A stretch of 64,000 bases of DNA from Rossellomorea sp. y25. GTDB taxonomy: Bacteria > Bacillota > Bacilli > Bacillales > Bacillaceae_B. Below are positions 1 to 64,000 of the stretch, piece after piece. The position numbers and the translations under genes were made by a program. The notes under the pieces are model-generated. The model saw only the letters and a program-made list of their open reading frames with translations, did not search any database and was not told the DNA's origin. Location: assembly GCF_038049935.1 (NCBI RefSeq), contig NZ_CP145886.1, forward strand, positions 2,612,501 through 2,676,500, given 5' to 3'. The stretch's first letter is position 1; every line of letters starts with the position of its first letter.

Positions 1-292
1 GCATACTCTTTGTATTGCCTCCACCCACATAGATAATGTCCTTATCAAGAAAGAATCTCTCTAAATCTTTGGTTGGCAATTTGAATAGTGATAAATGGGA
101 AGGCTCACACGGAAGCGAGTGAAAAGCATTGTAAAATCGCTCTATATACCCTTCAGCATCTCCACTGGCCGTAGGCAAAAAACAAACCTTTGGATTTGAT
201 TCCCCAGCCTGATTTAAAATATATTGATCTAAAAGCAGGTTCTCAGGCTCCATCGAAAATCCTCCTCCACCCATTGCGATAATCTGTTTCAT
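1..292 (-). CDS. Peptidase E (family S51), 5' part only
   Basis: The N-terminal 97 residues are present and the gene runs off the left edge of the window. The start is ATG (MKQIIAMGGGGFSME). The glycine-rich opening, the segment KVCFLPTASGD and the motif YVGGGNTKSM match peptidase E / cyanophycinase-type serine peptidases of family S51, which cleave N-terminal Asp dipeptides. In that family the catalytic Ser lies beyond the GGGN turn, so it is outside this window. No signal peptide is seen, so the protein is probably cytoplasmic. The family call is firm; the exact substrate is not shown. Confidence 0.85.
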   Translation of the reverse strand, partial: MKQIIAMGGGGFSMEPENLLLDQYILNQAGESNPKVCFLPTASGDAEGYIERFYNAFHSLPCEPSHLSLFKLPTKDLERFFLDKDIIYVGGGNTKSM

Positions 293-401
293 TGAATTCA
301 CACTCTCCCTCTATTCAAAATTTTTCGATAAGTAACTTAATCCTATCAAAATCATTGAACTTAGCGTACATTTTTTTAAATCAAGAAAAAAATCCTATAG
401 A

Positions 402-430
402 AAGACCCTCTATACGAAATAGAGGGTCTT
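402..430 (-). terminator. Terminator after the BCCT transporter
   Basis: A perfect 12-bp stem (402-413 with 419-430) has a 5-nt loop. On the minus strand it is followed, after a few bases, by a T-rich run. It lies just past the stop codon of the BCCT transporter. Confidence 0.8.
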
Positions 431-457
431 CGCTTACTTCTTATCCTGTTAATAAAA

Positions 458-1963
458 TCACTTACCAGCACCTGACGTTTTTTTCTTTTTCATTTTCATT
501 TCTTTTTGGAATGAAAGAATTAATCCATATGTCATGACAAATAAGATAATGCCTAATGGTAAGGCTGTGATGATGGTGGCGGCTTGCAATCCGCTGATGC
601 CGCCAGTCCCCATCAAGATTGCCGCAATGGCAGCTAGTACGATCCCCCAGCTGAACTTCACAAAAAATGGAGGGTTCAAACTTCCATTAGACGTTTGCAT
701 CCCCAGTACAAATGTTGCGGAGTCGGCGGACGTCACAAAGAAAGTAATGATCAAGATTAGGGAAATAATCGATAGCACACCACTTAGAGGCATTTGATCA
801 TACACATAGAATAGTGCCGTCTCCAAACTTTGACCCGCTACATCTACACCTTGAACAAAGTCGTAATATAAACCTGTTCCACCGAATACACCAAACCATA
901 GAGAACATACGATTGTAGGCACAATGATGACGGCGATTATGAACTCCCGCACAGTCCTTCCTTTTGACACCCTCGCAATGAAAGTTCCCACGAACGGTGT
1001 CCATGAGATCCACCATGCCCAATAAAAAATCGTCCAATCCTTCACCCATTGATTATTCTCCACATTAAAGGGTGAAAAGCGTAACCCCATACTAGGCAGA
1101 TTTTGAACGTAGCTCCCAAAAGTGGTCAAAAACAATTCCAGGACAAATTGCGTAGGACCTGCGATGAGAAAGACAATGAATAACAAGACCGCCAATACCA
1201 TATTGGCATTGCTCAAATATTTAATTCCTTTTGATAAACCAGAAGCAGCAGAAGTAATAAATAGCACCGTTGCTACTCCCATGATGATCAACTGGACTTT
1301 AAAGTCAATCGGGGTTCCCATTAGGTAATTGAGTCCACTGTTAATTTGTTGTGCACCAATCCCAAGTGAAATCGCCACACCGAAAATCGTGGCAAACACA
1401 GCGACAATATCAACAAAATACCCTATGGGACCTTTCACTCTATCTCCAATGACAGGATATAACGTGGCACTCATAAGTCCTGGCATGTCCTTCCTGAATT
1501 TATAATAGGCAAGGGCCAATGCTACGACCGCATAAATGGCCCAGGCATGGAATCCCCAATGAAGATATGTATAGCGTAATCCGATTTTAGCGGATTCAAT
1601 GGTCCCACCTTCCCCATATGGTGGCGTGGAATAATGAGAAACTGGTTCCGAGACCCCATAAAAAAGCAATCCGATTCCCATTCCTGCACTAAAGAGCATA
1701 GCAAACCATGTCAATGTGGAATATTCTGGCCTGTCAGTGTCCCTCCCTAATCGAATCTTTCCATATTTACTAAATGCAAAGAAGATCGCGATGAGGAAAA
1801 AGAATGAAGCTGAAAATTGATAAAACCAGCCAAATTTGTCTAGAAGAACTCCTTGAGTATTGGTCATGATATCAATCAATGCCTGAGGAAAAATAACCCC
1901 CCAAGCCACAAAAATGATGCCGATTGTAATCGCAATCCAAAACATTGGTGTGAAATTTTTCAA
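458..1963 (-). CDS. BCCT-family glycine betaine/choline transporter (OpuD-like)
   Basis: This 501-residue membrane protein has about 12 hydrophobic segments and is the usual length for the betaine-choline-carnitine transporter family. Family signatures seen are the GMGIGLLFYGVSEP block near residue 95 and the Trp-rich block WAWWISWTPFVGTFIARVSKG near residue 315, which in this family forms the substrate site and the TM8 region. The start is TTG, with an AAGGGGGAAG ribosome site 5 nt upstream. The gene is monocistronic and ends in a strong hairpin. Its likely role is sodium-coupled uptake of an osmoprotectant; the sequence does not separate betaine from choline or carnitine. Confidence 0.9.
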   Translation of the reverse strand: MKNFTPMFWIAITIGIIFVAWGVIFPQALIDIMTNTQGVLLDKFGWFYQFSASFFFLIAIFFAFSKYGKIRLGRDTDRPEYSTLTWFAMLFSAGMGIGLLFYGVSEPVSHYSTPPYGEGGTIESAKIGLRYTYLHWGFHAWAIYAVVALALAYYKFRKDMPGLMSATLYPVIGDRVKGPIGYFVDIVAVFATIFGVAISLGIGAQQINSGLNYLMGTPIDFKVQLIIMGVATVLFITSAASGLSKGIKYLSNANMVLAVLLFIVFLIAGPTQFVLELFLTTFGSYVQNLPSMGLRFSPFNVENNQWVKDWTIFYWAWWISWTPFVGTFIARVSKGRTVREFIIAVIIVPTIVCSLWFGVFGGTGLYYDFVQGVDVAGQSLETALFYVYDQMPLSGVLSIISLILIITFFVTSADSATFVLGMQTSNGSLNPPFFVKFSWGIVLAAIAAILMGTGGISGLQAATIITALPLGIILFVMTYGLILSFQKEMKMKKKKTSGAGK

Positions 1964-2086
1964 ATGACTTCCCCCTTAATTCGTAGATGTAGCTCTAGCA
2001 TGTAGAAATAGGTATGTAAAGAAAATAAATGCACAAACTTATTATTACCCCCCATTTCCAAGAGCTAAACTAGTAAGTAACTGGAA

Positions 2087-2123
2087 AGTGAGGGACGGAC
2101 CTTTTCAAGGTCCGTCCCTCACT
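2087..2123. repeat. 37-nt perfect palindrome with GGGACGGACC core
   Basis: A 17-bp perfect inverted repeat (2087-2103 with 2107-2123) has a 3-nt loop. It lies between the BCCT gene and the small spore-type gene. It lacks a clear T run on either side. A half copy of the same core (GAGGTCCGTCCCTC) recurs at 42941-42954, so I call it an interspersed palindromic repeat rather than a terminator. Confidence 0.6.
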
Positions 2124-2169
2124 CTAAATCTGCATATGTAAAATTCCCACTTTTATATTGATTTTTCAT

Positions 2170-2200
2170 GTATCTTTATTTCATTTCGGGGCACATTATA
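2170..2200 (+). promoter_or_regulatory. Sigma-G-like promoter for the small spore protein gene
   Basis: GTATC (2170-2174) and CATTATA (2194-2200) are separated by 19 nt. This fits the forespore sigma-G pattern (GHATR, 17-19 nt, CATNHTA) with one mismatch in the -35 box. It lies 20 nt upstream of the coding start. Confidence 0.5.
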
Positions 2201-2219
2201 GTAGACGGAGGTGATAAAC

Positions 2220-2348
2220 ATGACTAACAACAACAATAAAAAACCACAACAACAAAAAAATGAAGCAGAATTTGCTCAAGAGCAAAACGCTGCTGAAAGA
2301 GCTAGAAAAGCTGCTAAACAACAAAACCAAAACCAACAAAATAAATAA
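2220..2348 (+). CDS. Small Gln/Asn-rich protein, probable gamma-type small acid-soluble spore protein
   Basis: This 42-residue ORF has a strong GGAGGTGAT ribosome site 4 nt before its ATG and a hairpin terminator just after the stop. Nearly a third of the residues are Gln or Asn. The segment EAEFAQEQNAAERARKAAKQ resembles the repeat unit of SspE, whose gamma-type units contain an EFA(S/T)ET(N/D) motif followed by a Lys/Gln-rich tail. SspE proteins normally carry two such units; only one is present here, so this would be a short form. The upstream sequence matches a sigma-G promoter, which fits forespore expression. The family call rests on composition and one motif. Confidence 0.6.
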   Translation: MTNNNNKKPQQQKNEAEFAQEQNAAERARKAAKQQNQNQQNK

Positions 2349-2377
2349 TATCATAGTGACACAATTAAATACTTACC

Positions 2378-2410
2378 AAGAGACTAGTCAAGACTGACTA
2401 GTCTCTTTCT
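2378..2410 (+). terminator. Terminator after the small spore-type gene
   Basis: A perfect 13-bp stem (2378-2390 with 2395-2407) has loop AGAC and runs into a short T-rich tail. It starts 29 nt after the stop codon. Confidence 0.75.
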
Positions 2411-2455
2411 ATTAGGTCCGCGCCTTAATTCTATGAATCACTTCATCTTGAGCAT

Positions 2456-2490
2456 AGAAAAACCTCCCCGGATTGTTCCGGAAAGGTTAG
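2456..2490 (-). terminator. Terminator-like hairpin after the 71-residue membrane protein
   Basis: CCGGA/TCCGG and AACCT/AGGTT pair around a small loop. On the minus strand the hairpin is followed by TTTTTC. It lies about 105 nt beyond the membrane protein gene. Confidence 0.55.
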
Positions 2491-2596
2491 TGTGATTAGC
2501 TTATTCTTGCTGGCATTAAGTGTGCACATATACAGAAGTAAGGTGTAAAATATTCGTTATATGAAGGGAGGGATTGACAGGATGCCTTCTGCCAGG

Positions 2597-2812
2597 TTAA
2601 GCCTGATTTTTCTTTTTAAACGGTTTGTACGCAACAAAAACCGCAAGTATTGCGGCTGCAACATTTAGTAAGGTTCCAATAACGGGAGACCCAATATATC
2701 CATTGCCATGATACAAATTTGTTAGTATCAGACCAGCAAGAAGACTTAAAATGATGTTACTTCCTATAAAAACTCCAATAAAAACAAAAAATTTCTTAGC
2801 GTTTTTCCACAC
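2597..2812 (-). CDS. Small two-helix membrane protein of unknown function
   Basis: This is a 71-residue protein. Residues about 8-33 and 43-62 form two hydrophobic helices, and a basic tail (KPFKKKNQA) at the C-terminus points to a cytoplasmic end. The start is GTG, preceded about 10 nt upstream by CTGGAG. I do not recognise a family. It lies between the cold-shock gene and a terminator-like hairpin and is transcribed alone. Small proteins of this kind are common in Bacillaceae; no function can be assigned from the sequence. Confidence 0.6.
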   Translation of the reverse strand: MWKNAKKFFVFIGVFIGSNIILSLLAGLILTNLYHGNGYIGSPVIGTLLNVAAAILAVFVAYKPFKKKNQA

Positions 2813-2931
2813 AATTCAGCACTCCAGTATATTAAATATCGTTTAACTGTACATTACCAGAGTTATTTGGGAAAGACCAGCATAGGGGACTACTGATAAG
2901 AGTCGAGTATCCACTGAATGTATGCAGGCGC

Positions 2932-2967
2932 AAAAAAACAGAGTACGTCAGCTGACGTACTCTGTTT
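2932..2967 (-). terminator. Terminator of the cold-shock gene
   Basis: A 32-nt perfect palindrome (2936-2967) is followed on the minus strand by seven T residues. It lies 18 nt past the csp stop codon. Confidence 0.85.
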
Positions 2968-2985
2968 GGAGTTTTTTCAATTGAA

Positions 2986-3183
2986 TTACTTTTGAACGTT
3001 AGCTGCTTGTGGTCCACGAGCACCTTCAACGATTTCAAATGTAACGTCTTGACCTTCTTCTAATGATTTGTATCCTTCACCTTGGATAGCAGAGAAGTGA
3101 ACGAAAACATCGTCTTGACCTTCAACTTCGATGAAACCGAAACCTTTTTCAGCGTTAAACCATTTAACTTTACCTTGTAACAT
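2986..3183 (-). CDS. cspB: Cold-shock protein (CspB/CspD type)
   Basis: The 65-residue protein aligns along its whole length with B. subtilis CspB. The RNP1 motif KGFGFIEV (residues 13-20) and the RNP2 motif VFVHF (26-30) are intact, and the protein ends GPQAANVQK. It is a single OB-fold that binds single-stranded RNA and DNA and keeps mRNA unfolded, especially after cold shock. The start is ATG with an AGGAGGT ribosome site. The upstream spacer is long and AT-rich, as in csp genes with structured leaders. The paralogue letter (B or D) is a judgement from similarity. Confidence 0.93.
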
Positions 3184-3369
3184 AAAACAAGTACCTCCTA
3201 GTGCAGTTGCACATAAAAATATTTATATTCCTGCTCTGATTAAGATTCAAGACGAATGTTCTTCAATCATGCATATTAACCGAACAAAAATAACTATCTT
3301 TACTATAACAGAATCTCATGCAAAACTCAAGAATTTGAATGGGTCTTTTTGTAAAATGCGAACAAGGAT

Positions 3370-3924
3370 TTAGTCCACCTTTGAAATATTGTGTTCTTTT
3401 GCATAGAGTTTTTTGATCATACGTATTTGTCCCCTATGATTGATTTCATCTTCAAATACATGAAACCATTTAAAGAAGTTATTTCCTTTTTCACCATACC
3501 ACCAGTCCGTTTCTTCATATAGCCAATCCTCATCCAGTTGTTTGAACTGATCCACCGTTTTGTTCCTGGTCATCTGCAAGTTCTCAAGGTAAAAGTCGAC
3601 TCTATTTCCATTAATCAATTCGGCTGCATTACTGCCTAAGCTTAAGGCAGGTTCCAATGTCATTGCGTATTCCTCGATTTCATCATCACTTAAATTTTCG
3701 AAAGTAAGCACCTGATATATTTTTTCAACTGCATCAAAATGGGCAAGAAGCATCCCGATTGAATTTGCTTCATCGTGACATCGGTAGTCAAGCATTTCCA
3801 CCGGTAAGTCCTCCACTTCTCTTATAGAAGTGAAACGTGCATAATCCATCATTGAAAGGAGTAAAGAAAAGTCTTTCTTCATTCCATTTTTTTCTTTAAT
3901 TAAATACATTGAGTTGATTTCCAT
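3370..3924 (-). CDS. DinB-superfamily protein
   Basis: This 184-residue, mostly helical protein has the DinB-like layout: a conserved His early on (LLAHFDAVE, about residue 62) and the C-terminal motif NHRGQIRMI (about residue 162), whose His residues bind a divalent metal in this superfamily. Members include bacillithiol-dependent transferases (BstA type) and uncharacterised damage-inducible proteins. The start is ATG, with GAGGGGGAG upstream. It is monocistronic. The fold call is good; the substrate is unknown. Confidence 0.75.
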   Translation of the reverse strand: MEINSMYLIKEKNGMKKDFSLLLSMMDYARFTSIREVEDLPVEMLDYRCHDEANSIGMLLAHFDAVEKIYQVLTFENLSDDEIEEYAMTLEPALSLGSNAAELINGNRVDFYLENLQMTRNKTVDQFKQLDEDWLYEETDWWYGEKGNNFFKWFHVFEDEINHRGQIRMIKKLYAKEHNISKVD

Positions 3925-4006
3925 TGTTTCTCCCCCTCTTATTCTTCTATTACTATATATTGGATAAATAATGGGAATCTCCTTGTTTATTTTGTCGATT
4001 ATTCAT

Positions 4007-4390
4007 TTATTTAGGACTGCGCTGGGGATCCTTCAATAAATCACGTATCTCTTTAAGCAGCTCTTCCTTCTGATCGACCTTCACTTCCGCTTTGACCTCT
4101 TCTTTGCGTTCCATTTTCTTATATAGCCGTATAATAAAGAATATGACGAGGGCTATGAGGAAGAAATCCACTACGTTTTGCAGGAACACGCCATATGTAA
4201 TGACTGCATCTCCTACTGTAACTTTTAAGTTCGTAAAGCTGATGCCGCCAAGTAATATACCAAGAAGGGGCATGATGATGTCATCCACCAGGGATTTGAC
4301 TATTTTACCAAAAGCAGCACCTATAATGACCGCCACTGCAAGATCTATAACATTTCCTTTTACGGCAAACTTTTGAAACTCCTGCCACAT
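4007..4390 (-). CDS. mscL: Large-conductance mechanosensitive channel MscL
   Basis: This is a 127-residue protein. The opening [21 protein letters not shown] and the TM1 motif [11 protein letters not shown] are the MscL signature. TM1 covers about residues 14-43, TM2 about 67-94, and a cytoplasmic helix ends the protein ([11 protein letters not shown]). The channel opens under membrane tension to release solutes on hypo-osmotic shock. I chose the second of two ATG codons: it gives a 7-nt spacing from GGAG and the family-standard MW start. A 7-bp inverted repeat (4422-4438) lies in the upstream region. Confidence 0.95.
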
Positions 4391-4421
4391 TCGCATTCTC
4401 CTTTTGTTTATATATAAATGT

Positions 4422-4438
4422 ACAGGAACTTTTCCTGT
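4422..4438. promoter_or_regulatory. Inverted repeat between mscL and the DUF2164 gene
   Basis: ACAGGAA and TTCCTGT pair around a 3-nt spacer in the divergent intergenic region. It could be an operator or a small hairpin in the mscL leader. No factor can be named. Confidence 0.3.
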
Positions 4439-4638
4439 CAGGAGTTAGTTTGCCACAATTATACAAATTTATATGATGTAATAGATTTCTTTCTGCTAAA
4501 CTAGTCTTTCACTATTGGCCCTCCTACCATGTAATGAAGAGATCCCACGATGTCGCGCGTAAAAGCAGGCTGGGATTCATACCTGTCATCTTTCCGCTTA
4601 TGTTACGATGGAAAGAAACAATAGGAGGAAAACTTATC

Positions 4639-4887
4639 ATGTTTACGAAGATACCAAAAGAACAGAAAGACGCAATGATTGAACGGATTCAGACGTTTTA
4701 TTATGAGCAGACCGGGGATGAAATCGGGGATTTAGGTGCTGAAAATTGGTTTGATTTCTTTATGAAAGAGATTGGACCCTACCTCTATAATCAAGGAGTA
4801 ATGGATTCTAAAGATGTATTGATGGATAAGATGCTTCTTTTCGAAGATGATTTGTATGCTTTAAAAAGACCGATCAATACTAGATAA
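4639..4887 (+). CDS. DUF2164-like conserved protein
   Basis: This is an 82-residue acidic helical protein. The start is the ATG 9 nt after AGGAGG; the frame stays open 35 codons further upstream, but that stretch has no ribosome site. The opening (KIPKEQKDAMIERIQTFY) and the central GDLGAENWFDFFMKEIGPYLYNQGV recall the small DUF2164 family found widely in bacteria, whose role is unknown. It is convergent with a lipoprotein gene and shares a bidirectional terminator with it. Confidence 0.7.
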   Translation: MFTKIPKEQKDAMIERIQTFYYEQTGDEIGDLGAENWFDFFMKEIGPYLYNQGVMDSKDVLMDKMLLFEDDLYALKRPINTR

Positions 4888-4896
4888 TCAATATAT

Positions 4897-4935
4897 AAAA
4901 AGGAGCAGGACATTACAATCCTACTCCTTTTTTAC
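4897..4935. terminator. Bidirectional terminator
   Basis: AAAAGGAG and CTCCTTTT pair across a 13-bp stem with one mismatch, with A and T runs on both sides. It separates the convergent DUF2164 and lipoprotein genes and overlaps the lipoprotein stop region. Confidence 0.75.
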
Positions 4936-5370
4936 CTTATGAAGAACGCGTTCATCAATTCGACCGTTATCATTAACTACCTCAATCGTTACGGCTTCTC
5001 TGTCTTTATCCTTTATTTCACTTATCAGCTTATCGATCTCTTCCGGTTTTTTTATGTCTACTGTTTTCTTAACCTCAAACTCTTTTGATGATTCTCCCTG
5101 TTTACGGCTCTTTAACTCCTCATCTGTATAAATCAGATCGGTTCCCAGGGCGTTTTTTATCGTGGTTCCCTGTAGGAAGAAACGGGTTTGAAATGGAGTA
5201 TTCGGTTCAAGTGCTTTGTCTGTTAGTACTCCTGTTAATGTAATCGTATTGGCCTTTTCATCTATTGTCACTCCACCATTCACGACCATTTCAGCAGCAT
5301 TCCGGTTACATGCACTCAATAGAACGGCCATAAGCATTCCGGCTATGATTACTACTTTTGATCCTTTCAC
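4921..5370 (-). CDS. Lipoprotein of unknown function
   Basis: This is a 149-residue protein with a lipoprotein signal peptide: basic residues, a hydrophobic core and the lipobox LLSAC with Cys21. The mature part is hydrophilic. It has a beta-rich first half (TITLTGVLTDKA, FQTRFFLQGT) and a charged second half rich in Lys and Glu. The start is GTG, 8 nt after AAGGAGG. It is probably anchored on the outer face of the cytoplasmic membrane. I do not recognise a family. Confidence 0.75.
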   Translation of the reverse strand: MKGSKVVIIAGMLMAVLLSACNRNAAEMVVNGGVTIDEKANTITLTGVLTDKALEPNTPFQTRFFLQGTTIKNALGTDLIYTDEELKSRKQGESSKEFEVKKTVDIKKPEEIDKLISEIKDKDREAVTIEVVNDNGRIDERVLHKVKKE

Positions 5371-5423
5371 TAAAGTGTCCTCCTTATATGTATGTACACA
5401 ATTATTTTACCAAATGTTAAATG

Positions 5424-5457
5424 AAAAGTGCCAGAAACAATTGTTTCCGGCACTTTT
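5424..5457. terminator. Near-perfect hairpin upstream of the lipoprotein gene
   Basis: A 17-bp stem with one mismatch (5424-5440 with 5441-5457) is flanked by A and T runs. No recognisable gene ends here on either strand, so it is a terminator-like orphan. Confidence 0.45.
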
Positions 5458-5939
5458 CGTCCTAATTTTTCAGGAAAGAGAAATGGAATATAATAATAGG
5501 GGACTTTATGTAAAATGTATAATTGAAATAGAAGTCTCAGGGGACGTATTGAGGTTAGATATATATTCTCCAAGAAACTTGAAGGCCGGTAGTGAAAGGA
5601 CATAGCTATCCATTTTTTAATAATAAAACGAAAAATCACTTGGTGGCTGGATCAAAGTCGCCAAGTCCACTCTTATTTATACTACACAGAGTGTACTGAT
5701 TATTCATATAGCTTTGTTGTATCTTCATTATTTCTGTTTGATCTTACCACCAATCGAATACATCCAATAATACAACCGGACAATTGTTAAGATATTGATA
5801 GATCAATCATTACTAATAGAGGAGCAAAGGAATCTTAGATGAACGGGATAGAATTCAGTTATATATATCGGCTTGATGACTTCACGAGCATAAGGGAATT
5901 TGAATTTTCAATAAATAGCATAAAAAGAATTCCTATTCA
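5458..5939. other. Gene-poor stretch
   Basis: I see no convincing gene here. A hairpin at 5638-5667 (CTTGG...CCAAG) is followed on the minus strand by a T-rich run and looks like the terminator of a lost gene. Short open frames on both strands lack family signatures. Base composition is very AT-rich. It reads as decayed sequence. Confidence 0.5.
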
Positions 5940-6032
5940 TTACTTTTTGAGATGCTTATTACAGACAGCTTTAAGGATAAACAATTTTTCCTGTACACTT
6001 AACATTCTCCAGCACTTAGCACGAATAATCAT
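5940..6032 (-). pseudogene. 30-codon ORF with strong ribosome site, possible gene remnant
   Basis: The ATG is preceded by GAAGGAGAGG at good spacing. The product (MIIRAKCWRMLSVQEKLFIL, then a short Lys-rich tail) weakly resembles the first helix of lasso-peptide B2 / transglutaminase-like proteins. It then stops. The flanking sequence is AT-rich and shows no continuation in other frames. It may be a decayed 5' end or a genuine small peptide. The family hint is weak. Confidence 0.25.
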
Positions 6033-6338
6033 AGTTATTTCCCCTCTCCTTCTTTTCATCATCTTTTGCTTACTTGTCTTTACCTCCATTTAAACCATTA
6101 CAAACACTTCAATTTGCTACATATAAACAAAAAAAAATACTTTCTCCGACATGTTGCCCTATCGAAAAAAGTATTAATTGAAAACGAATGTCAATCCGTA
6201 TGGGTAATTGTAGAATTTCTTTTTAGAAAAATGCTGTTCTCGTAAACTTTGTTGCTTTTGAAAAAGCGAGTAGTGGTTGATTTTTTTTCTACTTCTACTT
6301 TTAGATAGTTTTAGATTACAGCTTATTGATCAGACTAT
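6033..6338. other. AT-rich spacer containing a decayed repeat
   Basis: No gene is seen. The only recognisable content is the repeat remnant at 6226-6284, listed separately. Confidence 0.5.
6226..6284 (-). repeat. Remnant of the intergenic repeat found at 46454-46620
   Basis: Read on the minus strand, this stretch matches the tail of the element at about 46570-46620: ATCAACCACTACTCGCTTTT, then a variant of AAAGCAACAA and a GAGAA-containing end, with a few substitutions. The palindromic body of the element is missing here. Confidence 0.6.
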
Positions 6339-6956
6339 TCACGAAAGAAGTTTCACAAAATGATGAAGAACTCTGGCTGTCAGCCCCCATATGACCTTGT
6401 CTTCATAGTAGTAAAAATGTTCTTTCATATTTCTTGCTTGCCAGTTGTAATTTTCTCCACCCGGGATTCGTTTGAAAGGAAAGCTCTCTTCCGGCTCCAT
6501 CTTGAACTTGATATTATACAAGTCCGGTTCCTTTTCCTGAAGATAGGTTAATGGTGTAGTAAAGATTTCTTCCACCTCAGCTTGATTCGGTTTTAATTCT
6601 TTCAAGGATACATTTATCTTACCTACAAATGGATAAATGATCGTCCCAAAAGGAGACACGATATAATCGAGTGGATACACATCCGTAATGGTATCCGTAT
6701 GAATCCCCAGTTCTTCTGATGTCTCACGAATAGCTGCCGATTTCTCATCTGAATCACTTCGATCGATCCGCCCCCCGGGAAAACAAATTTCCCCTGGTTG
6801 TCTTCTCATATTTAAGGAACGAACTTCAAATAAAACATGCGTTTGGCCGTTAACCTCAATCAAAGGAAGTAGAATAGCATATTCAGAAAATGTTTCACTT
6901 CCAAGTACTTTCGGTGTTCTTTCTTTGAATAGCTGCAGTATCTCATTCACATCCAT
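6339..6956 (-). CDS. Nudix hydrolase, CoA pyrophosphatase type (NudL-like)
   Basis: This is a 205-residue protein. The segment RRQPGEICFPGGRID followed by RETSEELGI (residues about 54-91) is a Nudix box preceded by the CoA-hydrolase (UPF0035) motif, with the spacing of that subfamily. Family members cut CoA and its derivatives to 4'-phosphopantetheine and 3',5'-ADP with Mg or Mn. The Glu residues of REXXEE are intact. The start is ATG with AAGGGGGG upstream. It is monocistronic and cytoplasmic. Confidence 0.88.
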   Translation of the reverse strand: MDVNEILQLFKERTPKVLGSETFSEYAILLPLIEVNGQTHVLFEVRSLNMRRQPGEICFPGGRIDRSDSDEKSAAIRETSEELGIHTDTITDVYPLDYIVSPFGTIIYPFVGKINVSLKELKPNQAEVEEIFTTPLTYLQEKEPDLYNIKFKMEPEESFPFKRIPGGENYNWQARNMKEHFYYYEDKVIWGLTARVLHHFVKLLS

Positions 6957-7139
6957 ACTATCCCCCCTTGTTTAGATAATCTATTCTATGATTTTCTTTA
7001 TTATAGTATGAACAAGTAGCAAGACCAAACTATACGTTTCCCCACTTGGCTATCTATCCATAACACTAACTCTTAGAAGCTGTTTTTCCAATTGGAGATC
7101 ATCTGTCCCGATCTTAATTCATTGCCTCAAATCCAAAAA

Positions 7140-7172
7140 AATAAACATCCTGCTGAACTTATCGGCAGGATG
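7140..7172 (-). terminator. Terminator of the cation efflux gene
   Basis: CATCCTGC (7146-7153) pairs with GCAGGATG (7165-7172). On the minus strand it is followed by TTTATTTTTTT. It lies about 10 nt past the stop codon. Confidence 0.8.
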
Positions 7173-7181
7173 CTTTGTTTC

Positions 7182-8165
7182 TTATTGTTTCTCCGAATTA
7201 TTTCCTTTCCATCCCTGAATTCCATCGTCTTCGATGATCCCCAACGTTACGTCCGCAATATCCGGATCACTCATCAATTTTTCTTGAACAGAGAATTTAA
7301 TATCATCTGCTTCCGAAAGGGGTAATCCTCTTTTCAGTTCAAGATACGATTCAACATGATAGTATCGACCTTCCTGAGTGATCCTTAGTTTGTAGATATC
7401 GATTACTGCTTCGTGCTCAAAGATCGCACTTGCGATTCGGTCCTCGACTTCCTTTGGAGCAGCCACTCCTATCAGACCGACCATGTTGTCATAACCGACT
7501 CTGAAGGCGACTCCAACCATGAGGAAACCAATCACAATGGTGACGATCCCATCCAGTAGCTGATAGGCAGAGAAATAGGACACCAATACGGCAATCAGAG
7601 CTAAGATAGCCCCTGAAACAGCGACCAAATCCTCATAAAAAACGAGCCTTGTCGGTGGTGAAGCACGCTTTACGTTTTTAAACGCTCCTGAGAAAATTCC
7701 CAACCCCGTGCTTTCAGCTCTTGCTTCCTGTCCGATTTCCCTCATTACTTTATAGAGAATGGCACCATCGATAAGGATATTCAATAGTAATACCGACACA
7801 TTCAGCCAAATGCCCTTTACCAGAGCGGGATGTTTTAGTAAATGAATCCCTTCTCTTATGGTTTCATAGGCCATGATGGAAACAACGATAACCGCAACCA
7901 TGCAGAAAAGATTGATGACTCTTCCAAATCCTGTCGGGAATTTCTCCGTTGGTTGTTTTTCTGAAAGAACACTTCCTATAAATACAAAGCCTTGGTTCAC
8001 TGCATCAGCTAAGGAATGCATCGCCGAGGCAAACATTGCTCCACTTCCACTGATGAAGTAGGCTATCCCCTTTGCAATCGCCAGAATTCCGTTCCCCACC
8101 ATAGCGAAAAACGATGACTTGTTTCCTTTCTTCACTAATGAAAAAAATGATTGATCCCCCAACAT
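7182..8165 (-). CDS. Cation diffusion facilitator family transporter (YeaB/YdfM-like)
   Basis: This is a 327-residue protein with six hydrophobic segments in the first 215 residues and a hydrophilic C-terminal domain. The TM2 motif HSLADAVNQG (about residue 46) carries the His and Asp metal ligands of CDF proteins. The C-terminal part (ITQEGRYYHVESYLELKRG) is the usual cytoplasmic ferredoxin-like fold. Such proteins export Zn, Mn, Fe or Co in exchange for protons. I set the start at the ATG after AGGTGG, 14 codons inside the longest frame. The metal is not decided by the sequence. Confidence 0.88.
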   Translation of the reverse strand: MLGDQSFFSLVKKGNKSSFFAMVGNGILAIAKGIAYFISGSGAMFASAMHSLADAVNQGFVFIGSVLSEKQPTEKFPTGFGRVINLFCMVAVIVVSIMAYETIREGIHLLKHPALVKGIWLNVSVLLLNILIDGAILYKVMREIGQEARAESTGLGIFSGAFKNVKRASPPTRLVFYEDLVAVSGAILALIAVLVSYFSAYQLLDGIVTIVIGFLMVGVAFRVGYDNMVGLIGVAAPKEVEDRIASAIFEHEAVIDIYKLRITQEGRYYHVESYLELKRGLPLSEADDIKFSVQEKLMSDPDIADVTLGIIEDDGIQGWKGNNSEKQ

Positions 8166-8322
8166 TTCACACCACCTATACTTAATACTTAACAAGTAGT
8201 ATCTCACTAGAAAGAACTTTCATAAGCCAATTGACGAACCTTTTCAGCTTTTCTATACTGTAACAATGAATGTATAGATGATTACATGTAAAACGAATCT
8301 ATTTAGGTCAGGAGAACAAAAC

Positions 8323-9384
8323 ATGGATTTTACTATTCAAAACCTTTCCTTTTACTTAATACAGGTAGAGGGCAAAGGGGAAGAAGCCGATAAACGACAT
8401 AAGCATTTTCAAACATTAACCGGAGCCGAATATGAGGAGAGCCCGTTAAAAAATTTTTTAGATGGGGAACTAACCAAGATTGTAAAACGGAAGGTAGATC
8501 GACATTCAAAGTCTGAATCTGCTCCAACCAAAATTGGACGCTTTGTAGTGGAACCGGGTCATGAACTGACTTCCAATCCAAATTATAATTTATTTCACCG
8601 CACCCGGTTTGCAGAAAACAAAGAGGACTTTCGAGAAGCCTGTGATCAAATCGTTCAAATGTACATAGAAGCAAGTGCTATCCGCGGTGGTGCTTTCCTC
8701 GTTGCCACAGCCAAGCTGACGAAATTCTTCGACGATCCTTTTGTGTTCATCATGAAATGTGATTTTGAACCAAAGGTTGCCACCATAACCGATGAAGCGA
8801 CTCTGATTCACAATGTCGAAATGGCGATTACGACGAAAAACATGAAATCCATCCAATACCCCTATATGCCTGAGGAAGGCATGATGGACTCTGCCGAAAT
8901 CAAAATCCATCAAGCATCACACGCCAGATACTTTGAAGATTTCTTAAAATGGGTGGAATATGAAAAGTCAATGCCGGAAATCGTGAAATCCCAAGTGTAC
9001 GGGATGGTGAAGGAACATATTTCCGAAACGTATGCTGAAGAAAGCGACGAACGGGTTGAATTTGAAGAAGCGGTGGAAGAATGGGCAATCAGTCCAAAGC
9101 GTGAGCTTCAGGAAAGGTTCACAACTGAACAAGTGGTAGAAGCCACCTCCCAAATCGTCGAGCAGTCACCAGAAGTCGAACTGAAGGTGAAACTTGATCA
9201 TGTCTCTGTTAAAGCTCTTCTTTCCGACTTTGGTGATAGCATTCATCTGGCGAAAGTGAACGGTCGATATGTACTGATGATCGAAAGCGAGTCCGTCATG
9301 TTTGAAAAAGGCTTCTCACCTCTTGAATTTTTAAAGCCGGATGAGTTGCATGAAGTGATTCAGCGAATACAAGAAAAAGAATAA
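8323..9384 (+). CDS. Conserved Bacillus protein, DUF3900-like
   Basis: This is a 353-residue soluble protein with no signal peptide and no membrane helix. The start is the ATG 9 nt after AGGAG. Recognisable stretches are NLSFYLIQVEGKGE at the N-terminus, PTKIGRFVVEPGHEL, the NMKSIQYPYMPEEGMM block near residue 185 and the C-terminal EKGFSPLEFLKPDELHEV. From memory these match DUF3900, a family restricted to Bacilli with no known function. The early part also has a general likeness to nucleoid-associated NdpA-type proteins. It is monocistronic, with its own terminator. Confidence 0.65.
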   Translation: MDFTIQNLSFYLIQVEGKGEEADKRHKHFQTLTGAEYEESPLKNFLDGELTKIVKRKVDRHSKSESAPTKIGRFVVEPGHELTSNPNYNLFHRTRFAENKEDFREACDQIVQMYIEASAIRGGAFLVATAKLTKFFDDPFVFIMKCDFEPKVATITDEATLIHNVEMAITTKNMKSIQYPYMPEEGMMDSAEIKIHQASHARYFEDFLKWVEYEKSMPEIVKSQVYGMVKEHISETYAEESDERVEFEEAVEEWAISPKRELQERFTTEQVVEATSQIVEQSPEVELKVKLDHVSVKALLSDFGDSIHLAKVNGRYVLMIESESVMFEKGFSPLEFLKPDELHEVIQRIQEKE

Positions 9385-9387
9385 GAA

Positions 9388-9420
9388 GGGGCCATATTTT
9401 AAAATACATGGCTCTTTTTT
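9388..9420 (+). terminator. Terminator of the DUF3900-like gene
   Basis: GGGCCAT and ATGGCTC pair around an AT-rich loop, followed by six T residues. Confidence 0.75.
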
Positions 9421-9503
9421 AAAAACCCTCTTGTCTAAATGAAGGAATTTTCATAAAATTTAGTAAGTGAATTCTTTACATTATGAATAATTGGGGATGA
9501 AAC

Positions 9504-10328
9504 ATGCTTACTTCAAAACAGCTTCAAGACATTAAAAGCCTGCAGATCGTCTGCGAAAAGCACGAAGAGATAAAATTAAAACTGAACTGGGATATGCTTA
9601 AAAACCGAACAAACAGCCTGGATGATTTTCTTCTTTACAAAGAGGAGCAACTGATTGGGTTTTTAGGGTTGTACGGCTTTGGAGAAACATATGAATTATG
9701 TGGGATGATTCACCCGGATTACCGTAAACAACAACTATTTAGAGAACTATTCCAGGAAGCCATCCAATCACTAAGGTCACGGTCTGTTCAAAAACTCTTA
9801 CTGAATTCTCCCGGTTCTTCGGCATCTGGGAAGGAATTTATTGAAAAAATAAAAGCCTCTTATGATTTTACAGAATATGAAATGAAGTGGAATAATAAAA
9901 CCTTGTCCTTAAACAACACTGATCTTCAATTACGGAATGCTTCTGAAAAGGATTTAGAAACAATCATTGACCTTGATGAAAAATGCTTTCATGTTGTAAG
10001 GTCTGATGCTGAATCCTATACCAAGAGATTGCTTGAAGAATCAGGGGAAGGCAATTTAATGATTGTCTATAATGGAGCAACCGTAGGGAAGATTAGAATC
10101 CAACGAGTGGACAATCGAAGCTTTATTTATGGATTTGCTATCCATCCCTCCCATCAGGGAAAAGGCATCGGTAGAAATGCCCTGTCTCAAGTCGTGATGC
10201 AGGAATCCCAGTGGACCAGCGATATTTACCTGGATGTAGCTGCTACAAACAGGAATGCACTTAAGCTTTATGAATCAAGTGGTTTTCAAACCTTCTATAA
10301 TCAGGATTACTACCAGTTTTCTTTATAA
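9504..10328 (+). CDS. GNAT acetyltransferase with two tandem domains
   Basis: This is a 274-residue protein. The first GNAT-like domain (about residues 30-130) has a weak core. The second (about 145-274) is well conserved, with the acetyl-CoA loop GFAIHPSHQGKGIGRNAL (R/Q-x-x-G-x-G/A) and the ending NALKLYESSGFQTFYNQDYYQ. It is cytoplasmic, and the substrate is unknown. The start is ATG with GGGGATG upstream. It converges on a phosphoesterase gene across a shared terminator. Confidence 0.85.
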   Translation: MLTSKQLQDIKSLQIVCEKHEEIKLKLNWDMLKNRTNSLDDFLLYKEEQLIGFLGLYGFGETYELCGMIHPDYRKQQLFRELFQEAIQSLRSRSVQKLLLNSPGSSASGKEFIEKIKASYDFTEYEMKWNNKTLSLNNTDLQLRNASEKDLETIIDLDEKCFHVVRSDAESYTKRLLEESGEGNLMIVYNGATVGKIRIQRVDNRSFIYGFAIHPSHQGKGIGRNALSQVVMQESQWTSDIYLDVAATNRNALKLYESSGFQTFYNQDYYQFSL

Positions 10329-10350
10329 GATATAAGCCATATTAACGAGT

Positions 10351-10383
10351 AAAGCACAGAGGTTCAGACCCCTGTGCTTTTTT
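10351..10383. terminator. Bidirectional terminator between GNAT and phosphoesterase genes
   Basis: AAAGCACAG pairs with CTGTGCTTT, extended by GGT/ACC after one mismatch, with loop TCAG. T and A runs lie on both sides. Confidence 0.85.
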
Positions 10384-10870
10384 AGCGGTAAAATTTATGT
10401 TCTATTTTCCACGTATCTTCAATGGTCAAAACACCATGGGAGAAGTAAGGAAGTTTTCGTTTATCCGTGGGAGAACCAGGATTAAACAACAGTCTCCCTT
10501 TCATATAGCGGGAGTATGGGATATGTGAATGACCAAAGACGATCAAGTCTACCTCATCAGATTCGAACGCTTCAAGAGCTCTTTTCTCCGTAGTTTTCCC
10601 CTTCCCGTCTCCGTGCACCACGCCGATTTTCAGTCCTTGTTTCTGGATGATTCTTTTTTGGGGAAGAAGAGCCTGAAGATCTGCATTGTCGACATTTCCG
10701 ACAACGGCAATCAGTTCTCCGTACTCCATAAACTCTTTATAAACATCGAATGTTTGAAAGTCTCCGGCATGGATGATTAAATCATTTTTCCTGAGATCTT
10801 CCTTCAGAATTTCCGGAAGCCCTCTCCTTTTTTTAGGCATGTGGGTATCGGACACAACTATAATCTTCAT
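10382..10870 (-). CDS. YfcE/MJ0936-family metallophosphoesterase
   Basis: This is a 162-residue protein. Calcineurin-like metal motifs are all present: SDTH (Asp8, His10), HAGD (about residue 36), GNVDN (about 58), VVHGDG (about 85) and FGHSHIPY (about 112). Family members are Mn- or Ni-dependent phosphodiesterases or phosphatases of unknown physiological substrate. It sits 18 nt downstream of the methionyl-tRNA synthetase gene on the same strand, so it probably shares the T-box-controlled transcript. Confidence 0.9.
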   Translation of the reverse strand: MKIIVVSDTHMPKKRRGLPEILKEDLRKNDLIIHAGDFQTFDVYKEFMEYGELIAVVGNVDNADLQALLPQKRIIQKQGLKIGVVHGDGKGKTTEKRALEAFESDEVDLIVFGHSHIPYSRYMKGRLLFNPGSPTDKRKLPYFSHGVLTIEDTWKIEHKFYR

Positions 10871-10888
10871 CTCATACTCCTTTTGGCT

Positions 10889-12523
10889 TCACTGTGCTTT
10901 TTCTTTCAATTGTTTCCGTTCTATCTCAATTTGATCAAGGTCAATTCGGTTAAACAATGGTGTTGTCGCTTCAATGGCGATTTCTATCGGCAAACCTACC
11001 GGCGCCCATACGGATTGCCCGCTCAACCCCAGTTGACCAGTTAATTTTGAAGAAGTGAAGGGGAGGAACGGTTGAATGAGATTCCTTAAATTACATAATA
11101 GGTACAGGAATTCCTCTAATATCTTTCTTCCTTTTTCCCTATCCTCTTTTAATACATTCCACGGTTTCAATTCATCAAAACGCTTATTCGACCATCGAAT
11201 GAATTCGAATGCTATTTCAATTCCCTGTCGAGTGTTACCGTCCTCAATCGATTGGCCAACAGAATAAAATGTTTCTTCTATTTTATCCTTAACAACATTA
11301 GGTACACTAGAAAGCGAAACGTTATGACCAAATTCTTTCCCATAAAATTTTAACGTGCGTTGAACCAGATTCCCCAGAGCTCCCAGCAGTTCACTGTTAT
11401 GACTATAAATGAATTCTCTCCAGGAGAAATCTGCATCTCTCTTTTCCGGTGCATTAATGGTGAGAAAATACCGAATGGAATCTGGATGATACTCGTTTAG
11501 GAGATCCTTCACCCAAACAGCCCAATTCCCACTCGTTGAAATTTTCTTTTTCTCAAGCGTCAAGTATTCATTTGAAACAATATAGTCAGGTAGATTCCTT
11601 TCGCCAATTCCTATAAGAATGGCCGGCCAGATAATACTATGAAAAGGGATATTATCTTTTCCATGAACATAATAGGACGTGGTTTCCTCCTGCCAAAAGT
11701 CCCTCCACTCACGCTGATGCTCCCTCGCCCACTTTTTTGAAGCACTCAAGTAGCCACTCACTGCTTCTATCCAAACATATATTTTCTTATCTTGAAAACC
11801 TTGAATCGGGACTTGCACACCATTCTCTAAATCCCTTGTCACCGGCCGGTCATGCAAGCCTTCCTTTAAATAGCGTTCTGTGAGCTGAAGGGCATTATCT
11901 CTCCACCCTGTGCCGTTATCCATCAGTAATTGTTGAAGAGGCTCCTGCAATTTAGAAAGGGAGAAATATAAATGCTTTGTCGTTTTCAGCACCGGTTCAT
12001 GACCACAGAGCTTGCAGGTTTTATCCATTAAATCAGTAGGGTCTAAAACCGTCGAGCATTGATCACACTGATCACCTCTTGCCCTCGAACCACAAACGGG
12101 ACAGACTCCTTCCACAAACCGATCAGGCAGAAATTGATGATCATGCTCACAATACGTTTGCTCCACTTCTTTTTCATAAAGCCAGCCCCGTTGATAAAGG
12201 GTGGTAAAGATGCTTCGAACTTCTTCATGATGATGTGAGTGATCAGTTCTTGTATACTCATCATAGCTAAAACCTAAGGCGTGGAAACACTCCAGGAATT
12301 CGTTGTGATATCGATTCGCGACCTCTTCAATACTTGTTCCTTCCTGTCTGGCCCTAATACCAATGGGGGTCCCATTACAGTCACTTCCTGACACGTAGAG
12401 AACATCCTCTCCTTTTAGTCGGTAATACCGTGCAATTATGTCCCCTGGCAATAGGGCTGCGATGTGACCTAAATGTAACGACCCATTCGCGTATGGCCAA
12501 GCGCCACCAATAAATATAGTCAT
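10889..12523 (-). CDS. Methionyl-tRNA synthetase, second (E. coli-like, two-knuckle) type
   Basis: This is a 544-residue class I synthetase that charges tRNA-Met with methionine. The HIGH motif is HLGH (17-20) and the KMSKS equivalent is KISTS (about residue 330). The insertion carries two Cys-pair knuckles (CPVCGSRARGDQCDQC, then CKLCGHEP), as in E. coli-type enzymes. The B. subtilis housekeeping MetS has a single-knuckle form. It also ends without the C-terminal tRNA-binding (Trbp111-like) domain that makes B. subtilis MetS about 664 residues. It is therefore probably an accessory MetRS, like the second enzyme of the B. cereus group and some pneumococci. A Met T-box leader precedes it. Confidence 0.9.
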   Translation of the reverse strand: MTIFIGGAWPYANGSLHLGHIAALLPGDIIARYYRLKGEDVLYVSGSDCNGTPIGIRARQEGTSIEEVANRYHNEFLECFHALGFSYDEYTRTDHSHHHEEVRSIFTTLYQRGWLYEKEVEQTYCEHDHQFLPDRFVEGVCPVCGSRARGDQCDQCSTVLDPTDLMDKTCKLCGHEPVLKTTKHLYFSLSKLQEPLQQLLMDNGTGWRDNALQLTERYLKEGLHDRPVTRDLENGVQVPIQGFQDKKIYVWIEAVSGYLSASKKWAREHQREWRDFWQEETTSYYVHGKDNIPFHSIIWPAILIGIGERNLPDYIVSNEYLTLEKKKISTSGNWAVWVKDLLNEYHPDSIRYFLTINAPEKRDADFSWREFIYSHNSELLGALGNLVQRTLKFYGKEFGHNVSLSSVPNVVKDKIEETFYSVGQSIEDGNTRQGIEIAFEFIRWSNKRFDELKPWNVLKEDREKGRKILEEFLYLLCNLRNLIQPFLPFTSSKLTGQLGLSGQSVWAPVGLPIEIAIEATTPLFNRIDLDQIEIERKQLKEKAQ

Positions 12524-12547
12524 GACCTTTTCCTCCTCCTGAACAAT

Positions 12548-12860
12548 ATAAAAAACCCCTCGTCCTTAGATATCGATCGACATCTAAGGACGAGGGGCTG
12601 AACTCGTGGTACCACCTTAGTTTATAGCTTGCTCACACAAGTCTATCTCAGCAAGTACGGAGCATAAAAAAGCTCTTATACCGTGACATGGATAACGGAT
12701 GCCCACTCCCGTCCTACCCTACACCAAAACGGTTCGAGTAGAATGCTCCGAGACCATTTTCCATAACGAGTTACCCTGCTTCTTTTCAGCTACCGAAGCT
12801 CTCTGATAAAGGACTCATCTATGGACTCTTCTCATCAACGCAAGTTAGATTTGTTTATAT
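12548..12860 (-). promoter_or_regulatory. T-box leader with Met (AUG) specifier
   Basis: On the minus strand the AGAGAGC stem I element is followed by GGAAAATGGTCTCGGAG, in which AUG (12755-12757) stands at the specifier position, matching the trp T-boxes nearby. The antiterminator sequence AAGGTGGTACCACG (12606-12619) follows. The terminator is a perfect 16-bp stem (12556-12571 with 12582-12597) and a T run. Uncharged tRNA-Met should favour read-through into the synthetase gene. Confidence 0.92.
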
Positions 12861-12983
12861 TATGCCACTTTTTTAAAAAATTGCAACATTTCTTTAAAGG
12901 TTTTATTTGTGTGTATTAGTGGAAAGGTGAATAGACGATACTATTTTATTAGGCCAGATTTCATCAAAAGAGGTGATGCCCTG

Positions 12984-13580
12984 TTGTTTTCATTACAAAA
13001 GCAATTCAAGCGTCCTAATGGATTACTCGGCTGGTTTGCCGGAAAAGTAATGGAATTCGATAATAGAAAAATAAATAATTGGTCCATTAAGCAATTGTCG
13101 ATTAAAGATGGCGATCATATTTTGGAAGTAGGCTATGGGCCCGGATATTGTATTCATCGCATTTCAAGTCATTTCCCTAAATCGCTTGTGGATGGGGTTG
13201 ATATTTCTGACACAATGAAGAATGCTGCACAGAATAAGAATGAAAAAGCCATTGAGAATGGAAGAGTTCGGTTATTTCTTCATGATATCAGTCAATTTGA
13301 ATTGAACAATGTTGAGTACGATCGGATTTTTTCCGTCAATAACTATCCACTATGGAAGGACCAGGAAAAATCCCTTTCACATTTATATAATATGCTTAAA
13401 AAGGGCGGCACCCTTCTCATCACCGTTCAACCACGCGGGGATGAAGAAAGGGATAGCCGGGCGAAACACTATGGTGAAAGTATTTCTGAAGCTTTGCATG
13501 AAGCTGGCTTTAAAGATATCACTCTTTCTTATAAAAATGTTAAACCCGCTTTAACGGTATGTGTGAAGGGTGTGAAGTAG
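12984..13580 (+). CDS. Class I SAM-dependent methyltransferase
   Basis: This is a 198-residue protein. Motif I is ILEVGYGPGY (about residue 51), followed by VDGVDIS (motif II) and the post-I acidic residue. The opening QKQFKRPNGLLGWFAGKVM is typical of a Bacillus small-molecule methyltransferase group. I chose a TTG start 6 nt after AGAGGTGAT; the frame extends upstream without a ribosome site. The substrate is unknown, and the protein is cytoplasmic. It is followed by its own terminator. Confidence 0.8.
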   Translation: MFSLQKQFKRPNGLLGWFAGKVMEFDNRKINNWSIKQLSIKDGDHILEVGYGPGYCIHRISSHFPKSLVDGVDISDTMKNAAQNKNEKAIENGRVRLFLHDISQFELNNVEYDRIFSVNNYPLWKDQEKSLSHLYNMLKKGGTLLITVQPRGDEERDSRAKHYGESISEALHEAGFKDITLSYKNVKPALTVCVKGVK

Positions 13581-13595
13581 ATTTGCATAAACAAG

Positions 13596-13634
13596 AACCT
13601 CCTGAAGAAAATCAATTCCTATAGGAGGTTTTTT
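13596..13634 (+). terminator. Terminator of the methyltransferase gene
   Basis: AACCTCCT (13596-13603) pairs with AGGAGGTT (13623-13630), followed by a T run. Confidence 0.75.
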
Positions 13635-13664
13635 CCTATACCGTTTACATATATTCAATCCTCT

Positions 13665-14030
13665 TTAACCCGTGCAAATCATTAATAAATTCCCGTTGAT
13701 ATCCCTAAAGTTAAAATATGAAAAGTCTGGAAACGTGATGATCCCTGATTCAAATGTGACTTTCTTTTCGTGAAAGTCTTCTCTTACTTTTTCAATTTGA
13801 GTCGTATGGAAATTGCAGATGGGAACATTAGAAACAGGTGGAGTGAATCCTTTTTCCTCTTCTAAAGTTAGGGATGTTTCCCCCATCTGAAAAGTATATA
13901 CGGGAAGCTCCCCAATCTCCTTATACTGCACGGGATCGATTTCAAAACCTAGCACTTTTCCGTACCAATCCACAGACTCCTTTAGATTAAACACGGGAAT
14001 AAACACTGTATTCAGCTTTCTTTGAATCAT
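13665..14030 (-). CDS. VOC-superfamily (glyoxalase-like) protein
   Basis: This is a 121-residue protein of the vicinal oxygen chelate fold: LNTVFIPVFNLKESVDWYGKVLGFE opens the first beta-alpha-beta-beta-beta module and FRDINGNLLMICTG closes the second. Members include glyoxalases, fosfomycin-resistance enzymes and dioxygenases; the fold does not fix the reaction. The start is ATG with AGGAGG upstream. It lies 12 nt downstream of the LD-carboxypeptidase gene on the same strand, so the two probably form an operon. Confidence 0.82.
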   Translation of the reverse strand: MIQRKLNTVFIPVFNLKESVDWYGKVLGFEIDPVQYKEIGELPVYTFQMGETSLTLEEEKGFTPPVSNVPICNFHTTQIEKVREDFHEKKVTFESGIITFPDFSYFNFRDINGNLLMICTG

Positions 14031-14042
14031 ATGAACTCCTCC

Positions 14043-15047
14043 TTATGTAGCCGGCTTTTCCACCAGGTCAAAGTCAATTTGATTTCCGTGAACTTCAAGC
14101 CGGGCTCGGATTCCGTTTGGAAGGATAAACATAGGATCAGTATGACCGAAATCCAGGTCCGTAACGACTGGGATTTCATACCCCTCTGTTACACGGGATA
14201 AAATGCCGGCCAGTTGATTTTCTTTGAAGCTAACGTGATCATGAAAGCGTCCAATGACAAGACCTTTAATTTTAGAATATACCCCCATGTGTCTGAGTTG
14301 AGTTAAATATCGATCAATTGACGACGGGGTTTCCTCTGGATCATCTTCAATACATAAGATGGCACCATCGAGATCCGGAAAGTATTCTGTTCCTGCGAGA
14401 AGGAGCATGGTTCCCATATTGGCTGCAATGATTTTCCCTTCTGCTCTTCCTTCTTTGACTACACGAGGTCCCTTATTTTCAACTTGTTCTCTTAAACGAT
14501 TGTCTTCTTCGTCCCACCATAAATGTTCCATTACATAGGATGGAGAGGCAGAGTAATCTACTCTTTCTCCTTGAACGAGTGATTGGAAAAAGTGTTCCTT
14601 TGTGTATGTTAGTACTCCTCCATATTCCCCAAACTGAGGCAGAACGGCAGGTCCAAGATATGTTGTGAGGCCGGTAATTTGATAAATTGCCATGTGGAGA
14701 GCGGTTATGTCACTGAAGCCGAGAAAAACTTTTGGATTATTTTGGATTAATGAGAAATCAAGATGATCCAGAAGTTGATGAGAACAGGTTCCTCCTATTG
14801 TGGTGATGATGGCTTTTACATTCTTATCCCCGAAGAGATTATGCAGGTCCTCCACTCTTTCCTCAACGGTACCAGCCATATACTCTTGTATTTTCAACGT
14901 GTTTGGCGCTACTTTCACGTTAAAGCCCAACCTCTTAAGCTCTTCAATCCCCCTTTTCAATCTTTTAGGGCAATGAGCAGCGACTGGAGAAGATGGGGAA
15001 CAAATCCCAATCGTATCTCCTATTTTTAATCGATTTGGAATCGTCAT
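14043..15047 (-). CDS. LD-carboxypeptidase (family S66, LdcA/MccF-like)
   Basis: This is a 334-residue protein. Signatures are the N-terminal IGICSPSSPVAAH, the TTIGGTCSHQLLDHLD block, the nucleophile elbow FLGFSDITALH (Ser at about residue 117), CIEDDPEETP with the catalytic Glu region, and the C-terminal DFGHTDPMFILPNG with the catalytic His. S66 enzymes remove the terminal D-Ala from murein tetrapeptides or hydrolyse microcin C-like compounds. There is no signal peptide, so it acts on recycled cytoplasmic peptides. The start is ATG with AGAGGT upstream. Confidence 0.9.
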   Translation of the reverse strand: MTIPNRLKIGDTIGICSPSSPVAAHCPKRLKRGIEELKRLGFNVKVAPNTLKIQEYMAGTVEERVEDLHNLFGDKNVKAIITTIGGTCSHQLLDHLDFSLIQNNPKVFLGFSDITALHMAIYQITGLTTYLGPAVLPQFGEYGGVLTYTKEHFFQSLVQGERVDYSASPSYVMEHLWWDEEDNRLREQVENKGPRVVKEGRAEGKIIAANMGTMLLLAGTEYFPDLDGAILCIEDDPEETPSSIDRYLTQLRHMGVYSKIKGLVIGRFHDHVSFKENQLAGILSRVTEGYEIPVVTDLDFGHTDPMFILPNGIRARLEVHGNQIDFDLVEKPAT

Positions 15048-15139
15048 CCGTCTGACCTCTCTATCAATTATGTCTTATATTGTCAGATTAATTGAAATAG
15101 TAGTACAATACAACCTTAATCTTCGTATTTCTGATCTGA

Positions 15140-15173
15140 AAATAAAACAGCCAGCCCACTTAGGACTGACTGT
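15140..15173 (-). terminator. Terminator of the small lipoprotein gene
   Basis: A 10-bp stem (15147-15156 with 15164-15173), including G-U pairs on the minus strand, is followed by TTTTATTTTC. Confidence 0.6.
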
Positions 15174-15180
15174 ACCCATT

Positions 15181-15342
15181 TTACTCTTCCGTGTTGCTTT
15201 CTTCAGTGTTGCTTTCTTCTTCCATGTTTTCTTCCGTTTCAGTTCCTGTGTCTTCCTCTGTGTCACTGCTGCATCCGGCTGCAAATGTTACTACTGATAG
15301 AGCTGTCATTAACATTAATAACCACTTTTTCATACTTTTCAT
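15181..15342 (-). CDS. Small acidic lipoprotein
   Basis: This is a 53-residue protein. A signal peptide with lipobox FAAGC (Cys24) is followed by a tail of almost only Glu, Thr, Ser and Asn, including the repeated unit EESNTEE. The start is ATG, 7 nt after AGGAGGC. It would be a lipid-anchored, strongly negative tail on the outer membrane face. No family is recognisable; such short acidic lipoproteins are common and uncharacterised in Bacillaceae. Confidence 0.75.
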   Translation of the reverse strand: MKSMKKWLLMLMTALSVVTFAAGCSSDTEEDTGTETEENMEEESNTEESNTEE

Positions 15343-15492
15343 TTTAATAGCCTCCTGTTATGATGCTTTGTTCAACTACATCTCTATCATACTGATTTCA
15401 CGAGGAAAAAGAAGGCTATTTACCTTTATTTAACACACATTTAGAATCTGTTAATCTAGGCGTTCATTTATTTACGAATAATTCAGTAATCT

Positions 15493-16284
15493 TTACAAAT
15501 GTAATGCTTTAGCCTTTGAAGCACTGATTAATTCTTTTATTTCCTCAAACGATTCATGCTGGATCAAATCGATTATTTTGCTTCCAACGACTACTCCATC
15601 ACAGTACTTACTCATGGTACGCACATGTTCAGGAGTGGATATTCCAAACCCCGCAAGTACTGGGACCGGACTGTTTTCTTTCAATTTATTTAGGTGATCT
15701 GAAATATCGTTGCCAAACCCTTCTCTCGTTCCTGTAATACCATTAATCGTAACAGCATAAAGGAAACCTTCAGTAACGGAAGCTAATTTCTGAATTCTCT
15801 CTAACGGACTCGTAAGCGTTGCTAATTGAATAAGGGCGATACCATTTTCTTGAGATGGTCCCCTAACCAATTCATGATGTTCAAGTGGCAGATCAGGAAT
15901 GATCACACCGTCCACCCCTGCATCCTTACAATCCCGAAAGAAACGCTCCACTCCATATTTGTAGATGGGGTTAATATATGTCATAAAGACTAACGGAATG
16001 CCAATTTCCTTTCTGCTTTCCTTTAACACTTCAAAAACCTTTTGTAGTGTCGTCCCATTTTCCAGGGCCCGCTTCCCCGCCTCTTGGATGGTCGGTCCGT
16101 CGGCAACGGGATCCGAGAACGGGATCCCGACTTCAATGGCCGTCGCTCCTCTTTCTTCGAGCATTTTCAAAGTCGATATCAAGGACTCTATCCCCCCATC
16201 CCCTGCCATCACGTAAGGAATGAACAGTTTATTTCCTTTATCCAGTTCAGCTTTAAACGTGTTTTCAAGAAATGTTTTACCCAT
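15493..16284 (-). CDS. trpA: Tryptophan synthase alpha subunit
   Basis: This is a 263-residue TIM barrel that cleaves indole-3-glycerol phosphate to indole and glyceraldehyde 3-phosphate. Motifs are [19 protein letters not shown] (catalytic Glu near residue 50), the Asp of [13 protein letters not shown] and the phosphate-binding ends GFGIS and VVVGSKI. It is the last gene of the trp operon. Its ATG lies inside the trpB end (8-nt overlap), which fits coupled translation and the alpha2beta2 complex. Confidence 0.97.
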
Positions 16285-17479
16285 GTTGACTACCTCCCAG
16301 CAACTCTTTCACTTGTTCCACATCTTTATCTCCTCTACCTGACAAACAGATGACAACCGATTCTTCTGTTGACATATTTTCAGCTAACTTCACCGCATAG
16401 GCGACTGCATGTGAGCTTTCCAGTGCTGGTATAATCCCCTCTGTCTGGGATAATTGCTTAAATGCCGCTAATGCTTCCACGTCTGAGATCGACGAATATT
16501 CCACTCTATCAATATCTTTCAAGTAGCTATGTTCCGGACCGACACCAGGGTAATCAAGGCCTGCTGAAACCGAGTGGGCTTCTTGAATCTGCCCTTCATC
16601 ATTTTGCAGCAGATACATCATACTGCCATGAAGAATCCCGACGGACCCCTTTGTTAATGTGGCTGCATGTTTGTCGGTTTCAATCCCGCTTCCAGCCGCT
16701 TCCACACCGTATAAGTCAACTTCTCTATCATCAATGAACGGGTGAAACATTCCGATGGCATTGCTGCCGCCTCCAACACAAGCGACGATGGCCTTTGGCA
16801 GGCATTTTTCTTTTTCGAAGAATTGTCGCTTTGTTTCTTTCCCGATCACACTTTGAAAATCCCGTACCATTTTAGGAAATGGGTGTGGTCCCAAAACGGA
16901 GCCAATAATGTAGTGTGTGTCCTCTACATTCGCTACCCAGTAGCGCAGAGCTTCATTGACTGCATCTTTTAATGTGGCACTTCCCTGGGTGACACTCACC
17001 ACTTTCGCTCCCATTAACTCCATTCTGAATACGTTGAGCTTCTGTCTGCGAATGTCTTGCTCCCCCATAAAAATGACGCAATCCAGGTTTAATAGAGCGC
17101 ATACGGTTGCCGTCGCCACACCGTGCTGCCCTGCCCCTGTTTCCGCCACGATTTTTCTTTTGCCCATCCGTTCTGCAAGCAGGGCCTGACCGATTGTATT
17201 ATTGATTTTGTGAGCACCCGTATGATTGAGATCCTCACGTTTTAAATAGATTTTCGCTCCCCCTACCTGTTTGCTTAGATTTTCAGCAAAGTAGAGTGGG
17301 TTTTCTCTTCCTACATAATCCTTTAAGTAGTTTTGAAGTTTCACTTGGAATTCTTCATCCTTAGAGGCTTCATCATAAGCCTCTTCCAATTCTTGAACAG
17401 CCTTCATCAATGATTCCGGAACGAACCTTCCCCCGAATTGCCCGAATAACCCTTTTTGATCTGGTTGTGCGTATATCAT
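16277..17479 (-). CDS. trpB: Tryptophan synthase beta subunit
   Basis: This is a 400-residue PLP enzyme that joins indole and serine to make tryptophan. Motifs are [14 protein letters not shown], with the PLP Lys at about residue 91, and [10 protein letters not shown], which holds the PLP phosphate. I set the start at the ATG after GGAGG ([17 protein letters not shown]); the frame is open 10 codons further up. It follows trpF by 33 nt and overlaps trpA by 8 nt. Confidence 0.97.
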
Positions 17480-17512
17480 CTCAATTCCTCCATTCATTGA
17501 TTTAATCAATCG

Positions 17513-18118
17513 TTATACCGACTTCGCCTCTTGAATAAATGATTCTATCTTTCTTCTATCCTTCTTCCCATCCGTCTCCACACCACTTGAAACATCCACC
17601 ATATAGGGACGGACCTTTGTGATCGCCTCCCGAACATTATCCAGATTCAATCCACCGGCAAGGAGCAAGTGTTGAGGGATGTTTAGTTCATGGACATAAT
17701 CCCAATTAAACGTCGTCCCATTCCCTCCACGATGAGGCCCCTTTCCGCTATCCACCAAAATCATCTCTCCGCCAAAGAATTCGATCCCATCTAAGTCTTC
17801 TTTTTCCTTTATCGAAATCGCCTTGATAAAAGGAATATTGAGACTATTACAAAACTGGACTGATTCATCTCCATGAAGCTGTACGTAATCTAGATTTACT
17901 GTTCTGGATATTTCCTCCATCTTCTCTTTAGCCTCATTTACAAACACGCCAATTTTTAATACATTCGAAGGCAGTGAAGCACTTATTAGTGCTGCTGATT
18001 CCGCGTCAATTTTTCTTTTACTATCTGCGAACACGAATCCTATCGCATCAGCTCCAGCTTCAAGTGCCCACAGAGCCTCTTCTTGTCTTCTAATTCCACA
18101 CACCTTTACTTTGGTCAT
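17513..18118 (-). CDS. trpF: Phosphoribosylanthranilate isomerase
   Basis: This is a 201-residue TIM barrel that catalyses the Amadori rearrangement of phosphoribosylanthranilate. The catalytic Cys is in VKVCGIRR (Cys7) and the Asp in ILVDSGKGPHRGGNGTTF (about residue 126). GGLNLDNV and VDVSSGVE bind the phosphate. Its start overlaps the trpC stop by 4 nt (ATGA), which points to coupled translation. Confidence 0.96.
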   Translation of the reverse strand: MTKVKVCGIRRQEEALWALEAGADAIGFVFADSKRKIDAESAALISASLPSNVLKIGVFVNEAKEKMEEISRTVNLDYVQLHGDESVQFCNSLNIPFIKAISIKEKEDLDGIEFFGGEMILVDSGKGPHRGGNGTTFNWDYVHELNIPQHLLLAGGLNLDNVREAITKVRPYMVDVSSGVETDGKKDRRKIESFIQEAKSV

Positions 18119-18903
18119 TTCACCACACCTTTTCTTACTTGTAAGGAGGCAAGCTTAGTTGCAGGGTCATCACTTCTCATTAACGACTCTCCGACGAGGA
18201 CTCCATCCGCACCTGCGATTACGACTTGATGACAGTCTGCTTCATTTCTTATTCCACTTTCACTTATGAACACGATATCTGTTCCATTTACCATGGAGCC
18301 GAGAGTTTCTGTGATAAGCAGATTTACTTCAAAGGTTTTCAGGTTGCGATTATTCACACCAATTATGGTTGCCCCTAATTCGATTGCAACATTCATTTCT
18401 TCTTCATTATGAACTTCCACCAGAACTTCCAGTTCAAGCTTCGTTGCATAAGAATATAATTCCTGTAATCTATTATTATCCAGGGCAGCCACTATTAGAA
18501 GAATGACATTTGCCCCGGCGTCTTTTGCACGATCTATCTGTATTTCATCGATAATAAAGTCTTTACAAAGAATGGGGAGGGAGACTGCTTTACGAACATT
18601 CGCGAGATCCTCCATACTTCCTTTAAAGAAAGGAGCATCGGTTAATACCGATATGGCACATGCTCCCGCTTCTTCATACTTCTTTGCTTGAATCACAGGA
18701 TTCACTTCTGTTCGGATATCTCCTTTTGATGGAGATGCCCGCTTAATTTCAGCAATCACTTGTAATCTGGATGCTGTTTTTAATGCTTCATATAAGGAAT
18801 GATCGGGAGCACCCTTATAATAATAGGGTTCATAACCTGCATTCTTTAACTCTTTAACTTCCTCTTTCTTTTTTTCAAGAATGGTTTGTAGAATGGTAGA
18901 CAA
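18115..18903 (-). CDS. trpC: Indole-3-glycerol phosphate synthase
   Basis: This is a 262-residue TIM barrel that converts CdRP to indole-3-glycerol phosphate. Motifs are AEIKRASPSKGDI (catalytic Lys near residue 53), LCKDFIIDE (Lys near 113), GVNNRNLKTFEV and FISESGI. The start is TTG after CAGGTGAT, abutting the trpD stop. It is not fused to trpF, as is usual in Bacilli. Confidence 0.96.
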   Translation of the reverse strand: MSTILQTILEKKKEEVKELKNAGYEPYYYKGAPDHSLYEALKTASRLQVIAEIKRASPSKGDIRTEVNPVIQAKKYEEAGACAISVLTDAPFFKGSMEDLANVRKAVSLPILCKDFIIDEIQIDRAKDAGANVILLIVAALDNNRLQELYSYATKLELEVLVEVHNEEEMNVAIELGATIIGVNNRNLKTFEVNLLITETLGSMVNGTDIVFISESGIRNEADCHQVVIAGADGVLVGESLMRSDDPATKLASLQVRKGVVK

Positions 18904-19929
18904 TTAAATCACCTGCTTTCGACGTTGTTGACTATAACGAACCAATGAGTGGAGCTTTTCTTTTGCACGACCGCTTTCTATACTTTCTCTGGCAAGCTTT
19001 ACACCTTCTGCAAATGTTGCCGCTTTGCCATGAGCGAACAGGCCGATTCCTGTATTGAATAAGACCGTATCAGTGTAAGCCCCTTTCTTCCCATTTAACA
19101 CATCTTCTAAAATAATGGCATTGTCTCCAGCGTCCCCTCCACGTATCTCTTCCAGGGAATAACAAGGAAGGCCGACATCTTCTCCTGTTAATGTAAGTGG
19201 AGTAATTTCCCCTTGATCCAGCAGTACGAGATGATTTTCTCCTGCTAATGAGGCTTCATCCATGTAATCAGCCCCATTAAGGACAATCGCCCGTTTTCTG
19301 CCTAATTCATGTAAAACATGCGCCATTGTTTCTAATTTATCTCTTCTATATACCCCTAGGAGCTGTGTTTCCAGATGAACCGGATTGGTTAACGGTCCAA
19401 TGAGATTAAAGATGGTAGGAATCTTTAATTCTTTCCGTACCTTCATTACCTTTTTTAAACCTGAGTGAATATGGGGTGCAAATAGAAAAGCAATATTGGT
19501 TTCATTCAGTAAACTTTCAACCTCATGTGGTTGAAAATCGAGTGCTACTCCTAAATGTTCTAACACATCTGCACTACCGGTTTTACTGGAAATACTTCTG
19601 TTACCATGTTTCGCAACCTTCACCCCGGCACCGGCAAGAACAAATGCACTCGTTGTACTGATATTAAAGCTCTGTGATCCGTCTCCACCTGTTCCGCAGT
19701 TATCTAATATTCCAGTTAATGTGCTTTTAATCGGCATCGCTTTCTCCCTTAAAACTTCAACAAGAGCGGTAATTTCATCTACTGTTTCCCCCTTCGTTTT
19801 TAATAAGGTCAGGAAACAGGCGATTTGACTATCCGTTGTTTCTTCAATGAACAATTCTTCTACTGCTCTTCTCATATCTTCTTTCTCTAATGAATGACCG
19901 CTAGATAGCTTCTGTAGATAAGGTTTCAC
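18904..19929 (-). CDS. trpD: Anthranilate phosphoribosyltransferase
   Basis: This is a 341-residue enzyme that transfers phosphoribose from PRPP to anthranilate. Motifs are LDNCGTGGDGSQSFNIS (PRPP loop, about residue 78), KHGNRSISSKTGSADVLE and the Mg site GADYMDEASL. The start is GTG after AAGGAGA, 29 nt inside the trpG coding end. It is unfused, unlike the enteric TrpGD. Confidence 0.96.
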   Translation of the reverse strand: MKPYLQKLSSGHSLEKEDMRRAVEELFIEETTDSQIACFLTLLKTKGETVDEITALVEVLREKAMPIKSTLTGILDNCGTGGDGSQSFNISTTSAFVLAGAGVKVAKHGNRSISSKTGSADVLEHLGVALDFQPHEVESLLNETNIAFLFAPHIHSGLKKVMKVRKELKIPTIFNLIGPLTNPVHLETQLLGVYRRDKLETMAHVLHELGRKRAIVLNGADYMDEASLAGENHLVLLDQGEITPLTLTGEDVGLPCYSLEEIRGGDAGDNAIILEDVLNGKKGAYTDTVLFNTGIGLFAHGKAATFAEGVKLARESIESGRAKEKLHSLVRYSQQRRKQVI

Positions 19930-20512
19930 GGTTATTCTCCTTTCTCATATGAACTAAAAAGTTTTGAATGATTTTCTTTCCTGTTTTCGTACCAATGGAT
20001 TCCGGATGAAATTGAACCCCGTACATTGGATACTTCATATGCTTTATCGCCATGATTTCTCTATCATCCATGGACAATGCGACAGCCTCTAATTGTGTCG
20101 GCAGGGTCCCATTCTTAATCACCAGGGAATGATATCTCATCACTTCTAATGGTTGCGGCAGATACTCGAATACTCCGCTGCCGTCGTGTTTAATAAGGGA
20201 TGTTTTTCCGTGCATGACTTTCTCAGCGACTTCGATGGTTGCCCCGAATGCGGCCCCGATAGCCTGATGCCCTAAACAAACCCCGAAAATCGGCACACTA
20301 GCGTGAAGATTCTGTATAATCGAGATGCAAATGCCTGCATTTTCTGGTTTCCCTGGACCTGGTGATAGAATGATTCCCGCAGGATTCAATTCCTTGATTT
20401 CTTCTAATGAAATAGCATCATTCCGTTTCACGATTACTTCTTCACCGAGCTCTTCTATATATTGATACAGGTTATACGTAAAGGAATCATAGTTATCAAT
20501 AAGAAGGATCAT
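19901..20512 (-). CDS. trpG: Anthranilate synthase glutaminase component
   Basis: This is a 203-residue class I glutamine amidotransferase. The nucleophile is in GVCLGHQAIG (Cys79) and the His/Glu pair in VQFHPESIGT. It supplies ammonia to TrpE. In B. subtilis the trpG/pabA gene serves both anthranilate and folate synthesis from the folate operon; here a copy sits inside the trp operon, overlapping trpE by 4 nt and trpD by 29 nt. Dual use cannot be excluded. Confidence 0.95.
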   Translation of the reverse strand: MILLIDNYDSFTYNLYQYIEELGEEVIVKRNDAISLEEIKELNPAGIILSPGPGKPENAGICISIIQNLHASVPIFGVCLGHQAIGAAFGATIEVAEKVMHGKTSLIKHDGSGVFEYLPQPLEVMRYHSLVIKNGTLPTQLEAVALSMDDREIMAIKHMKYPMYGVQFHPESIGTKTGKKIIQNFLVHMRKENNRETLSTEAI

Positions 20513-21906
20513 CCTGTCACCTCCAATAATGATTTTGCTTTATTCATGGTTTCTTCATATTCACTGGCTGGGTCTGAATCATAAACAATCCCGGCACCGG
20601 CTTGAACGTATGCCGTTTTATCCTTAAGAACCATCGTCCGGATGGCGAGGGCAAAATCCAAATTCCCGTTCACCCCGATATACCCGACGGCACCTGAGTA
20701 CACGCCGCGCTTTGTGGTTTCAAGTTCATTGATGATTTGCATCGCCCTGATTTTCGGCGCTCCGCTGACGGTACCTGCCGGCAAGCAATTTGTTAATGCT
20801 TCCAGTGGTTTCACTTCTTCTTTTAATTCACCCTTTACTTCCGAAACGATGTGCATGACATATTTATATCTCTCAATCGTTAAATACTTTGAAAGGTAAA
20901 TCGAGCCGATCTCACAAACTCTCCCTAAATCATTTCTTCCTAAGTCAACCAGCATTCGATGTTCAGCGATTTCTTTTTCATCTGTAAGTAATTCCTTCTC
21001 GAGCTCCCTGTCCAGGTCAAGTGTTTCTCCCCTTCTTCGCGTTCCTGCAATTGGATTCGTGGTGATTTCCCTCCCTTGAACTTTCAGCAAGCTTTCTGGT
21101 GATGCACCCATTACGACATAATCCTCGAAATCAATGAAGAACATGTAAGGGGACGGGTTAGATTTCCTCAAGCTTCTATAGAATGAAAATGGATCACCAG
21201 AAAAGGACGCCTTAAGTCTTTGAGAGAGGACGACTTGAAATATCTCACCTTCTCCTATGGATTGCTTTGCCTCCTCCACTTTTACCATGAATTCATCTTT
21301 TGAGGTTTGGGCATGGAAAGAAAGGCGATCCAGATTCTTTTTATGAGTTTTCAAATACACATTGCTCAGCTCAGCCTCGACTTCCTTCACCTTTTTATCC
21401 AGATCTCCTGTCTGATCCTCTGTCCACTCATTCATGACGACAATAAATACTTTGTGTTCCAGATGATCAAACACAATGACTTTTTCATAAAACATGAGAT
21501 GTATATCCGGCATTTCCAATTCATCTTGAGGAGTTACACCGATGTCTTCGTAGAGTCGAATAACGTCATATCCCAGATATCCAATCCCCCCACCTGTAAA
21601 AGGAAAAGGCGCACTTTTTAGTTTGTGGGAAGGAATAAGGTTTTGTATGATTTGAATGGGATCCCCCACTCTTTCATCAACTTCAATTGTAGATGATTTT
21701 TTTAACTGTACGGTATTTCCGTATGCTTTACACTCTAGAAATGGATCACTCCCAACAAATGAATACCGACCGGATTGTTCATGCTTCAATGAGCTCTCCA
21801 ATAAAAATTTCTTCTTACCTTTTAACGATTGAAAAAGTGAGATGGGTGTAAAGATGTCTCCGTTTAATTCTTTCACCACATAATCCAATGCTTGCTGTTT
21901 CATCAT
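20509..21906 (-). CDS. trpE: Anthranilate synthase component I
   Basis: This is a 465-residue chorismate-using enzyme. C-terminal motifs are NPSPYMFFIDFEDYVVMGASPE, the region TNPIAGTRRRGET, LVDLGRNDLGRV and the end QAGAGIVYDSDPASEYEETMNKA. The N-terminal LLESSLKHEQSGRYSFVG carries the LLES tryptophan-feedback element. I chose the ATG 6 nt after GGAGG (MMKQQALDYV); the longer frame runs back into the T-box terminator and is not coding. It is the first gene of the operon. Confidence 0.96.
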   Translation of the reverse strand: MMKQQALDYVVKELNGDIFTPISLFQSLKGKKKFLLESSLKHEQSGRYSFVGSDPFLECKAYGNTVQLKKSSTIEVDERVGDPIQIIQNLIPSHKLKSAPFPFTGGGIGYLGYDVIRLYEDIGVTPQDELEMPDIHLMFYEKVIVFDHLEHKVFIVVMNEWTEDQTGDLDKKVKEVEAELSNVYLKTHKKNLDRLSFHAQTSKDEFMVKVEEAKQSIGEGEIFQVVLSQRLKASFSGDPFSFYRSLRKSNPSPYMFFIDFEDYVVMGASPESLLKVQGREITTNPIAGTRRRGETLDLDRELEKELLTDEKEIAEHRMLVDLGRNDLGRVCEIGSIYLSKYLTIERYKYVMHIVSEVKGELKEEVKPLEALTNCLPAGTVSGAPKIRAMQIINELETTKRGVYSGAVGYIGVNGNLDFALAIRTMVLKDKTAYVQAGAGIVYDSDPASEYEETMNKAKSLLEVTG

Positions 21907-21946
21907 TTCATGCCTCCAATTCAATGTTCCGCTTAAAATAAAAAAG

Positions 21947-22215
21947 TCCCCTATGAACAGAAAGATCTGTTCATAGAGGACGATGCTGACCGCGGTGCCA
22001 CCTCTAGTTGGGATACTTTGATGTATCCCCTCTTGCTTCAAGTACAGGGAATGAATAACCCGATACTCTATCCATTTAACGGTGGAATTCCGTACGATCC
22101 TACTTCCATTCAGATCATCACTCATAAGTCCATTCCAGACAAGCTATCATGCCAAGGTCTCACCATCCTCAGCTCTCTGTCATGCATCACTTGAATGTAC
22201 TCCTCTTACTCAACG
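21947..22215 (-). promoter_or_regulatory. Trp T-box leader 2 (gene-proximal)
   Basis: On the minus strand AGAGAGCTGAGGATGGTGAG (stem I), GGAATGGACTTATGAG with UGG at 22130-22132 in the specifier position, and AGGTGGCACCGCG (about 21990-22003) appear in order. A terminator hairpin (about 21952-21981) and T run follow, 40 nt before trpE. The specifier reads tryptophan. Confidence 0.93.
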
Positions 22216-22235
22216 ATTTATCATTATTCAGTTAT

Positions 22236-22510
22236 AAAAAAAGGGCATCTCGATCCATTTACATCATGTAAAGGACGAGATACCCGTGGTGCCACCTTTG
22301 TTGACTGCCTGAACAGTCCACTTTATCGTATCGAAGCGGTTTGCTTTAATACGCGTCTTTTATAACGATAAGACATTCGCCAAAGCCTACTCCCTGAAGT
22401 TTCGGTTTGGAGGCTCAGAAGTCCATTCCCAAAGATCGTTCACACTGGTTCTCACCAACCACCAGCTCTCTTAAGTGTCGATCAGAGGTACTCCTCTTCG
22501 TCAAAGCCAT
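22236..22510 (-). promoter_or_regulatory. Trp T-box leader 1 (promoter-proximal)
   Basis: On the minus strand AGAGAGCTGGTGGTTGGTGAG (stem I; one base of this may belong to the flank), GGGAATGGACTTCTGAG with UGG at 22423-22425, and AAAGGTGGCACCACGG are followed by a terminator stem and seven T residues. It has every element of a complete T-box, so the operon must pass two tandem tRNA-Trp sensors before trpE is reached. Confidence 0.93.
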
Positions 22511-22604
22511 TCGCTCATTTAATTAATTGTTTATTATACTAATAGCATTCCTTCACAATGTCAACTATTTATATGAAATAATATTCCGATATGCATCAAA
22601 AGGT

Positions 22605-23462
22605 TCACACAACGGAAATCATCATCGAATCGCACACGGGCTTATAGCCGATTTCCATATAAATCTTGTTGGAGGTGGGATTATCCAGGTCCGTATAGAG
22701 CGAACAAAAGGAGTGGTCCTTCAACAATAGACGGCTCAGTTCTGCTACAACAGAAGACGCGTATCCTTTTTTCCTGTATTCTGAAGGGGTGTATACAAAA
22801 TTAACGGTAATGCCGTTTTCCGTTCTCCTTGCCCCCCGTGCCATGGAAACAGGCCTTCCGTCCACTTCCCAAAAGTACACATATGGTTCATTTTCAATCA
22901 TATCTTTCGCCCTTTCAAGAGCCTCTTCACCCGACATGGGTAGCACTTCTGTATCCTCGATAAATCCAAGGAGCCATCGGGCTAAAAGTTCCTCCTGGCC
23001 CTTCCGTACGGGAACCATTTTCCCATCACTTAAAGGAATATCATTCACCTTATTCAATTGGTAAACACGTTGCCTCATACGGACATTGAAACTCTCTCCC
23101 ATAACGTGACACCATGCATGAGTCAATTGAAGTGCGGTTTCTTTCTCAGCAACAAAACCGGGAATGGTGATATTGGTATTCTCGCAGAACGCTATGAGCT
23201 GTTCGGCTATTCCCTGAATTCCTACTTTCTCCACCTTAAGTGTACTGACAAGGTAATGAGGAGGGGTCATGATGAAGGATCCAACCACCGCCCCGACCTC
23301 ACTTTCCACTAAAAGAAGAAGCGGATCTTTATATTTGTCACTCGTTTTCATCGTGTTCAACAAACCCAAAGGCAGGTTATTCGCTGCTTCATCTTCCATT
23401 AAAAGGGAATAGACCTTATCTTGGAAAACTTTCGGGTCTTTATACTGGATCACCTTATACAT
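22605..23462 (-). CDS. GNAT-family acetyltransferase
   Basis: This is a 285-residue protein. The C-terminal third holds a GNAT core: NFVYTPSEYRKKGYASSVVAELSRL (acetyl-CoA loop) and DLDNPTSNKIYMEIGYKPV. The N-terminal 150 residues are a divergent second GNAT-like half, as in several Bacillus proteins of this size. The start is ATG after GGGGTGAT. It lies between the trp leader and a CrtN-like gene, with its own spacing. The substrate is unknown. Confidence 0.82.
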   Translation of the reverse strand: MYKVIQYKDPKVFQDKVYSLLMEDEAANNLPLGLLNTMKTSDKYKDPLLLLVESEVGAVVGSFIMTPPHYLVSTLKVEKVGIQGIAEQLIAFCENTNITIPGFVAEKETALQLTHAWCHVMGESFNVRMRQRVYQLNKVNDIPLSDGKMVPVRKGQEELLARWLLGFIEDTEVLPMSGEEALERAKDMIENEPYVYFWEVDGRPVSMARGARRTENGITVNFVYTPSEYRKKGYASSVVAELSRLLLKDHSFCSLYTDLDNPTSNKIYMEIGYKPVCDSMMISVV

Positions 23463-23510
23463 ATTATCACCCCATTCCCAGAATTCGACATAAGTAGTCG
23501 AGGTTCCTCC

Positions 23511-25007
23511 TTACTTCTGAAGTTTTCTGCCTGTAATGGAGTGATATACATGGTAAGCACTTACAGATACACCGATGGTCCCTGCACCTGGAAAGACTGA
23601 GTCACCGCATACCCATACATTTTTCAAGGGAGCCCTGTGGGAAAGACTATTGAAGAGAGCATGACCATTAGATTGAGGAAATCCACCGACAATGCCCCCA
23701 GGCCGTCCAGTAAATCGTTCCCAGGCTTTAGGTGCCCCAGGGTAAAGATTTACAAGACTATCTCTTATAGTAGGAATGACTAACTCAATGGAATTGATCA
23801 TTTTCTCTTTAAGATTCTCCTTGTAAGAATCGTATTTTTCTTTGGTTTCCCATTTTTCTAATTTAGTATGGGTTGATACCGTTAAGGTACGGAATCCTTC
23901 CGGGGCACGCTGACGATCATTTGGATGGGATAGCGATAAGAAGAGATGATCCCCTTCTGACATATTCCCATTTGGGCTTGCACAAATTTGAGAAAACAAA
24001 GGATAGGACTCTGGGAGTAATTCTTCTTTCAGTAACATGTAAAGGGACATGGTGCCCCAAATATCTTCATTCTCTTTTCCTTTTAAATAGTTTTCAAGTT
24101 TTGGTGTATATTGTGGGGCAAATAGATTTTTTAAAGATTGCACCGGGACGTTGCATACAATATGGTTTGCACGATATTCATTACCCCTATGATCAAGGAT
24201 TATCCATTCTTTTTCGTGATGATCACGATCGATGCTAACCACCTTTCTCCCTAAAGTCGTTTTAACTCCTACAGATTCTGAAAACCGGACAAGGCAATGG
24301 GCTATTTGGAATAATCCACCTTCCAGATAGAATGCTCCTTCGTGGTACATATCCATAGCCAAGCACCCCAGCAATAAAGTACACTGATCGCTGGTCACCT
24401 GCATGCTATCTATCAGTTGTCCATCGATAAAATGCTTAAATGAAGAGTGTTCGTGGATTCCGTGTTTTTCTAATAAGTCGATCATTGTTTTTTGAAAGGC
24501 AGGAAGTAGCATCAGAGATCCGGGTTTCAAACTAAACGTAAGCTCCATCCAGTCCTTCATCGTTTTAGGTGGAAGTATCGGCAACGCGACCATCAGTTTT
24601 CGTATTTCTGTAGCAATCCTGTACACTTCTTCATAAAAAGAGCTCAGCTCCTCTGATATTTCTGGATACGCTTTCTTCAACTCATTCACATGTGTTTCCC
24701 TATCTCGGTAGAATATAAGGGTTTTGTCTGGAAGATGAATATTCATAACCTGATCAAGCATTAGAGACACAGGGGGTTCTATCCCTAAATAGTGAAAAAT
24801 ACGCTGATGGATACCTCCTTTTTCAAACCCCATTCCAAGAGTTGCCCCTACAGGAAATAAGGCTTTTCCTCTCTGGAATTTACCGGCGCATCCTCCCCAT
24901 TCCCTGGAAGCCTCAAGAATCTGTACATTGTAATCAGCACTTCCAAGGAGTGAAGCTGCGGTCAGACCACCGATTCCTCCGCCTATTATGACAACAGAAT
25001 TTTTCAA
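23511..25007 (-). CDS. FAD-dependent phytoene desaturase/CrtN-like oxidoreductase
   Basis: This is a 498-residue protein. The N-terminal dinucleotide fold is VVIIGGGIGGLTAASLL, then EASREWGGCAGKF; the C-terminal flavin motif is NVWVCGDSVFPGAGTIGVSVSAYHV. This layout is that of carotenoid desaturases, isomerases and oxygenases. The start is TTG after GGTGAAG. It stands alone, nearly 28 kb from the carotenoid cluster, so it could act on carotenoids in trans or on another hydrophobic substrate. The exact reaction cannot be read from the sequence. Confidence 0.75.
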   Translation of the reverse strand: MKNSVVIIGGGIGGLTAASLLGSADYNVQILEASREWGGCAGKFQRGKALFPVGATLGMGFEKGGIHQRIFHYLGIEPPVSLMLDQVMNIHLPDKTLIFYRDRETHVNELKKAYPEISEELSSFYEEVYRIATEIRKLMVALPILPPKTMKDWMELTFSLKPGSLMLLPAFQKTMIDLLEKHGIHEHSSFKHFIDGQLIDSMQVTSDQCTLLLGCLAMDMYHEGAFYLEGGLFQIAHCLVRFSESVGVKTTLGRKVVSIDRDHHEKEWIILDHRGNEYRANHIVCNVPVQSLKNLFAPQYTPKLENYLKGKENEDIWGTMSLYMLLKEELLPESYPLFSQICASPNGNMSEGDHLFLSLSHPNDRQRAPEGFRTLTVSTHTKLEKWETKEKYDSYKENLKEKMINSIELVIPTIRDSLVNLYPGAPKAWERFTGRPGGIVGGFPQSNGHALFNSLSHRAPLKNVWVCGDSVFPGAGTIGVSVSAYHVYHSITGRKLQK

Positions 25008-25079
25008 GATTCTTCACCCAATTCATTGATTCTTTCTATAACGTACTCTTTTCCCTCGATAAATACAAAAATGGATGGG

Positions 25080-26522
25080 TTAAACCCATCCATCCTGACG
25101 ATAATGTGCTTGAGTAAACAGGGAAACGAGCACATACATGAAAAATGAAATGATAATTGGGAAAATCACCGTGTGCATATCCAGATAATTAGGTGCGAAA
25201 CTGTGAAATAAGATGTACGCTACCAGTCCTGATAGCATTGAAGCAACGGCACCTTGTGCATTTCCCTTTTTCCAATATAAACCTAAAACAATCGGCCAAA
25301 TAAAAACAGCTTCAAGGCCTCCAAATGAAAATAAATTAAGCCAGATAATTAATTCAGGAGGACTGAGCGCCATAAGAAAAACAAGAATACCCGTTATACT
25401 CGTCACCCAAAAGCTAATCCTTTTGACTTGTTTTTCCTTTGCATCTTTATTGATGAAATTCATGTACACATCTTTCACAATAGCCGAGGATACAATCAAT
25501 AATAACGAATCCACTGTCGACATGATCGCCGCCATCGGAGCCGCCAGGACAATTCCGGCAAGCCATGGTGGAAGAACTTCTAAAGCGAGAAGGGGCATGA
25601 CTTTATCAGCTATTTCTATTCCCGGGACCACGACCCTTGCAAGCACACCAATTAAGTGCATACCAAGCATAATGGAACCGACCACAATGGTTCCGATGAT
25701 AAGTGCTCTGTGCAAGGACCTGGAATTCTTATAGCTCATGGCTCTGACTGCCACCTGAGGCAATCCGACAACACCCACACCCACTAAAATCCAGAAAGAA
25801 GAAATATAGCGGGCACTTAGTTCTCCATCATGGCCATGAGGACTTAATAGATTAGGATTTTCCGCTTTCAATCCCATCATGATGTTCTCCATGCCACCTC
25901 CCGCGATGATAGTGGCAATCAATAGAATAATCGTCCCACCAAGCATGACCACCCCCTGAATCGCATCCGTGATGGCAACCGCACGAAAGCCACCGATAAT
26001 AACATAAACCAGAACCGATACCGCAAACAGGAAAAGAGCACTCTCGTAGGATAAACCGGTTAATGATTCAATGAGACGTGCCCCCCCTACCCATTGAGCA
26101 ATCATCGCTGAGAATAAAAAGAGGATGATACTAATGGCCGATAGAATGGTAATCTTATTACTGCCATATCTGCCTTGTAGATAATCGATCAATGTAACGG
26201 CCTTGTATTTCCTTGCCATAATCGCGAACTTTTTCCCAAGTATAAGGAGAACAAAGTATCCTGTTACAACCTGTGACATGGCTAAAAGAACCCACGATAA
26301 ACCATATGTATAAGCTGCGCCTGGTCCTCCGATGAAACTACTGGCACTTCCATAAGTAGCGATCATGGTCATTGCCAAAATAAATCCGCCAAGCTGACGG
26401 CTTCCCAAGAAGTATTCCTGGACGAAGGAATCTGCTCTACTCACTTTTCTGGCAGAATAAATTCCCACAACAAAAATCAAGATTAAAAAAGCAAATAAGG
26501 GAATCAATGCCATACTATTCAT
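25080..26522 (-). CDS. panF: Sodium/pantothenate symporter
   Basis: This is a 480-residue, 13-helix member of the sodium:solute symporter family. Family blocks are YGSASSFIGGPGAAYTYGLSW (about residue 58), the GGFRAVAITDAIQG segment and AAPMAAIMSTVDSLLL with the sodium-site Ser/Asp. The partner yhdT gene and the overall length point to PanF. It imports pantothenate for CoA synthesis. The start is the ATG after GAGGAGG, overlapping the YhdT stop by 8 nt. Confidence 0.88.
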   Translation of the reverse strand: MNSMALIPLFAFLILIFVVGIYSARKVSRADSFVQEYFLGSRQLGGFILAMTMIATYGSASSFIGGPGAAYTYGLSWVLLAMSQVVTGYFVLLILGKKFAIMARKYKAVTLIDYLQGRYGSNKITILSAISIILFLFSAMIAQWVGGARLIESLTGLSYESALFLFAVSVLVYVIIGGFRAVAITDAIQGVVMLGGTIILLIATIIAGGGMENIMMGLKAENPNLLSPHGHDGELSARYISSFWILVGVGVVGLPQVAVRAMSYKNSRSLHRALIIGTIVVGSIMLGMHLIGVLARVVVPGIEIADKVMPLLALEVLPPWLAGIVLAAPMAAIMSTVDSLLLIVSSAIVKDVYMNFINKDAKEKQVKRISFWVTSITGILVFLMALSPPELIIWLNLFSFGGLEAVFIWPIVLGLYWKKGNAQGAVASMLSGLVAYILFHSFAPNYLDMHTVIFPIIISFFMYVLVSLFTQAHYRQDGWV

Positions 26523-26790
26523 GCTTATCCTCCTCATCGTCAAACGGAATGTCAGTAAGCATGTATTTTACGACGATAATCACTAACAATACCATAAGAA
26601 AGAAGCCAACGATGCAGCTGTAAAAAAACCACTCAGGCATCCCGAGGATCCAATCGTAATCTGAAACCGGTTGACCACCTAACCCGAATGCAAAACCATA
26701 CCACCATAAGAAATTTATAAGAACAAGTGCTATTCCTATCAGTGCCTCGTGACCAGCAACCCTGAACCGTTTATCCTCTTTATGATCCAC
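26515..26790 (-). CDS. yhdT: YhdT-family membrane protein
   Basis: This is a 91-residue protein with two hydrophobic segments (about 14-32 and 50-74). The motif NFLWWYGFAFGLGG is the YhdT/DUF997 signature. It is almost always found directly before panF, as here, and is thought to be a small partner of the symporter. The start is GTG after GGAGGG. Confidence 0.88.
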   Translation of the reverse strand: MDHKEDKRFRVAGHEALIGIALVLINFLWWYGFAFGLGGQPVSDYDWILGMPEWFFYSCIVGFFLMVLLVIIVVKYMLTDIPFDDEEDKHE

Positions 26791-26857
26791 TTACTTTTAT
26801 CCCTCCTTAAAATACACATCTTAAACAATTTACGACAGGAAGAAATGAAATGCAATA

Positions 26858-26981
26858 GAAAAGACAGACCCGAAGCATCTGCTTCGGGTCTGTCTTTTTA
26901 TATCTAATAAAGGGGGTTTTTCATGAACCATTCTCTATAGAAAGAGGGGGAAACTCTTTTGTTCAAATGAGAATGATTTTC
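26858..26981 (-). ncRNA. fsrA: Probable Fur-regulated small RNA, FsrA-like
   Basis: A near-ideal sigma-A promoter drives leftward transcription and a Fur-type box overlaps its -10 and start (separate entries). The transcript would be about 120 nt. It contains two C-rich runs, TTTCCCCCTCTTT (about 26941-26953) and AAACCCCCTTT (about 26909-26920), and ends in a perfect hairpin (26859-26898) followed by TTTTCT. B. subtilis FsrA is a Fur-repressed sRNA whose C-rich loops pair with ribosome sites of iron-protein mRNAs; the layout here is the same. No good ribosome site is seen. Identity as an FsrA orthologue is inferred from architecture. Confidence 0.7.
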
Positions 26982-26987
26982 AATATC
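26969..26987. promoter_or_regulatory. Fur box
   Basis: GAGAATGATTTTCAATATC matches the 19-bp consensus GATAATGATAATCATTATC at 15 positions. It overlaps the -10/+1 region of the leftward sRNA promoter, the usual place for repression. Confidence 0.7.
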
Positions 26988-27016
26988 ATTGTAATCCCTC
27001 TAATAATAATTGTCAA
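26988..27016 (-). promoter_or_regulatory. Sigma-A promoter of the FsrA-like RNA
   Basis: Read on the minus strand: TTGACA (27011-27016), a 17-nt spacer and TACAAT (26988-26993). The start should be near 26981. Confidence 0.8.
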
Positions 27017-27126
27017 CATAAAACTTTTATTTAATGAAGGAAATATTTGGTGCCTCAAAATGTGAATTGTGGTAAAATTCTAAATTGAGCTCATGTGATA
27101 GTGATAGAGAATCGAGGGGGATACGT

Positions 27127-28677
27127 TTGAAAGAAAAATTCAAATCATTTGGAATACCTTTAGTTTTAATCGTTATGTTTATAGGAGCATTATTTCTCCA
27201 CCAGCTTTTACAAGTAAAACAACAACCACAGCCTGACTGGAGCAGATCCATTCCATTAAACTACAATTCTGAAGAACGCCCTGTCATCTTTAATGGAAGT
27301 GAAGGACTCTTCTTGGCCAGCAAAGGAAAAATTACAGGGCTAACTTTCGAAGGATCATTGGATTCTACCAAAGAAACAACGCTAAACACCAGCGTTACAC
27401 GGGGCCATCCTTTTTGGACAGACGGAACAAAAGTCATTCAGATCAAGGATGATAAGTTAATCTCTACAGAGCGTAATGAAGTAACGACGATTGCTGAAGA
27501 AGCAACAGGTATCAGCACTGCATTGAAATCTGTGTACTTCTGGAATAAAGAGAACCTTTTTTCTCTTAACCCCGCTGATTCATTAGTGACAGAAGTTTTC
27601 AGCTTTTCTAATGAAATACTGGACGTCTATATTGGAAATAATGGCAGTGCCGTAGTACAGGTTAGACAAGATGACGGTCACTCTCACCTGTACTATATGG
27701 ATGATACGTTACAAGTAGTGAAGGATCCATTTGCAATTGTTAACACAGCAACGAATCATCATATTAATGGATTAACCTTTACCACCGAAAGCAATCAATT
27801 AACTCTTCTTTATAATGAAGAGATGCGAGCCCAGGGAACATTGTCATATAAGATTTTCAAGCTGCAAACACCGATAGATGAAATAGGATCTTCTATTTTG
27901 AAGCCCACAAAAATTGATTTTACGAACGAAATATCAGGGGCCAAACTTCAAAGTCCAAGAACCGCACAACTTCTTTCCATTAATGGGGAAAAATCCATTC
28001 TCTTCACATCTGAAGGTCATCGGGTTGGGGATAATAATGCGATTAGTCTATATGTAGCACCTTTCAGTGACTCTAATCAATTAATAGCGGCTCCAGTCAG
28101 TACAACAAAACATTTTACGTATTCTCCACATCAACTTACGAAGTATAGCATTGTCTGGTTGGATTATGATGGGGATACGTATGAGTTATTTGGTGCTTCG
28201 CAGGATGCACAGGTTATCTCCAAAAGCACTGAATGGTCGAAACGAAGTGTCAAAGAAGCCGTTAACAATTCCGTACTTATGATATTCAGCAGTTTAATCA
28301 CGATCATGGTTTCATTCTATTGGGTACTACCTTCCTTATTTCTTTTAATTCTGCTTTATATTTTTAAACCGAATATATTTGAGAAGGAAGAGATCAACTG
28401 GGTTGAATATGCCTCCATCATTATATTTTTAGTAATGCCGCTAACCTTCATCACTAAAGCGATGGGCGATTACTTCTACTTTGCTGCACCCGAATACCTG
28501 ATGTTTTCAGGAAGTCAGTATGTACTATTACTCGTAATCAGCTCCATTACTGCACTCCTATGGAAATTTGGGAGAGACCCTGACTGGGGTACTTTTGGTG
28601 GAGTATTCTATTTCATGGGTATTTACATTCTTTTATATGCCACTTCTATTGGACCATATATTTTTAATTTGTTTTGA
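27127..28677 (+). CDS. Large membrane protein with extracytoplasmic domain, unknown function
   Basis: This is a 516-residue protein. It has one N-terminal helix (about 9-27) and a roughly 360-residue extracytoplasmic part rich in beta strands, with spaced units such as EGLFLASKGKITGLTF and FWTDGTKVIQIKDDK that suggest a propeller-like fold. Four or five helices follow at the C-terminus (from about residue 385). The start is TTG, 7 nt after GAGGGGG. I do not recognise the family. Its ribosome site GAGGGGGA is complementary to the C-rich run of the neighbouring sRNA. It is transcribed alone and ends in a hairpin. Confidence 0.7.
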   Translation: MKEKFKSFGIPLVLIVMFIGALFLHQLLQVKQQPQPDWSRSIPLNYNSEERPVIFNGSEGLFLASKGKITGLTFEGSLDSTKETTLNTSVTRGHPFWTDGTKVIQIKDDKLISTERNEVTTIAEEATGISTALKSVYFWNKENLFSLNPADSLVTEVFSFSNEILDVYIGNNGSAVVQVRQDDGHSHLYYMDDTLQVVKDPFAIVNTATNHHINGLTFTTESNQLTLLYNEEMRAQGTLSYKIFKLQTPIDEIGSSILKPTKIDFTNEISGAKLQSPRTAQLLSINGEKSILFTSEGHRVGDNNAISLYVAPFSDSNQLIAAPVSTTKHFTYSPHQLTKYSIVWLDYDGDTYELFGASQDAQVISKSTEWSKRSVKEAVNNSVLMIFSSLITIMVSFYWVLPSLFLLILLYIFKPNIFEKEEINWVEYASIIIFLVMPLTFITKAMGDYFYFAAPEYLMFSGSQYVLLLVISSITALLWKFGRDPDWGTFGGVFYFMGIYILLYATSIGPYIFNLF

Positions 28678-28714
28678 TTTGTCGGGAATTTGAATAATAT
28701 CATAGGAAACAAGG

Positions 28715-28745
28715 GCTCAGAAGAATTTCTGAGCGCTTTGTTTGA
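28715..28745 (+). terminator. Terminator of the large membrane protein gene
   Basis: GCTCAGAA pairs with TTCTGAGC (28715-28722 with 28727-28734), then CGCTTTGTTT. Confidence 0.6.
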
Positions 28746-28813
28746 TATTCGTCAGACTACAATACCAACCCCTAAAAAAAGCAAAAACCCCCTCAACCGA
28801 GCAGGATTCCACT

Positions 28814-29482
28814 TTAATTCTCACGTTCTTTCCAATGTTTTCGATTATAGAAATAAGCATAAATGACGATACATAGAGTCAACCATGCACCTCCAGCAGT
28901 GAACCCTCCAAGGATGTCACTTGGATAATGGACTCCTAAATATACTCGGCTAAGCCCAATCAGTAGTACAAGGAAGCTGACAGCAATGACACTTGCCCAC
29001 TTATACCGTTTATAATCTAATGCCCGAAACAATATGAATGCAAGGGTCCCGTAGAAAATAAAGGAACTCATGGAATGACCACTTGGAAAGCTATAACCGC
29101 CTTGCTCGATCAGTGCTTCAATATCAGGTCGTTCACGTTTGAAAATCCATTTTAGCAGCCAATTAAATCCTGCCCCTGTAGTGATGGTTGTCGCTACAAA
29201 CAGAGCGAGTGGATACTTCTTGAGATACAAAAGTATGACCACCACACTGATTGCAAAAATCGTGATTCCTTTCACCCCGCCCAAAAAGGTAATCGACGTC
29301 ATAAAGGTTGTTAACTTCGGGGAGATGAACCCTCTTACAATTTCAAAAACACCATTGTCAAATTGTGCGATTTCATTTTCTTTCCATTCCTCGACTATGG
29401 TGACGAATCCCCATGTAAATGCAATCAAACAAATGAGTGATATCGCAATGAATACTCCTTGTTTTATATGTTTCTCCTCCAA
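28814..29482 (-). CDS. PAP2-family phosphatase
   Basis: This is a 222-residue membrane protein with about six helices. The three phosphatase motifs are present: KWIFKRERP (about residue 110), SFPSGHSMSS (about 131) and SRVYLGVHYPSDILGG (about 182), with both catalytic His residues. Members dephosphorylate phosphatidic acid, phosphatidylglycerol phosphate or undecaprenyl pyrophosphate on the outer face. The start is TTG after AGAGGG. It lies downstream of ku on the same strand. Confidence 0.9.
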   Translation of the reverse strand: MEEKHIKQGVFIAISLICLIAFTWGFVTIVEEWKENEIAQFDNGVFEIVRGFISPKLTTFMTSITFLGGVKGITIFAISVVVILLYLKKYPLALFVATTITTGAGFNWLLKWIFKRERPDIEALIEQGGYSFPSGHSMSSFIFYGTLAFILFRALDYKRYKWASVIAVSFLVLLIGLSRVYLGVHYPSDILGGFTAGGAWLTLCIVIYAYFYNRKHWKEREN

Positions 29483-29515
29483 AACTTGTCCCTCTCTTTA
29501 CTAACGACTTATGTT

Positions 29516-30346
29516 CTATTGAGCTTTTTTCTTGGACGTCGCTTTCTTTTTAGTTTGCTTCTTCGCCTTTTTCGGCTTGGATGAATCAATAGAGGCCTGA
29601 AGTGCGGCCATTAAATCTGTCACATTTTCCCTAGGCTCTTTTTCTTTCGCTGTTACGACCTTTTCTCCGGTTTGCTTCGATTCAATCAATTGACTTAAGC
29701 GTTCACGGTATTGATCTTTATAGTTCTCCGGTTGAAATTCAGTGGTTAATTGATCAATCAGCATCGTCGCTGTTTCTAATTCTTTGCTCGTTATTTCATC
29801 TTCTTCCGGAACATTCGGTACATCACCGGTGCCTCTTACTTCATCCGGATAATGAATGGTTTCCATTACGAGAGTATTTTCATACACCCGAACAATCGAG
29901 AGTTGTTCTTTCGATCTCATCGTGATTTTGGCGATACCTACTTTCCCTGATTCCTGAAGGGCTTTTCGTAATAATGAATAAGCTTTTTTCCCTCCATCAT
30001 TAGGTGAAACGAAATAACTTCGATCAAAGAATATCGGGTCGATTTCCTCCATTTTGATAAAATCTACTATTTCCACAGCTTTATCCCCGTTCGCTTCCTT
30101 CAATTCCTTCAATTCCTCTTCTTCAAGAACGACAAATTTCCCCTTCGTCACTTCATACCCTTTTACAATGTCATCATGGTCGATTTCTTTTTCACAAGCT
30201 GGACATACCTTTTCATATTTAATTGGTGTGTGACACTCTTTATGAAGGGATCGCAGCTTTATATCTCGATCTTCTGTAGCAGAATGAAGTTTAATGGGGA
30301 TGTTCACAAGTCCAAAACTGATAGAGCCTTTCCAAATCGTATGCAT
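29516..30346 (-). CDS. ku: Non-homologous end joining protein Ku
   Basis: This is a 276-residue bacterial Ku. The opening HTIWKGSISFGLVNIPIKL and the segment YEVTKGKFVVLEEEEL are family hallmarks. A CPAC pair sits at about residue 48, and the C-terminal tail is Lys-rich (KPKKAKKQTKKKATSKKKAQ), which binds DNA in other Ku proteins. The homodimer ring threads onto DNA ends and recruits LigD. It is divergent from ligD, as B. subtilis ykoV is linked to ykoU, where both act in spores. Confidence 0.95.
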   Translation of the reverse strand: MHTIWKGSISFGLVNIPIKLHSATEDRDIKLRSLHKECHTPIKYEKVCPACEKEIDHDDIVKGYEVTKGKFVVLEEEELKELKEANGDKAVEIVDFIKMEEIDPIFFDRSYFVSPNDGGKKAYSLLRKALQESGKVGIAKITMRSKEQLSIVRVYENTLVMETIHYPDEVRGTGDVPNVPEEDEITSKELETATMLIDQLTTEFQPENYKDQYRERLSQLIESKQTGEKVVTAKEKEPRENVTDLMAALQASIDSSKPKKAKKQTKKKATSKKKAQ

Positions 30347-30485
30347 ATATCAATACCCTCCTTTACTTAAACTAATCCCTTATCTTTATCATTTAGTTGT
30401 CATACGTTCTTCATTCCTTTAAACATTTGGAAATAAAACAGCATCCATTGGTCACACTAATACTAAAAATCTTAGGGGAATAGAT

Positions 30486-32348
30486 ATGAAACCGATGCTT
30501 CCTACCTTATATGATGAGCTCCCTAGAGAGGGGGATTGGGTTTATGAAGTGAAATATGATGGATTTCGCGCCATTCTCTCCATCCATTCTCAGAATAAGA
30601 TAAGCTTACTAAGTCGAAACGGGAAAGAATTGCTTCCACACTTCCCGGAAATTGAAGAACAGATTAACGCATTACTCAATGAAAATAACTTTCCCACCCC
30701 TCTCATATTGGATGGGGAGGTTGTGCTATTACGCTCCTCCTGCAGCAGTGAATTCTTTGAGCTGCAAGTAAGAGGCAGAATGCGAAACAAGCAAAAGATC
30801 CAACTTGCGGCGACACAGAGGCCTGTTAAATTTGTGGCATTTGACTTACTTCAATATGAGAAAAAATCATTTGCCCAACAACCTTACCTTTCAAGGAAAG
30901 AAAAATTGAAAGAAGCATTTACTCTTTTTCAATTACCGTTAGAACCTACTCCTTCTCACCCATCTACCCTTCAAATGGTCCCCTATTTTAAGGATCGGCG
31001 AGAAATATGGGAACTAGTAGAGAAGGAGGAAGCTGAGGGGGTCATCGCCAAGAGGAAACATAGTAAATGGGAAGCGGGAAAACGAAGTACTAGCTGGATA
31101 AAAATCAAGAATTGGAAGAACTGTCAGTGTTTCATCACTGCGATGGATGAAACGAACGATTATTTTCACATTGGGGTATTCGATAACGAACAGATAATGC
31201 CTGTTGGCTTATTTCATTTTGGTCTCTCTCAAGAGGAGAAAAAAACACTAAAAGCAATGATTAAAAAGAATAGTACGAAGAAAAAGCATTCCCTTCATTA
31301 CATAGACCCGGCTATAACTGTGGAAATTTCATATTTAAATTGGTATGAGGGGCAACTGAGAGAACCACATTTTCATAAATTTCTATTCTCCATTGCCCCT
31401 GAATCCTGCACAATGGAGCAATTCAAGCTGGACGAAGCATCCCTTCCGCGTCGGGTTGAAATCACTCATCCAGATAAAGAATTGTTTCAGAAAGTCTCAA
31501 TGACTAAGCTTGATTACGTTCGGTACCTTCGGAAAATGTCCGTCGCTATTTTGCCTTTCTTGAAAGATAGGCCATTGACATGTATTCGTTTTCCACACGG
31601 GATCTTTGGTGAATCATTTTATCAAAAGAACACGCCTGATTATGCCCCTTCATTTATTGAAACTTACAAGGAGGACAACATCGACTATACGGTATGCAAT
31701 AACCTGGAAACATTGATCTGGCTTGGAAATCAGCTTGCATTAGAATTTCACATTCCTTTCCAAAGAACAAAGGATACATCTGTCAATGAAGTGGTCTTTG
31801 ACTTAGATCCTCCAAGCAGGGATCAATTCTCCATGGCGGTTAAAGCGGCTACCATAATGAAAGAAATATTCGACCGCCTCAACCTTTATAGTTTTGTGAA
31901 AACGTCAGGAAATAAGGGACTGCAAGTGTATATTCCCCTACCGCCTGGATACACCTGGAAAGACACCGGTTTGTTTACAGAATTCATCGCTCACTACCTT
32001 GTTACCAATTATCCAGATGATTTTACGATAGAGCGTTTAAAAAAGAATCGAAAAGGCAGATTATACGTGGACTACATTCAGCACGGAGAAGGTAAAACCA
32101 TCATTGCGCCATATTCCTTAAGGGGGAATGAAGATGCTTTAGTCGCGACTCCCCTTTGGTGGCATGAAGTAAATGAGGACCTTCATCCAGAACACTTTAC
32201 AATAGATGTTGTTTTGCGGAGATTCATGCAGATGGGTTGTCCCTTTGCTAAATTCGAATGGGTAAAAGACCTCCAGCCCTTTGATAACGTGATTCATTTT
32301 TTGAGACAGCAATCCAACGACAAAGAAAAAGGTGACCCAAAAGCTTAG
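30486..32348 (+). CDS. ligD: NHEJ DNA ligase/polymerase LigD
   Basis: This is a 620-residue protein with the Bacillus order of domains. The ATP-dependent ligase comes first (motif I YEVKYDGFRA with Lys23; GEVVLL; motif V TSWIKIKNW). The primase-like polymerase domain follows from about residue 335 (KLDYVRYLRKMS, the metal site VFDLDPP near 435, SGNKGLQVYIPL, IAPYSLRG). The 3'-phosphoesterase domain of mycobacterial LigD is absent, as in B. subtilis YkoU (611 residues). With Ku it repairs double-strand breaks, mainly in germinating spores. The start is ATG after AGGGGAA. Its last codons lie in the dapF terminator hairpin. Confidence 0.95.
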   Translation: MKPMLPTLYDELPREGDWVYEVKYDGFRAILSIHSQNKISLLSRNGKELLPHFPEIEEQINALLNENNFPTPLILDGEVVLLRSSCSSEFFELQVRGRMRNKQKIQLAATQRPVKFVAFDLLQYEKKSFAQQPYLSRKEKLKEAFTLFQLPLEPTPSHPSTLQMVPYFKDRREIWELVEKEEAEGVIAKRKHSKWEAGKRSTSWIKIKNWKNCQCFITAMDETNDYFHIGVFDNEQIMPVGLFHFGLSQEEKKTLKAMIKKNSTKKKHSLHYIDPAITVEISYLNWYEGQLREPHFHKFLFSIAPESCTMEQFKLDEASLPRRVEITHPDKELFQKVSMTKLDYVRYLRKMSVAILPFLKDRPLTCIRFPHGIFGESFYQKNTPDYAPSFIETYKEDNIDYTVCNNLETLIWLGNQLALEFHIPFQRTKDTSVNEVVFDLDPPSRDQFSMAVKAATIMKEIFDRLNLYSFVKTSGNKGLQVYIPLPPGYTWKDTGLFTEFIAHYLVTNYPDDFTIERLKKNRKGRLYVDYIQHGEGKTIIAPYSLRGNEDALVATPLWWHEVNEDLHPEHFTIDVVLRRFMQMGCPFAKFEWVKDLQPFDNVIHFLRQQSNDKEKGDPKA

Positions 32349-32361
32349 CTTTTGGATCACC
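32331..32361 (-). terminator. Terminator hairpin shared by dapF and the ligD 3' end
   Basis: A 15-bp stem with one mismatch (32331-32345 with 32347-32361) is followed on the minus strand by TTTTTCTTT. The ligD stop codon lies in the loop region, so the terminator of dapF is embedded in ligD coding sequence. Confidence 0.75.
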
Positions 32362-32398
32362 CCCTCCTGCGCTCATACAAGCTCAGACTTTTGTTCAT

Positions 32399-33394
32399 TT
32401 AGGCACTCATAAACACTTTACTATCAACAATTGTTTTCGCATGATTTTGGAGAAGTTCATATGTTCCTTCTTCAGTAAAATCCTGTCTGGATAATTCACG
32501 GAAGCTTTCCGGATGTGAGATAGACAATTCAATTTGAGATTGATACAGATACGTTGCATTTCCGATCAACTCCATATTGTATTGCCCTTCACTTAATCGG
32601 TTCACCACCACACGTACTTTTCCACCATTGTTATAAACATCAATTTCCTTACCAAACTCATTCTGGTTGAGTAAGCACGTTACAAGACTGGAAGCAGACA
32701 TAGCCGTTCCACATGCATTTGTAAAGCCCACTCCTCTTTCGAAGGTTCTAACATAGATGGCACCTTCCTCTAATGGATGAACAAAGCTCACGTTCACACC
32801 ATCAGGAAAGAAATTATTAGGGCCATTCACCGTTTCAGCAATCGTCTTCTGCTCATTTGAAAGTATATGTTCTGTGTTAACCACACTGATCAAATGAGGA
32901 TTGGGCACCGCTAAGGCAGTAAACGTTAATCGATCTGAAATTTCAGGAATACTCTCATCCACTAATGTCTCACGATCCATATTCATCGGTAATTTATCCA
33001 ATTCAAATAATACAGGCGAGATTTCAACATTATATGTTGGGATATTTTCATAAATAGCCTCTTGAGCTGAAACACGAAGATCCGCTTTCATCGTTTGAAT
33101 CACAATCGTTGTTTTGTCGAGAAGCTCACATACATATCGTCCCACACACCTAAGGCCATTCCCGCACATGGATGCTTCAGAACCATCTGCATTGAATACC
33201 CTCATTTGCGCATCGCAATGTTCACTCGAAAGCACGAAAAGGATCCCATCTGCTCCAAGACCCGACTTTCGATCACATAGCGAAAGGGCAAGATTTTGTC
33301 TCGCTTCTTCTGTAAATTCGTATCCATTCGTCATTTCATCAATCAATAAAAAATCATTTCCTGAGCCATGACATTTAATTAGATTCAAGTTCAT
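32399..33394 (-). CDS. dapF: Diaminopimelate epimerase
   Basis: This is a 331-residue enzyme that converts LL- to meso-diaminopimelate for lysine and peptidoglycan. Both catalytic Cys motifs are present: ADGSEASMCGNGLRCVGRY (Cys77) and RGVGFTNACGTAMSAS. It is longer than the common ~280-residue DapF and has ACGTA instead of ACGTG, as in the Listeria-type enzymes. The start is the ATG 7 nt after GGAGGG; the frame is open five codons further. Confidence 0.92.
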   Translation of the reverse strand: MNLNLIKCHGSGNDFLLIDEMTNGYEFTEEARQNLALSLCDRKSGLGADGILFVLSSEHCDAQMRVFNADGSEASMCGNGLRCVGRYVCELLDKTTIVIQTMKADLRVSAQEAIYENIPTYNVEISPVLFELDKLPMNMDRETLVDESIPEISDRLTFTALAVPNPHLISVVNTEHILSNEQKTIAETVNGPNNFFPDGVNVSFVHPLEEGAIYVRTFERGVGFTNACGTAMSASSLVTCLLNQNEFGKEIDVYNNGGKVRVVVNRLSEGQYNMELIGNATYLYQSQIELSISHPESFRELSRQDFTEEGTYELLQNHAKTIVDSKVFMSA

Positions 33395-33578
33395 CGTGAA
33401 TCCCTCCACGGTAATTTACTAGTAAACTATTCTTAATAGTCTTAGCTTGCCACAAACAAGCTCTTTTAGCAATCATCTCACCCTATTTTATTGAAAGTAC
33501 TACCCATTATGTGACGTTTAGACAACTTAAAAGTTGAATTGTTTCGTCCATTTAGAGACAATGAGATGGGTGATGTTC

Positions 33579-33875
33579 ATGAAGGATGAGTATACTTTTC
33601 GGTTTCAAGTTCAAAAGGTTGAAGAGGTGTGTGACGAATACCAATCACGGGTTGTGACGGTATTGGCCCACATTCTGAATGACAAAAAAGACCTTGTACA
33701 TGAAGGTCTCTTTCGTGTGCGTTTCAATCAGATCGGAATCTATCCATTTCCTGCAGATGTAGCTAGACAGATAACTTCTAAGCATATCCAGCGTTTAATC
33801 ATTGTTGAATTGAAGAGGTATATTAAGCCTCAAAGAAGATACCTGTCCCCAGGGGAATATAAACCTGTATGGTAA
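33579..33875 (+). CDS. Conserved hypothetical protein
   Basis: This is a 98-residue soluble protein, basic at the C-terminus (RYIKPQRRYLSPGEYKPVW). The start is the ATG after GGGTGAT; the frame is open 15 codons upstream without a ribosome site. The sequence has a beta-rich first half (YTFRFQVQKVEEVCDEYQSR) and one predicted helix. I do not recognise a family. It is transcribed alone between divergent dapF and convergent pbuG. Confidence 0.6.
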   Translation: MKDEYTFRFQVQKVEEVCDEYQSRVVTVLAHILNDKKDLVHEGLFRVRFNQIGIYPFPADVARQITSKHIQRLIIVELKRYIKPQRRYLSPGEYKPVW

Positions 33876-33942
33876 TTAGCTTATTCCTGCTACTTCATGA
33901 TTTAAGGCTTTGTGGTGGCATCTTACAATTTTCCAATAAAAA

Positions 33943-34006
33943 AACTCAAGCAGACTGACCATCACATGTGATTAAAATCGCTATGATGTGCAATTCTACT
34001 TGAGTT
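33943..34006 (-). terminator. Terminator of the purine permease gene
   Basis: AACTCAAG (33943-33950) pairs with CTTGAGTT (33999-34006) as the outer stem of a long hairpin. On the minus strand it is followed by seven T residues. Confidence 0.65.
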
Positions 34007-34016
34007 CTTTACCGCT

Positions 34017-35306
34017 TTAATGAATCGAATGAACAAAAAAGTTCATAAGGAACAATGCAGCAATAATATATAGAGGAATGGATACTTCTCTCGCTTTACC
34101 CGTAGCCAACTTCAAAATGGGATAAAGAATAAAACCGATGGCAATTCCGTCAGCAATACTGTACGTAAACGGAATCATTGCAATAATGAAGATTGCAGGA
34201 AATGCCTCTGTTAAATCACGAAGATCCATATGTCGTATATTTTGAATCATTAAACCGCCAATGATGATCAGAATTGGAGCGATGGCATGGTCTGGAATCC
34301 ACTTCAAATACGGAATAAATAATACGGATCCTAAAAATAATACTCCAGTAGTCAAAGATGTTAATCCTGTTCGGCCACCCGCTGTCATGGCGGCAGCACT
34401 TTCCACCGTCGAAACTGTAGGACTCGTTCCGAAGAACCCTGATGTAAAGGCAGAAAAAGCATTCGCTTGAAACGCCTTAGAGTATTTATGAGGTTGATCG
34501 ATCATATCCGTATGTCCATGAACAAGACCGATGTTCTCAAATACCAGCACCATTGTAACGGAAAAAACCGCAATCCAAAACGGTATTTCCATAATGGCAC
34601 TAAAGGAAATTTGACCGAAAACCTGACTGTATTCACTCAATTGGAAAGAGCTTGATTGAATGGATGGCTCGATTCCAAAGATGAATCCCAGCATTGTCCC
34701 GAAGGCAATACTCCATAAAAATTGACCTTTCACATTTCGAACAAACAAAAATATTGTCACCAGGAAAGTCAGCACCGTCGCCAGCACTTTTAGTTCCCCA
34801 AAATCACCAATCATGATAATGGCACTGTCTCCTCTTTGGATAAGACCGCCTTTTTCAAGACCGATAAACATTAGAAACATTCCTAATCCTACTGTGATTG
34901 CTTCCTTTAATGTTTTGGGTATGGCTTCTGATAATACTTTTGAAAGCTTTGTAAATGCAATGATCATAAAGAGTATTCCTGAAATCACTACTACAGCAAG
35001 AGCTTCCTGCCACGTTAAGCCGGATGATTTTACGAGTGTAAACGTAAACATCGCATTAATTCCCATGCCTGGAACCAGAAGGATCGGTGCATTCGCCCAA
35101 AAGGCCATCACCAAACACCCAACGAAGGAGGCAAGAATGGTTGCCATGACCGCTCCTTCAAATGGAATTCCAGCTTCAGAAAGAATTAAAGCATTCACAG
35201 CGATGATGTACACAATCGTGAAATAACCGATTGCTCCAGCCATCATCTCCTGCTTCATCGTGGTACCGTGATTCTTTAATTGAAAAATACCTCCACGTGC
35301 TTTCAT
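34017..35306 (-). CDS. pbuG: NCS2-family guanine/hypoxanthine permease (PbuG-like)
   Basis: This is a 429-residue membrane protein of about 12-14 helices of the AzgA-like branch. Signatures are the N-terminal GTTMKQEMMAGAIGYFTIVYI, VPGMGINAMFTFTLVKSSG, ENIGLVHGHTDM and the substrate block FGTSPTVSTVESAAAMTAGGRTGL (about residue 290). It imports purine bases with protons. I looked for a purine riboswitch upstream and did not see one. The start is ATG. Confidence 0.88.
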   Translation of the reverse strand: MKARGGIFQLKNHGTTMKQEMMAGAIGYFTIVYIIAVNALILSEAGIPFEGAVMATILASFVGCLVMAFWANAPILLVPGMGINAMFTFTLVKSSGLTWQEALAVVVISGILFMIIAFTKLSKVLSEAIPKTLKEAITVGLGMFLMFIGLEKGGLIQRGDSAIIMIGDFGELKVLATVLTFLVTIFLFVRNVKGQFLWSIAFGTMLGFIFGIEPSIQSSSFQLSEYSQVFGQISFSAIMEIPFWIAVFSVTMVLVFENIGLVHGHTDMIDQPHKYSKAFQANAFSAFTSGFFGTSPTVSTVESAAAMTAGGRTGLTSLTTGVLFLGSVLFIPYLKWIPDHAIAPILIIIGGLMIQNIRHMDLRDLTEAFPAIFIIAMIPFTYSIADGIAIGFILYPILKLATGKAREVSIPLYIIAALFLMNFFVHSIH

Positions 35307-35454
35307 ATTATAATCTTCCTATAAAACTGCCCTCTCCCTACCCGCTCCTCCCATAATAAGGGGAGCCACAAAATACTATTCTAGCAAAAGGTCTGACGTT
35401 TGCCAATATGTATTTTGATGGATACAGACGGCGGGGTTTTTGGTTGGTATCACG

Positions 35455-35725
35455 ATCAGGGATTCGGCCGAAATGTGAAGGAATCCGGCGGCTTTTGTGA
35501 AAAATCCGGCCGTTATCGTGACTTATCCAGCCAAAGTCACCAGGAATTCAGCCGTTTTACAAGTTCATCCAATTCGGCCAGTCCGCATAACTGACTCCGT
35601 AGTTTCTGGAATCCGGCCGAATTGGAACAGAATCCAGCCGCTTTTGTGAATAATCCGGCGGCTTTTGTGAAAAATCCGGCCGTTTTGGAGATTAATCCAG
35701 CCGTTTCACAAATTTATCCACATAT
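35455..35725. repeat. Field of degenerate ~21-bp tandem repeats (AATCCGGC...)
   Basis: About ten units of 20-22 bp share the start AATCC(G/A)GCC and a GTTTTGTGAA-like end. Two blocks are nearly identical over some 33 bp (35487-35520 and 35652-35685). The region is GC-rich compared with its flanks. It fills most of the 480-bp gap between pbuG and the rib operon terminator and has no convincing open frame. Confidence 0.7.
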
Positions 35726-35750
35726 TCCTCAGGTCCGGCCCTCGTAGAAA

Positions 35751-35778
35751 GCCAAGCCCCCCAAAATGGAGGCTTGGC
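35751..35778 (-). terminator. Terminator-like hairpin after ribH
   Basis: GCCAAGCC (35751-35758) pairs with GGCTTGGC (35771-35778). The T tract on the minus side is short (CTTTC). Confidence 0.55.
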
Positions 35779-35792
35779 CTGGTTGAAAATTT

Positions 35793-36263
35793 TTACTTAT
35801 CTATCTCACGAATCAAATTGGCCATTTCAATGGCTGATACCGCTGCTTCCCATCCCTTGTTTCCTGCTTTTGTGCCGGCTCTTTCGATGGCCTGCTCGAT
35901 TGTGTCAGTTGTTAAGACTCCGAAGATGACAGGTACATCCTCCTGCAGGCTTAGATTGGCCACTCCTTTTGCAACTTCTCCGCTTACGTATTCAAAATGA
36001 GCGGTTGCTCCGCGGATGACCGTTCCAAGTGTAACAACGGCATCATATTTCCCTGAACGAGCAAGTTTTTTGGCTATCATAGGAATTTCAAATGCACCTG
36101 GAACCCAAGTGACAGAAACATTTCCTTCTTCAACTCCGTGGCGCTTTAATGCATCTTCCGCCCCACCCAGAAGCTTTGATGTGATGAACTCATTGAAACG
36201 TGAAACGACAATGGCAACCCTTAACCCTGATCCGACTAAATTACCTTCATAAATTGTTTTCAT
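35793..36263 (-). CDS. ribH: 6,7-dimethyl-8-ribityllumazine synthase
   Basis: This is a 156-residue enzyme that condenses the pyrimidine and butanone-phosphate branches of riboflavin synthesis. Motifs are [30 protein letters not shown], the ALIGTVIRG-type loop ([16 protein letters not shown]) with the catalytic His, and GNKGWEAA. It forms a 60-subunit capsid in Bacilli. The start is ATG after AGGAGGA. It is the last gene of the operon. Confidence 0.96.
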
Positions 36264-36275
36264 TGTATATTCCTC

Positions 36276-37469
36276 CTAAAATTTAAGTAAATGTCCCAGC
36301 TTAGCATGCTTTGTTTTTAAATACTTTTCATTTTCGAATTTCGCCGGCATTTGAATCGGCACTCGATCTGTGATTTCTAATCCGTACCCGTTGATTCCGG
36401 CAATTTTTCTAGGATTATTGGTCAGTAGACGCATCTTTGTTATGCCTAAATCTCTCAGTATCTGTGCTCCGATTCCATATTCCCTCAAGTCATCACCAAA
36501 GCCCAGTTTTTGATTAGCTTCAACGGTGTCATAGCCTTCTTCCTGTAGCTTATAGGCCTTCAATTTGTTGATTAAACCAATCCCACGGCCTTCTTGTCTC
36601 ATATAAAGCAGTACACCTTTTCCATGCTCTTCAATCTGGGTAAGTGCTGTGGCAAGCTGCGGTCCACAATCACAGCGATTGGAACCGAATACATCACCTG
36701 TCAGGCATTCTGAGTGAACGCGAACGAGTACATCTTCACCCTCGGTCAACTCTCCTTTCACAAGTGCGATATGTTCTTTTCCTGTAAGGTTTTCTGTGTA
36801 AGCAACTGCCTTGAAGTTTCCGAATTCGGTTGGAAGTTCAATTTCCACTTCTCTCGTCACAAGCTTTTCTTTTTTACGTCTGTACCTGATAAGATCTTCA
36901 ATAGAGATGATTTTAAGATCCCATCTATCAGCCAGTTTCATTAATTCAGGTACTCTTGCCATCGTGCCGTCTTCATTCATGATTTCACAAATGACGCCTG
37001 ATGGTTGTGCACCTGACAGAACAGCCAAATCGATGGCGGCTTCTGTGTGTCCTGCCCGTTTTAGTACTCCGCCTTTTTTGGCGACAAGGGGAAATACGTG
37101 ACCGGGTCTTTTAAAGTCCTCTGGCATTGAGACCGGGTTCAATAATTCCTGTATGGTGGTCGATCTCTCAAATGCACTAATTCCAGTAGTAGCTGATTTA
37201 TGATCGACTGAAATGGTAAAGGCCGTTCCATGAGGATCTGTATTTGACATCGTCATCGGTGCAAGCTTTAGTTTTTGTGCAATCTCCTCTGTTATAGGGG
37301 CACAAATTAAGCCTCTTCCTTCTTTAGCCATAAAATTAATGACTTCAGGAGTGGCTTTATCCGCCAGGGCAATAAAGTCTCCCTCATTCTCACGGTTTTC
37401 GTCATCAACAACGATGACGACTTTACCTGCTTGTAAATCTTCCAGAGCTTCTTCAATCTTATTAAACAT
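36276..37469 (-). CDS. ribBA: Bifunctional DHBP synthase / GTP cyclohydrolase II
   Basis: This is a 397-residue fusion. Residues 1-200 are the RibB domain ([33 protein letters not shown]). Residues 205-397 are the RibA domain, with zinc ligands in [20 protein letters not shown] and the region [10 protein letters not shown]. It starts both branches of riboflavin synthesis. The start is the ATG after GGAGGGG; the open frame extends 11 codons further. Confidence 0.96.
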
Positions 37470-37485
37470 GGGGCAACCCCTCCTA

Positions 37486-38142
37486 TTAGTCAGCGAAACC
37501 ATTTTGAGTTAAAAAATCATAGCTGATGCCACTTGAAGTACTCTTAGATTGTTCCTTTGCTTCATAGAAACGATGAAAATATTTCGCCATTACGTCACAT
37601 TCAATGTTGACACGGTCCCCTACTTTCTTTTCACCAAGAACCGTGTCACCTCTGGTTTGTGGGATCAACGAAATCGTAATGGTATTATTTTTCACATCAA
37701 ACACAGTAAGGGAAGTGCCGTCTATTGCGACAGAGCCCTTCATGATAAATAAATGACTCTGATTTTCCGGAATAGTAATGTCCATATACCAGGCATTTTC
37801 AACCTTCTCTACTCTAACAATCGTCCCTACTCCATCGACATGCCCATTAACGAAATGCCCTCCGAAACGACCGTTTGCAGCCATCGCCCTCTCCAGGTTG
37901 ACTTTAGAACCATGGGACAGATTTCGCAGCGTTGTACCTTCAAAGGTTTCAGGCATCACATCCACTTGAAATTGCCTGGAGGTGAATGAAGTAACGGTTA
38001 AACAGACACCATTCACACTGATGCTATCTCCAATATGAACGTCTTCTAGCACGCGGCCCGCTGTTATCGTGAGTTCCATGGATGAGGAGGATTTTTTCAT
38101 GCGTTCAATTGACCCGATTTCTTCAATGATTCCAGTAAACAT
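37486..38142 (-). CDS. ribE: Riboflavin synthase alpha chain
   Basis: This is a 218-residue protein with two tandem lumazine-binding barrels: [13 protein letters not shown] and [15 protein letters not shown] in the first, [14 protein letters not shown] and [12 protein letters not shown] in the second. It dismutates two lumazines to riboflavin. It is the second gene of the operon, 25 nt after ribD. Confidence 0.96.
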
Positions 38143-38167
38143 CCCTTTCTCCTCCTTTCAATAAAGG

Positions 38168-39253
38168 TTAAATCTTAGGCATAGCAACAATTTTAATGTC
38201 CTTTCCTACTCGTTCAAGACTCTTAATCTCCATTTCAAGACCTTCTGCAATGGTCGGGAAACCTTCCCCTCCAAAACTGGTGAAGGCAGAGCTTCCGCCT
38301 ACAAGCTTGGGAGACATATACATAACCAATTCCTGAAAGACTTTTTCCTTTAAAAAGGAGGAGTGAATAGTAGATCCACCTTCTACATAGAGGGATCCGA
38401 TATTCCGGGCACCCAGTTCTTTTAACACTGTGTGAATGTCTATCCTTTCCTCTGAAAGGGTGATGATTTCACAGCCTGATTCCATATAGGGCTTCTTCTG
38501 TTCTTCGTTGACAGTACTGCCCGTGAAGATGAGCGTCCTGCTTTCTGAGTCTTCCACTACATGGGAGTGGAGAGGTGTTCGTAAAAAGGTATCTAATATT
38601 ATTCGAATGGGGTTTTTTCCACCTTGGGGCAAACGGGTGGTAAGGTGTGGGTTGTCCTGAATAACGGTATTGACTCCTACTAATATCGCGTCATGCCGGT
38701 GACGATCATAGTGGACATCTGTGCGTGAAGCTTCTGAGGTAATCCATTTGCTATCTCCTGAAGCTGAAGCTGTTTTCCCGTCTAATGTAACAGCTGTCTT
38801 AAGGGTTATATAAGGCGTGCCGTATTGAATGAAATGGAAGAAGTGCTTATTTAGTTCGATGGCTTCTTCTTCAAGCTCTCCAACCAGTACTTCTATGCCT
38901 TCATCTCTCAATTGTTGAATTCCCCTTCCCGCGACAAGGGGATTTGGATCTGTACTTGCAATATGGACCCGCCTCACTCCGCTTGAAATCAGAAGCTCTG
39001 AACAGGGAGGTGTTTTCCCGTAATAAGAACATGGTTCCAGCGTAACATATACGTCACTTCCCTTCGCCTTTTCTCCTGCCATCTTTATGGCATGAACCTC
39101 TGCGTGACCTTCTCCTGCTTTTAGGTGCGCACCCATCCCAACGACTTCTCCATTTTTCACCACAACCGCTCCAACGGCAGGATTTGGTGATGTTTGACCT
39201 TGTGTGGTCTTTGCCATAGAGAGGGCAAGCTTCATATATTTTGAGTCGTTCAA
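38168..39253 (-). CDS. ribD: Bifunctional pyrimidine deaminase/reductase
   Basis: This is a 361-residue protein. The deaminase domain holds the zinc motifs GHAEVHAI and VTLEPCSYYGKTPPCSE. The reductase domain (from about residue 145) has TLKTAVTLDGKTAS, SEASRTDVH and LYVEGGSTIHSSFL. The start is TTG, 7 nt after GGAGGT. It is the first gene behind the FMN riboswitch. Confidence 0.96.
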   Translation of the reverse strand: MNDSKYMKLALSMAKTTQGQTSPNPAVGAVVVKNGEVVGMGAHLKAGEGHAEVHAIKMAGEKAKGSDVYVTLEPCSYYGKTPPCSELLISSGVRRVHIASTDPNPLVAGRGIQQLRDEGIEVLVGELEEEAIELNKHFFHFIQYGTPYITLKTAVTLDGKTASASGDSKWITSEASRTDVHYDRHRHDAILVGVNTVIQDNPHLTTRLPQGGKNPIRIILDTFLRTPLHSHVVEDSESRTLIFTGSTVNEEQKKPYMESGCEIITLSEERIDIHTVLKELGARNIGSLYVEGGSTIHSSFLKEKVFQELVMYMSPKLVGGSSAFTSFGGEGFPTIAEGLEMEIKSLERVGKDIKIVAMPKI

Positions 39254-39292
39254 ACGTTTTACCTCCCTTCTCGTTTAATATTATTCAAAAAT

Positions 39293-39324
39293 AAATAAAC
39301 CCCAAGTAATTTTTTACTTGGGGG
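39293..39324 (-). terminator. Riboswitch-controlled terminator before ribD
   Basis: CCCCAAGTAA pairs with TTACTTGGGG around a T-rich loop, followed on the minus strand by TTTATTTATTTTT. It lies between the FMN aptamer and ribD, as expected for FMN-induced termination. Confidence 0.85.
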
Positions 39325-39427
39325 AAGTTGGCATGACTGAATAAAGTATTCACATGATTTCTTTTTTTCGGAAACATAATCCCCATAAAAAAGGTAGACT
39401 TCTCGCGCCTGCATCAAGTAAATACTG

Positions 39428-39570
39428 CCGGTCCTTCTCCCATCCAGACTATCACTGTCGGCTTTGGAATTTCACCAAATCCACCGTCTAATTTTCATTA
39501 GCCGGGTCACGGACTAAGAGCATGCGCTCATCACCGCCGGTAGGGAATTTCACCCTGCCCCGAAGGAAAC
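39428..39570 (-). promoter_or_regulatory. FMN riboswitch (RFN element)
   Basis: On the minus strand the conserved blocks are CTTCGGGGCAGGGTGAAATT, CCCTACCGGCGGT, AGTCCGTGACCCG, GGTGAAATTCC and GTCTGGATGGGAGAAGGA, in the correct order. Binding of FMN should close the aptamer and favour the downstream terminator, lowering rib expression. Confidence 0.97.
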
Positions 39571-39760
39571 CTATTCGATTATCATTATTCTATCATAGTT
39601 TCCTAAATGAAATCATGTAAGGAGCTCTAAAAACTTATTTTTGTATTAATTTTTTGAATATATATTAGAAACATCTCTCTATTTCTGCCTGCGAGCACTA
39701 AGAAAATGCTACAAAAATAAAAAAGAATGCCTCTATTAAATAGAAGCATCTCTACATTTA

Positions 39761-40081
39761 TTATGCTAATAGCTTCCTGCATTCTTCCGCACATTCAAAA
39801 CAGGCTTTAGCGCAGTCCTTACAATGTTGCTGATCATAAGAATTGCATTCTGTTCCGCACGCATCACAGATTTCTGCACAGACGACCAGAATTTGTTGAA
39901 CAAACTTACTGCTTCGCTGCATGGTATTTATAGTATACGAACATATATCTGCGCATTCCCGGTCCAGCTCTATGCACATCATCATCGCTTTTTCTTCCTT
40001 AAGGGATGCATGATAGCATACATTACATGCTTCCAGACATCGTTGCAAAGCCGTTAAACATGGTTTGTAATCGGCATTCAT
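39761..40081 (-). CDS. Cys-rich four-helix copper-binding protein (Csp/DUF326, YhjQ-like)
   Basis: This is a 106-residue protein with regularly spaced Cys residues on predicted helices (CLTALQRCLEACNVC, CAEICDACGTEC, CKDCAKACFECAEEC). This is the copper storage protein / DUF326 pattern; B. subtilis YhjQ is similar in length. It would bind Cu(I) inside a four-helix bundle; no signal peptide is seen, so it is cytoplasmic. I chose the second of two adjacent ATG codons for best spacing from GGAGG. The gene upstream ends 56 nt away on the same strand. Confidence 0.85.
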   Translation of the reverse strand: MNADYKPCLTALQRCLEACNVCYHASLKEEKAMMMCIELDRECADICSYTINTMQRSSKFVQQILVVCAEICDACGTECNSYDQQHCKDCAKACFECAEECRKLLA

Positions 40082-40137
40082 CATCTCACCTCCACGAACA
40101 TTCCTATTTAGCATTCCCATCTGGGGAAAAAGGATTA

Positions 40138-40833
40138 CTATGTGGTAAGAAAATAATCGCTGTCTACATACCATAGGAAAATAAGAAGCCAATCAAGTTC
40201 TTCGCTATATGCTTCATAAAATGAAACATAGCTATGGTGATAGTCGAATAGCTGTTGGACACTTTGAGGAAGATATCCTTTTTGTAAGGACAAATAATTT
40301 TTTTTATTATAATTCAATATCCATCGTTTGTTTCCTTTATAAATGATAATTGTGTCACCCTCGTCACTTCGCCATTCGATAGCAGTAGAGCTCTGATATT
40401 TCAAGTGAAAAATCTTTCGGGCTCCTCGCTGATCAATTTTCAAGGTTCTGCTCCATTGAAAAATTGCCATCGGGTGTTTATTTTGCCGGTGAAACATGTA
40501 ATGTTTTGGATTGTTGATCAAGGACATTCTTTGAATAAAGTATTCTGACCATCCATTCGTTTTTAAGTAATATGAACCCTCTTTCGTTTGAACCCCGATT
40601 AATGCATGCTGGGAAACAGGGATTTTCTCATAAAATAGTCGGTTCGCTTTCTTTAGTTCCTTCTTCATACTAAAGCTGAGATATAGATTTGAAAACGCAG
40701 GTATAAAGATTAACAGGGGGAAATAATATAATTGTTGAGTCACCATCAGCATTCCTACACCTATAAGAAAATACATGATACTGCGATAAAGCAACGTATA
40801 TTGTTCATTTTTGTAGATTTGATAGAGGTTCAT
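40138..40833 (-). CDS. Membrane-anchored protein of unknown function
   Basis: This is a 231-residue protein. Two hydrophobic helices (about 17-33 and 37-55) form an N-terminal hairpin, followed by a roughly 175-residue hydrophilic part rich in Tyr, Trp and Lys that probably faces the cytoplasm. The start is ATG after AAAGGA. I do not recognise a family. It may be cotranscribed with the copper-binding gene downstream. Confidence 0.65.
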   Translation of the reverse strand: MNLYQIYKNEQYTLLYRSIMYFLIGVGMLMVTQQLYYFPLLIFIPAFSNLYLSFSMKKELKKANRLFYEKIPVSQHALIGVQTKEGSYYLKTNGWSEYFIQRMSLINNPKHYMFHRQNKHPMAIFQWSRTLKIDQRGARKIFHLKYQSSTAIEWRSDEGDTIIIYKGNKRWILNYNKKNYLSLQKGYLPQSVQQLFDYHHSYVSFYEAYSEELDWLLIFLWYVDSDYFLTT

Positions 40834-40904
40834 GAAATGCTCGTCCTTTCAAGGAATCTCTATCATATGTATGTGAAAATACCTTAAATAGACCATTCAA
40901 ATAG

Positions 40905-40968
40905 AAAAAGCCAACGCTTGCAGAACCTTCAAATAAGAGATGAGAAGACTTTCTGTCTTTCGTTGGCT
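40905..40968 (-). terminator. Terminator of the patatin-like gene
   Basis: AGCCAACG (about 40909-40916) pairs with CGTTGGCT (40961-40968), and on the minus strand TTTTTCT follows. The loop is long with inner pairing. Confidence 0.65.
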
Positions 40969-40974
40969 TATATG

Positions 40975-41850
40975 TTATGAGTGCACTGGAGTGGCTGAGC
41001 GATTCCATTCCATTATTTTTTTATCTTTTGACTCTGCATCGTGATAGCCTTGCCAGTACAATTCGTCCAGCTTTTGTGGATTTTTTTCAATACGGCTTAC
41101 TTTTAATGGATGTTGGGGTTGGATAATCAGCACATCCCCATTCTTTTCTCTCCTTTCTAGTTCTTTGATTGTGTGATTGTAAAGCAAGTAACGGTTCATC
41201 ATCGTTTTATGTAATTCAGGGTATTGAGGATACTTTCTTTTCACAAGAAAAGAAAAGCGTGAAGGCTTTTTATAATAGCCACTGTTTCTAGTTAGAATGA
41301 CTATATTTTTCTTAAATCCGTCCTGCTCAGCTTTTTCGATGGGAACTGGGTCACTTATTCCTCCATCGAGAAGATGACGGGATTCAAACTCCACGATCGG
41401 AGCGACGAATGGCAGGGAACTTGACGCACGGATAATCGTAAGAAGCTCCTCCCCATAGTCTCTTCTTGAGAAATACGCCGGTTTTCCGGTATGACAATCT
41501 GTGGTACCGACAATAAATTCCGTTGAATTAGAGTGAAAAGCTTCATAATCGAAAGGGACCAGCTTATTCGGAATTTCATCAAACACATAATCCATTCCAA
41601 ATAACTCTCCTGTTTTCCAATAGTTTCGCCAAGATAAATATTTCGGGTCACGTATAAAGTCTACATTCACCTTTTTATTGCGTCCATTTTGCTTAGATAA
41701 ATAGGATGCTGCATTACATGCACCCGCAGATACTCCGATTACATAAGGAAATTCAATGCCTTTTTCCAGGAAGTATTCCAGTGCTCCTGCCGTGTATATC
41801 CCTCTCATTCCTCCACCTTCGAGAACGAGGCCTGTGTTTTCAATCATCAT
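40975..41850 (-). CDS. Patatin-like phospholipase
   Basis: This is a 291-residue protein. The oxyanion loop is LEGGGMRGIY, the nucleophile is in GVSAGACN (Ser41), and the catalytic Asp is in LLDGGISDPVP (about residue 170). This is the Ser/Asp dyad of patatin/YjjU-type lipid acyl hydrolases. No signal peptide is seen. The start is the first of two ATG codons, 8 nt after GGAGGTAG; the frame extends 24 codons upstream without a ribosome site. Confidence 0.88.
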   Translation of the reverse strand: MMIENTGLVLEGGGMRGIYTAGALEYFLEKGIEFPYVIGVSAGACNAASYLSKQNGRNKKVNVDFIRDPKYLSWRNYWKTGELFGMDYVFDEIPNKLVPFDYEAFHSNSTEFIVGTTDCHTGKPAYFSRRDYGEELLTIIRASSSLPFVAPIVEFESRHLLDGGISDPVPIEKAEQDGFKKNIVILTRNSGYYKKPSRFSFLVKRKYPQYPELHKTMMNRYLLYNHTIKELERREKNGDVLIIQPQHPLKVSRIEKNPQKLDELYWQGYHDAESKDKKIMEWNRSATPVHS

Positions 41851-42003
41851 CTTCTTGTCTACCTCCCTAAAGATGCAAGAGTTTTCGTCACCGGTATCGA
41901 ATAAATGACTATATTTTCCCACAAATTAGTAAGAATGTGTACTAACTTGCTCACTGATTAAGCCACTTAATGATTTCATTCTTGATGATTCCGACTCGGT
42001 CTC

Positions 42004-42882
42004 TCATTCATCATTCTCCACAGGAATAAGTTTAGCGTTACACATTTTTTCATAAAATTCAATGGGTCCAGCTTCTTTTAAAACGGCATACATATACCCT
42101 TTCTCTTGCATGCACTGTAATGCATTATAAAGGAGTGCTTTTCCCACTCCTTTATGACGGGTGTGTGGGAGAACCCCCATCGGTCCGTAAATTCCTTTTT
42201 TATTTTTATAGGCATCAAAGGCTGCGAATCCAATTAATTCACCTTCTTCTTCCGCTTTGATAATCGGGATGCATTCCCCTGATGATTGAAAGGCTTTTAA
42301 CAACGTTTTTGACCACGATCCTCCGAAATGCTCCTCTACCCATACCAATAACTCTTTTTCATCTTCACCCTGTACAGGGCTAACTTGGACAGCAGGGTTT
42401 ACTTCATATTTCCAATCTTTGTTCAATAAATAAACCGTCAAATCCCGGGCTGTAGTAACAGATCGGATAATCCTTTCATGAGGGATTGCATTGAGTTCTT
42501 TTTGCAATTGAGGGTGTTCTGGAAGATGGGCGTAAAACGCTTTAATAATATGACCTTCATTTAAAAACGTTTGATTGTATCGTTTCATGACTCCAATCGA
42601 TGTGTTCCATACCTTTCTTGCGTGTGTTGATAAAGGAATGGAAAAGCAATCAATTCGCTCTGTATCAGGTGGCTCTGAAGGAATGATAGTAGATATGTTT
42701 TCTATCTGTTCCATAAAGGGTTCCATAAGGTGATACATCTCCCTGAGAGTACCTTCTTTTACGTGAGCCGCTCCTAAAAAGAAATCCATGCTTTGAATGC
42801 TTGTATGATGATTCCTTTCGGCAATCATATGAGCGTTTTGAATCAATTTGTTAACTTTATGGGTGTATTGAAGTTCTATCAT
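42004..42882 (-). CDS. Clp-N (R-domain)-like / GNAT acetyltransferase fusion
   Basis: This is a 292-residue protein. Residues about 1-140 look like two Clp N-terminal repeats: YTHKVNKLIQNAHMIAERN with a following FLGAAHV helix, then LSTHARKVWNTSIGVMKRY with GHIIKAFYAH. Residues about 160-292 are a GNAT domain with the acetyl-CoA loop GVLPHTRHKGVGKALLYNAL. In Clp ATPases the R domain binds adaptors and substrates (in ClpC also phospho-Arg). The start is the ATG after AAGGGAG. The N-terminal assignment is by eye. Confidence 0.72.
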   Translation of the reverse strand: MIELQYTHKVNKLIQNAHMIAERNHHTSIQSMDFFLGAAHVKEGTLREMYHLMEPFMEQIENISTIIPSEPPDTERIDCFSIPLSTHARKVWNTSIGVMKRYNQTFLNEGHIIKAFYAHLPEHPQLQKELNAIPHERIIRSVTTARDLTVYLLNKDWKYEVNPAVQVSPVQGEDEKELLVWVEEHFGGSWSKTLLKAFQSSGECIPIIKAEEEGELIGFAAFDAYKNKKGIYGPMGVLPHTRHKGVGKALLYNALQCMQEKGYMYAVLKEAGPIEFYEKMCNAKLIPVENDE

Positions 42883-42940
42883 GCAGCCCACTCCCTTCTA
42901 TCACCATCATTCGACATAAAATAAGGTAATCCTTTTACTT

Positions 42941-42954
42941 GAGGTCCGTCCCTC
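42941..42954. repeat. Half copy of the GGGACGGACC palindrome
   Basis: GAGGTCCGTCCCTC repeats one arm of the palindrome at 2087-2123. No second arm is present here. Confidence 0.5.
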
Positions 42955-42975
42955 TAAAAATGGAGCTCTGTTTGG

Positions 42976-43752
42976 TCAGATCAAATCTTTTTTCTTATAG
43001 ATAGGTGGTGATATGAGCAGGATGGCCAGGCAAAAGATTGTAGTGAGGATAATGGTCCCTGTCAGGTGATCCGGCCACGTGCTATGAAGGATGATTTCAT
43101 TTACATAGCTGGGTAGCTGACCTGGGGACCACTTTAAGGTTCTTGTCATGTACCCTGACACAAAGGTTAAGAATATGGCGATCCCGATCGTAAAGAATCC
43201 TGCCAGGCCAGGCATTTTTACTAAACTACTAAAGAAGACGACCAGTGTTAAGATAAAGGTAAGCCACAAGCCGTAGACGAGGAAGCCATGTACGAATGCT
43301 GTAAAACCAATCCCGTTAAATAATACCTGAATATAATACCAGCTGGATATCATCCCAAGACCATAAGAGACCCACACCAGAACAAATGCAGCCAACCATT
43401 TGGAATAAATATAAGCTGTGTAGGAGACGGGCTTCACCAATACCATAATAGCATTTCCGCTCTTTCTCTCTCCTGCGATCATTCCCATAAATCCTAATAC
43501 GATGATGAGGACGCCAAAGGTACTAAACTTGCTGATAGTCGATAATAACACTTCTCCAGATGATGGCGTTGGAATACTGATGACCGTTCCTTCCGGCAGA
43601 TCTCCTACTGAATTAATAATGTCTGGTAAATAAAATGCCGTTAAAGGCTCTGTTAACCCAAATAAAATGAATACGATTGGCATCCAGATCATTTTATAAT
43701 TCCGTGTTAGTTCCCGCATTTCTTTTCTTAATAAAACCCAGAATATTTTCAT
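42976..43752 (-). CDS. yxlG: ABC-2 type transporter permease (YxlG-like)
   Basis: This is a 258-residue membrane protein with six helices of the ABC-2/NosY type; the opening VLLRKEMRELTRNYKMIW and the GERKSGNAIMVLVKPVSY loop are typical. Its start overlaps the ATPase gene stop by 4 nt. Gene order matches B. subtilis yxlE-yxlF-yxlG, part of the sigY operon. Confidence 0.8.
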   Translation of the reverse strand: MKIFWVLLRKEMRELTRNYKMIWMPIVFILFGLTEPLTAFYLPDIINSVGDLPEGTVISIPTPSSGEVLLSTISKFSTFGVLIIVLGFMGMIAGERKSGNAIMVLVKPVSYTAYIYSKWLAAFVLVWVSYGLGMISSWYYIQVLFNGIGFTAFVHGFLVYGLWLTFILTLVVFFSSLVKMPGLAGFFTIGIAIFLTFVSGYMTRTLKWSPGQLPSYVNEIILHSTWPDHLTGTIILTTIFCLAILLISPPIYKKKDLI

Positions 43753-44651
43753 TTTTTGATCACCTCCATGAACAATTCCTCCAGGCTCTGTTCACTTGTT
43801 TCAAATTTAGTTACCCCCCATTGGTGTTCTGAGATCATAGAAAAGATTCTCGCTCTATCCCTTTCCAGTTCACTTACTTCAAAGGATAGTCGATCTCCAT
43901 CTGAGATAAGATGATGAACCCAATCTTTTTGCAGCAGATACGGTTTATATTTTTCGCTTCCTTCTTTAAAATACAGATTTAGTCTTGTTGTTTGATGCCT
44001 TGCCTTTATCTCTTCCAGGGGTCCTTGTTCGATCAGGACTCCCTCGTGCAAAAACAACACATCCTCGCATACTTGTTCTGCATCATTTAAAATATGTGTA
44101 GAAAAAAGGATCGTCGTTTCCTTTTTTAACATTTTCAACAGCTCCAGCACTTCTCTTCTCCCGAAAGGATCTAAGGCAGATACCGGTTCATCAAGGATTA
44201 GGAGCTTTGGCTGATGAATAAGGGCTTGAGCTATCCCCAATCGCTGCTTCATCCCACCTGAATACTGGCCAATTCTTCGATTCTTTCCTTCCAGCAAACC
44301 GACTAGCTCTAAAAGTTCTTCACCTCGATTTTGAGATGTTTCCCTCGTTAAACCGGCTATTTCACCGGAAAAGGTGAGAAATTCTTTTCCTGTCATCCAT
44401 TCAAAAAAGGAAGGATATTGGGGCAGGTAGCCGATCATTTGCCGTATATCTTTAGAGGTTACGCTTGTTGAAATTGATCCATCAGTAGGTGTAATTAGCC
44501 CTGCTAGCATATTTATTGTAGTGGTTTTCCCTGCTCCATTGGGACCAAGAAGAGCTGTACAACGACCTTGTTTTAATTGAAAGGTAAGGTTCTTTACGGC
44601 CAGCTTTTCCCTATACTTCTTTTCTAAAGAACATACTTCTATTACATTCAT
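43749..44651 (-). CDS. yxlF: ABC transporter ATP-binding protein (YxlF-like)
   Basis: This is a 300-residue ATPase. Walker A is LLGPNGAGKTTT (about residue 36), the signature is QYSGGMKQRLGIAQAL, Walker B is LLILDEPVSALDP, and the switch His is in FSTHIL. It pairs with the permease encoded just downstream. It overlaps both neighbours by 4 nt, so the three genes are translationally coupled. Confidence 0.93.
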   Translation of the reverse strand: MNVIEVCSLEKKYREKLAVKNLTFQLKQGRCTALLGPNGAGKTTTINMLAGLITPTDGSISTSVTSKDIRQMIGYLPQYPSFFEWMTGKEFLTFSGEIAGLTRETSQNRGEELLELVGLLEGKNRRIGQYSGGMKQRLGIAQALIHQPKLLILDEPVSALDPFGRREVLELLKMLKKETTILFSTHILNDAEQVCEDVLFLHEGVLIEQGPLEEIKARHQTTRLNLYFKEGSEKYKPYLLQKDWVHHLISDGDRLSFEVSELERDRARIFSMISEHQWGVTKFETSEQSLEELFMEVIKK

Positions 44652-44863
44652 CCATCATGCCTCCTTCCAAAAATGAAATATACGACCGGCCCGATAATGT
44701 TGATAAACAGGATAATGAGAACCCATAGCCATTTAGGACCATTCGTTGCTTGAATCCGGATCACATCAATCACCGCAACCACCATGAGTATGAGTTGAAT
44801 AAGGATGACAGGAGCAATAAGTCCCCAATTTATTGACTGAAATACTTCTTGTAATTCGTTCAT
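44648..44863 (-). CDS. yxlE: Small PLDc_N-domain membrane protein (YxlE-like)
   Basis: This is a 71-residue protein with two helices (about 12-32 and 43-62). The region TNGPKWLWVLIILFINIIGPVVYFIFGR is the PLDc_N / phospholipase D-nuclease N-terminal signature. In B. subtilis YxlE and YxlD act against sigma-Y. The start is the ATG 6 nt after AGGAGGAA. No sigY or yxlC gene lies nearby. Confidence 0.8.
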   Translation of the reverse strand: MNELQEVFQSINWGLIAPVILIQLILMVVAVIDVIRIQATNGPKWLWVLIILFINIIGPVVYFIFGRRHDG

Positions 44864-44956
44864 CTTCAATTCCTCCTTTTGTTTTTCAATGATAAGACGG
44901 AGAAAGAAGAAATTCGTTTAATATTTTTTCAAGAAATTTTAGAGGCTAAAAACCGC

Positions 44957-44996
44957 AAAAAGCACTGACCCTCTAAAAGCAAAGAGAATCAGTGCT
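44957..44996 (-). terminator. Terminator of the WYL regulator gene
   Basis: AGCACTGA (44961-44968) pairs with TCAGTGCT (44989-44996) with more pairing inside. On the minus strand TTTTTG follows. Confidence 0.7.
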
Positions 44997-44999
44997 CCT

Positions 45000-45995
45000 T
45001 TATCCCGAATGATATAAAGAATGCAGCTTAGAAACTTCCGTTTTGACGGTTTCGACTAGTGAAGGCGGAGATATGACTCTCGCCTGACTGCCAAAATTTA
45101 AGATCCAGTTCACTAGTCCACTACTGACACGGGCTTTTGTAGTTAGAATAAAATGGTCTTCACCATCTCTTTGAATATCTACATCCTTTCCGAACTTATC
45201 GATGATCACATTGATGAGGTGGTTTTGAAATGAAACTTTAATCCATTCTTCATCACCTGCAAACATATGAAAGGTGGATTGTACATACTTAGATACATCA
45301 AAGGGTTGATATGGAAAGGTTTCAGAAAGGGGTTCTACATTCCTTAATCGATCCACACGGTAGTGGCGGATTTCGTCTGCTTCAAAATAATAGGCAATCA
45401 GATAGTAGAAATCATTTGCCCATGCAAGGGCATAGGGCTTCACCTTATAAAGCTTTCCTTCATGACTCAAATTAAACTGTTTCTTCACATCGTATCGACC
45501 ATATTGGAACGTAATCATTCTACGTTCTGCTATTGCTTCATGAATATCATGGATAGCGAGACGAATATAGGGACTTTCACTTTTAATGGAGGAATCGATT
45601 TGAATTTCATTATGCAGCTTTTTCCCTTGATGAAGACTTGTGAGCCTCTTTATTTTTCCAGTCAGCTGTCTCGTTTCCTTCTTTGATATAAATTTGGCGG
45701 AAACGACTGCATCGATGAGCATGCGAAGTTCATATAGCTCGAACAGGCGATACTGATGACTATAATATTTAGGCAGCCCTTCTTTTTCCTGGTTTATGGT
45801 GACATCGAAATTATTTCTGATAAGATGCTCAAGATCATCTTTTAATGAATTTTTGTTCAATTTCACCTCAGGGCCAAACATCTGCTTAAAACGGTTAATG
45901 ATATCATCCAAACTCAACTCATGATCCTCATCGGTTTCTTCACTCAATATACCCATCAGCCTAAGCACTCTCTCTTTATTATCCACCCTCGTCAT
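45000..45995 (-). CDS. WYL-domain transcriptional regulator
   Basis: This is a 331-residue protein. An N-terminal winged-helix-like region (about 1-75) is followed by a WYL domain (about 145-230; KVKPYALAWANDFYYLIAYY, then RHYRVDRLRNVEPL) and a WCX C-terminal extension. Such proteins sense nucleic acids or nucleotides and control DNA-damage or defence genes. The start is ATG after AAAGGAG. No operon partner is evident; it is divergent from the repeats at 46.2-46.6 kb. Confidence 0.85.
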   Translation of the reverse strand: MTRVDNKERVLRLMGILSEETDEDHELSLDDIINRFKQMFGPEVKLNKNSLKDDLEHLIRNNFDVTINQEKEGLPKYYSHQYRLFELYELRMLIDAVVSAKFISKKETRQLTGKIKRLTSLHQGKKLHNEIQIDSSIKSESPYIRLAIHDIHEAIAERRMITFQYGRYDVKKQFNLSHEGKLYKVKPYALAWANDFYYLIAYYFEADEIRHYRVDRLRNVEPLSETFPYQPFDVSKYVQSTFHMFAGDEEWIKVSFQNHLINVIIDKFGKDVDIQRDGEDHFILTTKARVSSGLVNWILNFGSQARVISPPSLVETVKTEVSKLHSLYHSG

Positions 45996-46164
45996 TTTGA
46001 TACGCTCCTTTCGGGGACAAACCTATCCTTCTAAACGGAAAGACATTTTTATAAAACTATCAATATTCCGATATTTTTGTCAACACTTTATTTCTAAAAT
46101 TCACTTTAATGAAGGCTCATTTCTTTTCGCAAATACTGTTATTTATTATCAGAGGGTATGCTTA

Positions 46165-46333
46165 GGCTCTGTCCATTAGTGTGTGCTGGAAGGTGAGGGG
46201 AACCGCTTCGCTTTCCGCGGACGTTCGGCCGAGCCTCCTCAGCTTAGCCGAACGGGGTCTCGGCACGCTCGTTCTTCCGCAGGAGTCTACGCAGTTCCCC
46301 TCCCCATCTATAAGAGGATTTCATGACAGAGCT
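46165..46333. repeat. Palindromic intergenic repeat A, MITE-like
   Basis: The element begins GGCTCTGTC and ends GACAGAGCT, giving 8-bp terminal inverted repeats (46166-46173 with 46325-46332). The GC-rich interior contains CGCTTTCCGCGG and CCGCAGGAG blocks that can pair internally. It has no coding potential. Similar GC-rich palindromic blocks occur in intergenic spaces of many Bacillus relatives. Confidence 0.65.
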
Positions 46334-46453
46334 AAAAGGTGACAAAAACAAACTAATAGAAAACAGAATTTCTAGTACGCGACCATTAAAGAGGTAACTT
46401 GCTAAAAGTTTGTTGATTTAAATTAGATTTTATTAAAAAAACATACTGAGAAA

Positions 46454-46579
46454 GTTGATTGGAGCGGAAGGTGCTCGACTCCTGCGGGAATTGCGGGAAA
46501 GTTGAGACCCCGCAGGGCAATGCCCGAGGAGTCTCAACTCACGCCCCGCGGAAAGCGAGCACCTGGAGCGGAAATCAAC
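46454..46579. repeat. Palindromic intergenic repeat B
   Basis: GTTGATT (46454-46460) and AATCAAC (46573-46579) are the ends. Inside, GGTGCTCG pairs with CGAGCACC, and GACTCC and CCCCGC blocks pair further in. A conserved tail (CACTACTCGCTTTT and AGAGCAACAA) follows to about 46620 and is what recurs at 6226-6284. Confidence 0.7.
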
Positions 46580-46635
46580 CACTACTCGCTTTTTTAAGAG
46601 CAACAATGTTTATGAGAAGAGCCTTAATGGAACAG

Positions 46636-46665
46636 AAAAAAGAACCCATGAATGCTCATGAGTTC
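46636..46665 (-). terminator. Terminator of the DUF4870 gene
   Basis: A 10-bp stem with one G-U pair (46642-46651 with 46656-46665) is followed on the minus strand by TTTTTTCTG. Confidence 0.7.
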
Positions 46666-46673
46666 CCAGCTGC

Positions 46674-46997
46674 TTATTTAAGTAATCGAAAGACCGTCGG
46701 AATTCTATAATGCTCTCCCTCATAGGCTCTGATCGCTCCCAATATCGTAAAGATCAAGGCCAGGACACCCACGACAGGAGCCAGAACAAATCCAATCAGC
46801 ACCACCATCAAAATGGTGCTTACCAAACCATAAACGGCATATGAAATAAGAAAGTTGAAGTATTCCTTTCCATGAAAGTCCACAAACTCTGATTCATCCT
46901 TTTTAATAAGCCAGATGATCAATGGACCAATGAATGCTGTGAAGAAGCTTAATATATAAATAAGAGCTGCCATCATTCTTTCATCTTTCGTCGGCAT
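46674..46997 (-). CDS. DUF4870 / Tic20-like membrane protein
   Basis: This is a 107-residue protein with three helices. The motif FFTAFIGPLIIWLIKKDES followed by FHGKEYFNFLISY is the DUF4870 signature. The function is unknown. The start is the ATG after AAAGGAGG; the open frame reaches seven codons further. Confidence 0.88.
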   Translation of the reverse strand: MPTKDERMMAALIYILSFFTAFIGPLIIWLIKKDESEFVDFHGKEYFNFLISYAVYGLVSTILMVVLIGFVLAPVVGVLALIFTILGAIRAYEGEHYRIPTVFRLLK

Positions 46998-47235
46998 ATT
47001 GAAATTCCTCCTTTTCACCGCTCACCCTAAACAAGAGTAAACAGACTGTTAGATTCTATCCTCCTCTATACTTACGTGCACTCTGTCAGAAAGTTTCATC
47101 TAATCATGTATTTTTTTTTGAGAACCCTTAAAGAGAAATTCTGCAAACTTCCGGACAGTCCTCATGAAACGTGAAAGGATGGAATATACGTTAAGTAGAG
47201 GAGTTTGTCCTTAGTGGACTTGCAGAAAGGTAGTG

Positions 47236-48021
47236 ATGGATTTGAATAAATTTGAAGCCTTTATTCTGGGAATCATACAAGGTTTAACAGAGTTCCTTCC
47301 AATCTCAAGCACAGGTCACCTTTATCTCGGAAGGCTTACCTTTGGACTCCAGGAAGCTGGACTTTTCTTGGATACGATGCTTCATATCGGAACGTTGATC
47401 GCAGTTCTTGTTGTGTATCAAAAGGAACTTCTCTACATGTTGAGGCACCCCTTTAGTAAATTATCATGGATACTCATCATTGGGACCATCCCGGCTGTGA
47501 TCGTGGGCTTTTTGTTCGAAGATTTCTTTGACTCAATCTCAAAGACGGGTTCCACGATCGGATGGGAGTTTCTTGCAACGGGATGTATTATGTATTTTGC
47601 AGATGGAGTGAGAAATGGCTATAAAAAACTCGATGACCTTTCTTACACAGATGCAGTGGTGATCGGGAGCTTTCAAGCAGCAGCCATCTTCCCGGCGTTA
47701 TCAAGGTCAGGATTAACCATTGCGGCAGGCTTATTCAGGAAGCTTGACAGGGAAACGGCGGCTTATTTTTCCTTCCTTCTATCTACCCCAGCCATACTTG
47801 GTGGAATCGTGCTACAAGGGAAAGAAATGATGGGAGGAACTGTTGAAGCGATCTCTTTTTCAAGTTTAGCCATCGGAACAGTAAGTGCCGCAGTATTCGG
47901 ATACTTTGCTATCCTTACGATGGTTAATTTTTTGAAAAAGCACTCCCTTAAAATTTTCTCCTACTATGTGTGGGCTCTGGGGCTCTTGATTCTCTTTCTT
48001 CAATACTCTGGGATTATGTAG
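47236..48021 (+). CDS. uppP: Undecaprenyl-diphosphatase (UppP/BacA)
   Basis: This is a 261-residue protein with eight helices. Catalytic motifs are GIIQGLTEFLPISSTGHL (the E-rich block) and FPALSRSGLTIAAG (the PGxSRS-type block). It recycles undecaprenyl pyrophosphate for cell-wall synthesis and confers bacitracin tolerance. The start is the ATG 5 nt after AAAGG. dedA follows 10 nt downstream, so they form an operon of lipid-carrier genes. Confidence 0.95.
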   Translation: MDLNKFEAFILGIIQGLTEFLPISSTGHLYLGRLTFGLQEAGLFLDTMLHIGTLIAVLVVYQKELLYMLRHPFSKLSWILIIGTIPAVIVGFLFEDFFDSISKTGSTIGWEFLATGCIMYFADGVRNGYKKLDDLSYTDAVVIGSFQAAAIFPALSRSGLTIAAGLFRKLDRETAAYFSFLLSTPAILGGIVLQGKEMMGGTVEAISFSSLAIGTVSAAVFGYFAILTMVNFLKKHSLKIFSYYVWALGLLILFLQYSGIM

Positions 48022-48031
48022 GAGGAACACG

Positions 48032-48631
48032 ATGAACCATGAATCGATCGTACAAATCTTGACACAATTAACTGATTTGGGTTACGCGGGAATCGCACTT
48101 GCACTCATGATAGAAGTGATTCCAAGCGAGCTTGTATTAAGCTATGCAGGCTTTATGGTGAATGCCGGTAAACTCTCCTTCATTGGAGCGTTCCTTAGCG
48201 GGGTCATCGGGGGCACACTTGCACAACTATTTCTCTATTGGCTTGGCTACTATGGTGGCCGCCCCTTCTTTGAAAAATATGGAAGGTATCTACTTATTCA
48301 GCAAAAGCATTTGACGGCTGCTGAAACGTGGTTTGATAAGCATGGTACCATCGTCATTTTCACCGCTCGATTTATTCCGATTGTCCGTCACGCCATTAGT
48401 ATTCCGGCTGGCATCACCCGAATGCCTCTTTCTACATTTAGTCTTTATACCTTTGCAGCCATGCTTCCCTGGACATTATTGTTTATGGTCATCGGGATGG
48501 AGCTGGGTACTCACTGGGAGCACATTGAAGTAATCGGAGTACGCTATATTAAGCCTTTGAGTTTCATTGCAGTAGTTGGAACAGTTCTCTATCTATTTTT
48601 TTCCTATTGGAGAAACAAAAGGAAGGATTAA
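48032..48631 (+). CDS. DedA-family membrane protein
   Basis: This is a 199-residue protein with five or six helices. The family core is GYYGGRPFFEKYGRYLL and FTARFIPIVRHAISIPAGITRM, with the conserved Arg residues. DedA proteins include the polyprenyl-phosphate flippase UptA and phospholipid scramblases. The operon with uppP supports a role in undecaprenyl-phosphate recycling. The start is ATG after AGGAGGA. Confidence 0.9.
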   Translation: MNHESIVQILTQLTDLGYAGIALALMIEVIPSELVLSYAGFMVNAGKLSFIGAFLSGVIGGTLAQLFLYWLGYYGGRPFFEKYGRYLLIQQKHLTAAETWFDKHGTIVIFTARFIPIVRHAISIPAGITRMPLSTFSLYTFAAMLPWTLLFMVIGMELGTHWEHIEVIGVRYIKPLSFIAVVGTVLYLFFSYWRNKRKD

Positions 48632-48694
48632 CTTCTTTTTTTCCATGAAATTGTTTAAAATAAGAAGGAATAAAGACCCACGAAAGGATTACCT

Positions 48695-49825
48695 ATGAAT
48701 TCGATACTATTAAAGAACGCAACCATATACCCCATCACATCCAAGCCCATTCAAAAAGGTTCTGTACTCATAGAAGACGGAAAAATCAAACAGATTCACT
48801 CACAAAGCATAGAGTCCTTCACCGATGCTTCAGTGTATGATTGCCAGGGGAAATTTCTCTTCCCGGGCTTCATCGACTCCCATACCCACTTAGGGTTGTA
48901 TGACGAAGGCACCGGTTGGGCAGGAAATGATGCCAATGAAACCATTGAGCCAATGACGCCTCATATCAGGGCTTTTGACGGCGTATATCCATTAGATCCC
49001 GGTTTTAAAGATGCTCTGAAGTACGGTGTCACAACAGTTAATGTCATGCCTGGGAGCGCAAATGTAATCGGTGGAACGACTTCTGTGATCAAAACCTATG
49101 GATCAACGATTCGATCGATGCTGATTAAGGAAACGTCCGGATTGAAAATCGCCCTTGGGGAGAACCCGAAACGGATTCATAGTAATGGAAACAACGATTC
49201 CATTACGAGAATGGGCATTATGGGAATGCTTAGAGAAGCATTTTTCTCAGCCAAATATTGTGATCAACCCGAAGATCTCAGAGTTGCACCTTTAGTATCT
49301 GCATTAAAACGTGAAATCCCTGTTCGGATACACGCTCACCGTGCAGATGATATCCTGTCTGCGGTCCGGTTTGCCGACGAGTTCAATTTGGATTTACGCA
49401 TCGAGCATTGTACAGAAGGTCATCTCATTTCTGAAGAATTTTATGGTAAAAATTTAAAGGTTTCAGTAGGGCCAACCTTTACAAGAAGATCCAAAGTAGA
49501 GCTAAAAAACAAAAGCTGGATCACGTATCAAAAATTGACGGAAGCTGGTGTCGAAGTGTCCATTACGACCGACCACCCGTACACTCCGATTCAGTACTTA
49601 AATATGTGCGCGGCTATCGCTGTTCGGGAAGGGCTGGACGAACATAAAGCCCTTGAGGGAATCACCATCCTCCCTGCCAGAAACCTTGGTGTATCTGACC
49701 GCATCGGTAGTATAGAGGTAAACAAGGATGCCGATTTAGTACTATGGAGCCACCATCCATTTCATTTTATGGCCAAGCCGATTGTAACCTTGGTGAATGG
49801 AGAAGTCGCTTATCAAAGTGTGTAG
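48695..49825 (+). CDS. Amidohydrolase (imidazolonepropionase-like)
   Basis: This is a 376-residue TIM-barrel metallohydrolase. Metal ligands are seen in FIDSHTHLG (HxH, about residue 61), RIHAHRADD, RIEHCTEGH and SITTDHP. A small beta domain made of both termini frames the barrel (VLIEDGKIKQIHS, DADLVLW). The substrate is not clear; relatives include dihydroorotase-like and peptidase-like enzymes. The start is ATG after AAAGGAT. It is monocistronic. Confidence 0.87.
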   Translation: MNSILLKNATIYPITSKPIQKGSVLIEDGKIKQIHSQSIESFTDASVYDCQGKFLFPGFIDSHTHLGLYDEGTGWAGNDANETIEPMTPHIRAFDGVYPLDPGFKDALKYGVTTVNVMPGSANVIGGTTSVIKTYGSTIRSMLIKETSGLKIALGENPKRIHSNGNNDSITRMGIMGMLREAFFSAKYCDQPEDLRVAPLVSALKREIPVRIHAHRADDILSAVRFADEFNLDLRIEHCTEGHLISEEFYGKNLKVSVGPTFTRRSKVELKNKSWITYQKLTEAGVEVSITTDHPYTPIQYLNMCAAIAVREGLDEHKALEGITILPARNLGVSDRIGSIEVNKDADLVLWSHHPFHFMAKPIVTLVNGEVAYQSV

Positions 49826-49911
49826 AAATTTGTTAAAAATTTTCATCAAAATTTAGCATTTTACCTATTTCCTTTTTGAGATATTTCGTATATGATACAA
49901 ATGGATAATAT

Positions 49912-50074
49912 ATTTCCGGTTACAAAGACGCGATCAATTCTTATATTGAGCGACTGTAATGAAGGGAAGGCAAAAGGTGCGCCACCAGTTTCTTGACTGG
50001 TCTTAGTGGGTTCGATTCCCACCCCGAAATTTTTTAGTTACCATTTAAAAATTTCGAGGGTGGGATCGTACGCA
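49912..50074 (+). ncRNA. Unassigned structured leader RNA with tRNA-like acceptor/T-arm
   Basis: Pairs seen by eye: a closing helix (49912-49919 with 50023-50030, one C-C mismatch); a P2 hairpin (49920-49924 with 49955-49959, then 49931-49938 with 49945-49952); a P3 hairpin (49984-49989 with 49996-50001); and a 5-bp arm with a perfect T-loop TTCGATT (50006-50010 with 50018-50022). The T-arm abuts the closing helix exactly as in tRNA. A competing 18-bp stem (50017-50034 with 50047-50065, one bulged A) would use the same 3' strands. This is the layout of a switch. I cannot match it to a known riboswitch class. Confidence 0.65.
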
Positions 50075-50102
50075 AGTAGACTGCCCTCAAGGAGGGTCTA
50101 CT
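50075..50102 (+). promoter_or_regulatory. Shine-Dalgarno-sequestering hairpin before the GNAT gene
   Basis: AGTAGA (50075-50080) pairs with TCTACT (50097-50102), and CCCTC (50084-50088) with GAGGG (50092-50096), leaving a 3-nt loop. The ribosome site GGAGGG is buried, and the ATG follows directly. The CCCTC strand can instead pair with GAGGG at 50056-50060 of the upstream RNA, which would free the ribosome site. Confidence 0.7.
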
Positions 50103-50660
50103 ATGATCAAGAAACGTGAATTACATGAGTGTCATGAGCTCTATGACCTGATGGTGCACCCGGATGTCTTCCCTTTCGTGCGTCAAAAAGCTCATTCCTA
50201 TGAGGAGCTTCTCTTCTTAACGAAACAAACGATTGAAGCTGAGGAGCGTGGAGAACTCATTTCCCGTACGATTTTGGACGAATGGGGCAACCCGATCGGA
50301 ACGATAAACTTATTTGATATTCAAGAAAATGCTGGGTTCCTGGGAACCTGGATTGGCAAACCCTATCATGGAAAAGGATACAATCAACCAGCCAAAGATG
50401 CATTCTTCGCTGAACTTTTCTTCGAATTAGGAATGGAAACCATATTCATGAGAATCCGCAAAGTGAATACCCGCTCCCAAAAAGCAGCAGAAAAACTTCC
50501 ATATGTACTAAAAGCGAACGAAACAAGAAAATCTCTTTACGAACAATTAAATGCTCAAGAAGAGGTATATGATTTATATGAAATCCCCAAAGACTTATAC
50601 ACACTTTATTTATATCAGCTTCAACCTTCCCAAGAAGAAGATCAAGCTTTGGAAGCTTAG
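50103..50660 (+). CDS. GNAT acetyltransferase (RimJ/RimL-like)
   Basis: This is a 185-residue protein. The GNAT core is IGTINLFDIQENAGFLGTWI, then GKPYHGKGYNQPAKDAFFAELF (acetyl-CoA loop) and RIRKVNTRSQKAAEKL, as in the Acetyltransf_3 group that acetylates ribosomal proteins or small molecules. The start is ATG, 7 nt after GGAGG. The ribosome site lies in a hairpin and the gene follows a structured leader, so translation is probably controlled. It has its own terminator. The substrate is unknown. Confidence 0.87.
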   Translation: MIKKRELHECHELYDLMVHPDVFPFVRQKAHSYEELLFLTKQTIEAEERGELISRTILDEWGNPIGTINLFDIQENAGFLGTWIGKPYHGKGYNQPAKDAFFAELFFELGMETIFMRIRKVNTRSQKAAEKLPYVLKANETRKSLYEQLNAQEEVYDLYEIPKDLYTLYLYQLQPSQEEDQALEA

Positions 50661-50664
50661 GATA

Positions 50665-50700
50665 AAAACCGATTTCCCTATGAGGAAATCGGTTTTTTGT
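50665..50700 (+). terminator. Terminator of the GNAT gene
   Basis: A 13-bp stem AAAACCGATTTCC / GGAAATCGGTTTT is followed by TTG and further T residues. Confidence 0.85.
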
Positions 50701-50807
50701 TTTAAAAACAATCCATATAAGTTCCCCCTCTCTTTCTTCATACATAAATTCAAGTTACATCCGGGAAAGATATAGTGAAGAAAAAGGTTTATAGGAGGGC
50801 TTTCACA

Positions 50808-51323
50808 ATGCCTATTCGAATTATTTTAGTCGTACTATCTTGGGGAAGCCTGCTGTTTCTCAAGAAGGAAACCATCATACGCTTTTCTCCCTCTGCGATT
50901 TTAGTGAGCTTCATTCTAACAACCATCACATTATGTAACTCGGTTCTAAAGTTTTGGGAGATTCGAGGAAGCAAACAAGAAAAATTGCTTGGTGATTTAT
51001 CGTTTATTCTGGGTCCGTTCCTTTCTGCTACACTTTGGGTTTTCAGATTAACCTATAGATCCTTTCCACTCTATATGCTCTTAAACCTCTCCATTAATTA
51101 TATATTTGCCTATCCCCTTACCTCATTTTTCGAGAATAAAGGCATATATAAATTAAAACGGATGAAGAACCATTATATGTACATGCTTACGATCAGCTAT
51201 TCTATCATTATTTATTGGTATCAATCCCTTATCGAAAATAAATTCATGAACAAGAATGAAGACTTATCCTCTCAGAGATTCAGCGAGAAAACGAACGATA
51301 TCATCGCAGAAAAATTATTATAG
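50808..51323 (+). CDS. Membrane protein of unknown function
   Basis: This is a 171-residue protein with four hydrophobic helices (about 4-20, 26-45, 65-85 and 95-115) and a fifth near 130-150, and a hydrophilic C-terminus. The start is the ATG 8 nt after AGGAGG; the frame is open 11 codons further up. I do not recognise a family. It is transcribed alone and ends in a long bidirectional hairpin. Confidence 0.65.
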   Translation: MPIRIILVVLSWGSLLFLKKETIIRFSPSAILVSFILTTITLCNSVLKFWEIRGSKQEKLLGDLSFILGPFLSATLWVFRLTYRSFPLYMLLNLSINYIFAYPLTSFFENKGIYKLKRMKNHYMYMLTISYSIIIYWYQSLIENKFMNKNEDLSSQRFSEKTNDIIAEKLL

Positions 51324-51327
51324 CTCA

Positions 51328-51408
51328 CAAAAAAGGAGCTGCTGATAGTTGACAGCTTATCTTCATTCCAAAAGATAAGCACACACTAACAGGCAGCTCC
51401 CATTTTTT
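51328..51408. terminator. Bidirectional terminator
   Basis: GGAGCTGC (51335-51342) pairs with GCAGCTCC (51393-51400), and AGCTTATCTT pairs with AAGATAAGC inside. T runs follow on both strands. Confidence 0.8.
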
Positions 51409-51556
51409 ATTTCTTTTTCGCTACTTTCTCGAAATACAGATTCCTTACAACATAGGTTTTATAGTTTTCCAATTTTCTTTTTTCTAACGGATGATGACTG
51501 ATTCCCATCTTTTTAAGCTCCTGAAGGTACCACCCTTTTGAAAATTGATAAGCCAT
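51407..51556 (-). CDS. DUF2639 small protein (YflJ-like)
   Basis: This is a 49-residue basic protein. The pattern SKGWYLQELKKMGISHHPLE and KLENYKTYVVRNLYF matches the short DUF2639 / YflJ family of Bacilli, of unknown role. I set the start at the ATG after GGGAGAAGG; the frame is open 18 codons upstream. Confidence 0.75.
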   Translation of the reverse strand: MAYQFSKGWYLQELKKMGISHHPLEKRKLENYKTYVVRNLYFEKVAKKK

Positions 51557-51616
51557 TGTCCTTCTCCCCTTCAACCATTTATATACTATATGCTTAAAGG
51601 AGGGTACCATGACTTA

Positions 51617-52687
51617 TTATCGGGACATTGATGAAAGTTCCTCATACATGTCTTGTATGGTATAGGCTTTTTGACTTTTTTCCATGTTGTGGATATAGGT
51701 ATCTCTGTTTTCCTTTAACTCATTAACTTTCTTGAGGAAGCTCTCTTCGGTTAGCTCTTCTTCTTCAAGTTTTAATGCATAACCATGCTTTACGAAGCTG
51801 TTAGCGTTTAGGATTTGATCTCCACGGCTCGCTTCTCTTGATAGGGGGATCAGTAACATTGGTTTTTTCAACGCAAGAAATTCAAAGATCGAATTAGATC
51901 CTGCACGTGAGATCACATAATCCGTCATCGCTAAATAGTGAGGAAGATCACCTTTTATGAATTCATATTGCCGGTACCCTTTTTGGGTATAGGTTTCTTC
52001 GATATTCCCCTTCCCACAAATGTGGATGATTTGGAAATGGGAAAGGAGTTCATTCAGGTTCCCTCTTACCGCTTCGTTAATTTTTCTTGCACCAAGACTT
52101 CCACCCATAATCATCAATACAGGCTTGTCTTCATAATACCCGGTTAAACGTTTTCCTTCACTTGCATCTCCTGTAAACAGCTCTTCACGAATGATCGCTC
52201 CTGCACATAATGATTTATCACTTGGAAGTGATTGAACCGTTTCAGGAAAAGTGGTGAAGATTTTGGTGGCAAAAGGAACCGCTAATTTGTTCGCAAGTCC
52301 CGGTGTTACATCCGATTCATGAATCGCTACAGGAACCTTTGCAATCTTAGCAGCCATGACGACGGGAACGGAAACAAATCCCCCTTTTGAAAAGATGATG
52401 TCTGGTTTCGTCTTACGAATGACGTTTAAAGCATCAAACACACCTTTCATCACTCGAAATGGATCTGAAAAGTTTTTCCATGAAAAATACCTTCGGAGCT
52501 TTCCGCTTGAGATGCTTTCATAAGGAATATGGGGAAATTGTTCTGTTATGATTTCCTTTTCGATTCCGTCTTCTGATCCTATATACGTTATCTTCCATCC
52601 TTCTTTTTCAAAGTGTGGAATCAATGCTGTATTAACCGTAACGTGGCCTGCTGATCCGCCGCCTGTAAATAAAATGCGTTTACTCAT
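51617..52687 (-). CDS. Second-type MurG N-acetylglucosaminyltransferase
   Basis: This is a 356-residue GT28 family enzyme. Motifs are LFTGGGSAGHVTVNTAL (lipid-site loop), FSKGGFVSVPVVMAAK, HESDVTPGLANKLA, MIMGGSLGARKINEAV and the UDP-GlcNAc block VISRAGSNSIFEFLALKKPMLLIPL. MurG adds GlcNAc to lipid I to make lipid II. The sequence differs from housekeeping MurG (GGSAGHVTVN rather than GGTGGHIYPA) and resembles the extra copy (MurG2) of B. cereus relatives. It stands alone, outside a dcw cluster. Confidence 0.87.
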   Translation of the reverse strand: MSKRILFTGGGSAGHVTVNTALIPHFEKEGWKITYIGSEDGIEKEIITEQFPHIPYESISSGKLRRYFSWKNFSDPFRVMKGVFDALNVIRKTKPDIIFSKGGFVSVPVVMAAKIAKVPVAIHESDVTPGLANKLAVPFATKIFTTFPETVQSLPSDKSLCAGAIIREELFTGDASEGKRLTGYYEDKPVLMIMGGSLGARKINEAVRGNLNELLSHFQIIHICGKGNIEETYTQKGYRQYEFIKGDLPHYLAMTDYVISRAGSNSIFEFLALKKPMLLIPLSREASRGDQILNANSFVKHGYALKLEEEELTEESFLKKVNELKENRDTYIHNMEKSQKAYTIQDMYEELSSMSR

Positions 52688-52858
52688 ATGTATAAACTCC
52701 TAACTTGATTTTCTACTAACCTTATCTTTCATCATTATACACTTTACCAAAAATGTCTGGAGGATAGAACTACGAAAATTTGACAAAAGAATAGGCTCCG
52801 TCAACCGGAACCCTTTCAATCTCTGCAACAAACGTGTTGAACGTTGTAATGATTTAAT

Positions 52859-54334
52859 TTAATTAGATAAGACCTTATCTCTTTTCAATATATAATTGGC
52901 TACATTTCTTCCGCTGATTGTAACCATTGGAGATCCTCCACCCGGATGAGTCGTTCCTCCAACATAGAAGAGGTGTTCAATGTCCTTGCTAACGTTGGAA
53001 GGGCGAAGAAACGCTTCTGTCATCCGGTGGGAAGCCAGGCCATAAAGGGAGCCTTTATAGGCAGAGAATTTGTGTTTGATCGTATTCGGCGTGAATACCC
53101 TCTCTACTTCTAATGAGTTCCGAATTGGCAGCCCCTTTTCTTCTAATTTCTGATAAATCTTCTCTTTATACGCCTCGGCTTGTTCATCAGTCACCTCGAC
53201 GGCTGGAGCATTCACAAGAATAAATAAATTACTTCCCTTGGTGATGTTAGGATCTGTGGCAGCTGAATGGCTAATATAGATGGTCGGGTCACTGGGCAGC
53301 TCTTTCTTCATGAAAATTTGCGAGAACTCCTTTTGATAATCTTCTGTGAAATACACTTGGTGATGATGAACGGAATCCTGATAGGCTCGTAACCCTGCCA
53401 AAATGACAAAAGCGGAAATGGAAGGTTCATAGGAGTCCAGCTTCCTATCAGGATGGCTTGGTCGCTCTTTCTCTTCAATAAGATTCTTCGTAGCCGTGAT
53501 AAAATCCCCATTCACAATCACATCATGGGCAGGTACCGTTTCACCATTTTCTGTTACAACCCCCACTGCTCTTTTTTCCTCCACTATAATCTCTTTTATT
53601 CTTATGCCCAGATGAACCTTGCCTCCCAGTTCTTCAAAGAATCGGTAGAAGCCTTTTGCAATCTCTGGGTTTCCACCTATCGTATAATACACCCCTTCTT
53701 TCATCTCGAGATGGCCGATCAACGAGAAGGTCGCCGGGCACTCATATGGTGAAGATCCAATATATGTCGCATAACGATTAAACACTTTCAACACATCTTC
53801 ATCCTGAAAGAACCTTCGGTGAAAATGATCCATCTTTTCAAAGGGACGGACCTTCATAAAGCTGTAGGATAGCTGCGGTGCGAGGTAATCCCGCCATGAA
53901 CCAAAAACCCGATAGAAAAATCCCCGCTCGGCTAATGTGTATAGCTTTTCCACTTCCCTTAAATACTCTTTGTAATGAGATGCCCCGTACGGATCGAGTT
54001 TTTCAAGTTCCGTAATCATTTCCTCCGGGTCCGCTGATTGATATAGAATTCTCCCATTGTGAAAGACATTTTTTGTATGTTTTACAAGCCTTTCAAACTG
54101 AAAATAATGAGAAGAGTCTCCTCCTGCATCATTGATCACCGATTGAAATACTTCAGGCATGGTAATGGTATTAGGTCCAAAATCAAAGGTATACTCCTCG
54201 ATTTCAACAGGCATCATTTTCCCTCCAGGATGAAGGTTCTCTTCTATGATCGTTACATTATAGCCTTTACTTTGGAGAGAAATACCTGCGGACAATCCCC
54301 CTAATCCACCTCCAATAATGACGATATCCTTCAT
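52859..54334 (-). CDS. Carotenoid desaturase (CrtN/CrtI-like)
   Basis: This is a 491-residue FAD enzyme. The N-terminal fold is IVIIGGGLGGLSAGISL and ENLHPGGKM; the C-terminal motif is LFYVGGTTHPGGGSPMVTISGRNVA. Both are diagnostic of the CrtI/CrtN group, which desaturates or oxidises C30/C40 carotenes. The start is the ATG after GGGGAGG, overlapping the glycosyltransferase stop by 4 nt. It is the last gene of a four-gene operon. Desaturase versus terminal oxidase (CrtNb) is not settled by the sequence. Confidence 0.85.
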   Translation of the reverse strand: MKDIVIIGGGLGGLSAGISLQSKGYNVTIIEENLHPGGKMMPVEIEEYTFDFGPNTITMPEVFQSVINDAGGDSSHYFQFERLVKHTKNVFHNGRILYQSADPEEMITELEKLDPYGASHYKEYLREVEKLYTLAERGFFYRVFGSWRDYLAPQLSYSFMKVRPFEKMDHFHRRFFQDEDVLKVFNRYATYIGSSPYECPATFSLIGHLEMKEGVYYTIGGNPEIAKGFYRFFEELGGKVHLGIRIKEIIVEEKRAVGVVTENGETVPAHDVIVNGDFITATKNLIEEKERPSHPDRKLDSYEPSISAFVILAGLRAYQDSVHHHQVYFTEDYQKEFSQIFMKKELPSDPTIYISHSAATDPNITKGSNLFILVNAPAVEVTDEQAEAYKEKIYQKLEEKGLPIRNSLEVERVFTPNTIKHKFSAYKGSLYGLASHRMTEAFLRPSNVSKDIEHLFYVGGTTHPGGGSPMVTISGRNVANYILKRDKVLSN

Positions 54335-55425
54335 GAATAGGTCCTCCCCTTCCAAGCGTATCCCTGTTTCTTCATTCCTCGCAGCATCGAAGCCCACATA
54401 ATGATGATAAAGCTTATAGAAGCAATCGGCATGATAAGAAAATGCCACCTGGATTGATTGGATGCAATATCAATCATGAGGGTTTGTACCCATATCGCAA
54501 CCAGCGGAACACAATAGCTCCATTCCCCTGCCATTAATCCATATAGGAACAGGGGAAGGGGCAATATGTAAAATACGAAGTAAAAAAGGGAAAGCAGAAA
54601 AACGGAAATTGGAGTTCTCCCTAATCCTATATAAATATTTTTTAAGAAACCCTCCCATACTTCCTTATTGGTATCATACATATGGCATGTCACGTCATAT
54701 GTATTGTTGACGATTGTTACCTTCCAACCCTTTTCTTTCACTTTCCTCGCAATATGCACATCTTCTAATAAAGACGATTTCACTGCTTCATGACCACCGC
54801 ACTCTTCATACGCTTCCTTCTTAAAAAACATAAAGGCCCCGTGAGCAGCGGTAAATGCTTTATTCGTCGTATGATTGGCAACTGCAATGGGTAAATGAAA
54901 GTATACCAGGAAGTGTTGAAAGGGAACCAGCATCTTACTGAGTAAAGTAGGTATGGGAAATTGCGGAAATCCCGTTACAAGCCCTGCATTGTATTGGTTC
55001 ATCTGGAACAATACTTTCTCAATGATGGACGGGGACACCCTGACATCTGCATCAAGGAATAAATAATATGTTCCTCGGGCATGCTGACCCAGCTCCTTGC
55101 ATGCATGGACCTTCCCCACCCATCCTTTTGGGAGTGGCTTTCCGTTGATGATTTTAAAGCGGGAATCCCCTTTGGTTAATTGGAATAGGAGTTCAGGGGT
55201 ACGATCCGTTGAGCCATCATCTAATATGATAAATTCAACAGGTGAATGGGCAATCTTCTTAATACTTTCAATTAAACCTTCCACATTTCTTTCTTCATTC
55301 CTCATAGGAACAAGTACAGAAACAAGTTCATTCGAAGACAATTTACGAGAAAGCTTCGGTAAAAAGAGTAGATTGATGAACGTGACCAGAACAAACATGA
55401 ACGTGATGAAGATAAAATAATTCAA
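54331..55425 (-). CDS. Carotenoid glycosyltransferase, GT2 family
   Basis: This is a 364-residue protein. A short N-terminal anchor precedes a GT2 domain: VSVLVPMRNEERNVEGLI, LDDGSTDRTPELL, the DXD motif LFLDADVRV and the LLEDVHIARKVKEKGW acceptor region. Three or four helices end the protein, as in CrtQ-type enzymes that glycosylate carotenoid acids or alcohols. The start is TTG after AGAGGTG. It lies between the acyltransferase and desaturase genes. Confidence 0.85.
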   Translation of the reverse strand: MNYFIFITFMFVLVTFINLLFLPKLSRKLSSNELVSVLVPMRNEERNVEGLIESIKKIAHSPVEFIILDDGSTDRTPELLFQLTKGDSRFKIINGKPLPKGWVGKVHACKELGQHARGTYYLFLDADVRVSPSIIEKVLFQMNQYNAGLVTGFPQFPIPTLLSKMLVPFQHFLVYFHLPIAVANHTTNKAFTAAHGAFMFFKKEAYEECGGHEAVKSSLLEDVHIARKVKEKGWKVTIVNNTYDVTCHMYDTNKEVWEGFLKNIYIGLGRTPISVFLLSLFYFVFYILPLPLFLYGLMAGEWSYCVPLVAIWVQTLMIDIASNQSRWHFLIMPIASISFIIIMWASMLRGMKKQGYAWKGRTYS

Positions 55426-55438
55426 TGTCTTTACACCT

Positions 55439-56155
55439 CTACTTCCTTCTTTTCCAAAAGCTCAACCATTCACTATTCGTAGGAAAACCTTTTAGTAATA
55501 ATTCAAAGCTTGAAATATCTTCATTTATGATATCGGACTTTAGGGACTCGATCCTTTTTTCCATAACAGTCCTTAGACAGTCTGTAAGCTCTTTTCTTGA
55601 ATAATGCTTATTGTGATCTACTCCCTCATCACAGATTCTGATAAATAATTCAGGCCTTTGATCATGACGAAATGTGTAGTAGAACGTGACCAACGATACC
55701 TTTATTTCGGGATTACGTTCACTTAAGAAGCTTGGACCACTCATAAATGAAATAGGCCTCTTCTCAAGATGCTCTTCCTTGCCCTGCGGAAAGATCCAGA
55801 CAGTTTTCTTCTCTTGCAGGCACTTCTCAGCAAACTTTAAGGAAGAGACCAAATCTTTGGGTGAGTCGGGGTTTACTGAGAATGCCCCGATTTTACGGAA
55901 AAAAGAGAAATCTTCCATCCCTTTCTGACTCATCATGGCGTAGCTGTCTTCTTTTACAACATAATGATTCAAGTAAAAGACCATCAATCCGTCCCACCAG
56001 CTTGAATGGTTTGCGAGTATCAAGTGACCGGAAGGAGATTTTCCAGACTCCCTGTGATCATCGATCCAAACACGATAAAAATGTTTCTTCAGCTGATAGG
56101 TAAGGTAGTGGGCCAAGAGGCGTTGAAATCTCCTGCTTTTTTTCGGTTCGATCAT
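55439..56155 (-). CDS. Lysophospholipid-type acyltransferase, probable carotenoid-sugar acylation
   Basis: This is a 238-residue PlsC-like protein. The catalytic HX4D motif is LANHSSWWDGLMVFYL (about residue 49) and the later block is IFPQGKEEH. In the cluster it probably esterifies the sugar of a glycosyl-carotenoid with a fatty acid, as CrtO does in staphyloxanthin synthesis, although it is not homologous to CrtO. It overlaps the CruF-like gene stop by 4 nt (ATGA). Confidence 0.82.
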   Translation of the reverse strand: MIEPKKSRRFQRLLAHYLTYQLKKHFYRVWIDDHRESGKSPSGHLILANHSSWWDGLMVFYLNHYVVKEDSYAMMSQKGMEDFSFFRKIGAFSVNPDSPKDLVSSLKFAEKCLQEKKTVWIFPQGKEEHLEKRPISFMSGPSFLSERNPEIKVSLVTFYYTFRHDQRPELFIRICDEGVDHNKHYSRKELTDCLRTVMEKRIESLKSDIINEDISSFELLLKGFPTNSEWLSFWKRRK

Positions 56156-56919
56156 ACTACCTTCTCCAATCGTTTTCTAAGTAAGAGAGACACACCGTAA
56201 AATGCAAGCGTAACCCAAACAGCCAGCCAAAGCCCTTCCACGATTGCCGTCACGATAAACATAAAGATCACGAGGTAATACAACCGTCTCATCCGCGAGC
56301 TCCAATGTGAAGAAACACCCTCGTGTTTTATCAAATAGTACAGGAAAAATTGAATGAAGAACGAAACAAAAAACCAGCCTAAGAAATTTTGAGTTGGAAT
56401 ATCATAATACATCCCTTCCTCATCCCATATCCAGTATTCCCGGCCTTTAAAAGCCACCGGATCAATAATCAGGTCCATCGTCACCGCTAAAATGGACGTA
56501 ACTGTGCTATAGATAAACGCTGCCATTACAGTCTTTCTTCGGGATAGCAGGAATTCATAGTGTGCCATACTCGTGAAGATCACCATGACCCAGGCAAAGC
56601 CTATGGTGATGGGTACGCCAACCAGCTGAAAACCAAAGTCTTTTTCATAATGATAAGAGCCAAATATCAGACCATAATGAACGCCTAATGACTCTGCAAA
56701 AATCGTAAGCAGCATAATACACAACGCGATGATGGCCCCGATTTGTCCTCCCAATTTCTTCATTGCATAAAGAATAGCCAAAAAACCGGCCAAATATAAG
56801 AAAACGGCATTCGCCCATTGAAGGGATGGAGGAAGCCAATCAAGAGAAACAAGGATAATCCCCACTCCGTACCATATAAGAAATACGATCCAAATCCAGT
56901 CCTGCCATTCTTTAGTCAT
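56152..56919 (-). CDS. CruF-like carotenoid biosynthesis membrane protein (DUF422)
   Basis: This is a 255-residue protein with seven hydrophobic helices. The motif ESLGVHYGLIFGSYHYEKDFGFQLVGVPI (only part needed: GVHYGLIFGSYHY) with IDPVAFKGREYWIWDEEG is the DUF422/CruF signature. Family members hydrate carotene end groups, for example bisanhydrobacterioruberin hydratase. Position at the head of the crt operon supports hydration at C-1 before glycosylation. The start is the ATG after GAGAGGAAG. Confidence 0.85.
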   Translation of the reverse strand: MTKEWQDWIWIVFLIWYGVGIILVSLDWLPPSLQWANAVFLYLAGFLAILYAMKKLGGQIGAIIALCIMLLTIFAESLGVHYGLIFGSYHYEKDFGFQLVGVPITIGFAWVMVIFTSMAHYEFLLSRRKTVMAAFIYSTVTSILAVTMDLIIDPVAFKGREYWIWDEEGMYYDIPTQNFLGWFFVSFFIQFFLYYLIKHEGVSSHWSSRMRRLYYLVIFMFIVTAIVEGLWLAVWVTLAFYGVSLLLRKRLEKVV

Positions 56920-57075
56920 TATCTTCCTCTCCCACATGCTCTTTCTTTTCAACATCAATTATATAAGAGTGCAATGTTTAAATGCATATTTAACTCTCTG
57001 TCTCTCTAAAATGTGATACAGTATGATAGTGAATTTATCAAAAGCTCAAGGGAGTTATTCAAAGGAGTTCATTTT

Positions 57076-58443
57076 ATGAGAGAAACCCATTCAGTCAAGG
57101 ATAAAATCAAACAATTATCCATTATACTCATTCCCATTCTGGTCACCCAGTTGGGAATGTTTGCAATGAATTTTTTCGACACCATCATGTCAGGAAAGTA
57201 TTCTCCGATAGACCTGGCCGGTGTTGCCATAGGTTCCTCCCTTTGGGTACCGGTATTTACAGGGTTAAGCGGCATCCTTCTAGCGGTTACCCCAATCGTC
57301 GCTCAATTAATAGGAGGAGGAAATAAGAAAGATGTTCCCCACACTGTGCTTCAAGGTGTATATGCAGCCATTGCTCTATCACTTTTCGTGATGATTATCG
57401 GTGCATTCGTTCTTAATCCAATTCTGAATGGAATGAATATTGAAACACAGGTCCGTACTGTTGCTAAAGATTATCTCATTGCCCTTTCATTCGGGATGAT
57501 TCCATTATTCATCTACAATGTACTGAGATCATTTATTGATGCCCTGGGAATGACAAGGGTCACCATGTTTATTACATTGCTTTCCCTTCCGATAAATGTC
57601 GTATTTAATTATTTATTGATATTTGGAAAACTCGGTTTCCCTGCATTAGGAGGAGTCGGCGCTGGTTATGCTTCAGCTATCACCTATTGGGTCATTACAC
57701 TCATTGCTTTTTGGGTTGTGCATACAAAAAGACCATTTAATCAATACTTTATCTTCAAAACCATCCATAAACCTGACCTCTCTAAATGGAAAGAGCTCTT
57801 TCAAATTGGGGTGCCGATCGGTCTATCTATTTTCTTTGAAGTAAGCATCTTTTCTGCTGTTACTTTATTGATGAGCAATTATGATACAGTCGTGATAGCA
57901 GCTCATCAAGCAGCGATCAATTTTGCATCCTTTCTCTATATGATCCCGCTCAGTATTTCCATGGCATTAACCATCGTTGTAGGGTTTGAGGTGGGAGCGA
58001 AAAGGCTGCGGGATGCAAAGATTTATAGCTGGATGGGGGTAAGCTTTGCATTACTATTGGCAGTCATATATGGTGTGATTTTGCTCGTGTTCCGATCAGA
58101 AATCTCGTACCTCTATTCAGATGATGCATATGTATTGGAATTAACGGCTCATTTTTTATTGTATGCTGTGTTCTTCCAGCTATCAGATGCCATTCAGGCT
58201 CCAGTACAAGGGGCGCTCAGAGGATACAAGGATGTCAATATCACCTTTATGATGGCACTCATATCCTACTGGGTGATTGGATTACCGCTTGGTTATGTTC
58301 TAGCCAACTACACTGCCTTTGGTCCGTACGGGTATTGGCTCGGCCTGACATCCGGCTTAACTGCAGGAGCCATCACGTTATCAGCCAGGCTCCTATTCAT
58401 TCAGAATAAGTATAGAAAGCAATATAGTCTTATAAAACAATAA
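57076..58443 (+). CDS. MATE-family efflux transporter (NorM type)
   Basis: This is a 455-residue protein with 12 helices in two related halves. The NorM blocks are MNFFDTIMSGKYSPIDLAGVAIG and GALRGYKDVNITFMMALISYWVIGLPLGY. It exports cationic drugs or toxic metabolites using Na or H gradients. The start is the ATG 7 nt after AAAGGAG. It is divergent from the carotenoid operon, with a roughly 150-nt shared control region. Confidence 0.92.
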   Translation: MRETHSVKDKIKQLSIILIPILVTQLGMFAMNFFDTIMSGKYSPIDLAGVAIGSSLWVPVFTGLSGILLAVTPIVAQLIGGGNKKDVPHTVLQGVYAAIALSLFVMIIGAFVLNPILNGMNIETQVRTVAKDYLIALSFGMIPLFIYNVLRSFIDALGMTRVTMFITLLSLPINVVFNYLLIFGKLGFPALGGVGAGYASAITYWVITLIAFWVVHTKRPFNQYFIFKTIHKPDLSKWKELFQIGVPIGLSIFFEVSIFSAVTLLMSNYDTVVIAAHQAAINFASFLYMIPLSISMALTIVVGFEVGAKRLRDAKIYSWMGVSFALLLAVIYGVILLVFRSEISYLYSDDAYVLELTAHFLLYAVFFQLSDAIQAPVQGALRGYKDVNITFMMALISYWVIGLPLGYVLANYTAFGPYGYWLGLTSGLTAGAITLSARLLFIQNKYRKQYSLIKQ

Positions 58444-58457
58444 ACACATCATTTAAA

Positions 58458-58497
58458 TCCAATAGACATGGCAGATTTTTTTCTGCTGTGTCTATTT
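58458..58497. terminator. Convergent hairpin between MATE and SDR genes
   Basis: AATAGACA and TGTCTATT pair, and inner GGCAGA/TCTGCT extends the stem with G-U pairs around a T-rich loop. It serves the convergent MATE and SDR genes. Confidence 0.55.
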
Positions 58498-58503
58498 ACT
58501 CCT

Positions 58504-59277
58504 TCACTGACGAAATACCTTTCCAAGCACATCCTTGCCCCCTGTAACAGGAATAATGGAACCGGTAATAAAATCGGATTCTTCCTGACATAGAAAAGAA
58601 ATGATTCTCGAAAGGTCTTCACCCGTTCCAGGACGCCCCACCGGTGTGTTAGAATCATGATGTTCTTTCGCTTTATGAATCTCTTCTTCTTTCCATTCCC
58701 CAACGATGTCCCCGGGGCAGACCATGTTCGCCGTTATTCCATTACGCGCTTCTTCGATAGATATGGTTTTCGTAAAGGAAGCAAGTCCTGCTTTTGATGC
58801 CGCAAACGCGGAACGATAGATCCAGCCTGGTGATGTTTCAACTCGATCATATCCAAACGTGATAATTCTTCCCCATTTCTTTTCCCTCATTTTAGGAATA
58901 ATCAACCTTGATAAGTAGAAAACACTATTTAAATTTCCGTTTACTATGTAGTTCCATTCTTCTGGGGAATAGTCAGTAAATGACTTCCGCTCTTTCACGT
59001 AGGGACCTGCATTATGAATTAAGATATCGACACTTTCCACTTCATTCAGAATTTCTGTTACCATTCGCTCACATTCTTCAGGTACAGAAATATCACCCTT
59101 GATGGCTATTAATTTATTGTTATATTTCCCCATCAAATGGGAAACCAGATTCTCAACAATTTGATCATTTTGTCTGTAGTTAATGATAACGGTATATCCT
59201 TGTTTCGAGAATTCCTCTACCGTTCGCCGACCGATCCCCTTCGATCCTCCCGTTATAAACACAACTTTTTCTTTCAT
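58504..59277 (-). CDS. SDR-family oxidoreductase with Phe at the catalytic Tyr position
   Basis: This is a 257-residue short-chain dehydrogenase/reductase. The cofactor motif is VFITGGSKGIGRRTV, the central motif is ILIHNAGPYV, and the Lys lies in FAASKAGLASF. The usual YxxxK reads FAASK, so the catalytic Tyr is replaced by Phe; a Tyr lies four residues earlier. VCPGDIVGEW follows. The protein may use an unusual mechanism or have lost standard activity. The start is the ATG 8 nt after GGAG. Confidence 0.85.
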   Translation of the reverse strand: MKEKVVFITGGSKGIGRRTVEEFSKQGYTVIINYRQNDQIVENLVSHLMGKYNNKLIAIKGDISVPEECERMVTEILNEVESVDILIHNAGPYVKERKSFTDYSPEEWNYIVNGNLNSVFYLSRLIIPKMREKKWGRIITFGYDRVETSPGWIYRSAFAASKAGLASFTKTISIEEARNGITANMVCPGDIVGEWKEEEIHKAKEHHDSNTPVGRPGTGEDLSRIISFLCQEESDFITGSIIPVTGGKDVLGKVFRQ

Positions 59278-59447
59278 CAAGTTCACTCCACGTACTCGTT
59301 ATACTTCAATAGTAAGAATGATTATGTTGAATTGCAAATGTAAGCTCTTTAATAATGCATTCATATTCGACAATAGCCCCATTTTTTGTATATTTTATTT
59401 TGATTAGATTAAAATAACCTAAACGGGCTTCATCCTTTTTCGTACAC

Positions 59448-59475
59448 AAAAAAAACAACCTCTCCATAAGAGAGG
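59448..59475 (-). terminator. Terminator of the CAP-domain gene
   Basis: CCTCTC pairs with GAGAGG. On the minus strand it is followed by TTGTTTTTTTTG. Confidence 0.8.
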
Positions 59476-59497
59476 CTGCTTTCATGATTGTGTTATA

Positions 59498-60310
59498 TTA
59501 TTTACCAATGAACTGTTGAGTCCAGTAGTTACCGTTTTCTACATGTCCTACACCGATGTGAGTGTAGTTAGAGCTTAAGATATTTTTACGGTGACCATCA
59601 CTGTCCATCCATGCTTGTACTACTTCTTCTGGAGTAGGTTGACCCATAGCGATGTTTTCACCGGCAGAGCTGTATTGAATGCCGAACTGCTTCATCATGT
59701 CGAATGGTGAACCATAAGTCGGGCTATCATGAGAGAAGTAGTTATTCGCTTGCATATCACGAGACTTTTCACGTGCAACTTTGCTTAACTCAGTATCTAC
59801 TTTAAGCGCTGGAAGACCTTGCTTTGCACGCTCTTGGTTCGTTAACTCCACTACTTTCTGCTCGTATTGACTTAATTGACCTGTTTCTTCACTTACCTTT
59901 TGTTCTGGTTGTTGTTTCTGTTCGTTTGCTGCAGGTGCAGGAGCAGGAGCTTCTGCTTTTGGTGCTTCTTGTTTTTCAGGAGCTGGTGCTGGTGCTGGTG
60001 CCTCTGCTTTTGGTGCTTCAGCTTTCGGTGCTTCCTTAGCTGGCGCTGGTGCAGCCTGGGCTTGAGGAGCTTGTCCTTTTAATAGCTCTTGTACATTAAT
60101 ATTCTTACCATCAATTTGAAATTTTGATAGAGTATCTTGTACAAATTTATTTAAATCTTCTTGATTACCATTATATTTAAAAGTGTTCACCTGTTGTGAA
60201 ACCTTATCTGGAGTTGGACATGGTGCTTCAGCCCCAGCTTTTCCTGCTGCGAATGGTGCTGCTAATAGTGTAAATGCTGTTGCTGTTGAAACCATCATTT
60301 TCTTGTTCAT
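59498..60310 (-). CDS. Secreted CAP/SCP-domain protein (YkwD-like)
   Basis: This is a 270-residue protein. The signal peptide ends at AGAEA. A linker of Pro-Ala-Lys-Glu repeats (about 80-140; units such as KAEAPAPAP) leads into a C-terminal CAP domain (about 148-270): VELTNQERAKQGLPALKVD, YFSHDSP, GENIAMGQ, WMDSDGHRKNIL, HIGVGHV. The CAP metal residues (HxE type) are conserved. It is secreted, possibly wall-associated through the linker. The start is the ATG after AAGGAGG. The CAP role in bacteria is not settled. Confidence 0.9.
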   Translation of the reverse strand: MNKKMMVSTATAFTLLAAPFAAGKAGAEAPCPTPDKVSQQVNTFKYNGNQEDLNKFVQDTLSKFQIDGKNINVQELLKGQAPQAQAAPAPAKEAPKAEAPKAEAPAPAPAPEKQEAPKAEAPAPAPAANEQKQQPEQKVSEETGQLSQYEQKVVELTNQERAKQGLPALKVDTELSKVAREKSRDMQANNYFSHDSPTYGSPFDMMKQFGIQYSSAGENIAMGQPTPEEVVQAWMDSDGHRKNILSSNYTHIGVGHVENGNYWTQQFIGK

Positions 60311-60628
60311 AAAAATGAATTCCTCCTTAGTGAATGTGTTTTTCTTGCTGCACATTCATCATACCACCCCGTTTTTGTTACATTTACGGGAGATCTTGGT
60401 AACTAGATATCAATTGTTCTATTATGAAAGACAATTTTCCTATAGTACTATAGTAATCATTGATTCTAGTAGGGAGAAAGTATATTTGAAATGATTTACT
60501 TACATTTCCAATGGTTGTATTATTTAGCTCAGGAAACTAATTATTACCTGTATATCAGTATTGACAGCTTTTGAGCAGACCCAATTTTGTAACGGATGTT
60601 ACAGTTACATTTCACAGAAAGCGCGATT
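60311..60628. other. Intergenic control region
   Basis: There is no gene. It holds the upstream region of the CAP gene and, at 60588-60603, a perfect 6-bp inverted repeat TGTAAC-GGAT-GTTACA. A TTGACA box (60561-60566) lies before it on the plus strand without a good -10. No plus-strand gene follows. Confidence 0.4.
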
Positions 60629-60988
60629 TCACCCTAAAGATAGGTATTCTTTGCATTTTTTGTCAGATTCAACAATAATATATCCTTTGACCTGAAACCC
60701 AAGACGTTTTAGTTGTCTAACGCCCACATTGCATTCTATAAGATTACTCCCCATTACCACGATAGGACCATTAGGGATATCGTGTGAGTGCCTTCCTATA
60801 TATCCACACGGGATCGCTATAATGTTATCGTAATCTTCTTTAGAGGAATCCTGATAATCCCGGACATCAACGACTACATGTCGGGAAGTTACCTCAAGAG
60901 AAGACCATTGTTTTGTTCTCACAGGGAAATATCGATAATACATCATATAAGAAAGTACACTAAAGAGAATTAAGCTTATTACTAGCAT
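60629..60988 (-). CDS. Membrane-anchored rhodanese-like protein lacking the active Cys
   Basis: This is a 119-residue protein. One N-terminal helix (about 1-17) is followed by a rhodanese-like fold: HVVVDVRDYQDSSKEDYDNIIAIPCGYIGRH, then PIVVMGSNLIECNVGVRQLKRLGF. In active rhodaneses the loop after the central strand starts with Cys; here it reads MGSNLIE, so sulfur transfer is unlikely. It may serve as a binding domain. The start is ATG. Confidence 0.7.
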   Translation of the reverse strand: MLVISLILFSVLSYMMYYRYFPVRTKQWSSLEVTSRHVVVDVRDYQDSSKEDYDNIIAIPCGYIGRHSHDIPNGPIVVMGSNLIECNVGVRQLKRLGFQVKGYIIVESDKKCKEYLSLG

Positions 60989-61121
60989 ACTGGCATCATC
61001 CTTTTTAATAATCTAATCATCATTATATACCTACACAGGTATATAATGAAGAAAAATGCTCAGAATGGGATGACTAATGTCTATCACTTGTCCTAATTTG
61101 CTATAACACAGCACCTAAATG

Positions 61122-61406
61122 TTAATATGTATCTTCAATCAATCGTAAGACCATTTCAAGATGTAGCTTTATTAAAGCAACTTTCTCTTCACTCGTCAGG
61201 TCCGATTCAATAATTCTCTTCGTAGCTGAGAGGTATTTTTCTTCTTTTGATTTACGCACTCTTGGATGACTATTGCCGTCCAATAGTTCACGTTTAATCG
61301 CTTCCTTCAGGATATTTTCTGAAGAAGCACCTTCACTTATTAACAATCGGTTTTTCCAGATCTGCCTGTAGGCTTCTAATAATACATCGAAAGATTCTAA
61401 TGTCAT
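61122..61406 (-). CDS. Small helical protein of unknown function
   Basis: This is a 94-residue, highly charged, probably all-helical protein (LLEAYRQIWKNRLLISEG, TSEEKVALIKLHLEMVLRLIED). The start is the ATG about 10 nt after AAAGG; a TTG two codons up is possible. It is divergent from the zinc-ribbon gene. I do not recognise a family. Confidence 0.6.
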   Translation of the reverse strand: MTLESFDVLLEAYRQIWKNRLLISEGASSENILKEAIKRELLDGNSHPRVRKSKEEKYLSATKRIIESDLTSEEKVALIKLHLEMVLRLIEDTY

Positions 61407-61477
61407 ATCCAAACAACCTTTACATAAAAAGTTAAATCATAAAGCATACTAGAAAAAAACGAAGAAAGGTGATGTAC

Positions 61478-61723
61478 ATGACTACACCCTATCGCTGTCC
61501 CAGCTGTAAAACAAATCGCACTCGATTTAATATTATACAACAAGTATCTCAGAGTGTGAAACTTGATCCTGCCTCTGGAGAAGTTGTTCAGAGTTATGAA
61601 GAAGGGCAGCTCGAGCCCTTTCATCTTGCATACAATGGACCTGATTTAAAAGTTCAATGTGCCGCTTGCGGTTTAGTAGAGGATGAAATGACGTTTAAGA
61701 AGTTTGGAGAAAGTACAATGTAA
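61478..61723 (+). CDS. Small zinc-ribbon protein
   Basis: This is an 81-residue protein. Two CxxC pairs (CPSCKTNRTRF at the N-terminus and CAACGLVEDEM near the C-terminus) form a zinc ribbon around a middle region with PASGEVVQSYEEGQ. This layout is common in small conserved Bacillus proteins of unknown role. The start is the ATG after AAAGGTGAT; the next ATG upstream has poor spacing. A shared terminator follows. Confidence 0.75.
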   Translation: MTTPYRCPSCKTNRTRFNIIQQVSQSVKLDPASGEVVQSYEEGQLEPFHLAYNGPDLKVQCAACGLVEDEMTFKKFGESTM

Positions 61724-61728
61724 GGCAT

Positions 61729-61789
61729 ACAAAAAGGGTAACTGGATGACTCTGTCTCTCCGACAGATCTATCCGGTCACCCTTTTTGT
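61729..61789. terminator. Bidirectional terminator
   Basis: ACAAAAAGGGT pairs with ACCCTTTTTGT, and ACTGGAT/ATCCGGT with CTGTC/GACAG inside. It serves the zinc-ribbon gene and the convergent MFS gene. Confidence 0.8.
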
Positions 61790-61807
61790 ATTTAGTGCTC
61801 ATGCCAA

Positions 61808-63427
61808 TTAATGATTGGATGCTTCTTTAAGCTTAGTTTCTTTTTCTTCTTCTGTTACATCTTTATTCGACATACGTAAAGGGATTTCTTCCATAAAGAA
61901 CGTTAATACAAAACCAAAGAGAAGAATGATAGCACCGATAAAGAAGACATTCGTTAAAGCGAAACTTAACGCCTCTCTCACACCTTCGAGAATGGTTGCG
62001 TATATCCCTTGGAATTCTTTCGGTAATGTTGATTGTAATTCTTTTAATTTCTCACCATTCATAATGTTTTGAGGATCCTGAAGCTGCTTCAGTACTCCTG
62101 ATGTTTCAGGATTCGTAAGTAGAGGTGAGTCTTTCACATCTGACATTTTCTCATTCATTTTTGAAGACATGGAAGTATTCATCACGGTACCCATGATGGC
62201 TACACCAATCGTACCTCCGATTTGTCTGAATAATTGAGTGGCAGCGGTAGCCACACCAAGGAACTTATGCTGAACAGCGTTTTGAACGGTTAAAGTGAAA
62301 ACCGGGAAGCTCAGCCCAAGACCTGTTCCTACTATAATAATATTGATTAGAGCCGTTGTATTGGTTGTGTTCGTATCCATAAAGGATAAAAGTATCATTC
62401 CTGCACTCATTACGAACAAACCGATTAGGGCTAGAAATTTATATCTGCCTGTCTTCGTGATGATCTGTCCACCAACTGTACTCGCGATCACCATACTTAA
62501 TGTCATCGGCATCATCACCAAGCCCGACTTAGTGGCAGATGTCCCCATGACCCCTTGAATAAAGAACGGCATATACATGATGGCTCCAAACATTCCTGCT
62601 CCCAGGATAAATCCAATGATATTTGATAATGTGAAAATTTTATTTTTGAACAATTGAAGTGGAAGTACAGGATTGCTTGCTCTCTTTTCCGTAATGATAA
62701 ATAAGACAAAAGATACCACCGTTGCTGACAGTAAACCTATAATCGGAAGGGAAACCCACTCATAATCATTTCCACCCCACGTAAAGGCCAATAATAATGG
62801 AATAATCGTCAGAGTAAGCATAATGGAACCTAAGTAGTCCACTTTCAATCCTCTATTTGGTTTCTGTGAAGGGAACATTTTATAAATCATTCCAAAGGCA
62901 ATGAAACCAACAGGAAGGAACACCCAGAATACCCAGTGCCAGTCTGCATTATCAACAATCCAGCCACCTAATGTAGGACCGAACACACTTGCCAGACCAA
63001 ATACACTGCTCATTAATCCCTGCCATTTCCCTCGTTCCCTTGGAGAGAATAAGTCCCCGACGGCCGTAAACGCAGTAGACATGATCATACCCGCTCCAAA
63101 ACCTTGAATTCCTCTGAAAATGATTAATTGAAGGATTGATGATGAAAGTCCATTCAAGAATGAACCAATCATAAACACACCAATACCTAGTAGGATGAAT
63201 GGCTTTCTTCCATACATATCAGATAATTTTCCTACTAAGATGGCCGTTACCGAACTGGTTAACATAAAGATTGTAAAAACCCAGCTATAGTAGTCAAGCC
63301 CACCAATCTCAGAAATGATTCTTGGTAATGCGGTCCCCACTATCGTTTGATTCAATGCCGCAAATAACATGGCTGACATGATGGCTATCATGATCATTAC
63401 TTTTTTTCGATGTTCTAAGTGCTCCAT
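61808..63427 (-). CDS. MFS drug exporter, DHA2 (EmrB/QacA) family
   Basis: This is a 539-residue, 14-helix exporter. The motif GKLSDMYGRKPFILLG (motif A, about residue 66) and the antiporter motif GLASVFGPTLGGWIVD (motif C, about 150) are clear, and the opening ALNQTIVGTALPRI is typical of DHA2 members. It exports lipophilic cations and antibiotics by proton antiport. The start is ATG after AAGGGAG. It lies 114 nt downstream of a marR gene on the same strand, with a palindrome between them. Confidence 0.93.
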   Translation of the reverse strand: MEHLEHRKKVMIMIAIMSAMLFAALNQTIVGTALPRIISEIGGLDYYSWVFTIFMLTSSVTAILVGKLSDMYGRKPFILLGIGVFMIGSFLNGLSSSILQLIIFRGIQGFGAGMIMSTAFTAVGDLFSPRERGKWQGLMSSVFGLASVFGPTLGGWIVDNADWHWVFWVFLPVGFIAFGMIYKMFPSQKPNRGLKVDYLGSIMLTLTIIPLLLAFTWGGNDYEWVSLPIIGLLSATVVSFVLFIITEKRASNPVLPLQLFKNKIFTLSNIIGFILGAGMFGAIMYMPFFIQGVMGTSATKSGLVMMPMTLSMVIASTVGGQIITKTGRYKFLALIGLFVMSAGMILLSFMDTNTTNTTALINIIIVGTGLGLSFPVFTLTVQNAVQHKFLGVATAATQLFRQIGGTIGVAIMGTVMNTSMSSKMNEKMSDVKDSPLLTNPETSGVLKQLQDPQNIMNGEKLKELQSTLPKEFQGIYATILEGVREALSFALTNVFFIGAIILLFGFVLTFFMEEIPLRMSNKDVTEEEKETKLKEASNH

Positions 63428-63467
63428 TTTTAAGTCTCCCTTAATATTTATGATAAGAATAATTCAC

Positions 63468-63479
63468 TTACTTAAGTAA
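63468..63479. promoter_or_regulatory. Palindromic probable MarR operator
   Basis: TTACTTAAGTAA is a perfect 12-bp palindrome of the AT-rich type bound by MarR dimers. It lies 41 nt upstream of the MFS start, where it could overlap the promoter. Confidence 0.55.
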
Positions 63480-63492
63480 TTAAGCATAATAG

Positions 63493-63520
63493 AAGGGATG
63501 ACCCATTCCGGTCAACCCTT
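63493..63520 (-). terminator. Hairpin after marR
   Basis: AAGGGATGACC (63493-63503) pairs with GGTCAACCCTT (63510-63520) with one mismatch. There is no strong T run, so it may be an attenuator or stabiliser rather than a full terminator. Confidence 0.4.
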
Positions 63521-63541
63521 GCTCCCTCATGCTTACACTTA

Positions 63542-63964
63542 TTACTTGCGATTCGATGCTAATAGCTTTTCAAACAGTTCAATCAGGTGGTTAATCTCTT
63601 CTTTATCAAATTTCACAAATAGTTCCTGAAAGTATTGAGTCTTTTTTTCTTCACATTTAGCCAGCATATCAACGCCCTGAGGTGTCAGAGCTAACTCTAC
63701 TACTCTACGATCTTCGTTAGACCGCATTCTTGTGATATAGCCTTTTTCTACTAATGTATCCGTAATGGAAGTGATGTGACTTGCCGATACTTCCATACGT
63801 TTGGATATTTCCGAGGATTTCAATGCCCCATTCTCGCTAATGAGCTGAAGTACCCGAAATTCTCCATTGGAAATGAACTCACCAAAGATGGTTCGAATAT
63901 CTGATTTCATCATTCTAAAAACGGATCGGAATAATCCCTCTAACTCGTACATTTCTTTTCCCAC
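63542..63964 (-). CDS. MarR-family transcriptional regulator
   Basis: This is a 140-residue winged-helix protein. The DNA-binding region is ALKSSEISKRMEVSASHITSITDTLVEKGYI (split here as SEISKRMEVSASHITS) and the wing is TRMRSNEDRRVVELALT, both typical of MarR. Helices at both ends form the dimer interface. The start is GTG, 9 nt after AAAGG; an ATG four codons later is possible. It most likely represses the MFS exporter gene downstream. Confidence 0.9.
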   Translation of the reverse strand: MGKEMYELEGLFRSVFRMMKSDIRTIFGEFISNGEFRVLQLISENGALKSSEISKRMEVSASHITSITDTLVEKGYITRMRSNEDRRVVELALTPQGVDMLAKCEEKKTQYFQELFVKFDKEEINHLIELFEKLLASNRK

Positions 63965-64000
63965 TAAAATCGACCTTTCTCACTTCTTGCACTAAATAAA

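Follow-up and report, generated by a model that had tools for sequence, protein, structure and literature searches.

Introduction

The yjdF riboswitch was the only tRNA-like riboswitch class that we found in the searched literature. According to the available part of PMC9142559, it adopts a tRNA-like fold, its off state pairs the T-arm strand with the Shine-Dalgarno (SD) sequence, and activating ligands favour the tRNA-like fold, so it is a translational ON switch. The same part mentions some acetyltransferases under yjdF control and reports that authentic tRNAs before an SD raise translation 2 to 6.3-fold in vitro. Genes other than yjdF behind this riboswitch are very rare according to the available part of a 2016 paper (PMC4793209). 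In the crystal structure, as described in the available part of PMC10987639, the helices are placed as in tRNA and a direct L2b-L4 contact was not observed; the available parts of PMC9142559 and PMC10987639 disagree on whether the D- and T-loop equivalents of yjdF touch.

Here we describe a leader of about 200 nt that lies between a TATGAT element (49891-49896) and an ATG at 50103 in Rossellomorea sp. y25. Rossellomorea is a genus of Bacillaceae, and the genome of this isolate has 4.63 Mb; the window is the whole stretch of 64,000 nt that was analysed. The leader is a real, conserved cis-acting RNA that precedes a GNAT acetyltransferase gene, and it is apparently an undescribed RNA switch. We consider it probable that it acts as a translational ON switch with a tRNA-mimic sensor.

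Like yjdF, as presented in the available part of PMC9142559, the element is a tRNA-like cloverleaf in a 5′ leader that tolerates a short acceptor, has a free anticodon arm and carries a conserved GG in the D-loop equivalent. In both, a tRNA-like four-way junction governs access to the SD, here as judged by covariation and folding. The differences are as follows. The yjdF model (RF01764, gathering score 45 bits) has no match in the genome of our isolate, nor at the leader at E values up to 10. The A-rich J1/2 belongs to yjdF, whereas the linker here has two or three A (AA in the window). The T-loop here is canonical, whereas TTCGATT was not seen by eye in yjdF copies L214-L222. The downstream gene is GNAT and not yjdF in the 120 of 120 pattern-scan loci listed, and one genome (G074) carries both a yjdF riboswitch and a GNAT leader. 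Our analysis indicates that the element works like yjdF, its closest known counterpart, but belongs to another family.

The leader also resembles tRNAOther of B. cereus, a predicted Bacilli pseudo-tRNA with a role outside translation. As described in PMC3399842, tRNAOther differs in carrying an anticodon for Trp and in lying beside a pathogenicity island, and 'acetyltransferase' is absent from the part of that paper's text examined. T-box leaders (RF00230) share tRNA-related control of Bacilli leaders and occur elsewhere in the window. However, a T-box binds tRNA while the GNAT leader imitates it, and neither the gathering nor the relaxed Rfam search gave a T-box match at the leader. No earlier description was found in Rfam 15 or the open-access papers searched, nor in the available parts of PMC11109978, PMC4793209, PMC7266159 and PMC2864571.

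Results

Architecture of the leader

The features of the leader and its gene, all on the plus strand, are:

49891..49896, plus strand: putative −10 promoter element TATGAT, probable, enriched upstream of the cloverleaf
49964..50025, plus strand: tRNA-like cloverleaf of 62 nt, the proposed aptamer, from conservation and covariation
49964-49966 with 50023-50025, plus strand: putative acceptor of 3 bp, GGG / CCC, pairs invariant
49967-49968, plus strand: linker AA
49969..49983, plus strand: D-arm GGC / GCC with loop AAAAGGTGC containing GG (GG of the loop unchanged in all 77 rows; one of three pairs with a two-sided change)
49985..50000, plus strand: anticodon-like arm CCAGT / ACTGG, whose loop varies freely in sequence and length (four of five pairs two-sided)
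50006..50022, plus strand: T-arm GTGGG / CCCAC with T-loop TTCGATT (T-loop invariant in 77 of 77; two of five pairs two-sided)
50018..50064, plus strand: switch hairpin, part of the minimum free energy (MFE) fold, with covariation
50026-50034 with 50047-50055, plus strand: upper stem of the switch hairpin, GAAATTTTT / AAAAATTTC (eight of nine pairs two-sided)
50018-50025 with 50056-50064, plus strand: lower stem, CCCACCCC / GAGGGTGGG, A50057 bulged, reusing the T-arm and acceptor strand
50056..50063, plus strand: anti-anti-SD strand GAGGGTGG, which pairs with 50081-50088 when the tRNA-like fold is forced and covaries with this partner
50081..50088, plus strand: anti-SD strand CTGCCCTC, covarying with GAGGGTGG
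50091..50096, plus strand: Shine-Dalgarno sequence GGAGGG (unpaired with a mean probability of 0.33 in free folds and 0.62 once the cloverleaf is forced, 131 leaders)
50103..50660, plus strand: GNAT acetyltransferase, 185 aa, Pfam Acetyltransf_3 above the Pfam cut-off, GNAT fold
50664..50697, plus strand: terminator-like hairpin 3′ of the gene, consensus match only

The common plan of the leaders is GGG-AA-GGC AAAUGGUGC GCC-A-CCAGN..NCUGG-UUCUA-GUGGG UUCGAUU CCCAC-CCC in the 5′ part, followed by GAAAUUUUU..AAAAAUUUC, GAGGGUGG, CUGCCCUC, GGAGGG and AUG in the 3′ part. The arms stand in the order found in tRNA (D-arm, anticodon-like arm, variable loop, T-arm) on an acceptor of 3 bp. Cross-family conservation begins at the GGG, and the conserved part covers about 49963-50064 (query 59-160). 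The D-loop GG and the T-loop UUCGAUU were invariant in all 77 rows of leaders found by the covariance model, which were hand-picked from the available loci. A further 226 distinct leaders were collected by a pattern that requires the T-loop, so their 226 of 226 T-loop count is circular. The linker consists of two or three A in the 77 rows; it is AA in 222 and AAA in 4 of the 226, the search pattern itself having demanded a run of A. Across the 226 leaders the anticodon-like arm varies from 9 to 26 nt, and we therefore do not read it as an anticodon.

The first-pass annotation had placed a 5-bp arm with a perfect T-loop TTCGATT here, and we found it at 50006-50022 just so. Its claim of tRNA-like parts is supported, but it had not named the D-arm and the anticodon-like arm, and the core proved smaller and more tRNA-like: conservation marks out a domain of about 62 nt (49964-50025) instead of about 118 nt. 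The 8-nt closing helix that had been proposed is not conserved. Its upstream strand TTTCCGG occurs in 3 of the 226 distinct leaders; seven of its eight pairs can form in 16 leaders against 11.9 expected from shuffles, and all eight in none against 0.5.

The Rfam search at gathering score returned no family at the leader position, in keeping with the first-pass annotation, which had matched the RNA to no known class. In the relaxed search the best sensible match was the tRNA model at 23.1 bits (cut-off 29); a plant or animal microRNA model stood slightly above it, on a plain hairpin. The window's copy differs from a tRNA gene as modelled by RF00005 in its score, in a 3-bp instead of a 7-bp acceptor and in having no fixed anticodon loop. 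Among 20 relatives, only L174 passes the tRNA model (30.8 bits against the 29-bit cut-off). ARAGORN made no tRNA call in the window, and it reported one of the 10 leader loci run (L051) as tRNA-???. Comparison with the 26 tRNAs of the same genome put His-GUG nearest by alignment (score 56; shuffles mean 40.5, maximum 54), but the covariance model put a Gly-UCC locus first, and no parent tRNA is claimed.

The leader region folded better than every one of 200 dinucleotide shuffles (z −4.38). TATGAT was present in 129 of 244 upstream regions. Over the 160 nt that precede the cloverleaf it occurred 140 times (33 in shuffles), for the most part 30-90 nt upstream of the cloverleaf. From its position in the window the transcript would be expected to start at about 49903. 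Generic promoter scanning and sigma-70 scoring of the upstream regions gave nothing above shuffles, and TATGAT alone stood out; in the window the generic sigma-70 scan pointed not to TATGAT but to another site, at 49919-49947. TATAAT was depleted in the same 160 nt (28 against 93 in shuffles). The terminator-like hairpin at 50664-50697 suggests a one-gene transcript.

Covariation

In a MAFFT alignment of 77 sequences, which was not fitted to the structure, 7 of the 16 cloverleaf pairs showed two-sided changes, and none of 500 shuffles scored as high. These pairs fall in the anticodon-like arm (4 of 5), the T-arm (2 of 5) and the D-arm (1 of 3); the changes in the T-arm pairs occur in three sequences and one, that in the D-arm in one. 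In this alignment 98.1% of the cloverleaf cells pair, and sliding by 1-3 columns leaves at most 54.5%. The acceptor pairs are invariant (the two rows that depart from them are misaligned), so covariation cannot test acceptor pairing.

In the model-aligned set of 100 sequences, 15 of 25 pairs were two-sided, again with none of 500 shuffles as high, and the upper switch hairpin contributed 8 of its 9 pairs. This alignment leans to the covariance model. Because its sequences were picked from loci in which a leader had already been recognised, their 100 of 100 cannot be taken as a frequency. Comparison of sequences thus shows the D-, anticodon- and T-stems and the upper hairpin. The first-pass annotation had proposed compensating changes in both the T-arm and the closing helix as a test; the former has them, and the latter has none because it is not conserved.

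Distribution and gene linkage

A DNA search detected the leader in 54 of the 61 related genomes, with 18 of 25 other families of the order among them, and in the first 50 loci it stood just before the orthologous GNAT gene on the same strand in all 50. With the covariance model, 249 of 299 genomes of the order gave a match at E ≤ 1e-3, and 225 of these genomes held strong leader matches (E ≤ 3.1e-12). The remaining 24 of the 249, weak matches with E > 1e-5, were counted as tRNA genes. Among the weak matches of all searches, those inspected held tRNA genes at the match, by ARAGORN (L099, L100, L102, L104, L344-L347 and L350) or by eye (L101, L103, L105 and L106); the count extends this to matches outside the inspected set (L120-L127, L129-L132, L348, L349, L351, L352 and others).

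GNAT (E ≤ 1e-25) was present in 229 of the same 299 genomes. Both leader and gene occurred in 225, GNAT only in 4, leader only in 0 and neither in 70; the genomes are related by descent, so a Fisher value on this 2×2 table is no fair probability. A closer search of the four GNAT-only genomes (G063, G105, G261 and G182) found no leader. In a class-wide sample of 299 genomes, strong matches outside the order occurred only in family f49 (4 genomes; L095-L098). A gene-blind pattern scan of a named genome collection gave at least 120 leaders, with a GNAT start 55-145 nt downstream in 120 of the 120 listed; the pattern was built on consensus letters and favours well-kept copies. The earlier claim of an unassigned cis-regulatory leader tied to this GNAT gene is supported by these searches, and the comparison of genomes shows the linkage beyond the window.

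Some loci depart from the rule. G106 has three leaders, two of them before GNATs, while the orphan L109 (about 1501-1599, minus strand) is intact and lacks a GNAT gene downstream. In G214 a further GNAT copy (L133), 79% identical to the window's GNAT, stands without a leader. In G137 (L144, L151) the GNAT behind the leader is split over two frames, by sequencing error or because the gene is broken. No copies were found in viral contigs (exact pattern) or in phages. In Cytobacillus spongiae, a leader 97.3% identical lies at 647294-647441 of NZ_CP089998.1, a 690-kb record filed as a plasmid, with no annotated feature in that region.

Upstream and neighbouring genes at 138 eligible loci gave no obvious pathway link. 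The recurrent upstream families were an amidohydrolase and two further families, which we take to be TIGR01777-like and RecX-like proteins.

Switch strands and folding

The long competing stem noted earlier was found at about 50015-50034 with 50047-50067. So was the hairpin that buries the SD, in which CCCTC at 50084-50088 pairs with GAGGG at 50092-50096 within GGAGGG, and a second GAGGG is indeed present at 50056-50060. CCCACCCC has two alternative uses, in the T-arm and acceptor or as a basal strand of the downstream hairpin, where it pairs with GAGGGTGG, and CTGCCCTC has two alternative partners, GAGGGTGG or the SD.

The pairing of GAGGGTGG with CTGCCCTC is shown by its covariation. Thirty-one leaders carry a strand other than GAGGGTGG; these strands pair with the downstream strand of their own leader at a mean score of 18.0, against 15.9 with the strands of standard leaders (sd 0.36, highest of 2000 draws 17.1); 9 of 141 leaders, whose strands or start codon the script could not place, were left out. 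For example, AGGGGTGG pairs with CTGCCCCT before the SD GGAGGGG in L154-L157, and TGGGGCAG pairs with CTGCCCCA in L187. The position of A50057, bulged in the OFF hairpin, holds an A that faces T in 112 of 121 cases; three of the six other letters keep a standard pair, and at this position 12 of 127 leaders are unpaired with the partner strand. L045 (G057) has a long insertion in the switch hairpin, yet its GGGTGGCG pairs with the downstream CGCTACCC.

Folding was compared in 131 leaders, free and with the cloverleaf forced, tertiary contacts not being counted (10 of 141 were left out, their strands or start codon being unplaceable). Forcing the cloverleaf raised SD accessibility in 120 of the 131, by more than 0.3 in 52; it lowered it by more than 0.3 in none, and 11 showed no gain. 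The anti-anti-SD helix was present in 108 of the 131 forced folds, and the OFF pairing of the same strand in 123 of the 131 free folds. The free fold is the more stable by a mean of 7.9 kcal/mol (range 0 to 21.6), and its MFE structure retains the T-stem in only 12 leaders. This suggests that the ON state needs kinetic or ligand help. The switch logic first proposed, in which folding of the aptamer leaves GAGGG free to take CCCTC and open the SD, is thus backed by covariation and folding.

Family f15, with the leader in 7 of 26 genomes, keeps the cloverleaf. The long hairpin is missing from all seven of its leaders, where the T-arm/acceptor strand finds a downstream partner of 4 bp at best (5 in L357). 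An 11-bp pairing of the T-arm strand TCCTAGTGGGT with ACCCGCTAGGA is possible in L117, and a 10-bp one with CCCACTGGGA in L118, in both cases running into the SD. L353, L355 and L356 offer the T-arm strand 6-7 bp at best, located at the SD; in L354 and L357 its best match lies inside the gene, away from the SD. The mean T-arm/SD score of f15 was 17.1 against 13.4 in 500 shuffles (sd 0.86, maximum 17); without L117 and L118 it was 13.6, like the shuffles, so the signal rests on those two. Of these two, only L117 reaches the full cloverleaf unaided, and both are no more stable than shuffles (z −0.39 and 0.09, respectively). A riboswitch-like design would be expected to keep its sensor when the platform changes, with the cloverleaf and a closed SD again mutually exclusive; this is clear in only two of the seven f15 leaders.

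The acetyltransferase

The closest named relative of the GNAT protein is from Rossellomorea (97% identical). Its structure model is confident (pLDDT 91.9) and matches FdhC, RimL, SpeG, PseH, MccE and AAC(6'), so that no single substrate is indicated; identity to MccE and RimL in these structure alignments is 14-15%. The best PDB sequence-profile match was MccE (E 3.6e-8), with other GNATs and spermidine acetyltransferases close behind. A model of the GNAT part of an IleRS fusion matched 22 of the 31 GNAT alignment members (best 7.1e-9; the window's protein 5.3e-4), and fewer matched the models of PseH (6) and spermidine acetyltransferase (5). MccE and RimL acetylate a broad range of aminoacyl adenylates according to the available part of PMC3817062, where the RimL data are given as unpublished. 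Kinship with these enzymes offers hints only of aminoacyl-nucleotides or tRNA-charging stress.

Discussion

As judged from the sequence, the leader joins a conserved putative aptamer to an alternative pairing with an expression platform, the general mark of a riboswitch. Transcription would yield the cloverleaf first; its D- and T-loops are suited to forming an elbow, and its acceptor has just three pairs. If the cloverleaf were stabilised, CCCACCCC would be held in the T-arm and acceptor, GAGGGTGG would be free to take CTGCCCTC, and with these two paired GGAGGG would lie open to ribosomes (ON). If it were not, CCCACCCC would move into the long hairpin with GAGGGTGG, and the released CTGCCCTC would pair with GGAGGG and shut translation of the acetyltransferase (OFF). 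The acceptor pairing, the elbow contact, the co-transcriptional order and the direction of switching are the inferred parts of this scheme. By analogy with yjdF, which senses azaaromatics, our leading guess is that the signal is a small molecule linked to the charging of tRNA, and that the GNAT protein may detoxify or process it. In its most specific form, which is speculative and which we hold to be rather unlikely as a whole, this would be a second class of riboswitches with a tRNA fold, closer to tRNA than yjdF is, that reads a tRNA-charging-stress compound (an aminoacyl-nucleotide or a synthetase-directed antibiotic) and turns on a MccE/RimL-type acetyltransferase neutralising that compound.

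A serious rival to the ON-switch reading, although on the doubtful side, is that the cloverleaf serves as the landing site of a tRNA-binding protein whose binding sets the switch: the GNAT protein itself (autoregulation), a tRNA-modifying enzyme, or a chaperone acting on the T-loop. The canonical T-loop UUCGAUU and the D-loop GG are features read by tRNA enzymes. The single target gene in the 120 of 120 scan loci listed and the match of the IleRS-fusion GNAT part to 22 of 31 members (best 7.1e-9) point the same way. However, a stabilised cloverleaf opens the SD, and a bound GNAT would then activate itself, which is unusual for feedback; moreover, its fold is of the generic RimL/SpeG type.

Readings that dispense with a bound signal or partner fare worse. 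The effect of authentic tRNAs before an SD in the available part of PMC9142559 lends some credit to a tRNA shape that is a signal-free, fixed translation enhancer or mRNA 5′ stabiliser, but this would leave the covarying hairpin and anti-SD strands unexplained, and we think it improbable. Folds that answer temperature, ions or kinetics instead of a ligand would fit the separation of the two states by stem exchange, the A+U-rich upper hairpin and an energy gap of at most 5 kcal/mol in 34 of 131 leaders. Such a switch is hardly probable either, as the D- and T-loop letters are conserved far beyond the needs of stem stability and the gap, at 0 to 21.6 kcal/mol, is not tuned. The tRNA-model scores of the window and L174 (23.1 and 30.8 bits) and the tRNA-??? 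call for L051 might suggest that the element is a pseudo-tRNA or the remnant of a tRNA gene and regulates nothing; against the 3-bp acceptor, the lack of a fixed anticodon, the constant place before the same gene across families and the compensated changes downstream, this is very improbable. Next to yjdF, the leader is a second case, with a canonical T-loop, a conserved GG in the D-loop and a strict link to one gene, in which one can test how a tRNA fold comes to act as a gene switch. It also opens a way to learn what is done by an acetyltransferase present in about three quarters of the order's sampled genomes.

Other regulatory RNAs were seen in the window, all on the minus strand: a T-box leader at 12583-12847, an FMN riboswitch at 39428-39571 and a cspA thermoregulator at 2935-3272. 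Two tandem T-box leaders, also on the minus strand, lie at 21973-22222 and 22268-22513 ahead of three ORFs, which we take from their sequences to be trpE, trpG and trpD.
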